Assembly (NCBI RefSeq): GCF_013408745.1 | Contig: NZ_JACCBJ010000001.1 | Location: 806,001-870,000, forward strand | Length of the DNA stretch: 64,000 nucleotides | Source: Leifsonia soli | GTDB taxonomy: Bacteria > Actinomycetota > Actinomycetes > Actinomycetales > Microbacteriaceae | Direction of reading: 5' to 3' | Shown: piece after piece, positions 1-64,000 of the stretch | Numbering within the stretch: position 1 is the stretch's first letter | How the letters are laid out: every line of letters begins with the position of its first letter | Position numbers and translations under genes: made by a program | Notes under the pieces: model-generated | The model's database searches: none | What the model saw: the letters and a program-made list of their open reading frames with translations, nothing else | What the model was told of the DNA's origin: nothing

Positions 1-209
1 AGGAGCTCGGCCAGATCGTCGAGTCCGTCGCGAAGGTGCAGGAGGTGGCCGGGCCGGATGTGCCGGCGACCAGCCACCCGCTCCCGCTCACCAACGTGTT
101 CCGCCGGGACGAGGTGCGGCCGTCGCTGACCGTCGAGCAGGCGCTGTCCGGTGCTCCGGAGCGCGAGGGCGACCGCTTCAAGGTGCCCACCATCCTGGAC
201 GAGGAGTAG
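1..209 (+). CDS. gatC: GatC, C-terminal part (glutamyl-tRNA(Gln)/aspartyl-tRNA(Asn) amidotransferase subunit C)
   Basis: The window opens inside this gene; the frame starts at base 3 and 68 residues remain before the TAG at 207-209. GatC is the small subunit of the GatCAB complex, which amidates mischarged Glu-tRNA(Gln) or Asp-tRNA(Asn) in the cytoplasm, and wraps around GatA to hold GatA and GatB together. The readable tail ([20 protein letters not shown], then ...[11 protein letters not shown]) is the conserved GatC end. gatA starts 6 bases after the stop, so the three genes are evidently one operon. The N-terminus lies outside the window. Confidence 0.95.
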
Positions 210-215
210 GACGAC

Positions 216-1763
216 ATGACCGATCTGATCAGGCTCTCCGCCTCCGCCCTCGCCGAGAAGCTCGCCGCGGGAGAGGTCTCGTCCGTCGAGGCCGTCCGCG
301 CCCACCTCGACCGCATCGAGTCCGTCGACACCGACGTGCACGCGTTCCTCCACGTCGCCGCCGAGAAAGCCATCCGCACGGCCGCCGAGATCGACGGCCG
401 CCGCGCTGCCGGCGACCCGCTCGGACCGCTCGCCGGGGTCCCCATCGCGATCAAGGACGTCCTCGCGACCGAGGACATGCCGTCCACCTCCGGCTCCAAG
501 ATCCTCGAGGGCTGGATCCCGCCCTACGACGCGACCGTGGTCCGCCGCCTCCGCGAGGCCGACCTCGTTCCGCTCGGCAAGACGAACATGGACGAGTTCG
601 CCATGGGCTCCTCCACCGAGCACTCGGCGTACGGCCCGACCCGCAACCCGTGGGACCTGGAGCGCATCCCGGGCGGATCGGGCGGAGGCTCCGCCGCGGC
701 CGTCTCGGCCTTCGAGGCGCCGCTCGCACTCGGCTCCGACACCGGCGGCTCGATCCGCCAGCCGGCCGCGGTGACCGGCTCGGTCGGCGTGAAGCCGACC
801 TACGGCGGTGTCAGCCGGTACGGCGCGATCGCCCTGGCGAGCTCGCTCGACCAGGTGGGCCCGGTGTCGCGGAGCGTGCTCGACGCCGGCCTCCTGCACG
901 ACGTCATCGCCGGTCACGACCCGCTCGACTCCACCTCGCTCACCGACACCTGGCCGTCGATGGCGGACGCCGCCCTCGCCGGCCGGCGGGAGGGCGCCCT
1001 GAAGGGCGTGCGCGTCGGTGTCATCCGCGAGATCGCCGGCGACGGTTTCCAGGCGGGCGTCAAGCAGCGCTTCGACGAGGCGCTCGCCCTGCTGGAGTCC
1101 GCCGGGGCGGAGATCGTCGAGGTCAGCGCCCCGAGCTTCGAGTACGCGGTCGCCGCGTACTACCTGATCCTCCCCGCGGAGGCGTCGAGCAACCTCGCTC
1201 GTTTCGACTCGGTGCGCTTCGGTCTGCGCGTCGACCCCGCCGACCCGCCCGTGACCGTCGAGCGCGTCATGGCCGCCACGCGCGACGCGGGCTTCGGCCC
1301 GGAGGTCAAGCGCCGCATCATCCTGGGCACCTACGCCCTGAGCGCCGGCTACTACGACGCCTACTACGGCAGCGCGCAGAAGGTGCGCACGCTCATCCAG
1401 CGCGACTTCTCGGCCGCGTTCGAGCGGGTGGATGTGCTGGTCAGCCCGAGCGCGCCGACCACCGCGTTCAAGCTGGGCGAGAAGATCGACGACCCGATGG
1501 CGATGTACCTGAACGACATCACCACGATCCCGGCGAACCTGGCCGGGGTGCCGGGGATGGGGCTCCCGATCGGCCTCGCGCCGGAGGACGGCCTGCCGGT
1601 CGGCCTCCAGCTGATGGCGCCGGCCCGCGCGGACGCCCGGCTCTACACGATCGGAGCGGCGCTCGAGCAGCTCCTCGAAGAGAAGTGGGGCGGCCCGCTG
1701 CTCAGCCAGGCGCCGGATCTGACCGCCACCGAGATGTTCGCGAGCGAAGAGGGAGCCGTCTGA
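216..1763 (+). CDS. gatA: GatA, amidase subunit of tRNA amidotransferase
   Basis: 515 aa, full length for the family. GatA hydrolyses glutamine and channels the ammonia to GatB. It belongs to the amidase-signature family: the Lys - cis-Ser - Ser triad is visible as Lys80 (VPIAIKD), Ser155 ([10 protein letters not shown]) and nucleophile Ser179 ([10 protein letters not shown]). The spacing matches the family exactly. The ATG at 216 follows the gatC stop by 6 bases. The stop TGA overlaps the gatB ATG by one base (TGATG at 1761-1765), indicating translational coupling and 1:1 production of the two large subunits. Confidence 0.97.
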
Positions 1764-3283
1764 TGGCGAACGCCACTGCCCACACAGCGGAGCTGATGGA
1801 CTACGAGAAGGCGCTGGAGCTGTTCGAGCCCGTTCTCGGCTTCGAGGTCCACGTCGAGCTGAACACCAAGACCAAGATGTTCTGCGGCTGCGCCAACGAG
1901 TTCGGCTCCGGCGCGAACACGAACACCTGCCCCACCTGCCTCGGGCTCCCGGGCGGAATGCCGCAGGTGAACGAGAAGGCGATCGAGTCGAGCATCCGGC
2001 TGGGTCTCGCGCTCGGCTGCGACATCGCCGCGTCGAGCCGCTTCGCCCGGAAGAACTACTTCTACCCGGACCTCGCCAAGAACTTCCAGACCTCGCAGTA
2101 CGACGAGCCGATCGCGCACGACGGCGCGATCACCATCGAGCTGGAGAACGGCCGCGAGCTCACGATCGAGATCGAGCGCGCGCACATGGAGGAGGACGCG
2201 GGCAAGCTCACCCACGTGGGCGGGGCGACCGGCCGCATCCAGGGCGCGGACTACTCCCTCGTCGACTTCAACCGCGGCGGCGTTCCGCTTGTCGAGATCG
2301 TCACCAAGATCATCGAGGGCGCCGAGGCGGACGCACCGGAGGTCGGCCGGACGTACGTTCGCGCCATCCGCGACATCGTGAAGGCGCTCGGCGTCTCCAA
2401 CGCCCGCATGGAGGAGGGGAACGTGCGCTGCGACGCGAACGTCTCCCTGCGCCGCCGCGGGTCGACGGAGCTCGGCACACGCACTGAGACGAAGAACGTC
2501 AACTCGCTGCGCTCGATCGAGCGCGCGGTGCGCTACGAGATCCAGCGACAGGCCGCGATCCTCGAGGCGGGCGGCACCATCGTCCAGGAGACGCGCCACT
2601 GGCACGAGGACTCCGGCACGACGAGCGCCGGGCGCCCCAAGTCGGACGCGGACGACTACCGCTACTTCCCGGAGCCCGACCTCGTGCCGGTCGCCCCGAG
2701 CAGCGAGTGGATCGAGGAGCTCCGCGGAACGCTCCCGGAGCAGCCGACGCTGCGCCGGAAGCGCCTCACCGCCGAGTGGGGCTTCACCGCGCTCGAGTTC
2801 CAGGACGTCGCCAACGCCGACCTCCTCGACGAGGTCGAGGCCACGATCGCCGCCGGCGCCACCCCCTCCGCCGCGCGCAAGTGGTGGACGGGCGAGATCG
2901 CACGACTTGCGAACGCGCAGAACGTCCCCGCCGGCACGCTGGTCAGCCCGCAGAACGTCGCCGAGCTGGCCGCGCTGATCGAGGCGGGAACGCTCACCGA
3001 CCGCCTCGCGCGTCAGGTGCTCGAGGGCGTCGTCGCGGGGGAGGGACGGCCCCAGGAGGTCGTCGACGCCCGCGGGCTCGCGGTGGTCTCCGACGACGGC
3101 GCGCTGATCGCGGCCATCGACGACGCGCTGGCGGCACAGCCGGACGTTCTGGCGAAGATCCGCGACGGCAAGGTGCAGGCCGCCGGCGCCGTCATCGGCG
3201 CCGTCATGAAGGCGATGCGCGGCCAGGCGGACGCGGCGCGCGTGCGCGAGCTGGTGCTCGAACGCGCGAACGCCGCCGAGTAG
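1763..3283 (+). CDS. gatB: GatB, kinase/transamidase subunit of tRNA amidotransferase
   Basis: 506 aa. GatB binds the mischarged tRNA, phosphorylates the glutamate or aspartate side chain with ATP and transfers ammonia onto it. The protein has the GatB cradle ([18 protein letters not shown]), a zinc-knuckle pattern Cys41/Cys43 and Cys56/Cys59 ([12 protein letters not shown]), and a C-terminal YqeY-like tail domain from roughly residue 360 that contacts tRNA. The start is set by the one-base overlap with the gatA stop. Presence of GatCAB implies that this organism makes Gln-tRNA and/or Asn-tRNA by the indirect route. Confidence 0.97.
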
Positions 3284-3293
3284 CCCCACGCCC

Positions 3294-3866
3294 GTGGGGA
3301 GCATCCTCGTCGAGCGTGTGACGGAGGAGAGCGCGGAGGCCGACGCCGCCGCGCTCTCCTCCGTGCTCGCGGCGACGGTGGCGGCCGGAGCGAGCGTCGG
3401 CTGGATCACGGCGCCGTCGGCGGCGGAGGCCACGGACTGGTGGCGGGCGCTGTTCGCCGACCCCGACGCGGCCAGCTGGGTCGCCCGCGGCGAGGACGGC
3501 CGTGCGATCGGCACCATCACCCTGGTGCGCTCCCCGAAGCCGAACGGCTCCCACCGCGGCGAGGTGGTCAAGCTGATGGTGCATCCCGCCGCCCGCGGGC
3601 GCGGCGTCGCACCCGCGCTGATGGAGGAGCTCGAACGGCACGCGGTGGAAACGGGGCTGACCCTGCTCGTGCTCGACACCGAGACCGGCAGCCGGGCCGA
3701 GGGGCTGTACCGGCGGTGGGGCTGGGACGCGGCCGGCAGCATCCCGGATTTCGCCGTCAGCCCGTCGGGCGTGCTGCACGGCACCACCGTCATGTACAAG
3801 CGGCTGGGCCGCGGCGGCGACGGACCCGAGCTGTTTGCGGACTCCCAGGCGGCGCGGGCAGAGTAG
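3294..3866 (+). CDS. GNAT-family N-acetyltransferase
   Basis: 190 aa from a GTG start 10 bases after gatB. The acetyl-CoA binding motif A is clear at about residues 92-115 (VKLMVHPAARGRGVAPALM), followed by the motif B region with an R-x-GLYRRWGW signature near residues 145-153, typical of a single-domain GNAT. Substrate is not predictable. It follows gatB closely and is followed after 4 bases by the YbaK-type gene, so all may be cotranscribed. The N-terminal start is uncertain because no strong ribosome-binding site is present. Confidence 0.85.
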   Translation: MGSILVERVTEESAEADAAALSSVLAATVAAGASVGWITAPSAAEATDWWRALFADPDAASWVARGEDGRAIGTITLVRSPKPNGSHRGEVVKLMVHPAARGRGVAPALMEELERHAVETGLTLLVLDTETGSRAEGLYRRWGWDAAGSIPDFAVSPSGVLHGTTVMYKRLGRGGDGPELFADSQAARAE

Positions 3867-3870
3867 GCGC

Positions 3871-4425
3871 ATGGGCGTCTTCACTCTCGGCGGTCTGACC
3901 TCCGCACCGGCTTCCTCCCGCACCGACCTGCTCGCGCCGCCGACGCTCGCAGCGCTCGACGCGCTCGGCTGGCTGGACGAGGTGGGCGTCGTCGAGATCG
4001 ACCCCGACGTGTCCGACACCGCGGCGACGCGCGACGAGTTCGGGCTGGATGCGGGGGATCTGGCCAACTGCGTCGTGGTCGCGGGCAAGCGCGAGGGCGT
4101 CGAGCGGATCGCCGCGTGCGTCGTGCTCTCCACCACCCGCGCGGACGTCAACAACACGGTCAAGCGCCTGCTCGACGTGCGCAAGGCATCCTTCCTGCCG
4201 ATGGAGCGGGCCGTCGAGCTGACCGGCATGGAGTACGGCGGCATCACGCCCATCGGTCTGCCCGCCGGCTGGCCGGTGCTCGTCGACGCCCGCGTGATCG
4301 ACGACGGCGTCGTGATCATCGGCTCCGGCGTCCGACGCTCGAAGCTCCTCCTCCCCGGCCGGCTGCTCGGCGAGCTACCCGAGGCGCGGGTGATCGACGG
4401 CCTCGGCCTCGAGATCCCGGGATGA
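3871..4425 (+). CDS. YbaK/EbsC-family protein (aminoacyl-tRNA deacylase-like)
   Basis: 184 aa from the ATG at 3871, 4 bases after the GNAT stop. Members of this family edit misacylated tRNA (for example Cys-tRNA(Pro)) in trans. Supporting features are the internal ANCVVVAGKREG strand, the VNNTVKRLLDVRKASF helix region and the EYGGITPIGLPAGWPVLVD segment, which is the conserved substrate-pocket loop of the YbaK/ProX fold. Position downstream of gatCAB fits a tRNA quality-control theme, although that may be chance. An in-frame extension up to 3835 exists but overlaps the GNAT gene. Confidence 0.82.
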   Translation: MGVFTLGGLTSAPASSRTDLLAPPTLAALDALGWLDEVGVVEIDPDVSDTAATRDEFGLDAGDLANCVVVAGKREGVERIAACVVLSTTRADVNNTVKRLLDVRKASFLPMERAVELTGMEYGGITPIGLPAGWPVLVDARVIDDGVVIIGSGVRRSKLLLPGRLLGELPEARVIDGLGLEIPG

Positions 4426-4435
4426 GCGGGCCCGC

Positions 4436-5356
4436 ATGACCGGAGCCGCCGTCGAACGGGTGCTCGCGCCCGTCCGTTCCCGTCTGATCGAGACGCTCGC
4501 CGGGCGGTCGGACGAGGTGCCCGCGTGGATCCTGCGGCTGGAGGACGGCGAGGACGCGGGCTACTTCGGTCCGGGCAGCGCCGCGTGGGCGGTCCACGGC
4601 GGAATGCCGACGCTGGTCGCGGGTGTCCGCGCCCTGCTGCTGCAGGCTCTGCACCCGGGCGCGCTGGCCGGGGTGCGCGACTTCTCCCGCTACCGGGAGG
4701 ATCCGCTCGGCCGGCTGGCCGGCACCATCCAGTGGATCCACACCGTCACCTTCGGCAGCCGCGGGCAGGCGGTCGCCGGCTCGGAGATGGTCCGCTCCCT
4801 GCACCGTCGCGTCACCGGCAGCTACGTCGACGGGCACGGCGTGGAACGGCCGTACTCGGCCAACGACCCCGACCTCGCCCGCTGGGTCCATCTCGCCTTC
4901 ACCGACGCCTTCCTGACGGCGCACGAGAACTGGGGCGGGCCCATCCCCGGTGGCGCCGACGGCTACGTCGCCGAGTGGGCGACGGCGGCGGAGCTCATGG
5001 GGGTACCCGACGCTCCGCGTTCGGCCGCGGCGCTGCGTGCCGAGATCGACGCCGTCACCGATGCGGGGGAGCTGCGCGGCGGCCCGGAGGTCGAGGAGAT
5101 CGTCCGCTTCATCCGGCGGGCGCCGCTGCGCCGGATGCTGCGGCCGTCGTACCGCATCGTCTTCCGCGCGGCGGTGTCGACGCTGGAGCCGCGGCACCGC
5201 GATCTGCTCGGGTTGCCGGCCACGGCGGCCGAACGCGTGCTGCCGCTGCACGGAGCGACCTCCGCCGTGCTCGCCGGAGCGCGCACGCTGCTGGGCCCGC
5301 AGACGCAGGCCGAGCTCGCCGCTCGGCGGCGGCTCGCCCGGCTCGCGGGCGCCTGA
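4436..5356 (+). CDS. DUF2236 / MpaB-family oxygenase
   Basis: 306 aa. It carries the DUF2236 core: GYFGPGSAAWAVHGGMPTL, then a long helix with LLLQALHPGALAGVRDFSRY and the GTIQWIHTVTFGS stretch. The family includes latex-clearing protein and the fungal MpaB oxygenase and is thought to bind haem through conserved histidines; candidates here are in QALHPG and QWIHT. No signal peptide, so probably cytoplasmic. Substrate unknown. It starts 10 bases after the YbaK-type gene and may share its transcript. Confidence 0.85.
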   Translation: MTGAAVERVLAPVRSRLIETLAGRSDEVPAWILRLEDGEDAGYFGPGSAAWAVHGGMPTLVAGVRALLLQALHPGALAGVRDFSRYREDPLGRLAGTIQWIHTVTFGSRGQAVAGSEMVRSLHRRVTGSYVDGHGVERPYSANDPDLARWVHLAFTDAFLTAHENWGGPIPGGADGYVAEWATAAELMGVPDAPRSAAALRAEIDAVTDAGELRGGPEVEEIVRFIRRAPLRRMLRPSYRIVFRAAVSTLEPRHRDLLGLPATAAERVLPLHGATSAVLAGARTLLGPQTQAELAARRRLARLAGA

Positions 5357-5402
5357 CCAGCGAGCGCTGACCGGGGACCATCGCGCGTGCGAGGATGACG
5401 GC

Positions 5403-5915
5403 ATGCACGACGCCGGCACGGACCAGACCCGCACCCGCACCGTCCACTGGGAGGACCCGGCACCGGGCGTCGCCCGGATGCCCACGATGACCGGCCTGGA
5501 GTACCTCCGGTCGATGCTGCGCGGCGAGCTGCCGCCTCCTCCGATCACCGAGCTGATGCGGATGACGCTGGTCGCCGCCGACCCGGGCACCGCCACGTTC
5601 ACGTGCGAACCCGACGAGTCGCACTACAACCCGATCGGCACGGTCCACGGCGGGTTCGTGTGCACGGTGCTCGACTCCGCTCTGGGGTGCGCCGTGCAGA
5701 CGACACTGCCGCAGGGGCAGGGCTACACGTCCATCCAGATCACCGTCAACTACCTGCGCCCGGTGCACGCCGGGACGGGTCCGCTGACCTGCACCGCGAC
5801 CGTGACGAAGCCCGGCAACCGCGTCGCCTTCGCCGACGGTGTGATCACCGATGCTGCGGGAAAGACGGTCGCGACGGCGACCGGATCTCTGCTGGTCTTC
5901 CCGATCGGCGACTGA
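5403..5915 (+). CDS. PaaI-family hotdog thioesterase
   Basis: 170 aa from the ATG at 5403. The hotdog-fold active-site loop is visible as NPIGTVHGGFVCTVLDSA (HGGF at residues 82-85), followed by the ITVNYLRPVHAGTG strand typical of PaaI/acyl-CoA thioesterases that hydrolyse CoA thioesters. The 46-base gap from the oxygenase leaves room for a separate promoter. It ends 15 bases before the convergent acyl-CoA ligase gene; a shared role in acyl-CoA metabolism is plausible but not shown. Confidence 0.88.
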   Translation: MHDAGTDQTRTRTVHWEDPAPGVARMPTMTGLEYLRSMLRGELPPPPITELMRMTLVAADPGTATFTCEPDESHYNPIGTVHGGFVCTVLDSALGCAVQTTLPQGQGYTSIQITVNYLRPVHAGTGPLTCTATVTKPGNRVAFADGVITDAAGKTVATATGSLLVFPIGD

Positions 5916-5930
5916 CCCGGCCCGCGCCTG

Positions 5931-7676
5931 CTACTGAGGCCGTGCGGCGAGCAGCTGGTCGCGCACCTTGCGGCGGATGACCTTGCCGACGATGGAGCGC
6001 GGCAGCTCGTCCACCTGCACGACGTGCTTGGGCACCTTGTACGGCGTGAGGCAGTCGCGGCCGAACGCCCGGATGGCCTCCTCGTCGAAGGAGGCGCCCG
6101 GCTCCATCACGACGGCGGCGACCACGTCCTCGCCGCCGCGGCGGTGGGGGAGGCCGACCACGGCCACGTCGGCGACGCCCGGGAAGGAGCGCAGAGCGTC
6201 CTCCACCTCGGTCGGCGACACATTGAAGCCACCGGTGACGATGAGCTCCTTGATGCGGTCGACGATGCGGACGAAGCCGTCCTCATCCATCGTCACGATG
6301 TCTCCGGTGCGGAACCAGCCGTCGTCCGAGAAGACCTTCGCGGTCTCGTCGGGCTTCCGCCAGTAGCCCGAGAACACCTGCGGACCGCGGGCGAGCAGCT
6401 CGCCCTCCTCGCCGAACGCCCGGTCGACCGAGGGGTCGTCCGGGTCCGCGACGCGCAGCTCGGTGCTCGGCAGGGGCAGGCCCACCGTGCCCTCGCGCCT
6501 GGTCGCTCCGACCGGGTTGGCCATGAGCACGGGCGAGCACTCCGAGAGGCCGTAGCCCTCCACGAGGTAGCCGCCGGTCTCGTGCTCCCAGAGGTCGACG
6601 ATGCCCTGCGGCAGGCTCATCGCGCCCGAGATGGCGATCTGGATGCCGGAGAGCGACACCTTCCGCTTCTCGGCCGCCTGCACCAGCCGCTCGTAGATCG
6701 GAGGGACCGCGGGGAGGAACGTCGCGGGGTGCTTCTTCACCACATCCAGCACCAGGTCGGGGTCGAACTTGGGGAACAGCACCAGGCGTGCTCCCATGCT
6801 CATGGCGAAGGTGAGGCAGAGCGTGAGCCCGTAGGCGTGGAACAGCGGGAGCACCGCGTAGACGACGGACGTGCCCCGCTCGATGGTCGGCACCCAGGCG
6901 CGGGACTGCGCCGCGTTCACATTCAGGTTGCCGTGGCTGAGCATGGCGCCCTTCGGAAGTCCCGTGGTGCCGGACGTGTACTGGATGAGCGCCAGGTCGT
7001 CGCTCTCCGGGCGCGGGGAGGTCTTCGCGATGCGGCGGGAGGCGACCAGGGAGTCCCAGGCGATCGTTCCCGACGCCTTCGCGGTCAGCTGCTCGCGCGC
7101 CGTGCGCGCGGCCGGGACAGGCAGCCGCAGGGCGAACCGCTTGGCGGCCGGCATGGCGCGGGTGAGGTCGACCGAGATGATCGTGGTGACCCCGAGGTCG
7201 GCCGGGAGGTCCTGCACGGTGGCGGCCACCTTGTCCCAGACGATCGCGACGGTCGCGCCGTGGTCCTCGAACTGGTGGCGGAGCTCGCGCGGCGTGTACA
7301 GCGGGTTGTGCTCGACCACCACCGCGCCCAGACGCAGCACGGCGTAGAACGCCGCGACGTGCTGGGGGCAGTTCGGCAGCACCAGGGCGACCCGGTCTCC
7401 CTTCGAGACGCCGAGCTTCCTGAGCCCCTCTGCGGCGCGCTCGATCTGGTCGCCCAGCTCGGCGTAGGTCGTCGTCGCGCCGAAGAACTCGAGCGCGACG
7501 TGTTTTCCGTACGTCTTGACCGACTCGTCGATGAGGTGCGACAGCGATCCGGACGGCACCTCCACCTCGGCGGGAACCCCCGGCGCGTAGCCGGCGATCC
7601 AAGGCTTCGAGTCGTACGGCGGGTGGTCGGCGCCCGCGGTCGCGGCTCCGTCGCTGGTGGCGCTGTCGGTGGTCAC
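5931..7676 (-). CDS. Long-chain fatty acid--CoA ligase (AMP-forming)
   Basis: 581 aa from a GTG at 7676 (VTTDSATSDG...); the open frame runs further upstream but that part is low-complexity and overlaps the next gene. The ANL-superfamily signature is complete: phosphate loop YTSGTTGLPKGA at 233-244, the EGYGLSECSP adenine-binding segment, GWFRTGDI hinge region, DRIKELIVTGGFNVSP, and the C-terminal catalytic lysine in SIVGKVIRRK. It activates fatty acids with ATP and CoA for beta-oxidation or lipid synthesis, in the cytoplasm or loosely at the membrane. It lies 10 bases downstream of the SDR gene on the same strand, so both are likely cotranscribed. Confidence 0.92.
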   Translation of the reverse strand: MTTDSATSDGAATAGADHPPYDSKPWIAGYAPGVPAEVEVPSGSLSHLIDESVKTYGKHVALEFFGATTTYAELGDQIERAAEGLRKLGVSKGDRVALVLPNCPQHVAAFYAVLRLGAVVVEHNPLYTPRELRHQFEDHGATVAIVWDKVAATVQDLPADLGVTTIISVDLTRAMPAAKRFALRLPVPAARTAREQLTAKASGTIAWDSLVASRRIAKTSPRPESDDLALIQYTSGTTGLPKGAMLSHGNLNVNAAQSRAWVPTIERGTSVVYAVLPLFHAYGLTLCLTFAMSMGARLVLFPKFDPDLVLDVVKKHPATFLPAVPPIYERLVQAAEKRKVSLSGIQIAISGAMSLPQGIVDLWEHETGGYLVEGYGLSECSPVLMANPVGATRREGTVGLPLPSTELRVADPDDPSVDRAFGEEGELLARGPQVFSGYWRKPDETAKVFSDDGWFRTGDIVTMDEDGFVRIVDRIKELIVTGGFNVSPTEVEDALRSFPGVADVAVVGLPHRRGGEDVVAAVVMEPGASFDEEAIRAFGRDCLTPYKVPKHVVQVDELPRSIVGKVIRRKVRDQLLAARPQ

Positions 7677-7686
7677 GGCGGCAAGC

Positions 7687-8349
7687 CTACGCGGAGGCGA
7701 CCTGCGCCCGCACGGCGTCCACGATCGGGGTGTCGCCCCCGATGACCTCCCACTGGCGCCCGATCGACCCCGGCTCGTCGAGCACGGCGGCGATGAGGGC
7801 GGCGACATCCTCGCGGGCGATGCTGCCGCGCGGGACGCTGTCGCCGAGCGTGATGCGCCCGGTGCCCTCGTCGGTGGTCAGCCCGCCGGGGCGGAGGATG
7901 GTCCAGTCGAGCCCGGAGTCGCGGAGCGCGGCGTCGGCGTCGCGCTTGGCCTCGACGTACGCCTTCCACACCGGGTCGGCGTCGTCGACCGGGGCGTCGA
8001 CGCCCCAGGCCGAGACCTGCACGAACCGGCGGATGCCGGCCGCTGCGGCCGCCTGCTGCGCCTTCACCGACCCGCCGTAGTCGACGGTGCGCTTCCGCTC
8101 GATGCCGGAGCCGGCACCGGCGCCCGCGGTGAAGACGACGGCGTCGCAGCCGCTGATCGCCGCAGCGAGCGCGTCGGCGTCCGCCTTCTCGATGTCGACG
8201 AGGGCACCGAGGCCACCGAGCCGGTAGACGTCCTCGGCGTGCTCGTCGTTGCGGACGACGCCGACGAAGTCGTCACCGCGGTCGTAGAGCACCCGCATGA
8301 GCTGCTGGGCGACTTTTCCGTGGGCTCCGATGATCGCGACTCGAGTCAT
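7687..8349 (-). CDS. Atypical SDR, NAD(P)-binding protein (YhfK/SDR_a5-like)
   Basis: 220 aa. Start chosen at the ATG at 8349 because MTRVAIIGAHGKVA is the glycine-rich dinucleotide-binding beta-alpha-beta motif at the usual N-terminal place; an upstream start would add 13 unrelated residues. Later elements are GCDAVVFTAGAGAGSG, VDYGGSVKAQQAAAAAGIRRFVQVSA and DWTILRPGGLT, matching the atypical SDR (NmrA-like) group that acts on or senses NAD(P)H. No catalytic YxxxK in standard form is obvious (VEAKRDADAAL is the nearest), so a sensor or epimerase-like role is as likely as a reductase. Confidence 0.82.
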   Translation of the reverse strand: MTRVAIIGAHGKVAQQLMRVLYDRGDDFVGVVRNDEHAEDVYRLGGLGALVDIEKADADALAAAISGCDAVVFTAGAGAGSGIERKRTVDYGGSVKAQQAAAAAGIRRFVQVSAWGVDAPVDDADPVWKAYVEAKRDADAALRDSGLDWTILRPGGLTTDEGTGRITLGDSVPRGSIAREDVAALIAAVLDEPGSIGRQWEVIGGDTPIVDAVRAQVASA

Positions 8350-8434
8350 GACCCCATCCTTCCACCGAGTGTCGACGGGATGCGACACGCGTCCGCCTCG
8401 CGCGAACGCTCTCGGCGTTCCGGACGCGCTCTGT

Positions 8435-8447
8435 TACGGTCGACTCC
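8435..8447 (+). promoter_or_regulatory. Leaderless-type promoter box for the small membrane protein gene
   Basis: TACGGT (8435-8440) is followed by 7 bases and then the ATG at 8448, with no ribosome-binding site. In Actinobacteria a TANNNT -10 box placed like this gives a transcript that begins at or next to the start codon. No convincing -35 hexamer is seen. Confidence 0.5.
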
Positions 8448-8750
8448 ATGACCGCCCTGCTCGAGCTTCTCGGACGCACTCTCGCGTCCGTGCTCGGCGT
8501 GGTCGGCGGCGGCAGCCCGGCCGGAGTCGTAGCGCTGGCCGGTGTCGCCGGCGCTCTCGGTCTCGTGGCCGTCGTCGCCGCGGCGGCGCTGCGGTCGGTG
8601 GCGGCTCTCGCCGCCTCCCTGCGGGTGCGCTCCGCGTGGTCCCGGCCGATCCTCCCGGTCGCCGGGTGGCTCGCCGAGAGCCAGTCGGCTCCGGATGCCG
8701 ACGGCCGGCCGCGCCCCAGGGCGCCCGGCATCGCCCTGCCGGTCGCGTAG
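8448..8750 (+). CDS. Small membrane protein next to YidC (DUF6412-like)
   Basis: 100 aa. Two hydrophobic stretches are visible (about residues 7-20 and 24-56: GVVALAGVAGALGLVAVVAA), then a polar proline/arginine tail. The arrangement, a small two-helix protein just upstream of a short YidC/Oxa1 paralogue, recurs in Microbacteriaceae and I associate it with DUF6412, but cannot verify this here. It may be an accessory subunit or substrate of the insertase encoded 90 bases downstream. Start is supported by the TANNNT box 7 bases before the ATG. Confidence 0.65.
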   Translation: MTALLELLGRTLASVLGVVGGGSPAGVVALAGVAGALGLVAVVAAAALRSVAALAASLRVRSAWSRPILPVAGWLAESQSAPDADGRPRPRAPGIALPVA

Positions 8751-8840
8751 CCGCACCCCGGATCCCGCCACCCGGCGGACGGAGGCGCCCGCGCGACCAG
8801 ACGCGTCCGCATCCGTCCGAATCGCAGGGATCACACCATC

Positions 8841-9614
8841 ATGGACTTCTACTCCTGGCCGCCGATCGCGGCCCTCCTCGACGGGGCGTACGGCCTCGTC
8901 ACCGCCCTCTCCGACGCCGTCGAACCGATCGCCGGGACGGCCGCCGGTCTCGTCGCCGTCGTCGTCCTGACGCTGCTCGTCCGCGTCGTCCTCATCCCCG
9001 TCGGTGTCAGCCAGGTGCGCGCCGAGTACCACCGGCGGCGCATCGCACCCCGACTCGCCGAGCTGCAGAGGCGCCACGCGGGCGACCGCGAGACCCTCGC
9101 GCAGAAGACGATGGAGCTGTACCGGGAGGAGCAGGTGTCGCCGTTCGCCGGGATGCTGCCGCTGCTCGCCCAGATCCCCGTCGTGACACTGCTCTACGCC
9201 GTGTTCACGCATCCCACCATCGCCGGTCACGCCAACGCGCTGCTCGGCGAGCACGCCTTCGGGGCGCCGCTCGGCACCAGCTTCGTCGGCCTGACGGGAG
9301 CCTCGGCCGGCGTCTGGCCCGCGATGCTCGTCTACCTGGGCGTCCTCGCCCTGATCGCCATCGTGACCACCGTCTCCCGTCGGGTGCTGACGCTGCCGCA
9401 GCCGGAGGGGTCGACGGCGCCGACCGGGATGCTCCGTGCGCTCTCGTTCCTGCCGTACGTGACCGTGGTGTTCGCGGCGTTCGTCCCGCTCGCGGCCGCC
9501 GTCTACATCCTCACGTCCACCACCTGGACCGTCGCAGAACGGTGGACGCTGCGACGCCTCCTCGACCCGGCCCGGCGAACTGGCGGGTCCGCACGGCCGA
9601 CGACGTCGCACTGA
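8841..9614 (+). CDS. YidC/Oxa1-family membrane protein insertase (short paralogue)
   Basis: 257 aa. Inserts proteins into the cytoplasmic membrane. The Oxa1 core is visible: first helix about residues 35-53 with the conserved pocket arginine (LTLLVRVVLIPVG), the cytoplasmic coiled segment rich in charged residues (RLAELQRRHAGDRETLAQKTMELYREE), then QVSPFAGMLPLLAQIPVVTLLYAVF and further helices ending in LPYVTVVFAAFVPLAAAVYIL. It lacks a long C-terminal extension. The chromosomal housekeeping yidC normally sits by rpmH-rnpA, so this is probably a second copy. RBS AGGGA lies 11 bases before the ATG. Confidence 0.9.
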   Translation: MDFYSWPPIAALLDGAYGLVTALSDAVEPIAGTAAGLVAVVVLTLLVRVVLIPVGVSQVRAEYHRRRIAPRLAELQRRHAGDRETLAQKTMELYREEQVSPFAGMLPLLAQIPVVTLLYAVFTHPTIAGHANALLGEHAFGAPLGTSFVGLTGASAGVWPAMLVYLGVLALIAIVTTVSRRVLTLPQPEGSTAPTGMLRALSFLPYVTVVFAAFVPLAAAVYILTSTTWTVAERWTLRRLLDPARRTGGSARPTTSH

Positions 9615-9674
9615 GCCGATCCAGTGCGGACCCTGAGGCGGCGCTGAGGCCTCCCACAGCCGCGTGGTGGCAGC

Positions 9675-10013
9675 ATGGACCGCATGTGGAGACGCGCATC
9701 CGGTGACCGATCGACGGCAGGCAGGGGGGCGGAGACCTCCGGGAGCCGGGGACCCGGCCTCGGCGTCGGCGTCCAGGTGTACGTGCGGGAGCACGAGCCG
9801 GCGACGTCGGACGACTGGGTCGGCGAGCCGACCGGCGTGATCGTCGCGCCGGGCGACCGGGGCCTCCGCAACGTCTACGGTCCGCAGGACGGGCTGACGA
9901 CGTGGACGGTGTCCTTCTTCGAGCCCCAGCACCGCCGCGACGGACGCGGGCCGTACGAGACCGCGGTCATCCCGGCGTCGCTGCTGGTCGCCGAAGAGCC
10001 CTACGACCGTTGA
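9675..10013 (+). CDS. Hypothetical protein, 112 aa
   Basis: Not recognised. The first ~28 residues are basic and low-complexity and may not be translated; from residue 29 the sequence becomes an ordered beta-rich domain (GLGVGVQVYVREHEPATSDD ... WTVSFFEPQHRRDGRGPYETAVIP) resembling a small SH3-like barrel. The ATG at 9675 is a guess: a second ATG lies at 9684 and no clear RBS is present. It sits between the insertase gene and another unknown gene, all on the plus strand. Confidence 0.55.
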   Translation: MDRMWRRASGDRSTAGRGAETSGSRGPGLGVGVQVYVREHEPATSDDWVGEPTGVIVAPGDRGLRNVYGPQDGLTTWTVSFFEPQHRRDGRGPYETAVIPASLLVAEEPYDR

Positions 10014-10079
10014 TCGTGCCCGTCCCGGCCCGCGGCTGAACCGGTTCGGCACCCCCTACCTCCCGGCGCGCCGCGAACC

Positions 10080-10091
10080 TACAATGTCGGC
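10080..10091 (+). promoter_or_regulatory. Leaderless-type promoter box
   Basis: TACAAT (10080-10085), a near-perfect actinobacterial -10 box, is followed by 6 bases and the ATG at 10092. No Shine-Dalgarno sequence fits in between, so the mRNA most likely starts at the ATG. Confidence 0.6.
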
Positions 10092-10820
10092 ATGTTCGTC
10101 GAGGGCACCCTTCGATGGCAGGTCACGGAGGACTGCCCGTGGGACCTGCTCGTCGCCCTCGCCGTGCGCGAGCTCGCCGGCCTCGACGGCCGGGTGGAGC
10201 CTGCGCTTCCGCGGGTCGAACCGGCGGTGGTCCCTGTGCTCCAGTCGCGGCGCACGGAGGCGGCGGACGGGCGGGGGACGTCCGCGCCCGTCCAGCGCGC
10301 CCGGCCGGCTCCCGTCATCCACCCCGCTCGCCCTGCCGGACGCCCCGCAGCGCCGGCGGCCGACGCCGGGGGACCGGGGGATGACCGCATCGCGGCCCTG
10401 GCCCGGCAGTGGGAGGCGTGGTTCGAGGTCGCGGCCGACCGTCACCGCCGCCTGACGGCTCCGCTGCTGCGGCCCCCGCACTTCGCGGCGTTCGACCGGG
10501 TCATCGAGCTGCAGGACGCGGTGATCGCGCACTTCGATGCGGCGGCAGGCTGGGCGACGGCGCGGCACGCCGAATACCTGGCGGACAGCGCGGAGCACCA
10601 CGCCCGGCGCGCCGCCGACATCGTGGATGTCGTTCGGGAGCGCGAACACGAGCTGCGGCGCCAGGCCGGGTACTTCCGGCTCGACATCGACGTGCTGCCG
10701 CTCGCCGAGAAGGGGACGTGGATCGTCGGGCCGCACACCGTGGTGGTCAGCGCGTCGCTGCGGAACGACTCCGTCGCGTTCCGCGACTGGCTGCGCCCCC
10801 TGGTCGCCGCCCTCGTCTGA
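10092..10820 (+). CDS. Hypothetical protein with proline/alanine-rich linker, 242 aa
   Basis: Not recognised. It has three parts: a short N-terminal beta-like segment (MFVEGTLRWQVTEDCPWDLL), a disordered Ala/Pro/Arg linker at about residues 40-100, and a helical C-terminal domain (residues 100-242) with regularly spaced acidic and basic residues (HAEYLADSAEHHARRAADIV ... REREHELRRQAGYFRLDIDV). No signal peptide or membrane helix. The start is set by the TACAAT box 6 bases upstream. It ends just before a hairpin at 10827-10867. Confidence 0.65.
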   Translation: MFVEGTLRWQVTEDCPWDLLVALAVRELAGLDGRVEPALPRVEPAVVPVLQSRRTEAADGRGTSAPVQRARPAPVIHPARPAGRPAAPAADAGGPGDDRIAALARQWEAWFEVAADRHRRLTAPLLRPPHFAAFDRVIELQDAVIAHFDAAAGWATARHAEYLADSAEHHARRAADIVDVVREREHELRRQAGYFRLDIDVLPLAEKGTWIVGPHTVVVSASLRNDSVAFRDWLRPLVAALV

Positions 10821-10826
10821 CGTCCC

Positions 10827-10867
10827 TCCCCGCCGAGTCGCGACACCATGTCACCACTCGGCGGGGA
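10827..10867. terminator. Nested perfect hairpin between convergent genes
   Basis: The outer arms are perfect 12-base complements (TCCCCGCCGAGT at 10827-10838 and ACTCGGCGGGGA at 10856-10867). An inner GACA/TGTC pair at 10842-10852 closes a 3-base loop. It lies 6 bases after the stop of the plus-strand gene and about 75 bases from the stop of the minus-strand gene, so it probably terminates both. No T-tract follows. Confidence 0.55.
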
Positions 10868-10942
10868 TTCCGACAACGACTCACGACTCGACGGCCTGGC
10901 GGACAGGCGGCCAGAGGGGGAGGGGGAGGGGTGCGGGCGCGG

Positions 10943-11947
10943 TCAGGCGGGGCGACGGGCCGGGGAGGCGGTGAGCGCCGGGTCGGTCTGGGCGACGTCC
11001 CCGACGGCCTCGTCGATCCGGCCCATGATGTCGCCGGAGAGCCGGATGCCGGCGGCCGCGGCGTTCGACCGCACCTGCTCCGGGCGCGACGCCCCGACGA
11101 TCGCGCCGGACACGTTCTGGTTCTGCAGCACCCACGCGACGGCGAGCTGCGCCATGGTGATGCCGAGCTCGTCCGCGATCGGCTGGAGCCCCTGGACGGC
11201 GGTCAGCACCTCATCGCGCAGGAAGCCGCGGATGGCGTCGGCGCCGCCCTTCGTGTCGGCCGCGCGGCTGCCCTCCGGCGCCTGCTGCCCGGGACGGTAC
11301 TTGCCGGTGAGCACGCCCTGGGCGACGGGCGACCAGACGATCTGCGAGATCCCCAGCTCGCCCGAGGTCGGGACGACCTGCTTCTCGATGACCCTCCACA
11401 GCATCGAATACTGCGGCTGGTTCGAGATCAGCTGGACGTTGAGCTCCTTCGCGAGCGCGTGCCCCGCCCGCAGCTGGTCGGCCGTCCACTCGCTGACGCC
11501 GATGTAGAGGGCCTTGCCGGAGCGGACGACGTCGGCGAACGCCTGCATCGTCTCCTCGAGCGGGGTCTCGTGGTCGTAGCGGTGCGCCTGGTACAGGTCC
11601 ACGTAGTCGGTTCCGAGGCGCTGCAGCGACCCGTCGATCGACTCGAGGATGTGCTTGCGCGAGAGCCCGACATCGTTGTGGCCCTTCGGACCGGTCGGCC
11701 AGTACACCTTGGTGAAGATCTCGAGGGAGGCGCGCCGCTGGTTCTTGAGGGCGTCGCCGAGCACCTGCTCCGCCACCGTGTTGGCGTACGCGTCCGCCGT
11801 GTCGAACGTGGTGATGCCCGCGTCGAGGGCGGCGTGGACGCACTCGGTCGCCGTGTCGTTCTCCACCTGCGAGCCGTGGGTGAGCCAGTTGCCGTAGATG
11901 ATCTCGGAGATCTTGAGTCCGCTGTTGCCGAGGTACCTGAATTCCAT
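10943..11947 (-). CDS. Aldo/keto reductase (KCNAB-type)
   Basis: 334 aa. An NADPH-dependent oxidoreductase of the voltage-gated potassium channel beta-subunit-like AKR group. The catalytic tetrad is readable: Asp49 and Tyr54 (TTFDTADAYAN), Lys80 (LEIFTKVYW) and His122 (VDLYQAHRYD). The C-terminal cofactor segment GAIVGASRPEQVRSN is also typical. Start ATG at 11947 begins the canonical MEFRYLGNSGLKISEI. It is divergent from dinB, with 57 bases between the starts. Substrate unknown. Confidence 0.93.
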   Translation of the reverse strand: MEFRYLGNSGLKISEIIYGNWLTHGSQVENDTATECVHAALDAGITTFDTADAYANTVAEQVLGDALKNQRRASLEIFTKVYWPTGPKGHNDVGLSRKHILESIDGSLQRLGTDYVDLYQAHRYDHETPLEETMQAFADVVRSGKALYIGVSEWTADQLRAGHALAKELNVQLISNQPQYSMLWRVIEKQVVPTSGELGISQIVWSPVAQGVLTGKYRPGQQAPEGSRAADTKGGADAIRGFLRDEVLTAVQGLQPIADELGITMAQLAVAWVLQNQNVSGAIVGASRPEQVRSNAAAAGIRLSGDIMGRIDEAVGDVAQTDPALTASPARRPA

Positions 11948-12004
11948 GTGCCCAACGTATCCCCGTTCGTCGCGGGTGTCGGCGGAGGGTGAGAAGCTGG
12001 AGTC

Positions 12005-13279
12005 GTGGGACGAGCGGATGGCAGCCAGCGCCAGGTGAGCGCGTCCGACGTCGACGACTCCGAGTCCGCCATCCTGCATGTCGACATGGATGCGTTCTTC
12101 GCCTCCGTCGAGCTGCTGGAGCGTCCCGACGCGCGCGGCAAGCCGGCGATCGTCGGGCACGCCGGGGGCCGTGGCGTCGTCACGAGCGCGACCTACGAGG
12201 CGCGGCGGTACGGCGTCCGCAGCGCGATGCCGATGTCGCAGGCGCTGCGGCTGTGCCCGAACGCGATCATCCTGCCGCCGCACTACGAGCGCTACACCGA
12301 GTACTCGGCCAAGGTGATGGAGATCTTCCGCGAGGTCACTCCGCTGGTCGAGCCGCTCAGCATCGACGAGGCGTTCCTGGACGTGTCCGGCGCGCGCCGC
12401 CTCCTCGGCTCCCCGCGCCGCATCGCGGAGCTGATCCGCTCGCGCGTGTGGGAGGAGACCGGCCTGACGTGCTCGGTCGGGGTGGCCGCGACCAAGTTCA
12501 TGGCGAAGCTCGCCTCGGGCCGTGCGAAGCCGGACGGCCTCCTGGTCATCCCGCGCGCGGAGACGCTCACGTTCCTCCGGCCGCTCCCGGTCGGCGCGCT
12601 CTGGGGTGTCGGCGCGAGCACGCAGGCGTCGCTCGAACGGATGGGTCTGCTGACGGTGGGCGACCTGGCGGACGCCCCGCTGCACGTGCTGCAGAAGGCG
12701 GTCGGCGATGCGGGCGGACGAAAGCTCCACGACCTCGCGAACGGGCGGGATGCGCGCCGCATCGTCACCGAGTCGCGCGAGAAGAGCATCGGCCACGAGA
12801 ACACCTTCGGGACGGACGTCGGCGACCTCGACACGCTCCGCCGCGAGTTCCTGCGCCTGTCCGGCCGGGTCGGCGAACGCCTCCGCACGCACGCGATGAT
12901 CGCCCGGACGGTGTCGATCAAGGTGCGGTTCTCCGACTTCCGCACGATCACCCGGTCGCGGACGCTCGCCGAGCCGACCAACGTCGGCAGACGGTTGTTC
13001 GAGGAGGCGTGGGATGTGTTCGGCGCCCTGAACCTCGACGTGCGGCAGACCCCGCTCCGGCTCATCGGCGTCCGTGCCGAGCAGCTGCTCGACGCGGGCG
13101 GCGACGCCGTCGCGCTGTGGGATCCGGACGAGGAGTGGCGGGAGACCGAGCGCACCCTCGACGCCGTGAGCGCGCGGTTCGGCCGCGGGATGATCGGCCC
13201 GGCCTCGCTGGTGCGCCGCGCGCGCGACGCGGACGAGGAGGAGCGCGACGGCCGGAACCCCCGGTACGTCAGCGACTGA
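12005..13279 (+). CDS. dinB: DNA polymerase IV (Y-family, DinB)
   Basis: 424 aa from a GTG. An error-prone translesion polymerase. The palm carboxylates are Asp27 (LHVDMDAFFASVE) and Asp121-Glu122 (SIDEAFLDVSG); the helix-hairpin-helix thumb region (LPVGALWGVGASTQASLERM) and the little-finger domain (about 245-370) follow. The C-terminal tail beyond residue 370 shows no QL-S/D-LF beta-clamp motif that I can point to. I saw no LexA box in the 57-base upstream gap. The first ~20 residues are not conserved, so the true start may be slightly downstream. Confidence 0.95.
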   Translation: MGRADGSQRQVSASDVDDSESAILHVDMDAFFASVELLERPDARGKPAIVGHAGGRGVVTSATYEARRYGVRSAMPMSQALRLCPNAIILPPHYERYTEYSAKVMEIFREVTPLVEPLSIDEAFLDVSGARRLLGSPRRIAELIRSRVWEETGLTCSVGVAATKFMAKLASGRAKPDGLLVIPRAETLTFLRPLPVGALWGVGASTQASLERMGLLTVGDLADAPLHVLQKAVGDAGGRKLHDLANGRDARRIVTESREKSIGHENTFGTDVGDLDTLRREFLRLSGRVGERLRTHAMIARTVSIKVRFSDFRTITRSRTLAEPTNVGRRLFEEAWDVFGALNLDVRQTPLRLIGVRAEQLLDAGGDAVALWDPDEEWRETERTLDAVSARFGRGMIGPASLVRRARDADEEERDGRNPRYVSD

Positions 13280-13309
13280 ACGGGCCTGGCAACGCCGGAG
13301 GGCGGGGGC

Positions 13310-13322
13310 TACGGTGGCTACC
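13310..13322 (+). promoter_or_regulatory. Leaderless-type promoter box
   Basis: TACGGT at 13310-13315, then 7 bases, then the ATG at 13323. A purine-rich stretch (GGAGGGCGGGGG) lies upstream at 13297-13308, too far to act as the RBS for this ATG. Confidence 0.45.
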
Positions 13323-13655
13323 ATGACGAACATCTCGCTCCAGCTCGCGGAGACCCTCAGTGCCTCCGGAATCAAATCGGTCTACGGCGAGCCGGTCGTC
13401 GTCAACGGGACGACCATCGTCCCGGTCGCGGCGGTGCAGTTCGGGTTCGGCGCAGGCAACGTCGGCGATGGCGGCGACGACGCGCCGGGCGGCGGTGGCG
13501 GCGGTGGCTGGGCCGTGCCCTTCGGCGCGTACGTCTCCGACGAGACCGGGGTCCGCTTCCGGCCCAACCTGATCACGCTGCTGGCCGTCGGCATCCCCTT
13601 CCTCTGGGTGGCCGGACACGCCTGGTCGCGGGTGATCCGCGCGCTCAAGAAGTAG
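13323..13655 (+). CDS. GerW/YtfJ-family protein
   Basis: 110 aa. The layout matches the YtfJ (sporulation protein GerW) family found well beyond spore formers: an N-terminal helix (LAETLSASGIKSVYGEPVVV), a strand pair (GTTIVPVAAVQFGFGAG), a glycine-only loop (GGGGGGGW, residues 56-63), and a C-terminal hydrophobic helix (LITLLAVGIPFLWVAGHAW) that could anchor it in the membrane. Function in non-sporulating Actinobacteria is unknown. The ATG at 13323 is preferred over the GTG at 13314 because of the TANNNT box placement. Confidence 0.75.
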   Translation: MTNISLQLAETLSASGIKSVYGEPVVVNGTTIVPVAAVQFGFGAGNVGDGGDDAPGGGGGGGWAVPFGAYVSDETGVRFRPNLITLLAVGIPFLWVAGHAWSRVIRALKK

Positions 13656-13681
13656 CGACGAGCGCTGCGCCCCCGGCGGAC

Positions 13682-13687
13682 TAGTAT
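13682..13687 (+). promoter_or_regulatory. -10 box of the thiamine operon
   Basis: TAGTAT at 13682-13687 lies just upstream of the TPP riboswitch, so transcription would begin at about 13694 and include the whole aptamer. No clear -35 hexamer. Confidence 0.5.
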
Positions 13688-13696
13688 GGGGGCGAA

Positions 13697-13785
13697 CACG
13701 GGAGTCCGGTGAGCCGGGCTGAGAGGAGACTTCTCCAAGTCTCGACCGTCGAACCTGATCTGGGTCATGCCAGCGCAGGGAGGCC
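13697..13785 (+). promoter_or_regulatory. TPP (thiamine pyrophosphate) riboswitch
   Basis: The universally conserved THI-box blocks are present in order: GGAGTCCGGTGAGCCGGGCTGAGA (ending at 13724, written here as consecutive blocks GGAG, CCGGTGAGCCGG and CTGAGA), then ACCTGATCTGG at 13753-13763, then GGGTCATGCCAGCGCAGGGA closing at about 13782. The P3 arm is GAGACTTCTCCAAGTCTC. When TPP is bound, expression of the downstream ykoE-ykoD-ykoC genes should fall, probably by hiding the ribosome-binding region (AAAGG before the GTG at 13833), since no terminator hairpin follows. Confidence 0.93.
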
Positions 13786-13832
13786 ATCTCACATCCCGTG
13801 CCCTGTTTTCGCTGAATGAAAGGGCACGTCCA

Positions 13833-14459
13833 GTGCATGCAACCATCACGTCCTCGTCCACCGGCGCGCGGTCGCGCGTCCTCCGCTGGCGCGTCGTCGA
13901 CATCGTCGTCGCCAGCGTCGTCGCCGTCGCGTCCGGCGTCGTCTTCTGGGTCTGGGGTGTCGTCCAGAACCCGATGTCCGGTCCCGTCGGGGCCGCCCTG
14001 CCCGGGTACCAGGGCATCCTCAACGGCCCCTGGCTGTTCGCCGGTGTGCTCGTCGCCCTCATCGTCCGGAAGCCGGGGGCGGCCTTGTTCGGCGAGGTCG
14101 TCGCCGCGACCGTCTCCGCGCTGATCGGCACGCAGTGGGGCTTCGCGACCCTGCTCTCCGGTCTGGTGCAGGGGCTCGGCGCCGAGATCGTGTTCGCGCT
14201 GTTCCTCTACGCGAACTGGCGCCTCGTCCCCGCTCTGCTCGCGGGCGCCGGGGCCGGCATCGCCGAGTCGATCCTCGACCTGCTGTACTGGTACCCGGGC
14301 TCGAAGCCGGAGTTCGCGATCACCTACGCGATCACCACGACGATCTCGGGGATCGTGTTCGCCGGTCTCGGATCGTGGCTGCTGGTCCGCGCCCTCGCGG
14401 CGACCGGCGCGCTGAGCCGCTTCGCCGCAGGCCGCGAGTCGCGGACGTCCCGGGCCTGA
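13833..14459 (+). CDS. ykoE: YkoE-type ECF transporter S component (thiamine/HMP precursor uptake)
   Basis: 208 aa from a GTG at 13833, 48 bases after the TPP riboswitch, with AAAGG upstream. The substrate-binding membrane subunit of an energy-coupling-factor importer. It has five to six hydrophobic helices, with the YkoE-like features VWGVVQNPMSG, QWGFATLLSGLVQGLGAEIVF and DLLYWYPGSKPEFAITYAI. Together with the ATPase and EcfT-like genes that follow it forms a complete transporter. The riboswitch ties the substrate to thiamine or its hydroxymethylpyrimidine precursor. Confidence 0.92.
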   Translation: MHATITSSSTGARSRVLRWRVVDIVVASVVAVASGVVFWVWGVVQNPMSGPVGAALPGYQGILNGPWLFAGVLVALIVRKPGAALFGEVVAATVSALIGTQWGFATLLSGLVQGLGAEIVFALFLYANWRLVPALLAGAGAGIAESILDLLYWYPGSKPEFAITYAITTTISGIVFAGLGSWLLVRALAATGALSRFAAGRESRTSRA

Positions 14460-14464
14460 CGGCC

Positions 14465-15967
14465 ATGGAGTCAGGACGGACCGGCCCGGCCGCCGTCCGC
14501 GTCGACGGCTGGGGCTGGCGTTACGAGGGACGCGACGGCTGGGCCGCCCGCGGCGTGGATCTGCGCATCGAGCCGGGGGAGCGCGTGCTGCTGCTCGGCG
14601 CCTCCGGTGCGGGCAAGAGCACGCTGCTCGCCGGTCTCGCCGGTGTGCTCGGCGGCGACGACGACGGCGAGGCCGAAGGGTCGCTGACCGTCGCGGGACG
14701 CCCTCCCGCGTCTGCGCGGGGGACCGCCGGGCTGCTGCTGCAGGACCCGGACGCCCAGGTCATCCTCGCGCGTGTCGGCGACGACGTCGCCTTCGCGTGC
14801 GAGAACCTCGGCGTGCCGCGGGAGGAGCTGTGGCGCCGTGTCCGGCGCGCGCTCATCGACGTCGGGCTCGACGTTCCGCTCGACCGGTCCACGAGCCGGC
14901 TCTCCGGCGGTCAGAAGCAGCGTCTGGCGCTGGCGGGGCTGCTCGCCATGCAGCCCGGGCTGCTGCTGCTCGACGAGCCGACGGCGAACCTCGATCCGGA
15001 CGGGGTGCTGGAGGTGCGGGACGCCGTCCGGTCGGCTCTCGACGCCACGGGTGCGACCCTGGTCGTCGTCGAGCACCGCGTCGCGGTGTGGCGCGACCTG
15101 GTGACCCGGGTCGTCGTACTCGGGGCGGACGGCGGCGTGCTGGCCGACGGTGAGCCCGACCGGGTCCTCGCGGACACCGCGGGCGAGCTGCGGCGCGCCG
15201 GCGTCTGGCTGCCCGGCACGCCCGTCCCGCGGTCGCCGGCCGTCGCCGATGGTGCCCCTCTGCTGACGGCCCGGTCGCTGGAGTTCGGCCGCGGACCGGC
15301 GGTGACGCGCCGTCGGAAGCGCGTGCGTCCTCCGGTCGGGGCCCCGGTCGGCCGTCCGGTCGACGCCGACGTGCGCGAGGGTTCCGCTCTGGCGCTCACC
15401 GGCGCGAACGGCGCGGGCAAGTCGACCCTCGCACTGACCATCGGCGGCCTCCTCCCGCCGCTCGGCGGGGCGCTCGTCGCCGAGCCTGCGCTGGCGGCCG
15501 GGGCATCGGCCGATCCCTCGGCCTGGCGCTCCCGGGAGCTCCTGACGCGGGTCGGGAGCGTCTTCCAGAATCCCGAGCACCAGTTCATCGCCCCCACCGT
15601 CCGCGAGGAGCTCGCCGCCGGACCCCGGGCTCTCCGGCTCCCCGACGGGGAGGTCGAGCGTCGCGTCGACGAGCTGCTCGACCGCCTGGCGCTGACGGAA
15701 CTCGCCGATGCCAACCCGTTCGCGCTGTCCGGCGGCCAGAAGCGACGGCTGTCGGTCGGGACGGCGCTGGCGACCCGCCCGCGCCTGCTGGTGCTGGACG
15801 AGCCCACGTTCGGGCAGGACGCCCGCACCTGGGACGGCCTGGTGCGGACGATCGCCGAGCTGCGCGGCGACGGCCACGCCATCGTGGCCGCGACGCACGA
15901 CGCGGAGTTCATCGAGGCGGTGGGGGCGGCGCGGCTCACCCTCGACGCTGCGGAGGTGCGGGCATGA
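14465..15967 (+). CDS. ykoD: YkoD-type ECF ATPase, two fused ABC domains
   Basis: 500 aa with two nucleotide-binding domains. Domain 1: Walker A GASGAGKS at 45-52, signature LSGGQKQRLAL, Walker B LLLLDEPTANLD. Domain 2: Walker A GANGAGKS at 313-320, signature LSGGQKRRLS, Walker B LLVLDEPTFGQD. It powers the importer. Odd point: the start of domain 2 contains a basic, proline/valine stretch (RRRKRVRPPVGAPVGRPVDA, about residues 281-300) where the A-loop strand usually is. It starts 5 bases after ykoE and its TGA overlaps the next ATG (ATGA at 15964), so translation is coupled. Confidence 0.93.
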   Translation: MESGRTGPAAVRVDGWGWRYEGRDGWAARGVDLRIEPGERVLLLGASGAGKSTLLAGLAGVLGGDDDGEAEGSLTVAGRPPASARGTAGLLLQDPDAQVILARVGDDVAFACENLGVPREELWRRVRRALIDVGLDVPLDRSTSRLSGGQKQRLALAGLLAMQPGLLLLDEPTANLDPDGVLEVRDAVRSALDATGATLVVVEHRVAVWRDLVTRVVVLGADGGVLADGEPDRVLADTAGELRRAGVWLPGTPVPRSPAVADGAPLLTARSLEFGRGPAVTRRRKRVRPPVGAPVGRPVDADVREGSALALTGANGAGKSTLALTIGGLLPPLGGALVAEPALAAGASADPSAWRSRELLTRVGSVFQNPEHQFIAPTVREELAAGPRALRLPDGEVERRVDELLDRLALTELADANPFALSGGQKRRLSVGTALATRPRLLVLDEPTFGQDARTWDGLVRTIAELRGDGHAIVAATHDAEFIEAVGAARLTLDAAEVRA

Positions 15968-16743
15968 GCCTCGTCCAGCCGCTCCGCACCGGTCCGCTCG
16001 CGACGCTCAACCCGGTCGCCAAGCTCGGCGCCGCCTTCATCGTCACGCTCGCCCTGCTGCTCTCGATCGACCCGGTGTCGGCGGGCGTCGCCCTCGTCCT
16101 GGAGCTCGTCCTGCTGACCCTCGCGCGCATCCCGCTGCGGACCATCGTCGCCCGCACCGCCCCGGTCTGGATCGCCGCGCCGCTCGCCGGGCTGACCACC
16201 GTGCTCTACGGCCAGACCTCCGGGACGGTCTACGTCCAGTGGTGGGCGGTGGAGATCAGCGACGGCTCGATCGCCCTCGGCGTCGCCACCGCCCTGCGCG
16301 TGCTCGCCATCGGGCTGCCCGCGGTGCTGCTGTTCATCACGATCGACCCGACCGACCTGGCGGATGGATTGGCGCAGCTGGTGCGGCTCCCCGCGCGTTT
16401 CGTGATCGGCGGGCTCGCCGCTCTCCGTCTGGTGGGGCTCTTCGCCGAGGACTGGCGCGCGCTGACGCTGGCACGCCGTGCTCGCGGCGTCGCGGAGACG
16501 GGCGCGGTGCGGCGCCTCCTCGGGCAGTCGTTCGCCCTGTTCGTGCTCTCGCTCCGGCGCGGCACGAAGCTGGCGACCGCGATGGAGGCGCGCGGTTTCG
16601 GCGCCCCCGGCGCGCGCACCTGGGCGCGCCCCTCCGTGTTCCGCGGCCGCGACTGGGCGGCCCTGGGAGTCGCGGCACTGGTCGCCGCCGCCGCGATCGC
16701 GGCGGCCGTCGCAGTGGGGAGCTGGAATGCGCCGCTCAGCTGA
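15964..16743 (+). CDS. ykoC: YkoC-type ECF transmembrane component (EcfT)
   Basis: 259 aa. The coupling membrane subunit of the ECF transporter. About five hydrophobic segments, starting NPVAKLGAAFIVTLALLLSI, and the two cytoplasmic coupling motifs: ARRARGVAETGAVRR (A-R-G type) near residue 178 and EARGFGAPGART near residue 212, which contact the ATPase grooves. It overlaps ykoD by 4 bases upstream and the kinase gene by 17 bases downstream, showing one tight operon. Confidence 0.93.
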   Translation: MSLVQPLRTGPLATLNPVAKLGAAFIVTLALLLSIDPVSAGVALVLELVLLTLARIPLRTIVARTAPVWIAAPLAGLTTVLYGQTSGTVYVQWWAVEISDGSIALGVATALRVLAIGLPAVLLFITIDPTDLADGLAQLVRLPARFVIGGLAALRLVGLFAEDWRALTLARRARGVAETGAVRRLLGQSFALFVLSLRRGTKLATAMEARGFGAPGARTWARPSVFRGRDWAALGVAALVAAAAIAAAVAVGSWNAPLS

Positions 16744-17359
16744 CGACCCGCTCGGGGCCCTCTGGTCGGCCGTGGGCCGGTCGGTCGCCGACGCCACCGC
16801 CGCGGGTCATACCCCGGTCATCCTGATCGACGGGCCGAGCGGCGCGGGCAAGAGCACCCTCGCCGACCTCCTGATCGCGCGCTGGCCGGCGGAGGGCCGG
16901 CCGCGGCTGGTGCGGATGGACGACCTCTACCCGGGATGGGACGGCCTCGACGCCGGAAGCGAGGCACTCGGCCGCGACCTCCTCGAGCCGCTGCGCGCCA
17001 TCGGCGCGGGCAGCTGGCAGCGCTGGAACTGGGCAGGACGCCATCCGTCCGGGGTCGAGCTGGTCGCCGGCGGCGAGCCGCTCGTCGTCGAGGGATGCGG
17101 CACGCTCTCCCGCCGGAATGTCGCCAGAGCGGACCTCGCCGTCTGGCTGGAGGCCGACGACGTGCTCCGCAAGGAACGCGCGCTCGCCCGCGACGGCGCG
17201 ACCTTCGCGGCGGAGTGGGACCGCTGGCAGGCGCAGTTCGACCGGTTCGTGGCCAGGGAGCATCCCCGCGCGTCGGCGGGTGTCGTCCTGGATGTGTCCG
17301 GTCTCGACCTGCCCGGTGGCCTCACCGATGTGCCTGCGGGTACTACGGTGGAGTCATGA
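16727..17359 (+). CDS. P-loop kinase-like protein (uridine kinase-like)
   Basis: 210 aa from the ATG at 16727, overlapping ykoC by 17 bases. Walker A GPSGAGKS at 36-43 follows a VILI strand; RMDDLYPGWDGLD corresponds to the substrate-binding D-D-x-Y motif of uridine kinase/phosphoribulokinase-like enzymes, and LVVEGCGTLSR is the Walker B region. Substrate unknown. Because it is locked into a TPP-controlled thiamine operon, phosphorylation of a thiamine precursor or a nucleoside is conceivable, but this is inference from position only. Confidence 0.75.
   Translation: MRRSADDPLGALWSAVGRSVADATAAGHTPVILIDGPSGAGKSTLADLLIARWPAEGRPRLVRMDDLYPGWDGLDAGSEALGRDLLEPLRAIGAGSWQRWNWAGRHPSGVELVAGGEPLVVEGCGTLSRRNVARADLAVWLEADDVLRKERALARDGATFAAEWDRWQAQFDRFVAREHPRASAGVVLDVSGLDLPGGLTDVPAGTTVES
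17344..17355 (+). promoter_or_regulatory. Possible internal leaderless promoter box
   Basis: TACGGT at 17344-17349, then 6 bases, then the ATG at 17356. It lies inside the end of the kinase gene. The same stretch holds GGAG 3 bases before the ATG, so ordinary coupled translation is equally possible. Confidence 0.35.
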
Positions 17360-17634
17360 CCGACGCACGCCAGGACCCCGAATACATCGTCGAGTACGCC
17401 GACGGCCCCCTCGCCGGCCAGACCGACCGCCGCTTCCTCGTGGACGGCAAGGTGGACGAGCGCATCGGCGTGATCGCCGCCGTGGAGGGGCTGGAGTCGA
17501 CGTTCTGGTACGTCGCGGGCGACGAGCGCGAGGTCGAGGGCCAGAAGCTGGTGTCGTACCACTTCGACGCTCCGGACTCCGACCCTGTCGAGGCCGACCC
17601 GGAGGACGAGTCGATCTTCGGGTACGGCGCCTGA
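17356..17634 (+). CDS. Small acidic hypothetical protein, 92 aa
   Basis: Not recognised. Strongly acidic, with an N-terminal beta-like segment (EYIVEYADGPLAGQTDRRFL) and an acidic tail (DAPDSDPVEADPEDESIFGY). No signal peptide or membrane helix. Its ATG overlaps the kinase TGA (ATGA at 17356-17359), so it is translated with the thiamine-transport operon. A short GCCGG-TTTCG-CCGGC hairpin follows at 17653-17667. Confidence 0.7.
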   Translation: MTDARQDPEYIVEYADGPLAGQTDRRFLVDGKVDERIGVIAAVEGLESTFWYVAGDEREVEGQKLVSYHFDAPDSDPVEADPEDESIFGYGA

Positions 17635-17652
17635 CCCTCTGCTGACGCGGGC

Positions 17653-17667
17653 CGCCGGTTTCGCCGG
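17653..17667. terminator. Short hairpin at the end of the thiamine operon
   Basis: GCCGG / CCGGC with a TTTCG loop, between the stop of the plus-strand operon and the stop of the convergent zincin gene. Weak by size, with no T-tract. Confidence 0.35.
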
Positions 17668-18021
17668 CTAGGCCCAGCCCAGCTCGTGCAGACGCTCATC
17701 GTCGATGCCGTAGTAGTGGGCGATCTCGTGCACGAGCGTGATGTGGATCTCGTCGCGCAGTTCGTCCTCGTCGGCGCTGATGGCGAGGAGCGGCTCCCGG
17801 TAGAGCACGATCCGGTCCGGCATCTCGCCGAAGCCGTAGGTGTCGCGCTCGGTGAGTGCGACACCGTCGTACAGTCCGAGCACGTCGAGGGAGCCGTCTT
17901 CCGGGCGGTCCTCGACGACGAACACGACGTTGTCGAGGCCGTCGACCATCTCGTCCGGCAGCAGGTCGAGCTCGTCCGTGACGATCGCCTCGAAGGCGTC
18001 GTGGTCGAGGTCCAGAGTCAC
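17668..18021 (-). CDS. Minimal zincin metallopeptidase-family protein
   Basis: 117 aa from the GTG at 18021. Contains the zinc-protease motif HEIAHYYGID with His98, Glu99 and His102 and an Asp shortly after as third-ligand candidate, matching the small one-domain zincin family (PF06262-like). The N-terminal half is an acidic alpha/beta domain (EAIVTDELDLLPDEMVDGLD). No signal peptide, so a cytoplasmic protein; substrate unknown. It starts 7 bases downstream of the MetE-like gene's stop and is presumably cotranscribed. Confidence 0.85.
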   Translation of the reverse strand: MTLDLDHDAFEAIVTDELDLLPDEMVDGLDNVVFVVEDRPEDGSLDVLGLYDGVALTERDTYGFGEMPDRIVLYREPLLAISADEDELRDEIHITLVHEIAHYYGIDDERLHELGWA

Positions 18022-18028
18022 CGGAGGC

Positions 18029-19090
18029 TCACCACGCCTCGGCGACGGCGGCGTGCAGGTCGAGCAGCCCGGCCGTGCGCTCGCTCGGGCCGCGCCCGAA
18101 CCCGCACTCGGTCGCCACGCCGAAGCGGGGCTGCGCGGTCGCGGCCGCCTGAGCCCGGCGGCGGGCGCCCTCCACGCCGTCCTCGTGGTGCAGAAGGCCC
18201 AGGTACAGTTCCGTCCCGTCGGGGACGACCACGTCGGCGAGCGGGGCGAAGTAGGCGGCGTCGTCCCGCTCGATCGGCACCGGGAGGTGCACCCACGTGA
18301 CCGGGCGGGGAGCGGCGTCGAGCAGGCCGTCGAGCACCGCGGCGAGCCGTCCGGCGTCGGCCGGCTGCACGAAGTGCTGCTCCTCGACATCGCCGTAGCA
18401 GAGGTGGTAGCCCAGCTCGACATCCCCGGGCACGACGGCGGCCTGCCGGGCGGCGCGCTCGACGACGCCCGCGAGCACGTCGTCGCCGAACCACGACGGC
18501 ATCCGGCCCTCGAGCAGCGCGAACTCGACGGCGGTGTCCCACTGGATCGCGAGATCGTCGTGCGGGATGCCGTCGAGGATGCGCTGCAGCTCGCCGAAGA
18601 GGGCCCGCTCGTACGCGGGTTCGACCGCGGCGCGGTCCGCCGGGACGACGAACGGCCCCACCACGCCGGCCGGCGTCGGCAGGGACACCTGGAACCGCAC
18701 GCCGTTCGGGATGACGCCGTCCGCGCGGAGGCTCCGGAAGACGGCGTACGAGTCGAGCGCCGCCTCCGCGTAGCCGAGGTCGGGGAAGACGAGGTCGTCG
18801 GCCGAGACGCCCTCGTCCAGCTGGAACGGGCGCGGGTCGAAGACGCCGCGCAGCAGCGGCGCGTCGCCGGGCACACGGGAGAGGCCGCTCATGGTGTCGA
18901 GACGGCCGGTCTGGAACTGCACCCAGTAGAAGCGTTCGCCCACCTCGCCGTCCGGGATGCGGCGCATCCGGTCGCCGAGGTGGGCGCTCACCGTGCGGAG
19001 CACCGTCTCGGCATCGGGCAGGTTGACGCTGCCGACGAGGTGGGCTCCACGGATGACGGGGGAGGAGGCGGGGGCGTGCTCGGTGCTCAC
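18029..19090 (-). CDS. MetE-like / UROD-superfamily hypothetical protein
   Basis: 353 aa from a GTG. The sequence reads as a TIM-barrel of the cobalamin-independent methionine synthase C-terminal type: RRIPDGEVGERFYWVQFQ near the start, AIQWDTAVEFALLEG, VTWVHLPVPIERDD, ELYLGLLHHEDGVEGARRR and the closing GVATECGFGRGPSER. The usual MetE zinc ligands (His, Cys, Glu, Cys) are only partly matched, by His-His near LLHHEDG and Cys in ATECGFG. It probably catalyses or binds in one-carbon or thiol chemistry; real function unknown. Confidence 0.65.
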   Translation of the reverse strand: MSTEHAPASSPVIRGAHLVGSVNLPDAETVLRTVSAHLGDRMRRIPDGEVGERFYWVQFQTGRLDTMSGLSRVPGDAPLLRGVFDPRPFQLDEGVSADDLVFPDLGYAEAALDSYAVFRSLRADGVIPNGVRFQVSLPTPAGVVGPFVVPADRAAVEPAYERALFGELQRILDGIPHDDLAIQWDTAVEFALLEGRMPSWFGDDVLAGVVERAARQAAVVPGDVELGYHLCYGDVEEQHFVQPADAGRLAAVLDGLLDAAPRPVTWVHLPVPIERDDAAYFAPLADVVVPDGTELYLGLLHHEDGVEGARRRAQAAATAQPRFGVATECGFGRGPSERTAGLLDLHAAVAEAW

Positions 19091-19137
19091 TCGCGGGAGT
19101 CTACCGGCGCGCCGCTCCCGCCTCCGCTGCTCTCAGG

Positions 19138-19917
19138 TCAGTACCAGTTGACGGACTCCGAGTGTCCCCAGGCGGAGCAGGGCGTCCCGTAGCCGCGGGA
19201 GATGTAGTCGAGTCCCCACTTGATCTGGGTGGTGGCGTTGGTCGCCCAGTCGGACCCGAAGGTCGCCATCTTGCTTCCGGGAAGCGCCTGCGGGATGCCG
19301 GTGGCGCCGCTGCCGGAGTTCGAGGCCTGGTAGTTCCAGCCGGACTCGCGCTGCCAGAGCTTGTCGAGGCACTGGAACTGGTCGGCACCCCAGCCGTACT
19401 GGCTGGCGGCGATGCTGGCCGCGGTCGCCTTCGCTCCGGCGGGGGTGTTCGCGTTCGCGAGGGCGGCGGCCGCTGCTGCTGCGGCCTCGGCGGCGCGGCG
19501 GTCGGCCTCGGCTCCGGCCGCAGCCAGGGCGTCGGAGGCGGCCTGCGTCTCCACGATGCTGTCGCGGAGGGTGCCCTCGTCGAGCTGCGTGTATCCGCTC
19601 AGGCCGGCGATCGCGGTCTTCGCCGCCGACGCGTCGGCCTTCGCCTCGTTGGCGGCGACGGTGGCCTCGGCGCCGCTCAGGGTGGTCTTCGCCTCGCGCT
19701 CGAGACGGTCGCGCACGATCGAGTCGTAGACGGACAGCTGCTCGTGGCGCATCCCGGTGGCCTGGGAGAGCTCGCGGGTCTTCTGCTCGCTCTCCTGCTG
19801 CTGGGCCATCGCAGGGGCGAGGAGGCTGGCGCTGACCAGCACGGCGGCGGCGCCGGCGACGACGCGGCCGAAGGGGACGGGACTGTTCTTGAGGGTGGTA
19901 CGGAGAGAACTCAGCAT
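19138..19917 (-). CDS. Secreted lysozyme-like (transglycosylase-fold) protein
   Basis: 259 aa. N-terminal signal peptide with hydrophobic core VVAGAAAVLVSASLLAPAMA, cleavage likely after AMA (about residue 38). Then an Ala/Glu-rich helical stalk (residues 40-165) and a C-terminal lysozyme-like domain (QYGWGADQFQCLDKLWQRES ... GSGATGIPQALPGSKMATF) of the kind seen in aggregation-promoting factors and Rpf-like muralytic proteins; Glu in WQRES is the likely catalytic acid. Exported, probably acts on peptidoglycan. It is preceded by a long untranslated stretch (19918-20257). Confidence 0.85.
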   Translation of the reverse strand: MLSSLRTTLKNSPVPFGRVVAGAAAVLVSASLLAPAMAQQQESEQKTRELSQATGMRHEQLSVYDSIVRDRLEREAKTTLSGAEATVAANEAKADASAAKTAIAGLSGYTQLDEGTLRDSIVETQAASDALAAAGAEADRRAAEAAAAAAAALANANTPAGAKATAASIAASQYGWGADQFQCLDKLWQRESGWNYQASNSGSGATGIPQALPGSKMATFGSDWATNATTQIKWGLDYISRGYGTPCSAWGHSESVNWY

Positions 19918-20257
19918 GCTTTTCCTGGATCGGGCTTCCCCGCCTGACGCGTGGCGACGCCGTGGGCGTGCACGCGACCGGACCAGGTGATGTCGGGTGG
20001 TCCTGCGGGCTGACGACCGCGAAGCACGCGCGGAAGCGCCCCGTGGACCCGTGGTCCGGAAGGCGCGGCATGCGACGCGGATGTGCCGGGCGTGAAGAGC
20101 TGCGCGTCCAGGGCGACGCCGTCGGGCGTCTCAGGTGGGGGTTGGGGGCTGGATGCGCGCCTGCGCGGCACGGACGGCTTTCACTGCCGTCGACCATCGA
20201 CCCTAGGCGCTGTTTCTGGACGGTTCGGGCATAGAGCCTGGCAAAGTCGTGTACGCG
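19918..20257 (-). other. 340-base leader region without a supported gene
   Basis: This gap separates two minus-strand genes and would be the 5' leader of the lysozyme-like gene. A possible -10 box (TAGGGT on the minus strand, 20200-20205) would give a leader of about 280 bases. An 86-codon open frame inside it (19911-20171, minus) is low-complexity and not believable. I looked for the conserved blocks of the c-di-AMP riboswitch common before actinobacterial cell-wall hydrolases and did not find them. Confidence 0.4.
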
Positions 20258-21523
20258 TCAACGACCTGACGTGGCGTCCCCGACGGCCTGCTGCTCCTCT
20301 TCCTCGACCGCCGACTCCGCCTCGTCCATGCGCCGATCCGTGATCCAGAGCATCGGGATGAGCTGGAGGACGACCAGGATCCCCATGACCAGGAACACCC
20401 AGCGCACGCCGAACAGCTGGCCGATGAGACCTCCGGCAAGCGCCCCCAGCGGCATCGTCCCCCAGGCGAGCAGCCGGTAGGCGCTGTTGAGCCGGCCGAG
20501 GAGGCGCGTGGGGGTCACACGCTGACGCAGGGAGACCGTGATCACGTTCCAGACCGAGACGGTGATGCCGCCGATCAGCATCCCGCCCGCGATGAGGAAG
20601 GGGTTCGCGGTGAAGAACGGGGTGGCGACGGTGAACAGCGAGCCGATGACGGTCAGCGTGAGGGCACGCGCCCGGCCGAGCAGCCGCTCCGCCGGCTCGG
20701 CGAGGAAGGTGCCGAGCACGCTCCCGATCGCCGAGGCCGTGAGCAGCAGGCCGTAGGCGGGATCGGTGAGCTTCATCGCGGACTGCGGGCCGACGGCGTA
20801 GAGCACGAAGACGGTGTACACGGCGGAACTCGCGAAGTTGAAGACGCCGACCATGATCGCGAGGGTCCGCAGCAGCGTGCTCCTGCCCAGGAAACGCAGC
20901 CCCTCGGCGATGTCGGCGCGGATGGTCGTGCGCTCGGGGCGGTCGGCCCGGAATCGTCCGCGGAGCAGCAGCAGCATCCCGATCGCCGCCACCCAGAGCA
21001 GAACGGGCGTTCCGAAGGCGAGCGCGACCCCGGTCGCCACCAGGAACCCGCCGAGCGGCGGTCCGATGAATTCGTTCGCGGTGAGCTCGGCCGCGTACAG
21101 CCTCCCGTTCGCGCGGGAGAGCCGGTCGCGGGGGACGAGCTGCGGGAGGATCGACTGCGCCGACGTGTCGTAGACGGTCTCGGCGACCCCGATGCAGAGC
21201 GCCGCGGCGTACAGCATCCAGATGGATCCGATCCCGGTCAGGGTGGCGACCGTCAGGAACGCCAGGAAGAGCGCGCGCGCCGCGTTCGCGATGAGCATGA
21301 GCCGGCGGCGGTCCAGCCGGTCGGCGAGCGCGCCGGCGGTCAGGGCGAAGAGGAGCCAGGGGAGGGTGAAGGCGAACGTCAGGCCGGCGATGAGGGCGGG
21401 GGAGTCGGTGTAGCGCACGGCGACGAGCGGCAGCGCGACCTTCATCACGCCGTCGGCGAGGTTGGAGAGGCTCGCCGATGTCCACAGCTTCGCGTAGCGT
21501 GCGCCGAGTCCGTTCGCGGTCAT
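20258..21523 (-). CDS. MFS transporter (MFS_3 / enterobactin-exporter-like)
   Basis: 421 aa with about 12 hydrophobic segments. The major-facilitator loop motif appears as GALADRLDRRRLM after helix 2, and a second-half equivalent is RVTPTRLLGRLNSAYRLLAWG, typical of the EntS-like family of exporters. The C-terminal tail is acidic (EEEEQQ). ATG at 21523 is preferred; an in-frame GTG-less extension to 21541 would run into the operator. Divergent from the ArsR-type gene and separated by a palindrome that overlaps a TTGAG element, so repression by that regulator is likely. Confidence 0.88.
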   Translation of the reverse strand: MTANGLGARYAKLWTSASLSNLADGVMKVALPLVAVRYTDSPALIAGLTFAFTLPWLLFALTAGALADRLDRRRLMLIANAARALFLAFLTVATLTGIGSIWMLYAAALCIGVAETVYDTSAQSILPQLVPRDRLSRANGRLYAAELTANEFIGPPLGGFLVATGVALAFGTPVLLWVAAIGMLLLLRGRFRADRPERTTIRADIAEGLRFLGRSTLLRTLAIMVGVFNFASSAVYTVFVLYAVGPQSAMKLTDPAYGLLLTASAIGSVLGTFLAEPAERLLGRARALTLTVIGSLFTVATPFFTANPFLIAGGMLIGGITVSVWNVITVSLRQRVTPTRLLGRLNSAYRLLAWGTMPLGALAGGLIGQLFGVRWVFLVMGILVVLQLIPMLWITDRRMDEAESAVEEEEQQAVGDATSGR

Positions 21524-21538
21524 AGGGCAAGGGTCGCA

Positions 21539-21564
21539 CATCGATTGAGAAAACTCAATCGATG
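21539..21564. promoter_or_regulatory. Perfect 11-base palindrome, probable operator of the ArsR-type regulator
   Basis: CATCGATTGAG (21539-21549) - AAAA - CTCAATCGATG (21554-21564), perfect arms. It sits 16 bases from the MFS start and 33 bases from the regulator start, in the only gap between the divergent genes. Placement would block transcription both ways. Confidence 0.7.
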
Positions 21565-21584
21565 ATGGGAATCCAAATCGGGGC

Positions 21585-21596
21585 TAGAGTCGGACC
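21585..21596 (+). promoter_or_regulatory. Leaderless-type promoter box of the regulator gene
   Basis: TAGAGT at 21585-21590, 6 bases, then the GTG at 21597. No RBS. The -35 region would fall on or next to the palindrome at 21539-21564, consistent with autoregulation. Confidence 0.55.
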
Positions 21597-22178
21597 GTGA
21601 CCGACGAACGCCGCACCGACCCAGAGGCCAAGCGCCGCCCGGCGACTCCGCAGGAGCTCAAGGCGCTGTCGCACCCTTTGCGCGTGCGCATCGTGCGTCT
21701 CTGCGGCGACCGCGAGCTCACCAACAAGCAGCTCGCCGACCGGCTGGGCGTCGACCCGGGCACCGCCTACTATCACGTGCGCCAGCTCGTGGACGCCGGG
21801 TTCCTGGAGCCTGCGGAGGTGCGCACGGGGGAGACGGGTGCGCTCGAGAAGCCCTACCGGTCCACCGGGCGCACCTGGTGGCTGTCGGTGCCGCTCGAGG
21901 ATCTCGATCTCAGCGAGGGCTTCGCGCCGGTGGACGCGTTCCAGCAGGAGCTCGCCGAGGCCGGTCCCGACTCCATCGCGACGTATGCGCGCTTCTCGCT
22001 GCACCTGTCGCCGGAGGACGTGGCCGAGCTCGACCGGCGGATCGTCGCGGTCATCGACGAGTTCGTCGAGACCGACGCCGAGCGGCGGCATCTTCCGGCG
22101 CACGGCGGGCTCTTCCTGCTGCACAGGACGGAGCCGTCGCACGGCGCCCCGGGAGGAACCGCGCCCGCCGGCGACTAG
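21597..22178 (+). CDS. ArsR-type winged-helix transcriptional regulator
   Basis: 193 aa from a GTG. The winged helix-turn-helix spans about residues 17-80: LKALSHPLRVRIVRLCGDRE, then LTNKQLADRLGVDPGTAYYHVRQLVDAGFLEP (recognition helix in two parts), the HTH_20/ArsR arrangement. The C-terminal half is helical and shows no metal-binding cysteines, so it probably senses an organic ligand or acts with the neighbour. Divergent from the MFS exporter and flanked by a perfect palindrome, it most likely controls that exporter. It overlaps the convergent thioredoxin-like gene by 4 bases. Confidence 0.87.
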   Translation: MTDERRTDPEAKRRPATPQELKALSHPLRVRIVRLCGDRELTNKQLADRLGVDPGTAYYHVRQLVDAGFLEPAEVRTGETGALEKPYRSTGRTWWLSVPLEDLDLSEGFAPVDAFQQELAEAGPDSIATYARFSLHLSPEDVAELDRRIVAVIDEFVETDAERRHLPAHGGLFLLHRTEPSHGAPGGTAPAGD

Positions 22179-22477
22179 AGCGCGGTGGCCGCCGCGGCCA
22201 GCACCTGCGCCAGGGTCGGGACGCCCTCCGCGCGGAAGACCTCGGTGCCGTCTGCGGCCTCGACGATCACCGTCGGGGTCGAGCGGATGCCGTCGTGCTC
22301 GGCGCGCTCCAGGTGGCGTGCCACATCCAGCTCGGTCACCACGATCCGCGGCGCGAGCCGTGTCGCCTCGGCCAGCACAGCGCGCGTCTGCATGCAGGGC
22401 TCGCAGAAGGCGGACGTGTAGAGGGTGAGCTGCGCCTTCCCGGTGACCTCCGGGACAACGGCCGGTGTCGTATCCAC
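22175..22477 (-). CDS. Thioredoxin-family protein (CxxC)
   Basis: 100 aa from a GTG. The redox motif is FCEPC (residues 23-27) after the LTLYTSA strand, with the cis-proline segment RSTPTVIV near residue 66, giving a small thioredoxin/glutaredoxin fold. No signal peptide. The Glu-Pro between the cysteines is unusual compared with the GP of thioredoxin or PY of glutaredoxin. Partner reductase not evident. Divergent from the SGNH hydrolase gene. Confidence 0.82.
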   Translation of the reverse strand: MDTTPAVVPEVTGKAQLTLYTSAFCEPCMQTRAVLAEATRLAPRIVVTELDVARHLERAEHDGIRSTPTVIVEAADGTEVFRAEGVPTLAQVLAAAATAL

Positions 22478-22572
22478 ACCGTCAGTGTACGTCCGGGGAA
22501 ATCGCGGCGACGATCCCGCGGAACCGGGCGTCCCGTCCGCTCCCGGAAGGCCAGGGCCAACAGAATCGTCCC

Positions 22573-23451
22573 GTGAGCCGATCGACCTTCACGCGCTACG
22601 TCGCCCTCGGAGACTCGCTCACCGAGGGTCTCTGCGACCGCGCCCCCGGGCAGCCGGACGCCTTCCTCGGCTGGGCCGACCGCCTGGCCGGCATCCTCGA
22701 CGGCGACGCACGGCTCGCCGGCGCCTCGCTGGAGTTCGCCAACCTCGCCGTGCGCGGGCGGCGCATCGCGGACGTGGTGGATGCGCAGATCCCGCACGCG
22801 ATCGACCTCCGGCCCGACCTCGTCTCCGTGATGATCGGGGGCAACGACCTGATGAGCCCCTCCGCGGATCCGGACGCGCTCGCCGGTCGCCTCGAAGCGG
22901 GCATCCGCGCCCTCCGGGCGTCCGGGACGACCGTCCTGCTCGCCAACATCTTCGACCCGCAGTTCGCGTTCTTCCTCAAGCCGTTCCGCGGGCGCGCCGC
23001 GGTGTTCAACGCGAACATCTGGAGCATCGCCCGGGACCAGCGTGCGATCGTGCTCGATGTGTGGGGCGTGCGGGAGTTCCGCGACCCGGCGATGTGGGCG
23101 TCCGACCGGGTGCATCTGAGCACGCGCGGCCACCGGCTGCTCGCCGCGCAGGCCGCCCATGCGCTCGGGGTCCCGTACGCGGAGGTGAGCAGGCCGGAGG
23201 CGGTCGCGCCGGAGGCAGCCGCGCCGACCCCGCCCGACGCCGTGCCGTTCCGGACCTGGCTGCGCGTCTACGCCCTCCCGTGGATCGCCCGGCGCGTCCG
23301 CCACGTGTCGACGGGCGACGGGATGGGGCCCAAGCTGCCCGTGCCGCAGCGGGTCGAGTTCGGTGGCCTGTCCGGCCCTGTCGGCCTGTCCGGGGGTGTC
23401 GGCCTGTCTGGCGGTGTCGGCCTGTCCGGGGGTGTCGGGGGCCCGCATTAG
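22573..23451 (+). CDS. SGNH/GDSL-family hydrolase with repeat tail
   Basis: 292 aa from a GTG. An esterase/lipase-like hydrolase: block I ALGDSLTEG with nucleophile Ser15, block III IGGNDLM, block V DRVHLSTRGH supplying Asp and His. There is no signal peptide, so it is presumably intracellular. The last ~28 residues are a repeated GLSGGV motif encoded by four 18-base tandem repeats (23365-23436), a feature not expected in this family. Its TAG is shared with the promoter box of orn. Confidence 0.88.
   Translation: MSRSTFTRYVALGDSLTEGLCDRAPGQPDAFLGWADRLAGILDGDARLAGASLEFANLAVRGRRIADVVDAQIPHAIDLRPDLVSVMIGGNDLMSPSADPDALAGRLEAGIRALRASGTTVLLANIFDPQFAFFLKPFRGRAAVFNANIWSIARDQRAIVLDVWGVREFRDPAMWASDRVHLSTRGHRLLAAQAAHALGVPYAEVSRPEAVAPEAAAPTPPDAVPFRTWLRVYALPWIARRVRHVSTGDGMGPKLPVPQRVEFGGLSGPVGLSGGVGLSGGVGLSGGVGGPH
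23365..23436 (+). repeat. Four 18-base tandem repeats inside the SGNH hydrolase gene
   Basis: Units start at 23365, 23383, 23401 and 23419, each beginning GGCCTGTC; units 2 and 4 are identical and units 1 and 3 differ from them at two or three positions. As 18 is a multiple of three, copy number can change without breaking the frame, which encodes GLSGGV. Confidence 0.9.
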
Positions 23452-23460
23452 ACTCCTGTT
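23449..23460 (+). promoter_or_regulatory. Leaderless-type promoter box of orn
   Basis: TAGACT at 23449-23454, 6 bases, then the ATG at 23461. The first three bases of the box are the stop codon of the preceding gene. No RBS is present. Confidence 0.55.
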
Positions 23461-24084
23461 ATGGCTACTTCCTCGGATCGACTGGTCTGGATCGACTGCG
23501 AGATGACCGGCCTCGACCTCGAGGTCGACGAGCTGGTCGAGATCGCGGTGGTCATCACCGACTTCGAGCTGAACGTGCTCGACCCGGGCCTCAGCATCGT
23601 CATCAAGCCCGACGACTCGGCGCTCGCGAACATGGGCGAGTTCGTCCGGCAGATGCACACCACATCCGGCTTGATCGACGAGATCCCCGACGGCAAGAGC
23701 CTGGCCGAGGCCGAGTACGAGGTGCTCGAGTACGTGCTGAAGTTCGCACCGGCCGCTCGCACCGCCCCGCTCGCCGGCAACACCATCGGCACCGACCGCA
23801 TGTTCCTGGCCAAGTACATGCCGCGTCTCGACAACCACCTGCACTACCGCAACGTCGACGTGTCGTCGATCAAGGAGCTCGCCCGCCGCTGGTTCCCGCG
23901 GATCTACTTCAACGCACCGGAGAAGAACGGCGGCCACCGGGCGCTCGCCGACATCCTGGAGTCGATCCGAGAGCTCGACTACTACCGCTCCGCCGCGTTC
24001 GTCGCCCCGCCCGGGCCCACCACCGAGGACACCCAGGCGCTGGCCGCGGGTGTGGTGGAAAAATGGGCTCCCCGGATGTACTAG
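23461..24084 (+). CDS. orn: Oligoribonuclease (DEDDh 3'-5' exonuclease)
   Basis: 207 aa. Degrades 2-5 nt RNAs and the dinucleotides left from mRNA decay and cyclic dinucleotide breakdown. The DEDDh residues are readable: Asp12 and Glu14 ([10 protein letters not shown]), the central Asp in [12 protein letters not shown], and His-x4-Asp in [14 protein letters not shown]. Length is normal for actinobacterial Orn. The gene is followed directly by tRNA-His, an arrangement known from other Actinobacteria, and the tRNA -10 box overlaps its stop codon. Confidence 0.96.
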
Positions 24085-24087
24085 AAT
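24082..24087 (+). promoter_or_regulatory. -10 box of the tRNA-His gene
   Basis: TAGAAT at 24082-24087 overlaps the orn stop codon and lies 45 bases before tRNA-His. No clear -35. Confidence 0.45.
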
Positions 24088-24131
24088 CGATGAGTTGCTT
24101 CGGTCGGTCCGCGTGATCGGCGAGGCGCCGT

Positions 24132-24208
24132 GGTGGGTATAGCTCAGTTGGTAGAGCGCCTGGTTGTGGTCCAGGAGGTCGCGGGTTCAAGCCCCGTTAC
24201 TCACCCCA
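24132..24208 (+). tRNA. tRNA-His (anticodon GTG)
   Basis: Full cloverleaf: acceptor GTGGGTA (24133-24139) pairs with TACTCAC (24198-24204); the extra G at 24132 (G-1) pairs with C73 at 24205, the identity mark of tRNA-His; anticodon GTG at 24166-24168 in a TTGTGGT loop; T arm GGGTTCAAGCCCC. CCA is encoded at 24206-24208. Confidence 0.97.
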
Positions 24209-24211
24209 CAC

Positions 24212-24243
24212 AAAGGGCCGGACTCGCAGAGTCCGGCCCTTTT
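24212..24243 (+). terminator. Rho-independent terminator after tRNA-His
   Basis: AAAGGGCCGGACT (24212-24224) pairs with AGTCCGGCCCTTT, loop CGCAG, followed by TTTT at 24240-24243. One of the few hairpins in the window with a T-run. Confidence 0.9.
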
Positions 24244-24256
24244 CGCATCCCCGCCG

Positions 24257-24330
24257 CCCACCGTCGAGTCCGCAAACTTTGCACGCTCAGCGTGCCGACA
24301 GCGTGCAGAGTTTGTGTACTCGAGAGTGGG
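24257..24330. repeat. Imperfect 31-base inverted repeat, family member 1
   Basis: Arms 24257-24287 and 24300-24330 match at 26 of 31 positions as complements, with a 12-base loop. The left arm is nearly the same as the left arm at 37795-37825: both read CCCACCGTCGAGTCCGC, three variable bases, then CTTTGCACGCT (28 of 31 identical). It lies between two tRNA genes on opposite strands, just after the tRNA-His terminator, so it is not needed as a terminator. Confidence 0.8.
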
Positions 24331-24337
24331 GAGGGGG

Positions 24338-24410
24338 TGCCCCCGGCAGGAATCGAACCTGCGACCAAGAGATTAGAAGGCTCCTGCTCTATCCGCTGAG
24401 CTACGGGGGC
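24338..24410 (-). tRNA. tRNA-Arg (anticodon TCT)
   Basis: Minus strand: acceptor GCCCCCG pairs with CGGGGGC, D arm TAGCTCAGCGGATAGAGCA, anticodon loop CTTCTAA with anticodon TCT (reads AGA), T arm CAGGTTCGATTCCTG, discriminator A. CCA is not encoded. Facing tRNA-His across the inverted repeat. Confidence 0.95.
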
Positions 24411-24449
24411 GACGACTCCACGATACCGGAGCCGTTCCCGAGCTCCGCG

Positions 24450-25793
24450 TCAGAGCGTCTGGCCGGTCTTGCCCGCGCGGTTGACGATCGCGATCACCGG
24501 TCGGCGCCCGCGGAGGCCGAAGCGGAGGCGGAGGCTGGCCTGCCGGGCGATGAGCACGGCGATGACCGCGGCGGCCGCGGCGGGCACGAGTCCGGAGATC
24601 GCCATGGCGATGTGCGGGCCGACCTGCTCCACGATCCATCCCATCAGCGGGCCGCCGATGGCCTGCCCGCCGAGCAGCACGAGGATGTAGAGCGAGATGA
24701 CGCGTCCGCGGATCTGCACGTTGGACGACATCTGCACCAGTGAGTTGGCGGCCGTGATGAAGAGGAGGTTCCCGACTCCGACGGCGACCAGCAGGAGGCC
24801 GAAGGCGAGCTCGCCCGGAGCGAACCCGGCCAGTGCCTGCACGACGCCGAGGGCCGCAGCCGTGCCGACCACCATCGACAGCCGGACGCTGGTGCGGCGG
24901 GTCGACGCGAGCGCTCCCGCGAGGGCGCCCGCGGCGACGAGGGCGTTGAACATCCCGTACCCCTGAGCGCCGACGTGATAGACGTTGTTCGCGTACGCGG
25001 CGAGGAACACCGGCATGTTGAAGGCGAAGACGGCGATCACCGCGACCATGACGACCGTCCAGAAGATGACCGGCTTGCGGCGGACGTAGCGCATCCCCTC
25101 GGCCAGCTGCCCCTTGCCGCGCGGCGCCGCCGGGGACGCGTGCAGCTCCGACCGCTTCAGCGTCGCCACCGCGAACACCACAGCCAGGCAGGCCACGGCG
25201 TTGATCGCGAACGACCAGCCGCCGCCGACCGCGGTGATGAGGATGCCGCCGACGGCCGGGCCGATGAGCCCGCCGAGCTGGAAGATGGAGGAGTTGAGGC
25301 TGATCGCGTTGCGCAGGTACCGCGGTCCGACGAGTTCGTTCACGAACACCTGCCGTGCCGGGTTGTCCACGACGGTCACCAGCCCCAGGACGAACGAGAT
25401 CGCGTAGACGTGCCAGACCTGGACCTCGCCGCTGAGCGTGAGCACGGCGAGCAGGGCTGCGAGCGCGGCCGCGCACGACTGCGTGATGACGAGCAGCCGC
25501 TGCTTCGAGTAGCGATCGGTGATGACGCCGCCCCACAGACCGAACAGCAGCATCGGCGTGAACTGCATGAACACGGTCACGCCGACCGCTGCAACGCTCC
25601 CGGAGAGCTGGAGCACCAGCCAGTCCATCGCGATGCGCTGCATCCACACCGCCGTGTTGGCGACCAGGTTGCTCGCCGCGAACCGGCGGTAGTTGGGCAC
25701 CCGCAGGGAGGCGAAGGTCTCTCGCCATGGCGGCCGGGTGGTCAGGACCGGCATGGGTCCGGTGGGCGGGGCCGCTGCGGGGGAGTGCGCCAC
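24450..25793 (-). CDS. MFS transporter (EntS/MFS_3-like exporter)
   Basis: 447 aa from the GTG at 25793, preceded by GAGGT 9 bases away. About 12 hydrophobic segments; loop motif GGVITDRYSKQRLLV after helix 2, GPRYLRNAISLNSSIFQLGG after helix 4, and the second-half equivalent SNVQIRGRVISLYILVLLGG. This is the same exporter family as the gene at 20258-21523. Basic C-terminal tail (RLRFGLRGRRPVIAIVNRAG). Divergent from a LysR-type regulator, which is therefore its likely controller. Substrate unknown. Confidence 0.9.
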   Translation of the reverse strand: MAHSPAAAPPTGPMPVLTTRPPWRETFASLRVPNYRRFAASNLVANTAVWMQRIAMDWLVLQLSGSVAAVGVTVFMQFTPMLLFGLWGGVITDRYSKQRLLVITQSCAAALAALLAVLTLSGEVQVWHVYAISFVLGLVTVVDNPARQVFVNELVGPRYLRNAISLNSSIFQLGGLIGPAVGGILITAVGGGWSFAINAVACLAVVFAVATLKRSELHASPAAPRGKGQLAEGMRYVRRKPVIFWTVVMVAVIAVFAFNMPVFLAAYANNVYHVGAQGYGMFNALVAAGALAGALASTRRTSVRLSMVVGTAAALGVVQALAGFAPGELAFGLLLVAVGVGNLLFITAANSLVQMSSNVQIRGRVISLYILVLLGGQAIGGPLMGWIVEQVGPHIAMAISGLVPAAAAAVIAVLIARQASLRLRFGLRGRRPVIAIVNRAGKTGQTL

Positions 25794-25910
25794 GTGCGTG
25801 TTACCTCGATGTCGTCGCTGGTTCCGTATGAAGTCTCCCTTCGAGGTTACGCACTCCAGGCTATTCTTGGAGCCGATCACGGCTATAAGTCCCATTGGCT
25901 TTTCGAATGG

Positions 25911-26771
25911 ATGCGTATGTTCGACCCCGTCCTGCTCCAGACCTTCCTCGCCGTCGCCGACACGCGCAGCTTCACCAAGGCCGCCGGGCGGCTCGGCATC
26001 AGCCAGCCGACCGTGAGCCAGCACATCCGCAAGCTGGAGCAGGCGGCGAAGCGGCAGCTGATCGCCCGCGACACGCGTGAGGTGCGACTGACCGACAACG
26101 GGGATGCGATGGCCGGCTTCGCCCGCGCCATCCTGGCCGCGCATGCCGAGGCGGACAGCTACTTCAGCGGTTCGGCGATGCGCGGGCGGCTGCGGTTCGG
26201 CGCCGCCGACGATCTCGCGATCACGACCCTCCCGCGCATCCTGCGCCACTTCCGCCAGCAGAACCCGCAGATCAACCTGGAGCTGACGGTCGACCAGTCC
26301 GGTCCGCTGCACCGCAAGCTGAAGGCCGGGCAGCTCGACCTCATCTTCATCAAGCAGACGCCGGGGACGACCGAGGGTGCGGTGGTGGCCACCGACGAGC
26401 TGGTGTGGATGGGGCAGGAGAAGACCGTGCTCGACCCGGACGGGCCCGTCCCGCTCATCTCGTACCAGGGTCCGAGCCTCAGCCGTCAGGCCGCCATCGA
26501 CGCCCTGGAGGCCTCCGGACGCACCTGGCGGATCACCTGCAACACCCGTGAGGTGAACGGAGTGCTGGCGGCGGTGCGCGCCGGGATCGGTGTCGCCGTC
26601 TTCCCGCGATCCCTCATCCCGACCGATCTGATCAAGGTGACGAACCGCTTCGGGCTGCCGGAGCTGGGCCATGTCGACTTCACGCTGCTGTCGAACCCGT
26701 CGGCCGCCCGGGAGCCGGTGGATGCGCTGACCACCGCGATCCTGGCGCGCGCGGTCAGCCGCGTCGCCTGA
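25911..26771 (+). CDS. LysR-family transcriptional regulator
   Basis: 286 aa. N-terminal winged helix (residues 1-60): LLQTFLAVADTRSFTKAAGR then LGISQPTVSQHIRKLEQ, the LysR signature, followed by a periplasmic-binding-like effector domain (residues 90-286: RGRLRFGAADDLAITTLPRI; AVRAGIGVAVFPRSL). ATG at 25911 (MRMFDP) or 25917 (MFDP) both work; no RBS precedes either. The upstream gap is unusually A/T-rich for this genome (25850-25910) and should hold both divergent promoters. It likely regulates the MFS exporter. Confidence 0.92.
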   Translation: MRMFDPVLLQTFLAVADTRSFTKAAGRLGISQPTVSQHIRKLEQAAKRQLIARDTREVRLTDNGDAMAGFARAILAAHAEADSYFSGSAMRGRLRFGAADDLAITTLPRILRHFRQQNPQINLELTVDQSGPLHRKLKAGQLDLIFIKQTPGTTEGAVVATDELVWMGQEKTVLDPDGPVPLISYQGPSLSRQAAIDALEASGRTWRITCNTREVNGVLAAVRAGIGVAVFPRSLIPTDLIKVTNRFGLPELGHVDFTLLSNPSAAREPVDALTTAILARAVSRVA

Positions 26772-26777
26772 ACCGGC

Positions 26778-27995
26778 TCACCCCTCGATCGGCACCGCGT
26801 CCGGATCGGACGGCCGGATGCCGCCGTCCGCCGACGACCGCCGCAGGGTGAGGGCGATCAACGGGAAGAGCAGCACCGACAGCATCCCGGCTCCCACCAG
26901 GGCCGTCGCGGTGCCGACCGGGAGGTCGTGCTCGCGCACCCCGATCGCCGTCACCGCCACGATGATCGGGAGCCCCGTCGCACTGAACAGCGTGAGGGCG
27001 GCGCGGTCGCGGAACGTCGAACCGGGCGGGGCCGAGAACGAGGCGGGCACGCCGCGCAGGAGCAGCAACAGGACGAGGAAGATCGGCAGCAGGATGAGCG
27101 CGCGCGGGTCCCCGAGCAGCGCCTTCAGGTCGAACCCGATGCCGGTGTTGATGAAGAAGACCGGCACGAGCACGCCGAACGCGACCGCCTCCAGCTTGCT
27201 CTCGATGTGGTGCGCGTCCTCCGGCTTCGCCCCGGAGAGCAGGATGCGGCAGAGCACCCCCGCCGCGAACGCGCCGAGCAGCATGTCGAGCCCGAGCGCG
27301 ATGCTGAGCCCGACGAGGGCCGCGATGACGCACACCACGAAGCGGACGGCGAACTGGCCGCTGGTGTGCAGCGTCGCCCGCACCAGGCGGTGGAAGCGCT
27401 CGTGGCCGCCGCGGGAGGCGACCCAGATCGCCGCACCGGCGATCACCGCGAAGCCGATGAGCACCAGGGCGGCGGCGAGCGGCTTGCGGCCGCTGAGGAA
27501 CAGCGAGATCGCGAGCAGCGGGCCGAACTCGCCGACGGCGCCGATCGCGGTCACGACCCGGCCGAACGGCGTGTGCATCTCGCCGGCGTCGCGCAGCACC
27601 GGCATCAGCGTCCCGAGGGCGGTCGAGGTCAGCGCGATGCCGATGTAGACGCCGGGGACGATCGAGCCGGCGATGAGGGTGGCGAGCACGATCGCGACCA
27701 CGAGCGAGAACAGCCAGCCGAGGGAGGCGCGGCGGATCGGCCGGCCCGCGATCGCAGGGAAGTCGATCTCGTTGCCCGCCATGAAGAACAGGAAGGCGAG
27801 GCCGAAGTTGGCGATCGCATCCAGCCCGCCCGTCTCCGGCACCCAGCCGAGGACGCTCGGGCCGATGATCAGGCCGAGGACGATCTCGAAGACGACCAGG
27901 GGGATCTTCACGAACCGGCCGACGGCGGTGGTGAGGAGCGCGGCGAGGACGCCGAGGAGGGGGACGAGCACGACGCTCGAAACGGCGGGTTCCAT
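26778..27995 (-). CDS. Cation:proton antiporter (CPA2/Kef type)
   Basis: 405 aa, about 11-12 hydrophobic segments beginning VVLVPLLGVLAALLTTAVGR. The CPA2 family motifs IVLGLIIGPSVLGW, ANFGLAFLFFMAGNEIDF and an inverted repeat later (VFFINTGIGFDLKALL) are present. Exchanges Na+ or K+ for H+ across the cytoplasmic membrane. No TrkA-N regulatory domain is attached. It converges with the LysR gene, stops 6 bases apart. Confidence 0.92.
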   Translation of the reverse strand: MEPAVSSVVLVPLLGVLAALLTTAVGRFVKIPLVVFEIVLGLIIGPSVLGWVPETGGLDAIANFGLAFLFFMAGNEIDFPAIAGRPIRRASLGWLFSLVVAIVLATLIAGSIVPGVYIGIALTSTALGTLMPVLRDAGEMHTPFGRVVTAIGAVGEFGPLLAISLFLSGRKPLAAALVLIGFAVIAGAAIWVASRGGHERFHRLVRATLHTSGQFAVRFVVCVIAALVGLSIALGLDMLLGAFAAGVLCRILLSGAKPEDAHHIESKLEAVAFGVLVPVFFINTGIGFDLKALLGDPRALILLPIFLVLLLLLRGVPASFSAPPGSTFRDRAALTLFSATGLPIIVAVTAIGVREHDLPVGTATALVGAGMLSVLLFPLIALTLRRSSADGGIRPSDPDAVPIEG

Positions 27996-28081
27996 GCGCG
28001 CATGCTAGCGACCGCCGCATCGTTCGCGGCAGACCGTGCGCGGGGGAGCGGCGCGTTCACACGGGCGAAATCCGGCGGGGA

Positions 28082-28093
28082 TAATCTGGCGTC
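28082..28093 (+). promoter_or_regulatory. Leaderless-type promoter box of nadE
   Basis: TAATCT at 28082-28087 (within GATAATCT), 6 bases, then the ATG at 28094. No RBS. Confidence 0.5.
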
Positions 28094-28933
28094 ATGCGCG
28101 AACTTCAGGCACAGATCATCGAAGAGCTGCACGTCCGTCCGGAGATCGACCCGGCCGCCGAGATCGAGCGGCGCGTCGGCTTCCTGGTGGACTACCTCCG
28201 GTCGACGGGGGCGGCCGGTTTCGTCCTCGGCGTCAGCGGCGGCCAGGACTCCAGCCTCGCCGGGCGTCTCGCCCAGCTGGCGGTCGAGCGGCTCGCCGCG
28301 GAGGGCACCGACGCCGACTTCATCGCGGTGCGGCTCCCGTACGCGGTCCAGCGGGACGAAGAGGATGCGCAGCTGGCGCTGTCGTTCATCCAGCCGAAGA
28401 ACTCGGTGGTCTTCAACATCCAGCGGGGCACGGACGGGGTGGAGGACGAGTACGCGGACGCGCTCGGCGAGCCCATGAGCGACTTCGTGAAGGGCAATGT
28501 GAAGGCGCGCATCCGCATGGTCGCGCAGTACGCCATCGCAGGCCAGCGCACGCTGCTCGTCATCGGCACCGACCACGCAGCGGAGGCCGTGACCGGCTTC
28601 TTCACCAAGTACGGCGACGGCGGGACGGACATCCTCCCGCTCAGCGGCCTCACCAAGCGGCAGGGCAAGCAGCTGCTCGCGCACCTCGGCGCACCCGCCC
28701 GGCTCTACGAGAAGGCGCCGACGGCCGACCTGCTCGACCTGAACCCCGGGCAGACCGACGAGGACAACCTGGGTCTGACGTACGCGGACATCGACGACTT
28801 CCTCGAGGGGAAGGACGTGGCGGACGAGGTCGCGGAGGCGCTGGAGGCGCGGTACCGCGCCACCGAGCACAAGCGTCAGCCGCCGGCGAGCATGTTCGAC
28901 TCGTGGTGGGGCGAGGGAAGCTACAGCCGCTGA
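28094..28933 (+). CDS. nadE: Ammonia-dependent NAD+ synthetase
   Basis: 279 aa, the size of the short, single-domain NadE that uses ammonia rather than glutamine. It adenylates and amidates nicotinate adenine dinucleotide to NAD+. PP-loop SGGQDSS at 48-54; [16 protein letters not shown] helix ([14 protein letters not shown]) and [20 protein letters not shown] are the deamido-NAD and ATP-binding segments; [18 protein letters not shown] is the P2-type loop. Ends at a strong hairpin. Confidence 0.96.
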
Positions 28934-28950
28934 TCCTCAGCGGGGACGAC

Positions 28951-28981
28951 GAAGGGCGCCGGCGTGATGCCGGCGCCCTTC
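28951..28981. terminator. Strong hairpin between nadE and the convergent gene
   Basis: Perfect 13-base stem GAAGGGCGCCGGC / GCCGGCGCCCTTC with loop GTGAT. It lies between convergent genes and can serve both; no T-tract on the plus side. Confidence 0.75.
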
Positions 28982-29018
28982 GTGTCGGGTGGAGTGCCTG
29001 CCGCCGGAGCGGCGGACG

Positions 29019-29729
29019 TCAGACGGGCTGCCCCAGGCGGGACGTGGGGGACGTGTCCTGCGGCCCGGCGCCGGCGGCCGCGGCCTGGACGAACGGGTTC
29101 GTCTCTGCCGTGTCGTCCCGCGTCGTTGCCGCCGAGGCGGGTGCGGCCGGTGCCGCGGGAGCCGCGTACTGCTCGTGGTGCTGCTGGGCGACCCACGCGT
29201 CCTGCTGGGCGATCAGCGAGCGCTCGGTGTCGGTGTTCTCGAAGCGCCACCGCTCGAGGTCGCTCTGGAAGATGCGCCGAGCGCGACGCGGGTTGTTCTG
29301 CCATTCGAGCAGGCGGTCGCGGAACTCCGCGATCGCCGGGTCGAGCTGGTAGCCGAAGGTGGCAGAGGCCCGCTTCATCTCGGCGAGCTGGTGGCCCGCC
29401 CACGTGGCGGCCAGACCGGCCGTCTTGATGGGGAGCAGCCGGACCATGATGTCCGCCTGACCGACGGCGCGGTCCGACAGCACCTGCTCCGCCGGGGTGA
29501 GTGAGTTCCAGACGGAGGCCTCGGTCGCGGCGTCGACGAGCGCGGCGATCGCGGACGCCTTCTGCTGACGGTCGGTGCGGGAGAGGAGTCCCTTGAGGGC
29601 GCCCCGGGCGATCCACGCGGAGATCAGGCCGGAGACGATCACGGCGACCGCGAGGACCGCCGCGTAGAAGACCGCCGGGCGCGCGGCCGGCGACGTGAGC
29701 CAATCGACGAAGTCATTCCACCAGTGCAT
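29019..29729 (-). CDS. Membrane-anchored hypothetical protein, 236 aa
   Basis: Not recognised. One N-terminal membrane helix (AVFYAAVLAVAVIVSGLISAW, about residues 18-38) followed by a cytoplasmic helical domain (LLSRTDRQQKASAIAALVDA; RDRLLEWQNNPRRARRIFQS) and a disordered Ala/Pro/Thr tail from about residue 185. The start ATG at 29729 is the only one that keeps the membrane helix near the N-terminus. Divergent from msrA. It resembles conserved single-pass proteins of Microbacteriaceae without known function. Confidence 0.75.
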   Translation of the reverse strand: MHWWNDFVDWLTSPAARPAVFYAAVLAVAVIVSGLISAWIARGALKGLLSRTDRQQKASAIAALVDAATEASVWNSLTPAEQVLSDRAVGQADIMVRLLPIKTAGLAATWAGHQLAEMKRASATFGYQLDPAIAEFRDRLLEWQNNPRRARRIFQSDLERWRFENTDTERSLIAQQDAWVAQQHHEQYAAPAAPAAPASAATTRDDTAETNPFVQAAAAGAGPQDTSPTSRLGQPV

Positions 29730-29849
29730 GCCGTGATGGTAGCCGGGGTTCCGTGCGCGGCCGGGGACCCTCCGCGTCGTGTCGTCAAACGGGCGCACGG
29801 CTCGGTCTGCGAGCGGCAGAATGGAGCCAGAGGATCGAAAGGGGACCCC

Positions 29850-30374
29850 ATGCAGACCTTCGTGCTGGCAGGCGGATGCTTCTGGTGCCTGGATGCCGTG
29901 TACCGCGTGCTCCGCGGCGTTCAGGATGTCGTGTCCGGGTACACCGGCGGGACGGCCGTCGACCCGACCTACGAGGAGGTCTGCACCGGCCGCACCGGTC
30001 ATGCCGAGGCGGTCGCGGTGACGTTCGACCCCGAGGTCATCCCGCCCGGCGTCATCCTCGACGTGTTCTTCACGCTGCACGACCCGCGCCAGCTGAACCG
30101 CCAGGGCAACGACATCGGCACCCAGTACCGGTCGGCGATGTTCTACGACAGCGAGCATCAGCGCGAGCTGTTCGAGGGCGCGCGCGACCGCGCGGCGGAG
30201 TACTGGGACGGCGGCATCGTGACCACCATCGAGCCGCTCGGGCCGTTCTACCGAGCCGAGGAGTACCACCAGGACTTCTTCGCCAAGAACCCGGGGCAGG
30301 GCTACTGCCTCGCTGTCGCCCTCCCGAAGGTGAACAAGATCCGGGCCTCGTACTCGGACTACGTGGCGGCCTGA
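29850..30374 (+). CDS. msrA: Peptide-methionine (S)-S-oxide reductase MsrA
   Basis: 174 aa. Repairs S-methionine sulfoxide in proteins. Catalytic GCFWC at 9-13 with nucleophile Cys10; YTGGTAVDPTYEEVCTGRTGHAEA and GTQYRS segments are canonical. A resolving Cys is likely in the tail (GYCLAV). Start ATG has GAAAGGGG 6-13 bases upstream. No MsrB is fused or adjacent. Confidence 0.96.
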   Translation: MQTFVLAGGCFWCLDAVYRVLRGVQDVVSGYTGGTAVDPTYEEVCTGRTGHAEAVAVTFDPEVIPPGVILDVFFTLHDPRQLNRQGNDIGTQYRSAMFYDSEHQRELFEGARDRAAEYWDGGIVTTIEPLGPFYRAEEYHQDFFAKNPGQGYCLAVALPKVNKIRASYSDYVAA

Positions 30375-30403
30375 ATCCGTCCACCTCTTCGCGGGTGCGC
30401 CGG

Positions 30404-30412
30404 TTCTCCACA
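30404..30412 (+). promoter_or_regulatory. DnaA-box-like nonamer
   Basis: TTCTCCACA differs by one base from the DnaA box consensus TTATCCACA. It stands alone, 90 bases before the ssb-like gene. Confidence 0.25.
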
Positions 30413-30501
30413 GATGTGATTGTCGGCGGTCGGCGACCCCGCCCGAACGGCGAGGCTGGGACTGTGCCCGCCGCCGGGGCGGGCGCAGAGAAGAGGAGAC
30501 C

Positions 30502-30966
30502 ATGTCCGACACCGTCGCCGTCCGCGGCTTCGTCGCCACCGAGCCCCGTCACATCGTCACCGAAGGCGGCCTGCCGATCACGAGCTTCCGGCTCGTCACC
30601 ACGCATCGCCGGTACAACCGCCAGGCGTCGTCGTGGGAGGACGGCGAGAGCAACTGGTACACCGTGAGCGCGTTCCGGCGTCTCGCGCTCGGCGCAGCAG
30701 CCTCCGTCGCCAAGGGCGACCCCGTGCTGGTCGCCGGCCGGCTGTGCCTGCGCGAATGGACGGGCGAGAAGCAGGGCATGACCGTCGAGATCGAGGCGGA
30801 GTCGATCGGACACGACCTCACCTGGGGCCGATCCCGGTTCACCCGGGCGGCCGGAGCCGATCCCGCCTCGGATGCCGCAGCGGATGCCGCAGCGTCGGAG
30901 CGGGCGGATCCTTCGCCCCCGCGTCCCGAGGGCCCTCCCGAGGGAATCCCAGCGGCGGCACCCTAA
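30502..30966 (+). CDS. Single-stranded DNA-binding protein, SsbB-like
   Basis: 154 aa. OB-fold of SSB type over residues 1-110 (VAVRGFVATEPRHIVTEGGL; SFRLVTTHRRYNR; NWYTVSAFRRLALGAAASVAKGDPVLVAGRL). The tail is proline/alanine-rich and ends IPAAAP; it lacks the acidic DDDIPF tip of the replicative SSB, so this is a paralogue, perhaps for competence or repair. RBS GAGGAG 5 bases before the ATG. The lipoprotein gene follows after one base. Confidence 0.85.
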   Translation: MSDTVAVRGFVATEPRHIVTEGGLPITSFRLVTTHRRYNRQASSWEDGESNWYTVSAFRRLALGAAASVAKGDPVLVAGRLCLREWTGEKQGMTVEIEAESIGHDLTWGRSRFTRAAGADPASDAAADAAASERADPSPPRPEGPPEGIPAAAP

Positions 30967-30967
30967 G

Positions 30968-31474
30968 ATGCCGGATATGCCGTCTTCCGTGATCCGCCGG
31001 GCCGGTGCGTCCGCTCTCGGCCTGGTGGCCGGACTGACCATCGCCCTCGCCCTGGCCGGGTGCACCGGGTCCACGCCGCAGGCCACCGCATCCCACACCG
31101 CGACGCCGGCTGCTACGAGCACGGCGACGCCGACTACGGCGGCGGGGCTCGTGCCCGGCGGAACGGCGCAGGAGAACCTGGCGTACTTCAATACGGTCAA
31201 CCAGGCGACGCTCGCCGCGAACCCGAATGCACAGGGCCGCGACTTCATCGACGCGCTCGTCGCGGCCGGCTTCACCAAGGCCGACATGCAGGTGACCGTC
31301 GACACCACGACCATCGGCCTGAAGGCGAACTCGATCCAGTTCTCGGTGCGGATGGGCGACAGCTGCCTGATCGGCCAGAACGGCGCCGACGCCGGCGGCT
31401 ACTCCAGCATGGTGACGCCCGTGCTGTCCACCGGGAGCTGCCTCATCGGGCAGACCCGTCCGATCGACTGGTAG
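30968..31474 (+). CDS. Small secreted lipoprotein (DUF6993-like)
   Basis: 168 aa. Lipoprotein signal: basic start, hydrophobic core ALGLVAGLTIALALAGC with lipobox ALAGC (Cys about residue 32). A Thr/Ala/Pro linker follows, then a compact domain (QENLAYFNTVNQATLAANPN ... SCLIGQNGADAGG; TGSCLIGQTRPIDW) with two SCLIGQ motifs whose cysteines could pair. I associate this C-terminal pattern with DUF6993, unverified. Located outside the membrane. It starts one base after the SSB stop. Function unknown. Confidence 0.78.
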   Translation: MPDMPSSVIRRAGASALGLVAGLTIALALAGCTGSTPQATASHTATPAATSTATPTTAAGLVPGGTAQENLAYFNTVNQATLAANPNAQGRDFIDALVAAGFTKADMQVTVDTTTIGLKANSIQFSVRMGDSCLIGQNGADAGGYSSMVTPVLSTGSCLIGQTRPIDW

Positions 31475-31557
31475 GGCCGGAGCCGCCCGCGAGGCGGCGC
31501 AACGCCGGTATCCTCGAATACGGCAGTCAGCCGACGACAGGGAGTTGAAGAAGAAGA

Positions 31558-33240
<1,683 letters not shown>

Positions 33241-33251
33241 GCGGCCCGGCC

Positions 33252-33770
33252 ATGCGACTGCACGTCCCGATCAAGCTCCGCTGGAGCGACCTCGACGCGT
33301 ACGGCCACGTCAACAACGCCGAGATGCTGCGCCTCCTGGAGGAGGCGCGCATCGAGGCGTTCTGGGCGACCGACGACACCGCGACCGACGACGGGACGCC
33401 TGTCGACGGAACGGTCGGAAGCGGGCAGGCGGTCGGCGGGTCGACGGCGGTGCTCGACGGCCGCCCGGGAGCGGACACGCTCACGCTGATCGCACGGCAG
33501 GAGATCGAGTACCTCGCGCCCATCCCGTATCTGCGCCAGCCGCTCGACGTACAGCTGTGGCTCGGGCGGCTCGGGGGCGCGAGCCTCGAGGTCTGCTACG
33601 AGGTGTGGTCGCCGGAGGGCACGGAGCCGAAGACGCTGTTCACGCGTGCCGCCACGACGATCGTCCTGGTCGACGCGACCAGCCAGCGTCCCCGGCGGAT
33701 CAACGAGCGCGAGCGGGACGCCTGGACCCCGTACCTCGACGAGCCGGTGGCGTTCGCCAAGCGGACGTAG
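33252..33770 (+). CDS. Acyl-CoA thioesterase (4HBT hotdog)
   Basis: 172 aa, 11 bases after ettA. The 4-hydroxybenzoyl-CoA thioesterase motif is at the N-terminus: LRWSDLDAYGHVNNAEMLRL with active-site Asp15. The later strands (IARQEIEYLAPIPYLRQPLD) complete a hotdog fold. A variable Gly/Thr-rich loop (residues 47-72) separates the two halves. Follows ettA closely in many Actinobacteria, so the pairing is probably operonic rather than functional. Confidence 0.9.
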   Translation: MRLHVPIKLRWSDLDAYGHVNNAEMLRLLEEARIEAFWATDDTATDDGTPVDGTVGSGQAVGGSTAVLDGRPGADTLTLIARQEIEYLAPIPYLRQPLDVQLWLGRLGGASLEVCYEVWSPEGTEPKTLFTRAATTIVLVDATSQRPRRINERERDAWTPYLDEPVAFAKRT

Positions 33771-33803
33771 CCGCGACCGGCCGCGCGGCGTCCCGCTCCG
33801 CGC

Positions 33804-34319
33804 TCACGGCGTCGGCGTGGGACTGCTCTGGATCGGGTCCGGGCTGAACGAGTTCTGCCAGATCGCCCGGGACCCCGCTTCGCCGATCAGGACGACCTCG
33901 ACGGTGGTCCCGACGGCCAGCACGAGCGCGAGCACCGTGAGCACGACGATCGCGATCCGCCGCACCACAGCGCTGGGCCGGCGCGGCGAGTCCGGCCGAT
34001 CGAAGAAGAAGAACCAGGCCCACTGCACGACCGTGAAGACGAACAGGGCGATCACCCACGGCAGCAGCATGCGGCCGAGAGCGGCGTGCTCCTGGATCAG
34101 CGGCGTGGCGGGCACGCGGGCCATCAGCCACTCGCCGGCGGACATGACCACAGGGACCAGGATCAGATCCGCGAGCGCCAGCAGCGGCACCACGATGCCC
34201 AGCCGCCTGCGGGCGGCGGGCCAGATCGGAACCAGCACCGCGGCGATCGCCGTCAGCGGCACCAACACGACGACGAAATGGACGAGCAGGACGTGCAGCG
34301 GCAGCCCGTTGACCTCCAT
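33804..34319 (-). CDS. DUF2231-like membrane protein
   Basis: 171 aa with four hydrophobic segments (LLVHFVVVLVPLTAIAAVLV; LALADLILVPVVMSAGEWLM; ALFVFTVVQWAWFFFF; IAIVVLTVLALVLAVGTTVE). The N-terminal PLHVLLVHF histidines fit the DUF2231 pattern, a family often next to redox proteins. It follows the Rieske lipoprotein gene after 7 bases, which suggests a membrane redox partner. Tail is disordered (SPDPIQSSPTPTP). Confidence 0.8.
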   Translation of the reverse strand: MEVNGLPLHVLLVHFVVVLVPLTAIAAVLVPIWPAARRRLGIVVPLLALADLILVPVVMSAGEWLMARVPATPLIQEHAALGRMLLPWVIALFVFTVVQWAWFFFFDRPDSPRRPSAVVRRIAIVVLTVLALVLAVGTTVEVVLIGEAGSRAIWQNSFSPDPIQSSPTPTP

Positions 34320-34326
34320 GGCGCGC

Positions 34327-34776
34327 CTACGCGGAGACGGTGACGGAGTCGCCCGACACGGTCGCCTTCAGCTTCGGCAGCGGGTCGCGCGCCGGGCCGT
34401 TGAGCACATCGCCCGTCGTCGCATCGAACTTCGAGCCGTGGCAGGGGCAGTCGAACTCCTTGCCCTGCGGAGCGACCGTGCAGCCCTGGTGCGTGCAGAC
34501 GGCGCTGAACGCCACCACCTGACCGGCGCTCGGCTGCGAGACGACGATGGGCTTGCCTGCGAGCGTCGCCGACACAGCCCCGCCGACGGGGATGGACGCG
34601 AGCGAGACCTCGGCCGTGCCCCCGCCCCCCGAGGACGAACCGCCGGAGTCCCCGGTGCCCGCCCCGTTCGCACTCTGGCCGCCTCCCGGCGTGCAGGCGG
34701 CGAGCAGGACCGCTCCGGCGGAGGCCCCGCCGATCGTGACGAGGGTGCGGCGGGTGAGCGGTGCGTGGTCGTTCAT
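34327..34776 (-). CDS. Rieske [2Fe-2S] lipoprotein, Tat-exported
   Basis: 149 aa. Tat signal (RRTLVTIGG at 9-17) ending in a lipobox LLAAC, so Cys28 would be lipidated outside the membrane. A Gly/Ser linker follows, then the Rieske domain: cluster ligands Cys94 and His96 (CTHQGC) and Cys110 and His113 (CPCHGSKF), with Cys99-Cys112 forming the disulfide of high-potential Rieske proteins. A small electron-transfer protein, not the bc1 subunit. Operon with the DUF2231 gene; divergent from an ECF sigma gene. Confidence 0.93.
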   Translation of the reverse strand: MNDHAPLTRRTLVTIGGASAGAVLLAACTPGGGQSANGAGTGDSGGSSSGGGGTAEVSLASIPVGGAVSATLAGKPIVVSQPSAGQVVAFSAVCTHQGCTVAPQGKEFDCPCHGSKFDATTGDVLNGPARDPLPKLKATVSGDSVTVSA

Positions 34777-34837
34777 GCGGATTCCTCCCGTTCGGCGGAT
34801 GCGTCTTCTACGGTTATCACGAGACGGTCGCGCGGTC

Positions 34838-34860
34838 GGTTCAACCGTTCCGCATGAACC
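34838..34860. promoter_or_regulatory. Inverted repeat between Rieske and sigma genes
   Basis: GGTTCA (34838-34843) and TGAACC (34855-34860), 11 bases apart, in the gap between the divergent units. Such GAAC-type elements are common in -35 regions of ECF sigma factors; here one arm faces each way, so the sigma factor could drive both its own gene and the Rieske operon. Confidence 0.4.
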
Positions 34861-34898
34861 TTTCCGTCGGCTGCATCGTGTACGAGATGGAGGTGAAC

Positions 34899-35411
34899 AT
34901 GCCGGAGGAGGACGCCCGCCTGCTGCGCGAGCTGCACGATCAGCACGCGCAGGCCGTCTGGCGGTACGTCGTGCACCTCACCGGCGACCGCGCGATGGCC
35001 GACGACGTGGTGCAGGAGACGCTGTTGCGCGCCTGGCGGAAGCCGTCGGTGCTCGATCAGTCGCAGCAGTCCGCGCGCACCTGGCTCTTCACCGTCGCCC
35101 GCAACCTCGTCATCGACGGCCGCCGGAGCGCTGCCCACCGGCACGAGTTCGGCACAGACACCCTCCCGGAGCACCCGGCGCCGGACAGCGAAGCGGACGC
35201 CGTCCTCGACGCCTGGCTGGTGTCGGACGCCCTGGCGGAACTGTCCGTCGAACACCGCGCGGTCATCGTGCACGCCTACTACGGCGGACGCTCGATCGCC
35301 GAGATCGCGCGCGAACTCGACATCCCGGAGGGCACGGTCAAGTCGCGCCTCCACTACGGCCTGCGCGCCCTGCGGCTCGCACTTCAGGAGAGAGGGGTGA
35401 CGGAACGATGA
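34899..35411 (+). CDS. ECF sigma factor (sigma-70 family)
   Basis: 170 aa from the ATG at 34899, chosen for the GGAGG 5 bases upstream; in-frame ATGs at 34854 and 34887 are alternatives. Region 2 (LHDQHAQAVWRYVVHLTGDR; DDVVQETLLRAWRK) and region 4 (ALAELSVEHRAVIVHAYYGG; AEIARELDIPEGTVKSRLHYG) are complete. It directs RNA polymerase to stress-regulon promoters. The TGA overlaps the anti-sigma ATG by 4 bases (ATGA), so both are made together. Confidence 0.94.
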   Translation: MPEEDARLLRELHDQHAQAVWRYVVHLTGDRAMADDVVQETLLRAWRKPSVLDQSQQSARTWLFTVARNLVIDGRRSAAHRHEFGTDTLPEHPAPDSEADAVLDAWLVSDALAELSVEHRAVIVHAYYGGRSIAEIARELDIPEGTVKSRLHYGLRALRLALQERGVTER

Positions 35412-36127
35412 CCACGCACGACGAGTTCGCCACCTGGGACGCCGCGTACGTGCTCGGCGCGCTCTCACCGACGGAACGCCGCGCCTTCGAGGCGCACCTG
35501 CGCGAATGCGACCGGTGCTCGGAGGCCGTGGCGGAACTGGCGGGGATGCCCGGCATCCTGAGCCGCGTCCCGCGTGAGCAGGCCGCTGCCCTGCTGGAGG
35601 AGCCGCTTTCCGCTCCGAGCACGGCCGACCGGGCCGCCGCCGACGGCCCCGGGCCCGACGTGCTCCCGTCGCTGCTGCACCGGGCACGCCGTCGCCGCGT
35701 CCGCGCCCGCTGGCTGGTCGCCGGACTGTCGGCCGCGGCGGCAGCGATCGTGGTGGGTTTCGCCGCCTTCGCCCTTCCCGCGATCCTGCAGCCCGCCTCC
35801 GCGCCCACCGCATCCGTCGTCATGAAGCAGGTCGAGCCCAGCCCGCTCACCGCCGACCTCCGGCTGACGTCCGAACCCTGGGGCACGCGTATCGACTCCG
35901 ACTGCCGCTATGCCCGTCTCGCGGGTGACGAAGGCGGTCACGCCTGGACGTACGCGATGGTCGTCACCGACCGCTCGGGCGCGCAGCACCAGATCTCGAC
36001 CTGGACGGCCGAGGAGGGCACCGTCGCGACACCGGTCGCGACCACGAGCATCCCGATCGCCGACATCGCCGCGGTCGACATCCGCGCGGCGGGCGGAACG
36101 GTCCTGCTGCGGAGCACGTTCGACTGA
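35408..36127 (+). CDS. Anti-sigma factor, zinc-binding (RskA-like)
   Basis: 239 aa. N-terminal zinc-binding anti-sigma domain with His30, Cys34, Cys37 (AFEAHLRECDRC) that holds the sigma factor; one membrane helix at about residues 102-127 (WLVAGLSAAAAAIVVGFAAF); extracytoplasmic C-terminal RskA-type domain (residues 130-239) that would sense the signal and trigger proteolysis. The overlap with the sigma gene is the usual arrangement. The external domain contains one Cys (SDCRYARL). Confidence 0.93.
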   Translation: MTTHDEFATWDAAYVLGALSPTERRAFEAHLRECDRCSEAVAELAGMPGILSRVPREQAAALLEEPLSAPSTADRAAADGPGPDVLPSLLHRARRRRVRARWLVAGLSAAAAAIVVGFAAFALPAILQPASAPTASVVMKQVEPSPLTADLRLTSEPWGTRIDSDCRYARLAGDEGGHAWTYAMVVTDRSGAQHQISTWTAEEGTVATPVATTSIPIADIAAVDIRAAGGTVLLRSTFD

Positions 36128-36136
36128 AGCCGCCGA

Positions 36137-36150
36137 GCCCGCGTGCGGGC
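36137..36150. terminator. Small hairpin between anti-sigma gene and tesB
   Basis: GCCCGC-GT-GCGGGC between convergent stops. Short, no T-tract. Confidence 0.35.
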
Positions 36151-36154
36151 GGTC

Positions 36155-37027
36155 TCAGTCGGCGTGGGGCAGCCGGATGGTCGCCTCCTGTGCAACGCTC
36201 GCCACGAGGCGCCCGTCGCGCGAGAAGATGCGTCCGAGCGACAGCCCGCGCCCACCGCCGGCGGTGGGCGACTCCTGTACGTACAGCAGCCACTCGTCCA
36301 CCCGCGCCGGCCGGTGCCACCACATCGCGTGGTCGAGGCTCGCCGCTTTGAGCCCCGGGGTCGCCCAGGCGATGCCGTGCCGGCGCATGATCGACTCCAT
36401 GATCGTGTAGTCGCTCGCGTAGGCGAGCGCGGCGCGGTGCAGTGCAGGGTCGTCCGGCATGTCGCCGATCGTGCGGAACCAGACCGCCTGGTGCGCGACC
36501 TGGTCGCCCTCGACCGACAGGTAGACCGGCGAGGTGACGTGCCGCATGTCGAACGGGCGCTGGCTGGCCCAGTACTGCGCGACAGGATGCCGCACATCCT
36601 CCAGCGAGGTGGCGGTCGACGGCAGGCTCTCCGGCTCCGGCAGGCCCTCGGGCATCGCATCCTGGTGCTCGATGCCCTCGTCCTCGGTCTGGTACGACGC
36701 GATCATCGACAGGATGGGAAGGCCGTTCTGGTAGGCCTGCGTGCGCCGGGTAGAGAAGGACCGGCCGTCGTGGATGCGGTCGACCGAGAACGTGATCGGG
36801 AAGTTCACGTCGCCCGGACGCAGGAAATACCCGTGCATCGAGTGGATGCTGCGGTCGTCGTCGACCGTTCGGGTGGCCGCAATGATGGACTGCGCGAGCA
36901 CCTGGCCGCCGAACACGCGGCCCAGCGGCATCCACTGCGACGGGCCGGTGAAGATGTCCTCACTGGTGCGGGCGCCGGTGTCGGTGAGATCGAGCGCGGT
37001 CAGTAGGGAAGCCAGGGGCTCGGTCAC
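36155..37027 (-). CDS. tesB: Acyl-CoA thioesterase II (TesB)
   Basis: 290 aa from the GTG at 37027, which has GGAGG 4 bases upstream; an ATG at 37066 is further out without RBS. Double hotdog thioesterase: N-terminal half GRVFGGQVLAQSIIAATRTV, SIHSMHGYFLRPGD; C-terminal half AALAYASDYTIMESIM and SLDHAMWWHRPARVDEWLLY. The C-terminal catalytic Asp is in SLDHAMW. Hydrolyses medium- and long-chain acyl-CoA. Confidence 0.94.
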   Translation of the reverse strand: MTEPLASLLTALDLTDTGARTSEDIFTGPSQWMPLGRVFGGQVLAQSIIAATRTVDDDRSIHSMHGYFLRPGDVNFPITFSVDRIHDGRSFSTRRTQAYQNGLPILSMIASYQTEDEGIEHQDAMPEGLPEPESLPSTATSLEDVRHPVAQYWASQRPFDMRHVTSPVYLSVEGDQVAHQAVWFRTIGDMPDDPALHRAALAYASDYTIMESIMRRHGIAWATPGLKAASLDHAMWWHRPARVDEWLLYVQESPTAGGGRGLSLGRIFSRDGRLVASVAQEATIRLPHAD

Positions 37028-37069
37028 GGTGCCTCCAAGTCGGTGGTGTGTTGGTAGTTTAGACATCCG

Positions 37070-37774
37070 ATGAGCCAGTCGTTTTCTCTAGTCGATCTCC
37101 TCGCCGTCGCCGATCTGCAGACCTATCTGTCGCGGGCGGCCCGCGTCGAGGAGGGGTCCGTGCGCCTGATCGCCGGATCGGGGGTCCTGGCCGTCTACAC
37201 GGCGATCCTCTATCCGCGCGGTCTGATGGACGAGACGCCCACCGTGCTGGGCCTGCGCACCTTCGCGACGGGCGAAGAGGTGGAGTTCGACGTCGTCGTC
37301 CCCATCCGCTCGCTGCTCGACCGGGTGGCGCGGGTGCGCGAGGGCGCCGAGGCCGCCCAGGCAGCCGAGGGCGAGGGCACGGCCGGTGCGCCGATCGAGA
37401 TCCGTCTGCCGCTCGAAGTCTCGACGGTCACCTGGGCGGGCATCTCGCCGCCGCGCGGCGGGTGGCAGAAGGTCGGCGAGACGTCCTCGGCGCTGCTGCA
37501 GTCGACGGCGAAGGCCGGTGTCGCCGAGGTCGCGGAGGCCGTGCCGACCGGCACGGGGGAGCAGCTGGTGCAGCGCGTGCGTGCCGAGGTGTGGGGGCGT
37601 CCGATCGACGACCTGGAGTACATCCCCGCCGGTGCGGCGTTCGCCGCGGACAGCCTCGGCTTCGTCGGCGACGACGACACCGTCACCATCCACGAGACGG
37701 GCCGCTGGACGCGCCTCACGACGCGCCGCGGCCACACCCTCGTCCGCCGCCAGGCCTGGACCCTCCGCCGCTAA
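37070..37774 (+). CDS. Hypothetical protein, 234 aa
   Basis: Not recognised with confidence; looks like a conserved actinobacterial protein. It has an N-terminal helical start (FSLVDLLAVADLQTYLSRAA), a beta-rich core with VRLIAGSGVLAVYTAILYPR and GLRTFATGEEVEFDVVVP, a C-terminal half with SPPRGGWQKVGE and repeated WTRLTTRRGHTLVRR. No signal peptide or cysteines. Divergent from tesB with 42 bases between starts. Followed by the perfect inverted repeat at 37799-37864. Confidence 0.7.
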   Translation: MSQSFSLVDLLAVADLQTYLSRAARVEEGSVRLIAGSGVLAVYTAILYPRGLMDETPTVLGLRTFATGEEVEFDVVVPIRSLLDRVARVREGAEAAQAAEGEGTAGAPIEIRLPLEVSTVTWAGISPPRGGWQKVGETSSALLQSTAKAGVAEVAEAVPTGTGEQLVQRVRAEVWGRPIDDLEYIPAGAAFAADSLGFVGDDDTVTIHETGRWTRLTTRRGHTLVRRQAWTLRR

Positions 37775-37796
37775 CCAGCACACAGCTCCTGCAGCC

Positions 37797-37866
37797 CACC
37801 GTCGAGTCCGCGATCTTTGCACGCTCGACGGCGGTTCAGCGTGCAAAGATCGCGGACTCGACGGCG
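37797..37866. repeat. Perfect 27-base inverted repeat, family member 2
   Basis: Arms 37799-37825 and 37838-37864 are perfect complements (core TCGAGTCCGCGATCTTTGCA), loop of 12 bases. The left arm with its flank (37795-37825) matches 24257-24287 at 28 of 31 positions. It sits between the stops of convergent genes. It has no T-tract and is much longer than the ordinary terminators here. Confidence 0.9.
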
Positions 37867-37869
37867 GGG

Positions 37870-39516
37870 CTAGGCGCGGGCGGCAGCGCGACCGGCCTGA
37901 CGGCCGGAGAAGAGGCAGCCGCCGAGGAACGTGCCCTCCAGCGCCCGGTAGCCGTGCATCCCGCCGCCGCCGAAGCCGCTCGCCTCGCCGACCGCGTACA
38001 GCCCGGGCACCACGGACCCGTCGGCCGACAGCACCCGTCCGTCGAGGTCGGTCTCGATCCCGCCGAGGCTCTTCCGGGTGAGGATGTGCAGCTTGACCGC
38101 GATGAGGGGTCCGGCCGCCGGGTCGAGCAGCTTGTGCGGCGATGCGACGCGGATGAGGCGGTCGCCCCGGTAGCGGCGCGCCGCCCGGATCGCGGCGAGC
38201 TGCAGGTCCTTGCCGAACTCGTTGTCCAGCTGCCTGTCGCGTTCGTGCACGTGCCGCGCGGCCAGCTCGGTGTCGAGCGGGACGTCGGCGATGCGCTGCA
38301 TCCCGGCGAGCAGCTCGTCGAGCGTGTCCGCGACCACGAAGTCGGCGCCCTTCTCCTTGAACGCCTCCACCGGCCCCGGCGCGCCCGGGGTGACGCGCTT
38401 GGCGAGCAGCCGCACGTCCTTCCCGGTCAGGTCGGGATTCTGCTCGCTGCCGGACAGAGCGAACTCCTTCTCGATGATCTTCTGCGTCAGCACGAACCAG
38501 CTGTAGTCGGACCCCGTCCGCCGCAGGTGCTCCAGCGTCCCGAGCGTGTCGAACCCCGGATAGAGCGGCGAGGGCAGCCGGTCGCCGCGCGCGTCGAGCC
38601 ACAGCGACGACGGGCCGGGCAGGATGCGGATGCCGTGCCGCGCCCAGATCGGGTCCCAGTTCTGGATTCCCTCGGTGTAGTGCCACATCCGGTCGCCGTT
38701 GATCAGGTGCGCACCGGCGTTCTCGGCGATCCCGAGCATCCGTCCGTCCACGTGAGCGGGGACGCCCGACAGCATGGAGGCGGGAGGCTCGCCCAGCCGG
38801 GCGGGCCAGGCCGCACGGACGAGGTCGTGGTTGCCGCCGATCCCGCCGGAGGCGACGATGACGACCGGCGCCCGCAGCTCGAAGTCTCCGACCACGTCCC
38901 GGTTGCTCGGCGCCCCGCGCTCGGAGCCGTCCGGAGCCAGGACGGCTCCTCGCACACCGGTGACGCGGCCGTCCTCCACGATCAGCTCGTCGACCCGGTG
39001 GCGGTTGCGGATCGCCGCGCGTCCGTTCGCCGCGGCCGACTGCACCCGTCGAGCGAAGGGCTCGACGACTCCCGGTCCTGTGCCCCACGTGATGTGGAAG
39101 CGGGGGACCGAGTTGCCGTGGCCGCCGGCCGTTCCGTCGCCGCGCTCGGCCCAGCCGACGACGGGGAAGAAGCGGACGCCCTTCTCGTGCAGCCACGCGC
39201 GCTTCTCGCCGGCCGCGAACTGCAGGTAGGCCTCCGCCCACTGCCGCGGCCAGTGGTCCTCGTCGCGGTCGAACCCGGCCGTCCCGAACCAGTCGTCGCG
39301 GGCGAGCGCGAGGGAGTCGTGCACGCCCATCCTGCGCTGCTCGGGGGAGTCGATGAGGAACAGGCCGCCGAACGACCACCACGCCTGGCCGCCGAACGAC
39401 GCCGATGGCTCCTGCTCGACGATCGTGACGCGGCGGCCGGCATCCAGCAGTTCGGATGCGGCGACCAGGCCCGCGAGGCCCGCGCCGACGACGATCGCGT
39501 CGGGTTCGTAGGTCAT
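37870..39516 (-). CDS. FAD-binding dehydrogenase (3-ketosteroid dehydrogenase/fumarate reductase-like flavoprotein)
   Basis: 548 aa from the ATG at 39516, which has AAGGAG 9 bases upstream. N-terminal FAD motif IVVGAGLAGLVAASELLDAG with Glu at the end of strand 2 (VTIVEQE), middle substrate domain, and C-terminal FAD-binding GEASGFGGGGMHGYRALEGTFLGG. The insertion SFGGQAWWSFGGLF is typical of the annotated FAD-binding dehydrogenase group related to KstD. Substrate unknown. The gene ends beside the 27-base inverted repeat. Confidence 0.9.
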   Translation of the reverse strand: MTYEPDAIVVGAGLAGLVAASELLDAGRRVTIVEQEPSASFGGQAWWSFGGLFLIDSPEQRRMGVHDSLALARDDWFGTAGFDRDEDHWPRQWAEAYLQFAAGEKRAWLHEKGVRFFPVVGWAERGDGTAGGHGNSVPRFHITWGTGPGVVEPFARRVQSAAANGRAAIRNRHRVDELIVEDGRVTGVRGAVLAPDGSERGAPSNRDVVGDFELRAPVVIVASGGIGGNHDLVRAAWPARLGEPPASMLSGVPAHVDGRMLGIAENAGAHLINGDRMWHYTEGIQNWDPIWARHGIRILPGPSSLWLDARGDRLPSPLYPGFDTLGTLEHLRRTGSDYSWFVLTQKIIEKEFALSGSEQNPDLTGKDVRLLAKRVTPGAPGPVEAFKEKGADFVVADTLDELLAGMQRIADVPLDTELAARHVHERDRQLDNEFGKDLQLAAIRAARRYRGDRLIRVASPHKLLDPAAGPLIAVKLHILTRKSLGGIETDLDGRVLSADGSVVPGLYAVGEASGFGGGGMHGYRALEGTFLGGCLFSGRQAGRAAARA

Positions 39517-39553
39517 CCGTGTCTCCTTCGGCACCGGGATGGCGGGAGGAGGG

Positions 39554-39952
39554 CTACTCCTCGAATGTGTTGACCATAGCGAACGCGGCACGCTCCAGGT
39601 AGTTCCAGAGCGTCTCCTCCTGCAGCGGCGGCAGCCCGAGCTCGTCGACGGCGGTGCGCATGTGCGCCAGCCAGCGGTCGCGGGCGTCCGGGTTGACCTT
39701 GAAGGGGTTGTGCCGCATCCGCAGGCGGGGGTGCCCGCGCTGCTCGCTGTACGTCGTCGGGCCGCCCCAGTACTGCTCCAGGAACAGCGTCAGCCGTTCC
39801 TTGGCGGGACCCAGGTCCTCCTCCGGGTACATCGGGCGCAGCACCGGGTCGTCCGCGACATCGCGGTAGAACGCGTCCACCAGCCGGACGAACGTCTCAT
39901 GCCCGCCGATCTGGTCGTAGAAGCTCGGCTGCGGGCCGACGGGGATGCTCAC
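39554..39952 (-). CDS. Truncated haemoglobin (group II-like)
   Basis: 132 aa from a GTG at 39952 overlapping the MscS stop by 3 bases (GTGA). Globin signatures: SFYDQIGGHETFVRLVDAFY, PMYPEEDLGPAKERLTLFLE, QYWGGPTTYSEQRGHPRLRMRH with proximal His in RMRHNPF, and the C-terminal DELGLPPLQEETLWNYLERA. It binds O2 or NO. The overlap fixes the start and shows translational coupling with the channel gene. Confidence 0.93.
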   Translation of the reverse strand: MSIPVGPQPSFYDQIGGHETFVRLVDAFYRDVADDPVLRPMYPEEDLGPAKERLTLFLEQYWGGPTTYSEQRGHPRLRMRHNPFKVNPDARDRWLAHMRTAVDELGLPPLQEETLWNYLERAAFAMVNTFEE

Positions 39953-41190
39953 CGCGACACTCCGTCCGGGTCGGCGCCATCGCCATCGGGCTTCGGCGAT
40001 GCGGGCTTGCGCGCGGCGGGCTTGTCGGTCTTCACCGGCGATGTTGTCGGCTTGTCCGCCGCCGGCTTCGCGCTGGCGGGCTTGTCCGCCCCCGTCCGAG
40101 CCGACGCGGCGCCCCCGACCGCCGGCGCGATCCGGATCGCGCCAGGGTCGGCCGGCCGCCCCGCTGTGGCCTGGCGCTTCGCGGCGGCGCGGGCCTTCCG
40201 GCCCTTCAACGGCGGCTCCGGCGTGACGATCGGGCTCGGCCGGGTGCGCGGGGGCTTCGCGCCCAGGACGCTCGCGGCGCTGTCGAACCCGCTGAGCACG
40301 ACGGCCGAGAGCGACGGGAGCTTCACGCCCATCTCGTCCAGGGCGCGCTTGAGCTGCGTCCGCAGCTCTCGCGACACATCGTCCTTCGCGGTGGTGCGGG
40401 TCTTCAGGACGATGCGGATGACGACGGCGTCGGCCGAGATGGACTCGATGCCCCACAGCTCCGGCTTCTCGAGGATGCGCGAGCGCCACTTGGTGCTGGT
40501 CGCCAGCGCCGTGGCGGTCTCCATCATCGTGGCCTCGACCGCCTCGACGTCGACGTCGTAGGGCACGGCCAGGTCGATGATCACGCGCGCCCAGCCCTGC
40601 GACATGTTCCCGACGCGCACGATCTCGCCGTTGCGCACGAACCACAGCGTCCCGTTCACGTCGCGCACCTGGGTGACGCGGATGCCGACCGCTTCGACGA
40701 CGCCGGTGGCGGAGCCGAGGTCGACGACATCGCCGACGCCGAGCTGGTCCTCCATGACCATGAACAGCCCGTTGAGCACATCCTTGACGATGTTCTGGGC
40801 GCCGAAACCGAGCCCGGCGCCGATCGCGGCCGTGAGCAGGGCGAACGACCCGAGCGCGTTGGGCACGAACACGTTGAGGATGAGGATGATCGCGATGATG
40901 CCGATCGTCACGTTGACGATGTTCGTCAGGACAGAGCCGAGCGTCCTGGTGCGCTGCACGACGCGGACGGCGGCCAGCGGCGATGCCACCAGCGCCTGCG
41001 TGTCGCTGACGTTCTGGCCCTTCTTGACGCCGCTGACGATGCGGGCGACCACCTTGCGGATGACGACGCGCAGGATCCAGCTGAGCAGCAGCGCGCCAGC
41101 GACGATGCACACGGCGCTGACGAGCTTCCAGCCCGCGTCGACCGACCACGTCCCGAGGTCGGTCCAGAAGTCTGATTTCAGGATTCCCAT
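39949..41190 (-). CDS. Mechanosensitive ion channel, MscS family
   Basis: 413 aa. Membrane segments near residues 20-45, 75-95 and 110-135, the pore helix region LGFGAQNIVKDVLNGLFMVM, then the beta domain (EDQLGVGDVVDLGSATGVVE; GTLWFVRNGEIVRVGNMSQGW) and a C-terminal cytoplasmic cage. The last ~100 residues are Lys/Ala/Pro-rich and disordered (KPASAKPAADKPTTSPVK), an extension beyond the compact MscS. Relieves turgor on osmotic downshock. Confidence 0.93.
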   Translation of the reverse strand: MGILKSDFWTDLGTWSVDAGWKLVSAVCIVAGALLLSWILRVVIRKVVARIVSGVKKGQNVSDTQALVASPLAAVRVVQRTRTLGSVLTNIVNVTIGIIAIILILNVFVPNALGSFALLTAAIGAGLGFGAQNIVKDVLNGLFMVMEDQLGVGDVVDLGSATGVVEAVGIRVTQVRDVNGTLWFVRNGEIVRVGNMSQGWARVIIDLAVPYDVDVEAVEATMMETATALATSTKWRSRILEKPELWGIESISADAVVIRIVLKTRTTAKDDVSRELRTQLKRALDEMGVKLPSLSAVVLSGFDSAASVLGAKPPRTRPSPIVTPEPPLKGRKARAAAKRQATAGRPADPGAIRIAPAVGGAASARTGADKPASAKPAADKPTTSPVKTDKPAARKPASPKPDGDGADPDGVSR

Positions 41191-41249
41191 ACCCCGTCGA
41201 GCCTACCGAGCCGCGGCTTGGCGGTCGCTGGAACCGCGGGCGCGGCGGG

Positions 41250-41924
41250 TCATCGCTCCAGCAGCCCGTGCTCGTAGGCGAAGATCACCGCGTGCACGCG
41301 GTCGCGCAGCTGCAGCTTCGACAGCACGCGGCCGACGTGCGTCTTCACCGTCGACTCCGTCAGGTAGAAGCGCGCGCCGATCTCGCCGTTGCTGAGTCCT
41401 TCGCCGATGGCCAGCAGGATCTCGCGCTCCCGCGGGGTCAGCGCCGCCGCAGGGTCGTGTCCGGCCGGGGTGCGCGACGACCCGGCAGGGAGCCGGTCGG
41501 CGAACATCTCCAGCATCGCCCGGGTGACCCGGCCCGAGACGGCGGCGTCGCCCGCGGCCACCGCGCGCACCGCGCCGATCAGCTCGTCGGGCCGCGCATC
41601 CTTGAGGAGGAAGCCGCTCGCGCCGGCGCGCAGCCCTCCGAAGGCGTACTCGTCGAGGTCGAACGTGGTCAGGATGATGATCCGCGCGCCCGGGTCCGTC
41701 TCGACGATGCGCCGGGTCGCCTCGATGCCGTCGAGCACCGGCATCCGCACGTCCATCAGCACGACATCCGGGCGCACCTGAGCGGTCAGCCGGACAGCCT
41801 CCGCGCCGTCTGACGCCTCGCCGACGACGACCAGGTCCGGTTCGGCCTCCAGCACCATCCGGAATCCCATGCGGACCAGCTGCTGGTCGTCGACGAGCAG
41901 GATGCGGATGGGGGCGTCGGTCAC
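41250..41924 (-). CDS. NarL/LuxR-family response regulator
   Basis: 224 aa. Receiver domain with phosphoacceptor Asp58 (DVVLMDVRMP), acidic pair at residues 12-13 (LLVDDQQ) and Lys in FLLKDAR; C-terminal LuxR HTH (LTPREREILLAIGEGLSNGE then STVKTHVGRVLSKLQLRDRV). Its start overlaps the histidine kinase stop by 4 bases. The upstream ABC exporter genes in the same operon are the likely target. Confidence 0.95.
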   Translation of the reverse strand: MTDAPIRILLVDDQQLVRMGFRMVLEAEPDLVVVGEASDGAEAVRLTAQVRPDVVLMDVRMPVLDGIEATRRIVETDPGARIIILTTFDLDEYAFGGLRAGASGFLLKDARPDELIGAVRAVAAGDAAVSGRVTRAMLEMFADRLPAGSSRTPAGHDPAAALTPREREILLAIGEGLSNGEIGARFYLTESTVKTHVGRVLSKLQLRDRVHAVIFAYEHGLLER

Positions 41925-43291
41925 GGGTTCTCCTTGGTCGTGGTCGAGGGTGCCGGGGTCGGTGGCGTCTCCGGATCGGATGGGGCCGGCGGGGTCTCAG
42001 CGGTCGGCGACGCGGTGGATTCCGGCGCAGCCGCGCGCACCGCATCGAACACCGCGCGCACCCTCCACCCGCCGCCCGGGCGCGGCCCGGCCTCCAGCGT
42101 GCCCCCGTACAGCCCGACGCGCTCGCGCAGGCCGATCAGTCCCCGGCCGGACCCGTGCCCGGCCGAGGGATGCAGCGCGGCGTCGTCGTCGATCGTCACG
42201 ATGACGGTTCCCGGCCCGAAGACGATGACGACGCGCACGGCGGTCGCCGAGGCGGCGTAGCGGAGCGCGTTGGTGAGTCCCTCCTGCACGACGCGGAAGA
42301 TGGTGAGCTGCTGTCCGACGTCGTCCGGCGGGAGGCCGGTGATCGTGATCCGGACGGGGAGGCCGGCCGCGCGGAACGTCTCGATCAGCTCCCCGATCTC
42401 GCCGACGCCCGGCTGCGGCTCACGGGCGGCGCTGACGTCCTCGCCGTCGCGCAGGACGCCGAGGAGTCTGCGCATGTCGGCCAGGGCGCCGCGCCCCGTC
42501 TCGGCGACGAGGCGCATGGCCTGTGCCGACCGTTCGGCCGGGTCGGGTCTGTCGGCTGCCGCCTCCGCCATCCGTGCCGAGCCGTCGGCGAGGGTGATCA
42601 TCACCGTGAGACTGTGCGACACGATGTCGTGCATCTCGCGGGCGATCCGGCTGCGCTCGGCCGCAGCGGCGATCTCGGCCTGCTGGTCGCGCTCCCGCGC
42701 GAGCTGGCGGGCGCGGTCGATGAGGGCGTTGAGGTACCGGCGCCGGTTTCCGACATTGCTCCCGATCAGCACCGCGACGACGCTGAACGACAGCACGAGG
42801 ATGCCGGAGGGCACGGCCGCCGTCTCGAGCGGCGTGAACGCCTTCGCCTGAGCGAGCAGCACCTCCACGACGAGCGTGGAGACGGTGACGGCGGAGGTCA
42901 CGGCGAAGGCCACCCATGCCGAGCGGATGGAGCGGTAGACCGCCAGCGCGTAGAGCGCGAACAGGGTGGGCACCACATCCATGTCGCGGCCCAGGAAGAC
43001 GCTGGTGCCGAGCAGCACGGTCGCGATCGCGAAGACCACGGCCGGCTGCTGGCGCCGGGCCAGGAGCGCGGCACCGGCCACCGCCGACAGGACGAGGTGG
43101 ATGAGCTCCTGCGGCGTCGGGTCGACGGCCGAGGCGACCAGCGCCCCGATGACCGAGGGGACCAGGTAGAACGCCGCGACGAAGATGTCGACGGCGAGCG
43201 GATGCGCCCCCAGGAAACGACGGACGACCCCGGGCGGTCTCGGCAGTTCGAGTCCGCCCGGGGTCTGCGTGGTGGTCGCCTCCGCGGTCAC
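41921..43291 (-). CDS. Sensor histidine kinase (HisKA_3 type)
   Basis: 456 aa from a GTG at 43291, 9 bases after the permease stop. Five to six membrane helices in residues 30-180, then coiled segment, dimerisation/phosphoacceptor helix with His221 (IAREMHDIVSHSL) and ATPase domain (VVQEGLTNALRYA N-box; GRGLIGLRERVGLYGG G-box). The Pro/Thr-rich tail (TPPTPAPSTTTKE) is disordered. No extracellular sensor domain is visible, so it probably senses through the membrane or via the ABC transporter. Confidence 0.94.
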   Translation of the reverse strand: MTAEATTTQTPGGLELPRPPGVVRRFLGAHPLAVDIFVAAFYLVPSVIGALVASAVDPTPQELIHLVLSAVAGAALLARRQQPAVVFAIATVLLGTSVFLGRDMDVVPTLFALYALAVYRSIRSAWVAFAVTSAVTVSTLVVEVLLAQAKAFTPLETAAVPSGILVLSFSVVAVLIGSNVGNRRRYLNALIDRARQLARERDQQAEIAAAAERSRIAREMHDIVSHSLTVMITLADGSARMAEAAADRPDPAERSAQAMRLVAETGRGALADMRRLLGVLRDGEDVSAAREPQPGVGEIGELIETFRAAGLPVRITITGLPPDDVGQQLTIFRVVQEGLTNALRYAASATAVRVVIVFGPGTVIVTIDDDAALHPSAGHGSGRGLIGLRERVGLYGGTLEAGPRPGGGWRVRAVFDAVRAAAPESTASPTAETPPAPSDPETPPTPAPSTTTKENP

Positions 43292-43299
43292 GTCGGGGG

Positions 43300-44166
43300 T
43301 CAGGCGTCCCTGCGCTGCAGCAGCAGGGCGCCGCCGATGAAGGCGACGGCGGCCCAGACGAGCACCGTCACGACGTTCGCCCACGGCTCGATGTCGCCGT
43401 TGGCGACGCCGGCGAGGCCCTGACCGGCGTTGCTGATGAGGTAGTGCTGCGCGTCGGCCACCCACTGGGTGCGGGTGAGGCCGCTGATCAGGCTGGCGAT
43501 GATCGGGAGCACGAGCAGAACGCCGAGGGCGCCGGCGATGCCGCCGGCGGTCGACTTCAGGATGGCGCCGACGCCGAGCGCGAAGACCGCGACGAGCCCG
43601 AGGTAGGCGCCCGCGCCGAGGATCGCCCACAGGGTGTCGGACGACAGCAGGTCGCCGGCGTATCCCTTGCCGTTGAGGATCGGGATGGCGACCGCCCACG
43701 ATGCGGCGGAGGAGACGAGGCCGACGAGGAAGGCGACGACGAACAGCACGAGCGTCTTCGCCGCGAACACCGGGAAGCGGCGCGGAACGGCGGTGAACGA
43801 CGAGCGGATCTGGCCGGTGGAGAACTCGCCGCTGATGACGAGGACGCCGAGGACGGCGATCACGAGCGAGGCGAACGTCAGACCGGCGGTTGCAGCGGAA
43901 GTGGCGAAGGCCGAGCTCTGCGCCTCGATGGCGGCACGCTGACCGGCGGGCACCTGGCCCACGAGCACCGACTTGTCCGGGATCGCGACGGCGACGAGGG
44001 CGGCGATGCCGACCACGAGCACGACGGCGCTGATCAGCGTCCAGAAGGTCGAGCGGAGGGTGCGGAGCTTGATCCACTCGGACCGGATGACGCGCGGGAA
44101 GCTGAGCCGCCCGAGCGAGGTGTGCGGGTGGGTGAGCGGGCTGGCGGGGGATGTGGCGGTACTCAT
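43300..44166 (-). CDS. ABC-2 type transporter permease
   Basis: 288 aa with six hydrophobic segments (FWTLISAVVLVVGIAALVAV; LTFASLVIAVLGVLVISGEF; LVLFVVAFLVGLVSSAASWA; AILGAGAYLGLVAVFALGVG; GALGVLLVLPIIASLISGLT; VVTVLVWAAVAFIGGALLLQ). The SGEFSTGQIRSSFTAVPRR loop is the ABC-2 coupling segment. Overlaps the ATPase gene by 4 bases. Together they make an exporter, probably for a drug or peptide. Confidence 0.92.
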   Translation of the reverse strand: MSTATSPASPLTHPHTSLGRLSFPRVIRSEWIKLRTLRSTFWTLISAVVLVVGIAALVAVAIPDKSVLVGQVPAGQRAAIEAQSSAFATSAATAGLTFASLVIAVLGVLVISGEFSTGQIRSSFTAVPRRFPVFAAKTLVLFVVAFLVGLVSSAASWAVAIPILNGKGYAGDLLSSDTLWAILGAGAYLGLVAVFALGVGAILKSTAGGIAGALGVLLVLPIIASLISGLTRTQWVADAQHYLISNAGQGLAGVANGDIEPWANVVTVLVWAAVAFIGGALLLQRRDA

Positions 44167-45074
44167 CGGCTGACCTCCGTGCGGTACTCGACGTCGTCCT
44201 GGGTGAGCTCGAGGTAGGCCTCCTCGAGGGATGCGCTGATCGGGGTCAGCTCGTGGAGCACGATCCCGTCGCGCGCGGCGGTCTCGCCGATCTGCGCTGC
44301 GGTGAGCCCGGTGATCTCCAGCAGCTGCGCCTCGACGCCGGTGACGGCGACGTCCGCGCCGGCGACGGCTCGTGCGAGCTGCTCGGGCTGGGGCGTCCGG
44401 ACCCGGACCGCGTGGCGGGTCGCGGCGGCGAGGATGCTGTCCACGGGGGCGTCCGCGAGCACGCGGCCGCGGCCCAGCACCACGATGTGGTCGGCGGTCT
44501 GCGCCATCTCGCTCATCAGGTGTGACGAGAGGAACACCGTGCGGCCCTGCGAGGCCAGGTGGCGCGCGAACTGCCGGACCCAGAGCACACCCTCCGGGTC
44601 GAGCCCGTTGACCGGCTCGTCGAGGATGAGCGTCGCCGGGTCGCCGAGCATGGCCGCGGCGATGCCGAGCCGCTGCCCCATCCCGAGCGAGAAGCCGCCG
44701 ACGCGCTTGCCGGCGACCGACTCGAGGCCGGTCATGCCGATGACTTCGTGGACGCGGGACTTCGGGATGCCGTGGGTGGCCGCCAGCGACAGCAGGTGCG
44801 CGTAGGCGGTGCGGCCGGTGTGGATCGCCTTGGCGTCGAGCAGGGCGCCCACCTCGGTGAGCGGCGACCGGAACTCGGCGTAGCGCTTGCCGTTGATGAG
44901 GGCTTGTCCGTGGGTCGGGCGGTCGAGTCCCATGATCATGCGCATGGTGGTCGACTTGCCCGCGCCGTTCGGGCCGAGGAAGCCCGTCACTTTGCCGGGC
45001 TGGATGGTCACGGAGATGTCGTCGACGGCGGTCTTGGCGCCGAAGCGTTTGGTGAGGTGATCGAGCTGGATCAT
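44163..45074 (-). CDS. ABC transporter ATP-binding protein (drug/bacitracin exporter type)
   Basis: 303 aa from ATG at 45074 with CGGAG upstream. Walker A GPNGAGKST, signature FSLGMGQRLGIAAA (GMGQR variant of the LSGGQ motif, usual in this subfamily), Walker B TLILDEPVNGLDPEG, switch His in LSSHLMSEM. The C-terminal ~90 residues are the regulatory domain of NatA/BcrA-like ATPases. First gene of a four-gene operon: ATPase, permease, histidine kinase, response regulator. Confidence 0.94.
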   Translation of the reverse strand: MIQLDHLTKRFGAKTAVDDISVTIQPGKVTGFLGPNGAGKSTTMRMIMGLDRPTHGQALINGKRYAEFRSPLTEVGALLDAKAIHTGRTAYAHLLSLAATHGIPKSRVHEVIGMTGLESVAGKRVGGFSLGMGQRLGIAAAMLGDPATLILDEPVNGLDPEGVLWVRQFARHLASQGRTVFLSSHLMSEMAQTADHIVVLGRGRVLADAPVDSILAAATRHAVRVRTPQPEQLARAVAGADVAVTGVEAQLLEITGLTAAQIGETAARDGIVLHELTPISASLEEAYLELTQDDVEYRTEVSR

Positions 45075-45146
45075 GACTCCGAGACTAGGGGCGGCGGGCG
45101 GCTCCGTCATCGTCCCGCGGTACGACGGCGGGTCGGCCCCGGCATG

Positions 45147-45182
45147 ACACGAGGGGCCCCACCGCGGTGGGGCCCCTCGTGT
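45147..45182. terminator. Perfect 18-base palindromic terminator after pepN
   Basis: ACACGAGGGGCCCCACCG and its exact complement meet without a spacer at 45164/45165. It is 12 bases downstream of the pepN stop (minus strand) and precedes the ABC operon. Confidence 0.75.
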
Positions 45183-45193
45183 TCCGCCGTTCG

Positions 45194-47752
45194 CTACTGG
45201 GCGTCCCGCTTCTGAGCCGCGAGTGCGCGCTCGACACCCGCGAGGTTCTCCACGACCATGCGGCGGAGGGCGGCGGGCTCCGGGTTGGCGTCGAGCCAGG
45301 CCCGGGTGGCGTCGCGCAGGGCCTCGTTCGCCAGCGGCGCCGGATACATGCCCTCGACCAGGTACTCCGCGATCTTGTAGGTGCGCGAGGTCCAGATCTG
45401 CTGCAGGGCGGCGAAGTACGGCTCGACGAACTGGGCGAGCACGCTCTTGTCCTTCGCCCGCTGGAAGCCGATGCCGGTGTATCGGACGATGGTGTTGGGC
45501 AGGCTGTCCGAGCCGAAGACCGAGTCCCAGGCCGCCTGCTTGCCCTCGAGCGTCGGGATGCTGGCCCGGGCCTGCGCGGCGAACTGCCCGCCGTTCGCGG
45601 TGTTGTCCGCGGCGAGGGCCGCATCGATCTCGGCCGTGCCGGCCGCTCCACCCGCGACGAGGGAGATCAGCAGCTCCCACGACAGGTCGGTGTCGATGGT
45701 GAGACCCTCGAGCGTCACGGAGCCGTCGCGCAGCGCCGCGACCGTGGCGAGCTGCTCGTCGGTGGAGGCGAGCGCGGCGAAGAACTTCACGAACTGGAAC
45801 TGCGCGTCGCTTCCTGACTCTGCGCCCTTCGCCAGCTCCCACAGCGCGGAGGCCGCATCCTGAGCCGTCTGCTGCTGACGCTCCGGGGCGACGTACGCGG
45901 TAGCGGCGAGCACCAGCTGGTTGAGCGTGGTGCGGATGGTCGTCGACTCGGTCTCGGAGGCGATGTTGCCGAGCACCAGGCGCACGTAGTCGCTCGCGCT
46001 CGTCTCGGCGTCGCGGGTCGCATCCCACACCGCGCCCCAGACCAGGGAGCGGGCGAGCGGGCTCTCGATGTCGGAGAGGTGCTCGATCGCGACCGCCAGC
46101 GACTCCTCGTCGAGACGGATCTTCGCGTAGGCGAGGTCGTCGTCGTTGATGAGCACGAGGTCGGGGCGGCGGGTGCCGACCAGGTCGGCGACCTCGGTGC
46201 GCTCGCCGTCGACGTCGAGCTCGAAGCGCTCGTCGCGGACCAGGCTCTGCTTCCCGTCGCCGGCGTCGCGCAGGTTGTAGAGGCCGATCGCGAGGCGGTG
46301 CGGGCGGATGGTGGGGTAGTCCGGGGCCGCCGACTGCAGCACGGCGAACGAGGTGATCGTGCCGTCCGCATCCACCGTCAGCTCGGGGCGCAGCGTGTTG
46401 ACGCCGGCGGTCTCGAGCCATTTCGTCGACCAGTCGGCGAGGTCGCGCCCGCTGGTGGCCTCGAGCTCGACCAGGAGGTCCTTCAGCTCGGTGTTGCCGT
46501 GCGCGTGCTTCTTGAAGTACTGCGCGACGCCGGCGAGGAAGTCGTCCTGCCCGACCCAGGCGACGAGCTGCTTCAGGACGGAGGCGCCCTTCGCGTAGGT
46601 GATGCCGTCGAAGTTGACCTGCACGTCCTCCAGGTCGTTGATCGTCGCGACGATCGGGTGGGTCGATGGCAGCTGGTCCTGGCGGTACGCCCAGCTCTTC
46701 TCCATGGCCGCGAACGTGGTCCACGCCTCGGTCCACTCCGTCGCCTCGGCCGTTGCGAGGGTGGAGGCGTACTCGGCGAACGACTCGTTCAGCCAGAGGT
46801 CGTTCCACCACTTCATGGTCACCAGGTCGCCGAACCACATGTGGGCGAGCTCGTGGAGGATGGTGACGACCCGGCGCTCCTTGATGGCGTCGGTGACCTT
46901 CGAGCGGAAGACGTACGTCTCGGTGAACGTGACGGCTCCGGCGTTCTCCATCGCCCCGGCGTTGAACTCGGGGACGAACAGCTGGTCGTACTTCTCGAAC
47001 GGGTACGCGTAGTCGAACCGCTCCTCGTAGAAGGCGAAGCCCTCGCGGGTCTTGTCGAAGATGTAGTCGGCGTCGAGGAACTCGGCCAGGCTCTTGCGCG
47101 TGTAGACGCCCAGCGGGATGGTGCGGCCGTCGCGGCTGGTGAGCTCGCTGTGCACCGACTGGTACGGGCCGGCGACGAGCGCGGTGATGTAGGAGGAGAT
47201 GACCGGGGTCGGCGCGAACGACCAGACCTTCTTATCGTCGCCCGCGTCCTGCGGCTCGGGGGTGGGGGAGTTGCTGACGACGGCCCAGTGGGCGGGGGCG
47301 GTGACGGTGAAGGTGAACTGCGCCTTCAGATCCGGCTGCTCGAAGACCGCGAACATGCGGCGGGAGTCCGGCACCTCGAACTGGCTGTAGAGGTACACCT
47401 CGCCGTCGACCGGGTCGACGAAGCGGTGCAGGCCCTCGCCGGTGTTGGTGTAGATCGCGTCGGCGACGACGGTCAGCTCGTTCTCCTCCTGGAGACCGTC
47501 GAGCTGGATGCGCACCCCGTCGCTCACGGCCGCCGGGTCGAGCTCTGCACCGTTCAGCGTCACGCTGTGCACCGTCCGCGTGATCGCGTCGATGAAGGTC
47601 GACGCACCCGCGGCGGCCGAGAACCGCACCGTGGTGGTGCTGAGGAAGGTCTCCGGCCCGGTCGTCAGGTCGAGGCTGACGTCGTAGCTGTGGGTGCGGA
47701 CGAGCGACGCGCGCTCCTGTGCTTCGATGCGGGTGAGGTTTTCTCCGGGCAA
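45194..47752 (-). CDS. pepN: Aminopeptidase N (M1 zinc metallopeptidase)
   Basis: 852 aa. Removes N-terminal residues from peptides. Substrate motif GAMENAG at 266-272, zinc site HELAH at 300-304 with Glu323 (HExxH-x18-E, WLNESFAEY), and the ERAP1-like C-terminal domain. I place the start at the TTG at 47752: AAGGAG lies 6 bases upstream, and the protein then begins (M)PGENLTRIEAQERASL, as in Streptomyces aminopeptidase N. The open frame continues 14 codons upstream to a GTG at 47794 but that part contains the RBS itself. Confidence 0.95.
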   Translation of the reverse strand: MPGENLTRIEAQERASLVRTHSYDVSLDLTTGPETFLSTTTVRFSAAAGASTFIDAITRTVHSVTLNGAELDPAAVSDGVRIQLDGLQEENELTVVADAIYTNTGEGLHRFVDPVDGEVYLYSQFEVPDSRRMFAVFEQPDLKAQFTFTVTAPAHWAVVSNSPTPEPQDAGDDKKVWSFAPTPVISSYITALVAGPYQSVHSELTSRDGRTIPLGVYTRKSLAEFLDADYIFDKTREGFAFYEERFDYAYPFEKYDQLFVPEFNAGAMENAGAVTFTETYVFRSKVTDAIKERRVVTILHELAHMWFGDLVTMKWWNDLWLNESFAEYASTLATAEATEWTEAWTTFAAMEKSWAYRQDQLPSTHPIVATINDLEDVQVNFDGITYAKGASVLKQLVAWVGQDDFLAGVAQYFKKHAHGNTELKDLLVELEATSGRDLADWSTKWLETAGVNTLRPELTVDADGTITSFAVLQSAAPDYPTIRPHRLAIGLYNLRDAGDGKQSLVRDERFELDVDGERTEVADLVGTRRPDLVLINDDDLAYAKIRLDEESLAVAIEHLSDIESPLARSLVWGAVWDATRDAETSASDYVRLVLGNIASETESTTIRTTLNQLVLAATAYVAPERQQQTAQDAASALWELAKGAESGSDAQFQFVKFFAALASTDEQLATVAALRDGSVTLEGLTIDTDLSWELLISLVAGGAAGTAEIDAALAADNTANGGQFAAQARASIPTLEGKQAAWDSVFGSDSLPNTIVRYTGIGFQRAKDKSVLAQFVEPYFAALQQIWTSRTYKIAEYLVEGMYPAPLANEALRDATRAWLDANPEPAALRRMVVENLAGVERALAAQKRDAQ

Positions 47753-47839
47753 CGCTGACTCCTTCGAGGGATCGGACGGGTGGATCGTGTCCACCCGTCC
47801 ACCTTAGCCACCGGTTCCGACGCCGTCGGTGGCCGTCCC

Positions 47840-47851
47840 TAGACTGTGGAT
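47840..47851 (+). promoter_or_regulatory. Leaderless-type promoter box of rpiB
   Basis: TAGACT at 47840-47845, 6 bases, then the ATG at 47852. It favours this ATG over the GTG at 47846. Confidence 0.55.
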
Positions 47852-48340
47852 ATGCGCATCCACATCGCCACCGATCACGCCGGACTCGACTTCAGCAGGC
47901 ACCTGCAGGAGCATCTGACCGCTGCCGGTCACGAGGTGGTCGACCACGGACCGGTCGAGTACGACCCGATCGACGACTACCCGGCGTTCTGCATCAATGC
48001 CGCCGCCGCCGTCGTGCGCGACCAGCAGGCCGGTGTGGAGGCGCTCGGCGTGGTGTTCGGCGGCTCCGGCAACGGCGAGCAGATCGCCGCCAACAAGGTC
48101 CGCGGGGCGCGCGCCGCCCTGGTCTGGAGCGAGTCCACCGCGCTGCTCGCCCGCCAGCACAACGACGCCAATGTCATCGCGATCGGGGCACGGCAGCACA
48201 CGGTGGAGGAGGCCACCGCCTTCATCGACACCTTCATCGCCGAGCCGTTCTCGTTCGAGGAGCGCCACGTCCGCCGCATCGCCCAGCTGGCGGAGTACGA
48301 GGCCACCGGCGACATCGCGGGCAAGCACGTGGACCGCTGA
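47852..48340 (+). CDS. rpiB: Ribose-5-phosphate isomerase B
   Basis: 162 aa. Interconverts ribose-5-P and ribulose-5-P in the pentose phosphate pathway. RpiB/LacAB fold: MRIHIATDHAGLDFSRHL with the phosphate-binding DHAG, DDYPAFCINAA, and the active-site loop GVVFGGSGNGEQIAANK. The catalytic Cys of other RpiB types (GxC/SGxG) is replaced by Gly-Ser here, as in the mycobacterial enzyme that uses Glu (GNGEQ). The TGA shares a base with the ATG of the next gene (TGATG). Confidence 0.94.
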   Translation: MRIHIATDHAGLDFSRHLQEHLTAAGHEVVDHGPVEYDPIDDYPAFCINAAAAVVRDQQAGVEALGVVFGGSGNGEQIAANKVRGARAALVWSESTALLARQHNDANVIAIGARQHTVEEATAFIDTFIAEPFSFEERHVRRIAQLAEYEATGDIAGKHVDR

Positions 48341-49335
48341 TGCCCGAAGGTCACTCCGTCCATCGCATCGCCCGGCAGTTCGCGGTCAACTTCGTCGGCC
48401 ACCGCGTCTCCGTCTCGTCGCCGCAGGGGCGGTTCGCCGCGGATGCGACGCGCATCGACGGTCGCGTGATGACCGACGCGCGGGCCGTCGGCAAGCAGAT
48501 GTTCCTCGAGTTCGACAACGGGCTCTGGCTGCGCGTGCACCTCGGCCTCTACGGTGCGTGGGACTTCGCGGGCGACATCAGCATCGACCCGACGATCGCG
48601 AGCGCGAACGGCCGGATGGGTCAGACCAACCAGCGGGGCACCGACCTCGACGGTGCTGATCCGATCCTCGACTCCGCCGGCGAGAACTCGCTCCACTCGA
48701 TCGGTGCGCCCCGGCGCACCCGGCTGCGCATGGCCGAGTCCGAGAAGGTGGAGGCCGAGATCACGTCCTTCCCGCCCGAGCCGATCGGCCAGGTGCGCGT
48801 CCGGCTGCTGACCGACACGGCGGTCGCCGACCTCCGCGGGCCGACGGCCTGCGAGGTGCTCGACCCGGCGCAGGTCGATGCGGTGATCGCGAAGCTGGGG
48901 CCCGATCCCCAGGTGGACGACAGTCAGGAGGCGGAGGACCGCTTCGTCTCGATCGTGCGCCGCAAGCCGACCGCGATCGCCCTCCTGCTCATGGACCAGA
49001 GCGTGGTGAGCGGCATCGGCAACGTGTACCGCGCCGAGCTGCTGTTCCGCGCGAGGCAGAACCCGCACACGCCGGGCAAGCAGGTGCCGGAGGAGACCGT
49101 CCGCGCTCTCTGGCGCGACTGGGTGCACCTGCTCCGCATCGGCGTCGAGACGGGCCAGATGATGACGATGGACGACCTCGACGAGCAGTCCTACCGTCGG
49201 GCGATGGCGAACCGCGACGACCGTCACTGGGTCTACAAGCGCGAGGGGTTGCCGTGCCGGGTCTGCGGCACGCACATCCTCATGGAGGAGCTGGGCGGCC
49301 GCAAGCTGTACTGGTGCCCGGTGGATCAGGCGTAG
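48340..49335 (+). CDS. Fpg/Nei-family DNA glycosylase (Nei2-like)
   Basis: 331 aa. Excises oxidised bases and cleaves the AP site. Catalytic N-terminus MPEGHSVHR (Pro1 of the mature protein, Glu2), H2TH domain with SVVSGIGNVYRAELLF, and a C-terminal zinc-finger region. Only three of the four zinc Cys are present: Cys306, Cys309, Cys326, with Asp329 where the last Cys is expected (WCPVDQA). An internal loop (residues 77-125: DPTIASANGRMGQTNQRGTD) is longer than in Fpg. Coupled to rpiB by a one-base overlap. Confidence 0.9.
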   Translation: MPEGHSVHRIARQFAVNFVGHRVSVSSPQGRFAADATRIDGRVMTDARAVGKQMFLEFDNGLWLRVHLGLYGAWDFAGDISIDPTIASANGRMGQTNQRGTDLDGADPILDSAGENSLHSIGAPRRTRLRMAESEKVEAEITSFPPEPIGQVRVRLLTDTAVADLRGPTACEVLDPAQVDAVIAKLGPDPQVDDSQEAEDRFVSIVRRKPTAIALLLMDQSVVSGIGNVYRAELLFRARQNPHTPGKQVPEETVRALWRDWVHLLRIGVETGQMMTMDDLDEQSYRRAMANRDDRHWVYKREGLPCRVCGTHILMEELGGRKLYWCPVDQA

Positions 49336-49344
49336 GAGGACCCC

Positions 49345-49983
49345 GTGCGACAGAATCCGAGCTTCACGCTCACGGATCCGGCCGAGCTGAAGCGGCTCGT
49401 GCGCGAGAACCCGTGGGCGACTTTCGTGAGCAGCACGTCGAACGGGCTCGTCGCCTCCCACTACCCGGTCATCCTCGACGAGACGCGGGAGGAGCTCACG
49501 CTGCTCAGCCACGTCGGACGGCCGGACGAGCAGCTGCACGAGCTGGGGGAGCACGAACTGCTGGTGATCGTCCAAGGGCCGCACGGGTACATCTCGTCCG
49601 GCTGGTACGACGAGAAGCCGGCCGTTCCCACCTGGAACTTCATCGCGGCGCACTTCTCGGGCGTTCCGGAGTTGCTGAGCGACGAGGAGAACCTCGGGGT
49701 CCTGGCGCGGCTGGTCGACCACTTCGAAGGCGAGCTGCCGGAGCCGCGCCGCATGCGCGGCACCCTGGCCGACGCGCAGTACGCCGAGCGCATCGTCTCG
49801 GGCACGGTCGGCCTGCGCCTGACGCCGACCCGCGTCGTCGCCAAGCAGAAGATGAGCCAGAACCGGCCGGACCACATCGTCGACGCGATCCTCGGCGAGC
49901 TCGGGGGCGATGGACCGTACGCGAGCGCCGGCCTGCTGCGCGAGATGCAGATCGTGCACGACCGGCGGCGCGCCGCGCGATGA
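49345..49983 (+). CDS. FMN-binding PaiB-family protein
   Basis: 212 aa from a GTG with AGGAGG 6 bases upstream. The PaiB family is a split-barrel FMN-binding fold, first described as a negative regulator of sporulation and degradative enzymes in Bacillus. Segments: FTLTDPAELKRLVRENPWAT, ASHYPVILDE, LLSHVGRPDEQ, GPHGYISSGWYDEKPAVPTW. No helix-turn-helix is visible, so direct DNA binding is doubtful. ATGA-type overlap with the amidohydrolase gene. Confidence 0.9.
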   Translation: MRQNPSFTLTDPAELKRLVRENPWATFVSSTSNGLVASHYPVILDETREELTLLSHVGRPDEQLHELGEHELLVIVQGPHGYISSGWYDEKPAVPTWNFIAAHFSGVPELLSDEENLGVLARLVDHFEGELPEPRRMRGTLADAQYAERIVSGTVGLRLTPTRVVAKQKMSQNRPDHIVDAILGELGGDGPYASAGLLREMQIVHDRRRAAR

Positions 49984-51440
49984 CGCTGCTGCTCGCCGGG
50001 GCGCGGCTGCCCGGACGCGACGGGCTCGTGGATGTTGTGATCGACGGCGGACGGATCGCATCGGTCGAGCCGACCGGATCGGCGACGGGCGTGGCAGCGG
50101 GGGAGCGCATCCCGCTCGACGGCCGCTGGCTGGTGCCGGGCCTGTGGGATCAGCACGTGCACTTCACGCAGTGGGCGCAGACCGCGCGCCGGTTGGATGT
50201 GTCCCGCGCCGGGTCTGCCGCCGAGGCCGCCGCGCTGGTGCGGGCCCGCGCCGAGGCGTCACCGGCGGACTCGCCGGACGACGTGCTCGTGGGCTTCGGC
50301 TTCCACGATGCGCTGTGGCCGGACGTCCCGACACGCGAGCTGCTGGACGCCGCCGCCGGCGACCGCCCGGTCGTCCTGATCGCCGGCGACCTGCACTGCT
50401 CCTGGCTGAACAGCGCTGCCGCCGCGCGGTTTGCCCCCGGCACGCCCGATGCCGTGCTGCGGGAGGACGCCAGCTTCGCCGTGACCAGCCTGCTCACCGC
50501 CGCGGACGACGCGACCCTCGACCGCTGGGCGGCCGACGCCGCCCGGGTCGCCGCGACCCGCGGGGTGGTCGGCATCGTCGACCTCGAGTACGGCTGGAAT
50601 CTCGACGTGTGGCGGCGGCGCATCGCCGACAGCGCTCCCGGGCTGCGGGTCGAGTTCGGCATCTACGGCGACCATCTCGACCGCGCCGCGAGTCTCGGGT
50701 TGCGGACGGGGGACGTGGTGGAGGGCACCGGGGGCCTGCTCACCGTCGGCCCGTACAAGGTGATCTCCGACGGCTCCCTGAACACCCGCACCGCGCTGTG
50801 CACGCACGCCTACCCGGACGGCGGCCACGGCGTCGCCAACCTCGCACCGAGCGAACTGGTCGAGCGGATGCGGTTCGCCGTCGACCACGGACTGGTCCCC
50901 GCCGTCCACGCGATCGGCGACGAGGCGAACCGTCGCGCGCTCGACGCCTTCGAGGCCGTCGGCGCGGGCGGCCGGATCGAGCACGCCCAGCTGATCGACG
51001 CATCCGACATCCCGCGCTTCGCCCGGCTCGGCGTGACCGCGAGCGTGCAACCCGAGCATGCGATGGACGACCGGGATGTCGCCGAGCGGCTCTGGCCCGG
51101 CCGCACCGACCGCGCCTTCCCGCTCGCGGACCTCCACGCCGCGGGCGCCCGCCTCGCGTTCGGCTCCGATGCGCCCGTCGCGCCCCTCGACCCCTGGGCG
51201 GCGATCGCCTCCGCCGTCGGCCGCTCCCGCGACGGGCGTGACCCGTGGCATCCCGAGCAGTCGCTTCCGCCCGAGGCCGCCCTGGGGGCGTCCGTGCGCT
51301 CGTCCGTCACGCCGGCCGGGCCGGCCGACCTCGCGGTGCTCGACCGCGACCCCCTGACGTCCGCGCCCGACGACCTCCGCACCATGCCGGTCGCGGCGAC
51401 CTTCGTCGCCGGCCGCGCCACCCACGACACCCTCCGCTGA
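49980..51440 (+). CDS. Amidohydrolase-family protein (YtcJ/AepA-like)
   Basis: 486 aa. Metal-dependent hydrolase: N-terminal urease-like beta-sandwich strand (LLLAGARLPGRDGLVDVVID), metal site WDQHVHF, then VISDGSLNTRTALCT, HAIGDEANRRALDAFEA with His ligands, QPEHAMDDRDVAERLW, and FGSDAPVAPLDP with the catalytic Asp. These are the landmarks of the N-substituted formamide deformylase/YtcJ group. Substrate unknown. Overlaps the preceding stop by 4 bases. Confidence 0.9.
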   Translation: MTLLLAGARLPGRDGLVDVVIDGGRIASVEPTGSATGVAAGERIPLDGRWLVPGLWDQHVHFTQWAQTARRLDVSRAGSAAEAAALVRARAEASPADSPDDVLVGFGFHDALWPDVPTRELLDAAAGDRPVVLIAGDLHCSWLNSAAAARFAPGTPDAVLREDASFAVTSLLTAADDATLDRWAADAARVAATRGVVGIVDLEYGWNLDVWRRRIADSAPGLRVEFGIYGDHLDRAASLGLRTGDVVEGTGGLLTVGPYKVISDGSLNTRTALCTHAYPDGGHGVANLAPSELVERMRFAVDHGLVPAVHAIGDEANRRALDAFEAVGAGGRIEHAQLIDASDIPRFARLGVTASVQPEHAMDDRDVAERLWPGRTDRAFPLADLHAAGARLAFGSDAPVAPLDPWAAIASAVGRSRDGRDPWHPEQSLPPEAALGASVRSSVTPAGPADLAVLDRDPLTSAPDDLRTMPVAATFVAGRATHDTLR

Positions 51441-51463
51441 CCTCCCCGCCCCTCGACGGCGCC

Positions 51464-51522
51464 ACGATTTGCGCCAAAAGTGCGTTCTGGCGCCGCCATA
51501 ACGGCGATGTGGCGCACATCTC
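51464..51522. repeat. Imperfect palindromic element between amidohydrolase and dps genes
   Basis: The segment starting GATTTGCGCC (51466) and the complement of the segment ending GGCGCACATC (51520) match at about 21 of 29 positions around a centre near 51493. It precedes a separate hairpin terminator (51540-51569), so it is not required for termination. Confidence 0.45.
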
Positions 51523-51539
51523 GCAGGGATGAACGACGA

Positions 51540-51569
51540 AGGGGCCGCCCGCATCCGCGGACGGCCCCT
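51540..51569 (-). terminator. Hairpin terminator of dps
   Basis: AGGGGCCGCCCGC pairs with GCGGACGGCCCCT with one mismatch, loop ATCC. 20 bases downstream of the dps stop. Confidence 0.7.
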
Positions 51570-51589
51570 CGCACCGGAAGCGGCGCGGT

Positions 51590-52072
51590 CTACTCGCTGA
51601 TGTGCGCGAACAGGAACCAGCGGTCCTTGTCGAGCCCGCGGGCGATCTCGATCGCGACGTCCTGGCTGGTCTGGTCGAGCTCCGCCAGCTCGCGCACCGC
51701 GGTGTTCACACCGGCGAGGGCCGCGTCGAGCTGTGCGATGACCTCGGCGATGGTCTCGTTCGAGGGGCGGAACCCGGCGGTGAGCTCGCCGGTCGTGGTC
51801 TTGGCGGCGACGGTCCCGAGGCGGGCGTCGACCGGGAGGCCGAGAGCGACGATGCGCTCTGCGGCGAGGTCGGCCCACTCCTGGGCGTGGTCCACGATCG
51901 TGTCCAGCAGCTCGTGCACGCCGATGAAGTTGGCTCCGCGCACGTGCCAGTGGGCCTGCTTGCCGTTGACCACGATCGCGGTCAGGTCGATGACGACGGG
52001 GGTGAGGAACTGGGCGACCCCGGCGGCGACGTCCGGGTTCGAGACACTCTGGGTTGCGGCGATGTCCGTCAT
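51590..52072 (-). CDS. dps: Dps-family DNA-binding ferritin
   Basis: 160 aa. Forms a dodecamer that oxidises and stores iron and shields DNA. The intersubunit ferroxidase residues line up with Listeria Dps: His41 (QAHWHVRG), His53 and Asp57 (GVHELLDTIV), Asp68 and Glu72 (EWADLAAERI). The N-terminal tail is short and not very basic. Upstream is a candidate iron-regulator (DtxR/IdeR) site at 52147-52165. Confidence 0.95.
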   Translation of the reverse strand: MTDIAATQSVSNPDVAAGVAQFLTPVVIDLTAIVVNGKQAHWHVRGANFIGVHELLDTIVDHAQEWADLAAERIVALGLPVDARLGTVAAKTTTGELTAGFRPSNETIAEVIAQLDAALAGVNTAVRELAELDQTSQDVAIEIARGLDKDRWFLFAHISE

Positions 52073-52146
52073 GGTTGGCGTCCTTTCTTCTGCCTGCCAT
52101 AACGCTACTCAGGCCGCTGAATTCCGCAACGAAGCGAAGGCTCGGC

Positions 52147-52165
52147 TTAGTTAGCCTGCCCTGTC
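52147..52165. promoter_or_regulatory. Candidate DtxR/IdeR iron box
   Basis: TTAGTTAGCCTGCCCTG at 52147-52163 keeps most of the TTAGGTTAGSCTAACC consensus (10 of 13 over the core). It lies about 75 bases upstream of the dps start, in the gap shared with the divergent histidine kinase gene. Confidence 0.35.
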
Positions 52166-52303
52166 ATCCGCCCGTCTCGGGTTAACCCCCGGACGGTTCC
52201 GGCGGCACTCGGGATGGGGCCGCGAGCCGCGGACGACGAGGCTCGAAGCAGGACATCGGAACCGCTCCGCCCGCCGGAAGCGGACCACGAAAGGACGCCA
52301 GTC

Positions 52304-53704
52304 ATGACCACAGAGACGGACACCGGGCAGCCCGGGGCCGCCCGACCTTCTGCCACGCTGGATGCTGTGACACCATCCCAGCCCCACCCCGCCCGCTTGG
52401 GCTACGGCTCGCTCTGGCGCGGGGTGCCGCGCGAGCTCGGCTTCCTGCTGCTCACCATGCCGATCGCGATCGTCGGGCTGTCCGTGCTGATGTCGCTGTT
52501 CTGGACGGGCGTCGGCACCATCGTGATCTACGTCGGCTTCTTCATCATCGTCGCCGCCTTCTACACGGCCCGCGGCTTCGGCGTCGTCGAGCTGACGCGA
52601 CTGGACTGGGCGGGCCGGCCGGCCATCCCGCGCCCGGTCTGGGAGAAGCCGGGCACCCCGCGCACGTTCCTCCGGGCCGTCTTCGGTCCGTTCGCGAACG
52701 GCCACTACTGGCTTTACCTGCTGCACGGCATGATCATCAACCCGATCGTCAGCATCTTCTCCTGGACGGTGACCATCGTCTGGGCGTCGGTCGCCCTGGG
52801 CGGCCTGACCGGCTGGATCTGGGAGCCGTTCATCCCGCAGGGGGACCGCAGCTTCTTCCTCTCGCAGACCGTGGTGGATGCGGTGTTCCGCACGACGTCG
52901 ACCTTCGACCCGACCGTCGGCGACCGCATCCTGTACCTGATCGCCGGCGTCCTGTTTGCCGTGACCCTGCCGTTCGTGACGCGCGGCCTGACCTTGATGC
53001 ACGAGGGCATCGCCCGCGGCGTGCTCGGGCGCTGGCCGTCGGAGGCGCTGCAACGCGAGGTCGCCGACCTGTCCGCATCGCGCGGTGCGGCCGTCGCGGC
53101 GGAGGATCAGGCCCTGCGCCGGCTGGAGCGCGACCTGCACGACGGTCCGCAGCAGCGCCTCATCCGGTTGCAGATGGACATCGCGGCCGCCGAGCGCAAG
53201 CTCGCCGACGACCCGGACGCCGCCGCGACGCTGCTCGCCGAGGCGCGCCAGCAGGCGGGCGACACCCTGGAGGAGCTGCGGGCCCTGTCGCGCGGCTTCG
53301 CCCCGCCCATCCTGCAGGACCGCGGCCTGGTCGCCGCTGCGGAGTCGCTCGCCGCGCGCAGCCCCATCCCGGTCACCGTGGAGTCGTCGCTGCAGCCGGG
53401 GGAGCGGTTCAGCCCGGAGATCGAGCGGAACGCCTACTACGTGCTGGCGGAACTGGCCGCGAACCTGGCCAAGCACTCCGGCGCGCAGGCCGGCCGGCTC
53501 TTCCTGGAGCGGGTGGTGGATGGGTCGGGCGCCGCCTGGCTGAGCGTCTGGCTGACCGACAACGGCCGCGGGGGAGCCTCCCTCGTCGACGGCCACGGCC
53601 TGCGCGGGCTGGAGGAGCGGGTGCGCGGTCTGCGCGGCGAGCTCGTGGTCGACAGCCCGGAGGGCGGTCCGACGCGGATCGGCGCGCGCATCCCGCTCGC
53701 CTGA
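52304..53704 (+). CDS. Sensor histidine kinase with N-terminal membrane sensor domain
   Basis: 466 aa from ATG at 52304 (AAAGGA 9 bases upstream). Residues 35-240 form a four-helix membrane sensor domain (LGFLLLTMPIAIVGLSVLMS; IVIYVGFFIIVAAFYTARGF; IVSIFSWTVTIVWASVALGG; ILYLIAGVLFAVTLPFVTRG), like PF13796-type sensors; phosphoacceptor His279 in LERDLHDGPQQRL; ATPase N-box ELAANLAKH and G-box GHGLRGLEERVRGL. It pairs with the response regulator 94 bases downstream; the gap carries a long perfect inverted repeat. Confidence 0.93.
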   Translation: MTTETDTGQPGAARPSATLDAVTPSQPHPARLGYGSLWRGVPRELGFLLLTMPIAIVGLSVLMSLFWTGVGTIVIYVGFFIIVAAFYTARGFGVVELTRLDWAGRPAIPRPVWEKPGTPRTFLRAVFGPFANGHYWLYLLHGMIINPIVSIFSWTVTIVWASVALGGLTGWIWEPFIPQGDRSFFLSQTVVDAVFRTTSTFDPTVGDRILYLIAGVLFAVTLPFVTRGLTLMHEGIARGVLGRWPSEALQREVADLSASRGAAVAAEDQALRRLERDLHDGPQQRLIRLQMDIAAAERKLADDPDAAATLLAEARQQAGDTLEELRALSRGFAPPILQDRGLVAAAESLAARSPIPVTVESSLQPGERFSPEIERNAYYVLAELAANLAKHSGAQAGRLFLERVVDGSGAAWLSVWLTDNGRGGASLVDGHGLRGLEERVRGLRGELVVDSPEGGPTRIGARIPLA

Positions 53705-53725
53705 CCGCCCGCCCGTCCCCTGCTC

Positions 53726-53771
53726 GACACGACACGCCGTCCGGCCACCCGCCGCGACGGCGTGTCGTGTC
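53726..53771. repeat. Perfect 16-base inverted repeat between kinase and regulator genes
   Basis: Arms GACACGACACGCCGTC (53726-53741) and its exact complement (53756-53771), 14-base loop. It resembles the element at 61066-61120: both contain CGACACGCCGT facing ACGGCGTGT. Confidence 0.85.
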
Positions 53772-53786
53772 AACCGGATGCGGCCC

Positions 53787-53798
53787 TAGGCTGGGGTG
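53787..53798 (+). promoter_or_regulatory. Leaderless-type promoter box of the response regulator
   Basis: TAGGCT at 53787-53792, 6 bases, then GTG at 53799. The right arm of the inverted repeat ends 16 bases upstream and so occupies the -35 position. Confidence 0.5.
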
Positions 53799-54464
53799 GT
53801 GCCGAGCGACCCCAGCCCCGTCCCGTTGCGCGTCGTCGTCGCGGACGACTCCGTCCTGCTGCGCGAGGGTCTCATCCGGCTGTTCGACGAGGCCGGCTTC
53901 GACACCGTCGGCGCGTTCGGCGACGCCGACACGCTGCTGGAGGCCGTGCCCGACCTGATGCCCGATGTCGCGGTGCTCGATGTGCGGATGCCGCCGACGT
54001 TCCGCGACGAGGGTGTGCGGGCCGCGCTGCGCATCCGCCGCGAACATCCGTCGATCGCCGTGCTGCTGCTGTCGCAGTACGTCGAGGGGACCTACGCGCA
54101 GGAGCTGCTGGCCGGCGGCGAAGGCGGAACCGGCTACCTGCTGAAGGACCGCATCGCCTCCCTCGACGAGCTGCGGGATGCGGTGACCCGTGTCGCCGCG
54201 GGCGGAACGGTGCTCGACCCGCAGGTGGTCCGCGAGCTGCTGACCCGCCGCACCGACCCGCTGGAGCGCCTGACCCCGCGCGAGCGGGAGGTGCTGGAGC
54301 TGATGGCCGAGGGCCGGACGAACGCCGCGATCGCCGCGCGCATGGTCGTCGGCGTCGGCGCGGTGGAGAAGAACGTCACCTCGATCTTCCAGAAGCTGGG
54401 CTTGGAGGACTCCGGCGACGACCACCGCCGGGTGCTGGCGGTACTGGCCTTCCTGCAGCGCTGA
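53799..54464 (+). CDS. NarL/LuxR-family response regulator
   Basis: 221 aa from GTG at 53799 (a GTG one codon earlier is also possible). Receiver: VVVADDSVLLREGL with the acidic pair, phosphoacceptor Asp61 (VAVLDVRMPP), Lys in YLLKDRI. LuxR HTH: LTPREREVLELMAEGRTNAA then GAVEKNVTSIFQKLGLE. It is the partner of the kinase at 52304. Because it has its own promoter box it may be expressed apart from the kinase. Confidence 0.94.
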   Translation: MPSDPSPVPLRVVVADDSVLLREGLIRLFDEAGFDTVGAFGDADTLLEAVPDLMPDVAVLDVRMPPTFRDEGVRAALRIRREHPSIAVLLLSQYVEGTYAQELLAGGEGGTGYLLKDRIASLDELRDAVTRVAAGGTVLDPQVVRELLTRRTDPLERLTPREREVLELMAEGRTNAAIAARMVVGVGAVEKNVTSIFQKLGLEDSGDDHRRVLAVLAFLQR

Positions 54465-54480
54465 GGTGTTGGATGGCCGC

Positions 54481-54693
54481 ATGGCTGGATTCGACGACAT
54501 CACCAAGAAGGCGCAGGAGTTCCTGAACGACCCGAAGGTCAAGGACGCGCTCAGCTCCGAGCAGGCGGAGGACGTCAGCGACAAACTCCTCGACGGCGTC
54601 GCCGGCGCCGCGAAGAAGGTCACCGGCGGCAAGTTCGACGACAAGATCGACGGCGCGCGCGACGCCGCCGACAAGCACGTCGGCAACGAATAG
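54481..54693 (+). CDS. Small charged protein, MT0933-like (Rv0909-type antitoxin family)
   Basis: 70 aa, all polar and helical: MAGFDDITKKAQEFLNDPKV ... DKLLDGVAGAAKKVTGGKFD, DAADKHVGNE. This matches the MT0933-like antitoxin family in name, but no toxin gene lies next to it, so an antitoxin role is doubtful; such proteins also resemble CsbD-like stress proteins. ATG at 54481, 16 bases after the regulator stop. Confidence 0.72.
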   Translation: MAGFDDITKKAQEFLNDPKVKDALSSEQAEDVSDKLLDGVAGAAKKVTGGKFDDKIDGARDAADKHVGNE

Positions 54694-54728
54694 CGGTCAC
54701 GGCATACGCGGCCCGCGAGAATGGGCCG

Positions 54729-55097
54729 ATGGCACAGGAACCCGTCACCCGCATCACCCTCGCCGACCACGACCTGGGGGCGACGATCGGCATCGGCCAC
54801 GTCGAGGTGCGGCGGATCACGATCGCTCCCGGGGTGCAGCCGGGCGCGCACTGGCACAACGGACCGGTGTTCGGCGTCATCGAGCAGGGCTCCGTGTATG
54901 TCCAGATCGGCGAGGACGCGGAGCGGGTGCTCGGGCCGGGCGACACCTTCTACGAGCCGCCCCGCGCGACCATCACACGGTTTGACGCGACCAGCGAAGG
55001 CGTGACGTTCTTGGGATGGTTCCCGCTGCCGGGCGACGAGCGGCCCGAACTCACGATGGGACCTGCGGAGGGGCAGGAAGGTCGAGCGAGCGCGTGA
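54729..55097 (+). CDS. Cupin-domain protein
   Basis: 122 aa, a single cupin barrel. Motif 1 PGVQPGAHWHNGPVFGVIEQ with metal-binding His residues (HWH) and Glu; motif 2 GPGDTFYEPPRATIT lacks the usual His. Probably a metal-binding small-molecule enzyme or sensor. The end overlaps nothing but is 1 base from the stop of the convergent membrane protein gene. Confidence 0.88.
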   Translation: MAQEPVTRITLADHDLGATIGIGHVEVRRITIAPGVQPGAHWHNGPVFGVIEQGSVYVQIGEDAERVLGPGDTFYEPPRATITRFDATSEGVTFLGWFPLPGDERPELTMGPAEGQEGRASA

Positions 55098-55098
55098 A

Positions 55099-55770
55099 TC
55101 AGTCGCTCGGCCGCAGCGGCCGGTAGATGCGGAACGCCTTGTTGTAGGTCCGCATGCCCCAGAGCAGTGAGATCACGACGACCGCAATGGCGACGATCCC
55201 GCCCAGCACGGCCGCGACGACGGGATGCGCGCCGAGCGCCCACGACGTCCCGCCGACGAGCAGGCCGACGACGATCGCCTCCACGATGGTGATGATCATC
55301 ATGGAGCTGCCGAGCACCGGACTGGCCCCGCGCGGATAGAAGAAGTGGTACGTGACCCGCGCTCCGTCCTCGTCGTCGTGAGCAGAAGCCAGCAGGTACT
55401 GCTCGAGCCCGGGGTCGAGCTCCACGTACGCCGCCCGCAGCCGATTCATGGCCACCACGTACATGAGATCCTCACTGGCGGTGTTGAACGCCCGCACCTC
55501 GGTGACCAGCCCGAGCAGCGCGAGCGCGAGCAGTACCCCGAGCGCCGCCACCCCGAACCACCCGCGGAACCCACTCGCCTGCCCGATGAACCCGAGCGTC
55601 ACCAGCCCGGCCGACACGAGCGTCAGGAAGATGGCGATCCGGGTCAGCACCTCGCTCTGCGTCGTACTCCGCGACGCCAGCAGCCCCCAGTGCTCGGTCG
55701 CGAGCAGTTGCGCCCGCAGGCTGCGCTGCGCATCCGTGAGCCCGTCGCCGGGCGGCGGTGGTGCCGTCAT
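55099..55770 (-). CDS. Membrane protein of unknown function, 223 aa
   Basis: ATG at 55770 is preferred to an upstream one. Four hydrophobic helices in two pairs (IAIFLTLVSAGLVTLGFIGQ, FGVAALGVLLALALLGLVTE; MMIITIVEAIVVGLLVGGTS, VVAAVLGGIVAIAVVVISLL) separated by a soluble segment of ~75 residues (EDLMYVVAMNRLRAAYVELD). This is the layout of small bacterial membrane proteins without known function. It is the last core gene before the tRNA-Gly island. Confidence 0.72.
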   Translation of the reverse strand: MTAPPPPGDGLTDAQRSLRAQLLATEHWGLLASRSTTQSEVLTRIAIFLTLVSAGLVTLGFIGQASGFRGWFGVAALGVLLALALLGLVTEVRAFNTASEDLMYVVAMNRLRAAYVELDPGLEQYLLASAHDDEDGARVTYHFFYPRGASPVLGSSMMIITIVEAIVVGLLVGGTSWALGAHPVVAAVLGGIVAIAVVVISLLWGMRTYNKAFRIYRPLRPSD

Positions 55771-55838
55771 GGGGGCATTGTGGCGCTGGATGCGCGGGTG
55801 CGGCACCAGCGGATGTGACGGTGAGTGACACGGTGTGT

Positions 55839-55883
55839 GGAGGGGATGACGGGAATCGAGCCTGCGTAATCAGTTTGGAAGAC
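55839..55883. repeat. Left attachment-site copy: 45-base duplicate of the tRNA-Gly 3' half
   Basis: Matches 59265-59309 at 43 of 45 positions; it covers the tRNA from the anticodon loop to the 3' end plus two flanking bases. The rest of a tRNA is missing, so this is not a gene. It marks the far boundary of the island as expected for a tyrosine recombinase element inserted at a tRNA 3' end. Confidence 0.88.
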
Positions 55884-56177
55884 CCTACAAAGGGCTGAAC
55901 CGAGGTCAACCGAACTGAACCATCGCAGACCGCTCTGACCCGTCTTGCCCAGTGTTTTCCTGGGAAGGTTGCGAGTTCGGGCCCCGTTACTCAGCGCACG
56001 CAGGTGCGGCGCGGTTCGCGTCGGCGGTGCGCGGTGACGGGGTTTTCGGCTATCTGACGGGGATTGCCTGATCAGTTTCAATACGGGGTTGGGAGCAGCG
56101 CGATTGTCTCGGCTTACCGTTCGGACGTGGTGCCAACAATCGGTTCGCCTGTTTCGTCGACAACGATCAGCCGCGAT
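55884..56177. other. Island left end, no supported gene
   Basis: About 290 bases between the attachment copy and the recombinase remnant. It contains a fragment resembling the 3' end of tRNA-His (55965-55999) and a stretch (55995-56012, CGCAGGTGCGGC-GCGGT) similar to the sequence just beyond the intact tRNA-Gly (59343-59358). Open frames here are out of phase with the recombinase remnant and look decayed. Confidence 0.6.
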
Positions 56178-56448
56178 GAGCTGGCCGCCGAGGTCGCGAG
56201 CTTACATGCGCCCGCTGCTGCGGGAACTGGGATTGCCGCCAAAGATGCGCTGGCACGACCTCCGCCACACCTAGGCGAGCCTCATGCTGGCCGCGGGCAT
56301 CGCGCCGTACAAGCTCAGCCGGTGGATGAGACACGCCTCCCTCGTCACAACGGACACGGTCTACTCGCACCTGTACCCGAGCGACTACAGTGCGGAGATC
56401 GCCCAGTTCGAGGCGTTCGCGTCGGCGAGTCGCGCGGCGTACGTCTAA
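56178..56448 (+). pseudogene. Tyrosine recombinase/integrase remnant with internal stop
   Basis: Only the C-terminal catalytic part is readable: RAYMRPLLRELGLPPKMRWH then DLRHT with the first catalytic Arg, a TAG at 56272-56274, then in the same frame ASLMLAAGIAPYKLSRWMRH (second Arg and His) and TTDTVYSHLYPSDY with the nucleophile Tyr, ending TAA at 56446-56448. The N-terminal arm-binding and core domains are missing. It is broken both by truncation and by the amber codon. It is the presumed integrase of the tRNA-Gly island. Confidence 0.88.
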
Positions 56449-57719
56449 CGCTTGCCTTGCGGGGCGGGCAGCTGCCAGGATCCGTACCTCAGATAGAACG
56501 AGAGGAATGGATCCAAAATGTGCAGTTCGTCGTTCTTGTAGTCCAACGCGGCGTCGCCCGCACCGCGAGCGTCCCGAGCGATATTTGCCATGTGCCCGAG
56601 TGAACTGGTTACTTGCTGAGACTGGGGGGCCTCAACGAAAAGTTCATCGATCTTGTGCGTAAGAGTCAGATAGGGAACCGTTCGCACAGGACCGAGCTTC
56701 GAAATCGAGTAGAGAATTGCCCCGTAGATATCGGTGACCCCACTCCTGTCTTTCAGGTGCCGTTCTGATCGCTCCTGACCGTGCGTTCGTGGACCTCTCG
56801 ACAGCGCATCGAAAACACCGGGCACGATCCTGTCCGCGACTCGCTTGAAGAACGCGGGCCAGTCGTCTTCCACAGACAGTTCGGTGGGCTTCGGCAACGT
56901 AGCGAAGATGTCTCGTTCCAAGCAATAGTCAAGACATAGCTGCTGCATCAGAAAGGGGGCGCCCATGCTCACTTCAGACAGCTTCTGGCCGACGACTTCG
57001 TTCGGATCCGTCAGGTTGAGTAACGGAAAACCTGTCCGAGAAATCTCCAGCAGCTCGTCCTGCTCCCACGGCAGAATCGTGAGATTCCAAATCCGCCCAT
57101 TCATATCCGGCTCTTGACGAACAGCTTCGAATGCTTCGTGCGGAACCGCGATCATGACGACGTGTGTTATCCGGATGAGCGCCTTGACGATGCGGGTAAG
57201 GTCGAGCTTCAAGGCTGCGTCCACGTAGTGGAAGTCATCGATCACAATGGGTACCGGCAAGTCCCGTAGCGCCTGTACTGCTACCTCTCCGGCATTCCTT
57301 GACCGCGTAGCGGTGTTTGTGTTTGTGGACGTGTACCCCCCGCCGACTTCCGCTCCGATGTGTCCGACCCCGGGAATGCCGAGCTGGCCTCTAATGGAGC
57401 CGGACCCGGTTCCCCCGGTCTGCTGTTGGGTGCCGATGATGTCATAAAGCCCATACCAGTCGATGATCTTGTCCCAGAAGTCCGCGACGGAGCGAAGATC
57501 GGTTCCGTTGATCCAGATTGTGGAATGGGCTGCAAGGTTATGCTCTAGAAGCACGGTCTTGCCCGACTTGGAAGGCCCCGACACTGTCAGGGCCTTGCCC
57601 TCGTCCTCTAGATATCGATTCAGCTCGGTCTCTTGTCGCCGAGCATCGCGGGGATTGTATGTATGTGCTGGGTAGCGCCCTGCAACAAACACTTCATTGG
57701 TACGCCTCGGCTCGACCAT
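56445..57719 (-). CDS. P-loop ATPase (STAND/AAA-like), candidate defence protein
   Basis: 424 aa. N-terminal EVFVAGRYPAHTYNPR box, Walker A GPSKSGKT at 48-55, a Gly/Ser/Thr-rich insertion (residues 100-140: GTGSGSIRGQLGIPGVGHIG), Walker B PIVIDDFHYV at 157-166, helical lid, and a C-terminal LHILDPFLSFYLRYGSW box (about 400-416), a closing motif I know from uncharacterised ATPases of mobile islands. No effector domain is recognisable. GC is visibly lower than the flanks (33 of 60 in the line at 57121). Starts 53 bases after the 80-aa gene; its stop overlaps the recombinase remnant. Confidence 0.85.
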   Translation of the reverse strand: MVEPRRTNEVFVAGRYPAHTYNPRDARRQETELNRYLEDEGKALTVSGPSKSGKTVLLEHNLAAHSTIWINGTDLRSVADFWDKIIDWYGLYDIIGTQQQTGGTGSGSIRGQLGIPGVGHIGAEVGGGYTSTNTNTATRSRNAGEVAVQALRDLPVPIVIDDFHYVDAALKLDLTRIVKALIRITHVVMIAVPHEAFEAVRQEPDMNGRIWNLTILPWEQDELLEISRTGFPLLNLTDPNEVVGQKLSEVSMGAPFLMQQLCLDYCLERDIFATLPKPTELSVEDDWPAFFKRVADRIVPGVFDALSRGPRTHGQERSERHLKDRSGVTDIYGAILYSISKLGPVRTVPYLTLTHKIDELFVEAPQSQQVTSSLGHMANIARDARGAGDAALDYKNDELHILDPFLSFYLRYGSWQLPAPQGKR

Positions 57720-57731
57720 AACCAGATGCTA
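57720..57731 (-). promoter_or_regulatory. Leaderless-type promoter box of the island ATPase
   Basis: On the minus strand TAGCAT (57731-57726), 6 bases, then the ATG at 57719. So the ATPase may be transcribed on its own as well as from the upstream gene. Confidence 0.5.
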
Positions 57732-57772
57732 GGGCAACCAGACGGCCAAATGCGGGCGACACGATCGCTTGC

Positions 57773-58015
57773 TTACTTACCCCGGAAGCGCTCTGCGGCG
57801 GTCCATACGGGCGGCAGTTTTCGAAGCAGCCGAAGTGGGCGAACAAGATATTCGACTTTGGGCCTTCCTGTTACGTCATACCCGAGGAATCGCATGTCGA
57901 CAATCACCCAACGGGTGCCGTTGATGACGCCTCGAACAATGTCTCCCACGCGACGTCCATGAACAGGGTCGGCCAGATTGCCCAGCCCGATCAGTTTCCG
58001 CAGAAGCTCGTTCAT
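57773..58015 (-). CDS. Small island protein, 80 aa, unknown
   Basis: Not recognised. N-terminal helix (MNELLRKLIGLGNLADPVHG), then a beta-rich middle (GDIVRGVINGTRWVIVDMRF then LGYDVTGRPKVEYLVR) and a basic C-terminus. No signal peptide, membrane helix or cysteines. It is upstream of the ATPase on the same strand with a 53-base gap and has the same lower-GC composition. It could be a regulator, a sensor or the trigger-recognition partner of the ATPase, or simply a phage-derived protein. Confidence 0.65.
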   Translation of the reverse strand: MNELLRKLIGLGNLADPVHGRRVGDIVRGVINGTRWVIVDMRFLGYDVTGRPKVEYLVRPLRLLRKLPPVWTAAERFRGK

Positions 58016-58108
58016 CTCTTCATCATCGCAGCCCGAGGAGACGGGGTCCTGACGGGATCAACTCCCGGAGCGGTTCGCTCAACGGGCCGCTTGGCCAGTG
58101 TTTACAAC

Positions 58109-58136
58109 GGAGGGGATGACGGGAATCGAACCCGCG
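58109..58136. repeat. Middle attachment-site copy (28 bases of tRNA-Gly 3' end)
   Basis: Identical over 28 bases to 59265-59292 (begins GGAGGGGATGACGGGAATCG), covering the T arm and acceptor end. The following bases diverge at once. It splits the island into a left segment (recombinase remnant and ATPase pair) and a right segment (zinc-ribbon gene). Confidence 0.88.
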
Positions 58137-58234
58137 CACGCGAACTCGCTTATGCCCAGATCGCGGCGACATGCACAACAGTCCTCGACGTTTGCTAGAG
58201 CGTTGATGCTCGCTTGTGCTGTCAGGATGACGTC

Positions 58235-59191
58235 ATGGAGATGTCCGAGGCTGAAGAACGCCGCATCCGCGACTATGTTAACTCGCAGTCCCCGGAGGGC
58301 GACCAGGCAGGGGTTATTCAAAGAGTTGGGTCGCGCCGCATCCTCGGGCGGGAACGCGACCTCTACGACGTCCACTGCGTGGAGTCGCGTTGGTGGGTGA
58401 TAACCGACCCCACGAACCTCTACTCGCAAGACGACTTCCCGGAGTTGGAGCAGGCGCTCATCTTCCATATCGGGCTGCAGGTGTTCATGGCCGAGCGCGA
58501 GCGCACAGACATGGAAGAAGAGCGGCTCGAACATGTCAGCACGTCGTGGCGGAGGTTCCAACAGGCTGTGGACGCCATGAACACCGCAGGCGAGGCGGAG
58601 GACTACCAGGCTGTCGGCATCAAGTGCCGAGACTCGCTCATCGCCCTTGCGAAGACGCACGCCGATGCGGAGTGGATAGGTGACCTGAACGAGCGACCGA
58701 AGGCTGCGGACTTCAAGGGATGGGCGAACATCTTCGCCGACCGGCTCTCCGAAGGGCGGATGCGCGCCTATGTGAAGGCGCTGGTAGAGAAGACCTGGGA
58801 CCTCGCGGTCTGGCTCCAGCACAACAGCAACGCCACCCCCGTTGATGCGGACATCGTGATTGAGGCGACAGGCCAAGTACTCAACGTCATGAGCAAGCTG
58901 ATGCGCCAGCAGGAGGTAGGCCCGCCCGAGCGCTGCCCCAAGTGCGAGTCCTATCGCCTGGAGGAGGACATCGAGCAGGTCATGGAACCGGAACCGGGGT
59001 ACTACGAGTCGATCGTTTGCGGCTCCTGTGGCTGGCGAACCGACCGAGAGTTCACGAGCCTGCGTGACCACTTCGAGGGAACGCGGGTGCTGGAGTATCT
59101 GACGACTCCGGCAGATGGCCCCTCCGACCGGCTGGGCCACGAGCGGCTGCCGCGCCTCGGCGGCGCGACGGGGACGAACGAGGACGCTTAG
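58235..59191 (+). CDS. Island protein with C-terminal zinc ribbon, 318 aa
   Basis: Start at 58235 with AGGA 8 bases upstream; a TTG at 58214 and ATG at 58241 are alternatives. Domains: N-terminal alpha/beta region (residues 1-100, LYDVHCVESRWWVITDPTNL), a helical domain (about 105-220) with AVGIKCRDSLIALAKTHADA, KAADFKGWANIFADR and LAVWLQHNSNATPVDADI, and a zinc ribbon (about 230-275) CPKC ... CGSC. The helical part recalls HEPN-like helical proteins of restriction or abortive-infection loci, a weak resemblance. It is the only gene in the right island segment. Confidence 0.75.
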   Translation: MEMSEAEERRIRDYVNSQSPEGDQAGVIQRVGSRRILGRERDLYDVHCVESRWWVITDPTNLYSQDDFPELEQALIFHIGLQVFMAERERTDMEEERLEHVSTSWRRFQQAVDAMNTAGEAEDYQAVGIKCRDSLIALAKTHADAEWIGDLNERPKAADFKGWANIFADRLSEGRMRAYVKALVEKTWDLAVWLQHNSNATPVDADIVIEATGQVLNVMSKLMRQQEVGPPERCPKCESYRLEEDIEQVMEPEPGYYESIVCGSCGWRTDREFTSLRDHFEGTRVLEYLTTPADGPSDRLGHERLPRLGGATGTNEDA

Positions 59192-59266
59192 CCGACGCGG
59201 GTTCTCGCGGGGATTGTGGTTCGGGGCTCTCGGGGCCGTAGCCCGAGATCCCATACACGGACTGGG

Positions 59267-59337
59267 AGGGGATGACGGGAATCGAACCCGCGTAATCAGT
59301 TTGGAAGACTGAGGCTCTACCATTGAGCTACATCCCC
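59267..59337 (-). tRNA. tRNA-Gly (anticodon TCC), island insertion target
   Basis: Minus strand: acceptor GGGGATG pairs with CATCCCC, D arm TAGCTCAATGGTAGAGCC, anticodon loop CTTCCAA (TCC, reads GGA), T arm CGGGTTCGATTCCCG, discriminator U. No encoded CCA. Its 3' half is the copy reconstituted by the inserted island; the displaced copy is at 55839-55883. Confidence 0.96.
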
Positions 59338-59460
59338 GGCGCCGCAGGTGCGGCACGGTGGCCGCACGATTCTTCGCGGCGGCCGACGACCATCGTAGTA
59401 CACGCGCGGGGGAGCACGCGTGCAGTAGACTTGCCCACGGTCTTTCGCACCGCTTCAAGC

Positions 59461-59535
59461 CGGGGCGTAGCTCAGCTTGGCTAGAGCGCCCGCTTTGGGA
59501 GCGGGAGGTCGCAGGTTCAAATCCTGTCGCCCCGA
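59461..59535 (+). tRNA. tRNA-Pro (anticodon TGG)
   Basis: Acceptor CGGGGCG (59461-59467) pairs with CGCCCCG (59528-59534); anticodon stem CCCGC/GCGGG with loop TTTGGGA (TGG, reads CCA); T arm CAGGTTCAAATCCTG; discriminator A. No encoded CCA. 60 bases before tig. Confidence 0.97.
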
Positions 59536-59595
59536 CGAGGACCTCGTTCCTTGCGAGAAGACCATCGTTCGATCATTCAGGAGAACCCAGACATC

Positions 59596-61005
59596 GTGAA
59601 GACCACGGTCGAGAAGCTCAGCCCCACCCGCACCAAGCTCACCATCTCGGTGACGCCGGAGGAGCTGCAGCCTTCCATCAAGCACGCGTACGAGCACATC
59701 GCCGAGCAGGTGACCATCCCCGGTTTCCGCAAGGGCAAGGTGCCGCCGCCCATCATCGACCAGCGGGTCGGCAAGGCCGCCGTCCTGGAGCACGCGGTCA
59801 ACGAGGGTCTCGACGGCTTCTACCGTCGCGCCGTGGAGGAGAACGACGTTCGTCCCCTCGGCCGCCCGGAGGCCGACATCACCGAGTGGCCGAACGAGAA
59901 GGACTTCTCGGGCGACCTGCTCCTCACCATCGAGGTGGACGTGCGCCCCGAGGTGAAGCTGCCCGACTTCGACGACATCACCATCACGGTCGACGCGGCC
60001 GAGGTGGGCGTGGATGACGTGGAGGAGGAGCTGGATCGGCTCCGCAGCCGCTTCGGCACCCTCGTCACGGTCGACCGTCCCGCCAAGACCGGTGACTTCG
60101 CGCAGATCGACCTGGTCGCCGTCATCGGCGGCGAAGAGGTCGACACCGCCGCGAACATCTCCTACGAGATCGGCTCGGGCGAGCTCATCGACGGCATCGA
60201 CGAGGCCCTCGACACCCTCACCGCCGGCGAGACCACCACGTTCGAGGCGCCGCTCATGGGCGGTGACCACGAGGGTGAGAACGCGCAGATCACCGTCACG
60301 CTGAACGCCGTCAAGGAGCGCGAGCTTCCGGAGGCCGACGACGACTTCGCCCAGATCGCCAGCGAGTTCGACACCATCGGCGAGCTGCGTCAGAGCCTGC
60401 GCACGCAGGTCGAGCGCGCCAAGGTGTTCGGCCAGGGCACGGCCGCCCGCGACCAGCTGGTCGACAAGCTCCTCGAGCTGGTCGAGATCCCGGTCCCGGA
60501 GCAGCTGGTCGAGGACGAGGTCCACCGCCACCTGGAGCAGGAGAACCGCCTCGAGGACGACGTCCACCGCGCCGAGGTGAAGGAGTCCAGCGAGAAGACC
60601 TTCAAGACGCAGATCCTCCTCGACGAGGTCGCGCAGGAGAACGACGTCAAGGTCAGCCAGGACGAGCTCACCCAGTACCTCGTGCAGGGTGCCGCGCAGT
60701 ACGGCATGGACCCGAACGAGTTCGTCAAGATCCTCAGCGAGAACGGCCAGATCCCGTCGATGGTCGGCGAGGTCGCCCGCAACAAGGCGCTCGCGATCAT
60801 CCTCGGCAAGGTGAAGGTCGTCGACAGCAACGGCAAGCCGGTCGACCTGGCCGAGTTCACCGCGATCGCCGACGGCGACGACACCGACGCCGAGGCTCCG
60901 GGCGACGAGGCCCCCGCGGCTGAGGAGGCCCCCGCCGAGGAGGCCCCCGCCGCCGAGGAGAAGCCCAAGAAGCGCTCCACCAAGAAGAAGGCCGACGACA
61001 AGTAA
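59596..61005 (+). CDS. tig: Trigger factor (ribosome-associated chaperone/PPIase)
   Basis: 469 aa from GTG at 59596, matching the conserved start (M)[18 protein letters not shown]. Ribosome-binding motif [14 protein letters not shown] near residue 45 (family GFRxGKxP), FKBP-type PPIase domain about 150-250 ([34 protein letters not shown]), helical C-terminal arms, then an acidic Ala/Pro/Glu tail ([13 protein letters not shown]) and a Lys-rich end. AGGAG lies 12 bases upstream. Conserved neighbour of clpP-clpX. Confidence 0.96.
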
Positions 61006-61021
61006 CCGTCTCGCCGTCACG

Positions 61022-61057
61022 AAGCCGGGTCCGCGCCCTCCAGCGCGGCCCGGCTTT
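61022..61057 (+). terminator. Terminator of tig
   Basis: AAGCCGGGTCCGCG pairs with CGCGGCCCGGCTT with one bulged base, then TTTC. 17 bases after the tig stop. Confidence 0.75.
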
Positions 61058-61065
61058 CGTGCATC

Positions 61066-61120
61066 TGTGGGACGCGACACGCCGTTCTGGCACGATGGTG
61101 ACGGCGTGTTGCGCCCCACA
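61066..61120. repeat. 20-base inverted repeat between tig and the TPR gene
   Basis: Arms 61066-61085 and 61101-61120 are complements at 18 of 20 positions, loop of 15 bases. The inner part GCGACACGCCGT / ACGGCGTGTTGC matches the core of the element at 53726-53771. It follows a normal terminator directly and so is an additional structure. Confidence 0.82.
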
Positions 61121-61144
61121 GACCGAACGGATGAAGGAGTGCGG

Positions 61145-61630
61145 ATGGACGACTGGCGACAGCGGGTGGATGCGGTCTGGGCCGACGCGGACGACACGCG
61201 CGAACAGCAGACGCTCGACACGATCGACGCCCTCGTCGCGGAGCGCCCCGCCAACGACCCGGAGGCGCTGTTCGAGGCGGCCAGCGCCCGCGACTTCGCC
61301 GGCCGCGAGGTCGACGCGGAGCCGTTCTACCGCGCAGCGCTCGCTCACGGCCTCGCCGAGCCGTACCGGGGGCAGGCGATCGTGCAGCTGGCGAGCACCC
61401 TCCGCAACCTCGATCGTCCGGCTGAGGCGCTCGGCCTGCTGCGCGACTTCCTCGGCGCAGAGCCCGAGCATCCCCTCGCCGACGCCGCCCGCGCGTTCGC
61501 CGCGCTCTGCCTCTTCGACGACGGGATGCCGGCCGACGCGCTCCGCGAAGCGCTCGGCGCCCTCGCCCCGCACCTGCCGCGGTACAGCCGCTCGGTGACC
61601 GCCTACGCGGCCGCGCTCGACGACGACTGA
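61145..61630 (+). CDS. Tetratricopeptide-repeat protein, 161 aa
   Basis: ATG with AAGGAG 6 bases upstream. Helical repeat pairs: [60 protein letters not shown], in the TPR_5 style of small actinobacterial proteins. A scaffold for protein contacts, partner unknown. It sits between tig and clpP1, so a link with protein quality control is possible but unproven. Confidence 0.85.
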
Positions 61631-61705
61631 CCACCGCATCCGACCCCGGCCGCCCGGCTCTCTCTGCCGAGGGCGAACAGCGCCGAATTGCGCCCGGCCC
61701 TCCGA

Positions 61706-61711
61706 TAGATT
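61706..61711 (+). promoter_or_regulatory. -10 box of the clpP1-clpP2 operon
   Basis: TAGATT at 61706-61711, 33 bases before the clpP1 ATG. No TTGAC-like -35; upstream GCGAAC-AGCGCC (61671-61682) vaguely resembles a ClgR site. Confidence 0.45.
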
Positions 61712-61743
61712 CGACACCAAGCGACAAAGGAAACGGAGCGAAC

Positions 61744-62337
61744 ATGGCCGATATGGGTATCCAGCCCAGTGTTTTCGACAGACTTCTCAAGGACCGGATC
61801 ATCTGGCTCGGTTCGGAGGTCCGGGACGAGAACGCGAACGAGATCGCCGCGAAGCTGCTGCTCCTGGCCGCGGAGGACCCCAAGCGGGACATCTACCTCT
61901 ACATCAACTCCCCGGGTGGCTCGATCACCGCGGGCATGGCCATCTACGACACGATGCAGTTCGTCCCGAACGACATCGTCACGGTCGGCATCGGAATGGC
62001 CGCGTCGATGGGGCAGCTGCTCCTCACCGCGGGCACCAAGGGCAAGCGCTACATCACCCCGAACGCACGCGTTCTTCTGCACCAGCCGCACGGCGGGTTC
62101 GGCGGAACGGCGAGCGACATCCAGACCCAGGCTCAGCTCATCATCGACATGAAGAACCGCCTCGCCCAGATCACCGCTGAGGCGACCGGCAAGTCGGTCG
62201 AGCAGATCAACGCCGACGGCGACCGCGACCGCTGGTTCACCGCTCAGGAGGCGCTGGAGTACGGCTTCGTCGACCACATCCGGGAGTCGGCCCTCGACGT
62301 CTCGGGCGGCGGCGGAACCGAGCCGGAGTCCAAGTAG
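61744..62337 (+). CDS. clpP1: ATP-dependent Clp protease proteolytic subunit ClpP1
   Basis: 197 aa. Serine protease forming the degradation chamber with ClpP2. Triad Ser88 (GMAASMGQ), His113 (LLHQPHGG), Asp162 (GDRDRW). The N-terminal propeptide is short ([10 protein letters not shown]). RBS GGAAACGGAG 5-14 bases upstream. Oxyanion GG in INSPGGS. The C-terminal Gly-rich tail ([11 protein letters not shown]) is disordered. Cotranscribed with clpP2 after 31 bases. Confidence 0.97.
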
Positions 62338-62368
62338 CAGGCCGCTGAATAGGAATAGGACAAATTCG

Positions 62369-63037
62369 ATGAACACCCCCATGCTCGGCGGTCAGGCCTT
62401 CAGCGGCGTTCAGGCGCCCGGCGCCCGCTACATCCTCCCCAGCTTCGAGGAGCGCACGGCGTACGGCTACAAGCGTCAGGACCCGTACGCGAAGCTCTTC
62501 GAGGACCGCATCATCTTCCTCGGCGTGCAGGTGGACGACGCGTCCGCCGACGACATCATGGCCCAGCTCCTCGTGCTGGAGAGCCAGGACCCGGACCGCG
62601 ACATCGTCATGTACATCAACTCGCCCGGTGGCTCGTTCACCGCGATGACGGCGATCTACGACACGATGCAGTACATCCGTCCGCAGATCCAGACCGTCGT
62701 GCTCGGCCAGGCCGCATCGGCCGCCGCCGTGCTGACGGCCGCCGGCACCCCCGGCAAGCGTCTGGCGCTGCCGAACGCCCGCATCCTCATCCACCAGCCC
62801 GCCGTCGGCGAGGCCGGACAGGGGCAGGCGTCCGACATCGAGATCCAGGCCAACGAGATCATGCGGATGCGCACCTGGCTGGAGGAGACGCTCTCGAAGC
62901 ACTCCAACCGCTCGGTGGAGCAGGTCAACAAGGACATCGACCGCGACAAGATCCTGTCGGCGGCCGAGGCCCTCGAGTACGGCCTGATCGACCAGGTGCT
63001 CACCAGCCGCAAGTCGCTTCCGGCGCTGGTCAAGTAA
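62369..63037 (+). CDS. clpP2: ATP-dependent Clp protease proteolytic subunit ClpP2
   Basis: 222 aa. Second ring subunit of the actinobacterial ClpP1P2 protease. Triad Ser117 (GQAASAAAV), His142 (LIHQPAVG), Asp193 (DIDRDKIL). Longer N-terminal region than ClpP1 (residues 1-40), consistent with a processed propeptide. In mycobacteria the two subunits form a mixed complex that binds ClpX and ClpC1; same is expected here. Confidence 0.97.
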   Translation: MNTPMLGGQAFSGVQAPGARYILPSFEERTAYGYKRQDPYAKLFEDRIIFLGVQVDDASADDIMAQLLVLESQDPDRDIVMYINSPGGSFTAMTAIYDTMQYIRPQIQTVVLGQAASAAAVLTAAGTPGKRLALPNARILIHQPAVGEAGQGQASDIEIQANEIMRMRTWLEETLSKHSNRSVEQVNKDIDRDKILSAAEALEYGLIDQVLTSRKSLPALVK

Positions 63038-63051
63038 GCCGCGACACCCGC

Positions 63052-63087
63052 AACGGGGTGGCCGTCCTCACGGGCGGCCACCCCGTT
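63052..63087 (+). terminator. Hairpin terminator after clpP2
   Basis: AACGGGGTGGCCGTCC pairs with GGGCGGCCACCCCGTT with one mismatch, loop TCAC-type. clpX therefore probably has its own promoter. Confidence 0.75.
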
Positions 63088-63176
63088 CGTGCGTCCGGCG
63101 GGAGTCATCTGCTGTGAGCAGAACCGCCGCGTGAACGAAAACGGCCGGGCTGCGCATCATTGTCGTCCGCACGGGT

Positions 63177-63182
63177 TAGGCT
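63177..63182 (+). promoter_or_regulatory. -10 box of clpX
   Basis: TAGGCT at 63177-63182, 35 bases before the ATG, followed by the strong RBS GAAGGAGGGG (63200-63209). Confidence 0.5.
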
Positions 63183-63216
63183 CGTCTGAACAGACCCGAA
63201 GAAGGAGGGGAGAGGG

Positions 63217-64000
63217 ATGGCACGCATCGGGGAAAGCGCCGATCTGCTCAAGTGTTCCTTCTGTGGCAAGAGCCAGAAGCAGGTCCAGCAGCTCATCGCT
63301 GGTCCTGGCGTGTACATCTGCGACGAGTGCGTCGAGCTCTGCAACGAGATCATCGAGGAGCGACTCGCCGAGGCGGGTGAGGAGGCATCGAGCGAGTTCG
63401 ACCTTCCGAAGCCCAAGGAGATCTTCGGGTTCCTGGAGGAGTACGTCATCGGCCAGGAGCAGGCCAAGCGCGCTCTGGCCGTCGCGGTGTACAACCACTA
63501 CAAGCGCGTCCGCGCCCGGCAGAGCCTCACGGCCGCCGACACGATGGACGACGTCGAGATCGCGAAGTCGAACATCCTGCTGATCGGCCCGACCGGCTGC
63601 GGCAAGACGTACCTCGCGCAGACGCTGGCCCGGCGCCTCAACGTGCCGTTCGCGGTCGCCGACGCGACCGCCCTCACCGAGGCCGGCTACGTCGGAGAAG
63701 ACGTCGAGAACATCCTCCTCAAGCTCATCCAGGCCGCCGACTACGACGTCAAGCGGGCCGAGACGGGCATCATCTACATCGACGAGGTCGACAAGATCGC
63801 CCGCAAGGCCGAGAACCCGTCGATCACGCGCGACGTCTCCGGCGAGGGCGTGCAGCAGGCGCTGCTGAAGATCCTCGAGGGCACGGTCGCGTCGGTCCCG
63901 CCGCAGGGCGGTCGCAAGCACCCGCACCAGGAGTTCATCCAGATCGACACGACGAACGTGCTGTTCATCGTGGCGGGCGCGTTCGCCGGGCTGGAGGAGA
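63217..64000 (+). CDS. clpX: ClpX, N-terminal 261 residues (runs off the window)
   Basis: AAA+ unfoldase that feeds substrates to ClpP1P2. N-terminal zinc-binding domain with Cys13, Cys16, Cys35, Cys38 ([15 protein letters not shown]), then the [16 protein letters not shown] start of the AAA domain, Walker A GPTGCGKT at 124-131, [11 protein letters not shown] pore-loop-1 region, Walker [16 protein letters not shown], and [19 protein letters not shown]. The sequence ends within the sensor region; the C-terminus is outside the window. Confidence 0.97.

Follow-up and report, generated by a model that had tools for sequence, protein, structure and literature searches.

The 3' end of a tRNA-Gly(TCC) gene is an integration hotspot in this genus, and the locus analysed here is a decayed island at that hotspot, of a known kind that resembles the CIMEs (cis-mobilizable elements). 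The locus lies within a window of 64 kb, i.e. the whole stretch of DNA that was analysed (806001-870000 of a 3.9-Mb single-contig genome). Very probably, an integrase-bearing element, unit A (55839-58108), inserted at the hotspot and lost most of its integrase, so becoming a CIME-like relic, and a further insert, unit B, later arrived at the restored tRNA gene to give a tandem accretion. The observed basis for this history comprises the tRNA-derived repeats, both ends of unit A, an integrase remnant, empty sites and varied cargo in relatives, and an open-frame relative of the integrase at the same tRNA.

The target site and its counterparts in relatives

The gene order at the site is tRNA-Gly(TCC), tRNA-Pro and then the trigger factor gene; the features of the island are given in Table 1. 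The repeat that brackets the island extends over 45 bases from the anticodon stem to the 3' end of tRNA-Gly, with two mismatches, and a pattern describing both copies (up to three mismatches allowed) occurs at only two places in the 64 kb and nowhere in 100 dinucleotide shuffles. Units A and B have GC contents of 59% and 63%, respectively, compared with 72% (50000-55838) and 68% (59338-64000) in the flanks. The earlier note had described the repeat, the intact tRNA-Gly at its other end and the lower-GC interior, and in each of these respects, including the coordinates and identity of the repeat, its account was confirmed.

Table 1. Positions (numbered within the window) of the features of the tRNA-Gly(TCC) locus, with the evidence for each
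Feature	Position	Strand	Evidence
Left-flank gene, adjoining the empty site in relatives; membrane protein by eye	55102-55770	minus	relatives' loci
Distal attachment site, displaced tRNA-Gly 3' half	55839-55883	minus	43/45 versus 59265-59309
Unit A left end (attP arm)	55885-56079	plus	nhmmer left-end model, 153 bits, E 8e-46
tRNA-His 3'-end-like block inside the unit A left end	55964-55995	plus (opposite to the tRNA-Gly fragment)	left-end model, alignment
Remnant of a tyrosine integrase, reduced to the C-terminal part and with one internal stop	56203-56448	plus	alignment to 381-aa relative
424-aa P-loop ATPase, open frame, main gene of unit A; PADLOC candidate PDC-S59	56445-57719	minus	PADLOC
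80-aa ORF, no family	57773-58015	minus	Pfam, PADLOC, PHROGs, NCBIfam
Unit A right end (attP arm)	58041-58107	plus	nhmmer right-end model, E 9e-13
Partial tRNA-Gly 3'-end copy (the third), where units A and B adjoin	58109-58136	minus	28/28, E 8e-7 (own genome)
Unit B, probable second small insert	58137-59264		position between the unit A right end and tRNA-Gly; 63% GC
Protein of about 320 aa in unit B	58214-59191	plus	relatives on plasmids (identity up to 63%)
Intact tRNA-Gly(TCC), target gene	59265-59337	minus	ARAGORN; Rfam tRNA at 59267-59337

The locus is present in each of the 28 genomes searched within the genus, the window's own among them, and 2.4 to 17 kb of it was covered in each of the 27 relatives (in G022 it falls on two contigs). 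The left-flank gene was found in eight of these relatives. In G009, G014, G015 and G026 it is separated by 124 to 221 bp from a single tRNA-Gly, and in G018, G019, G021 and G024 the distance is 1.9 to 6.9 kb. G005, G016 and G023 have a different gene, located farther to the left in the flank of the window, at 79 to 144 bp from the tRNA, so these sites look empty too. Empty sites are therefore present in at least 4 of the 27 relatives, and nine relatives carry other inserts. The joined flanks of the window align to G009, G015 and G026, the spacing between gene and repeat being 68 bp in the window versus 124 to 194 bp in those three genomes; the intergenic part of G014 is not clearly similar to the joined flanks. 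The empty site that the earlier note had proposed to look for in related genomes is thus present, and the outcomes that it had named as contrary to insertion were not seen, in that the ATPase, the 80-aa ORF and the 320-aa protein are all absent from this place in the 27 relatives (tblastn, E 1e-4) and the composition is not core-like. Just to the left of the island, a cupin gene (54729-55097) lies between two flank genes and is also without a counterpart here in all 27 relatives (tblastn, E 1e-4), and hence is possibly another small acquisition.

In G002, G011, G013, G017, G018 and G024 other inserts are bounded, on the side away from the tRNA, by a second tRNA-Gly fragment, which in G022 lies on another contig; where both tRNA copies could be placed, the A-type inserts span approximately 1.7 to 6.8 kb. 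Tandem duplication of the tRNA was rejected as the source of the repeats, because the left-flank gene adjoins a single tRNA copy in four relatives, and because the nearby second copies lie kilobases from the tRNA, that of G027 being about 103 kb away and that of G022 on a separate contig.

The ends of unit A were located with a left-end model derived from five relatives (G002, G017, G018, G022 and G024) and a right-end model derived from eight (the same five with G019, G021 and G027), the window being excluded from both; the best value obtained with block-shuffled controls was E 0.92. Weaker matches of the left-end model are to an element in Cryobacterium (E 1.5e-8) and to an old left-end scrap in G013 (E 1.4e-9). 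As the models were built from the A-type genomes themselves, independent tests are limited to the window and the Cryobacterium element, the latter matched by the left-end model and not by the right-end model. The 70 bp adjoining tRNA-Gly are similar in G002, G017, G018, G019, G021, G022 and G024, and in G027 a similar 70-bp right end adjoins the displaced tRNA copy. In G019 and G021 the A-type right end is present, but a left tRNA fragment and a match to the left-end model are both absent; a 39-nt scrap of the right end was found in G016 (E 4e-5).

Two of these sites have further features of their own. The scrap in G013 (L045 12365-12437) is an older A-type left end, lying to the left of a different element and, by eye, including part of a tRNA-Gly end. 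In G027 (G027:C1, L061 7932-8044) the A-type right end, together with a tRNA-Gly fragment of 44 nt, lies some 103 kb from the tRNA-Gly gene and adjoins an ORF resembling another integrase, and the site is rearranged or stacked.

The right ends are similar among inserts that share few genes, and the integrase is broken wherever it was traced in the genus, observations that would also fit a process in which the ends are fixed and the cargo is swapped by homologous recombination via conserved ends and flanks, rather than by repeated site-specific integration. Such swapping is a serious but doubtful alternative, since insertion and loss are required as well by the empty sites and by G011 and G013, where the inserts at this tRNA have unlike ends.

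Units A and B and the proposed order of events

The sole significant right-end match in the window adjoins the 28-nt tRNA copy at 58109, i.e. 1.2 kb short of the tRNA, and it is for this reason that unit A is taken to end at 58108. It follows that 58137-59264 is probably a second unit, and that the 3.4 kb probably comprises two units, A and B, rather than one element. The view of the earlier note, in which the 28-nt copy did not figure, that a 3.4-kb element had integrated here therefore holds with respect to there being an island, given the empty sites in relatives, but probably not with respect to its being one element.

The proposed history, as read from sequence comparison, would begin with recombination of a tyrosine-integrase element (unit A) within the anticodon-to-3'-end segment of tRNA-Gly, by which the gene would have been restored with the element's own copy and its old 3' half displaced to the distal site. 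A later internal deletion would have spared both ends and the cargo ATPase but little of the integrase. Unit B would then have entered at the restored tRNA, leaving the 28-nt fragment between A and B. The alternative that all 3.4 kb is a single element, which carried in the 28-nt copy as an internal feature, would account for the one 45-nt repeat bracketing the entire stretch, and for the lack in unit B of a recombinase or of recognisable ends of its own. It is quite improbable, however, given that the A-type right ends of seven relatives lie directly against the tRNA, whereas the only significant right-end match in the window lies against the 58109 copy.

With respect to unit B in the two-unit history, no recombinase was recognised in its one gene, and the possibility that it is another A-type element was rejected, there being no match to the A-end models at its ends. 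Since it is without a recombinase, its ends are unlike the A models, and the fragment at its junction is 28 rather than 45 nt long, unit B may have entered by a route other than site-specific recombination. The likelier start of its 320-aa protein is the ATG at 58235. Zinc-ribbon-like cysteines can be discerned by eye near the C terminus, with a Pfam match at only E 0.08; no family matches above its curated cut-off, the best library match being to PADLOC Cas4c (E 0.006, over 50 residues). Relatives of this protein are present in 8 of 299 genomes drawn from the family, own included (E 1e-10), and among plasmid DNA matches, the 8 listed of 56 are to relatives of the unit B gene or are short matches to the tRNA region.

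Integrase remnant and left-end structure

A tyrosine recombinase remnant next to the left repeat, as perceived in the earlier note, is borne out by comparison with a 381-aa relative: 56203-56424 aligns to its residues 306-379 with 61% identity over 74 aa, alignment to residues 304-379 gives 59% identity with one in-frame TAG, and one piece matches the PHROG 1 integrase (E 7e-5). Unit A retains about 74 of the 381 residues. The relative is encoded by an open frame in Cryobacterium psychrotolerans at the same tRNA-Gly(TCC), where it adjoins tRNA-Gly(TCC), tRNA-Pro and a trigger factor gene, the product of which is 74% identical to that of the window. A 45-nt displaced tRNA-Gly fragment lies 10.7 kb from tRNA-Gly in this genome, and Pfam analysis of eight proteins of the element identified a phage integrase, a resolvase, a Toprim/AAA protein and an HTH protein.

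Within the 28 whole genomes (E 1e-8), integrase matches above 45% identity are to broken pieces only, which occur in four genomes (G000, G017, G018 and G019) and in each case at this locus, with a frame break in G017, a gap, frame break and stop in G018, and only the C terminus in G019. The remaining matches do not exceed 37% identity, apart from a 73-residue match of 39% in G009 (E 1e-8). In plasmids and phages, 32 and 680 records, respectively, contain relatives of the G017 integrase, all at below 60% identity, and no close relative of it, or of the two cargo proteins, was found in viral contigs. The inserts in G002, G021 and G024, which keep the right end without an integrase trace, might suggest minimal elements that an integrase from another locus still mobilises in trans, rather than dead relics, but this is highly improbable, as the 28 genomes contain no intact integrase of this type above 45% identity and their full-length ones are at most 36% identical. 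Unit A would now be immobile.

The left end of unit A has a composite structure, in that a block resembling the 3' end of tRNA-His is located about 80 bp inside the tRNA-Gly block. In six aligned left ends, mean pairwise identity peaks at the tRNA-Gly core (up to 0.98), at 55974-55993 within this block (0.92) and at a GACGGGG arm motif (0.91). The left-end model, built without window sequence, also matches the tRNA-His gene at 24174-24209 (E 1.7e-6); the copy of the block in G024 is 97% identical over 31 nt to the tRNA-His of the window, the window's own copy being more diverged, and the block is absent from the Cryobacterium element. The G024 left end matches 157 of the 299 family genomes, among the matches listed mostly over the tRNA-His block alone; within the genus the matches over this block are tRNA-His genes. 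A comparison of the left end with phage DNA gave a match to one record, over the tRNA part only.

It may be that this bipartite attachment region marks an element that uses, or once used, two tRNA genes, and that a change of integration target is preserved in the genus, an unlikely reading but one that the pairing of tRNA-Gly and tRNA-His blocks in one left end would make testable. A-type elements at tRNA-His were sought and rejected, as no right-end match (E 0.1) was found in loci of up to 1.5 kb around tRNA-His in the 28 genomes. The left-end model matches there via the tRNA block; in G012 and G017 the match continues 39 and 24 nt beyond the tRNA, respectively, a gain of about 4 bits. In G000, G004 and G023, other blocks resembling tRNA-His were likewise rejected as sites of such elements, having no tRNA, integrase of this type or A right end within 9 to 17 kb.

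As separate observations, tRNA-His-like 3' blocks occur at L117 ~8889 (G000:C1:3415889), L118 and L119 without a tRNA gene in the 9 to 17 kb examined, the surroundings of the block being near-identical in G000 and G023. In G016, G007 and G004 (L113, L111 and L106) tRNA-His is followed immediately downstream, without an intervening insert, by a degenerate second copy of its 3' part.

Cargo and relationship to known systems

Unit A probably carries candidate defence cargo, as judged from profile matches. The ATPase aligns with PDC-S59 over its full length (E 3e-21, residues 6-415 on positions 4-405 of the 428 in the profile); in the source describing it (PMC11514479), the PADLOC label PDC denotes a phage defence candidate and not a tested system. 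The match of the ATPase to AAA_16 (E 1.5e-4) is below the cut-off for that family. Relatives of the ATPase are present in 3 of the 299 family genomes, own included (E 1e-10), one of which, in G273 (62% identity), adjoins type I restriction genes. For the 80-aa ORF, Pfam, PADLOC and PHROGs gave nothing at values up to E 1, and NCBIfam gave only PNPH (E 0.17, 11 bits versus a cut-off of 293). Comparison with solved structures gave nothing useful for the two cargo proteins (best E 0.32).

The cargo of inserts in relatives, as far as their proteins were scanned (Pfam/PADLOC), varies. It includes AbiTii and, weakly, a TIR-type effector in G018; SEFIR, DUF5343 and PDC-M34A in G019; a Swt1-like HEPN protein and DUF5343 in G021; TIR in G022; an ApeA-like match below its cut-off in G002; and, in G024, genes for metal efflux (cation efflux and an ArsR-type regulator). 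Three scanned proteins of G017 gave no Pfam match, nor did the two of them scanned in PADLOC give a match there, and several scanned proteins of G019 and G022 were without a match.

No description of this tRNA-Gly locus was found among the literature titles and opening parts of abstracts that were listed. The locus illustrates, by comparison of genomes, how small and often defence-like islands arrive, decay and stack at a tRNA hotspot of one actinobacterial genus, with empty sites, broken integrases and, at the same tRNA, an integrase relative whose frame is open.

CIMEs, and CIME accretion at a tRNA gene, have been described (PMC5704250). As in that description of CIMEs, unit A has lost its integration genes and retains both attachment ends, as evidenced by the repeat and the end-model matches; as in accretion, a further element (B) would lie between the relic and the restored target gene. 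With respect to the descent of CIMEs from conjugative or mobilizable elements, no relaxase or transfer gene was recognised among the eight scanned Cryobacterium proteins. The tRNA-targeted tyrosine-integrase islands of the Islander database, as described (PMC4383910), have a displaced tRNA 3' fragment, a regenerated tRNA and an integrase inside; the intact tRNA, the displaced fragment and the empty site in relatives are all present here, although the integrase is only a remnant and two units probably lie in tandem. In comparison with the integration hotspots and defence islands described in Escherichia coli (PMC10121019), the inserts considered here are very small (about 1.7 to 6.8 kb), occur in an actinobacterium and have a defence role that is a predicted one; as in E. 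coli, one and the same site holds defence-like cargo that differs from genome to genome.
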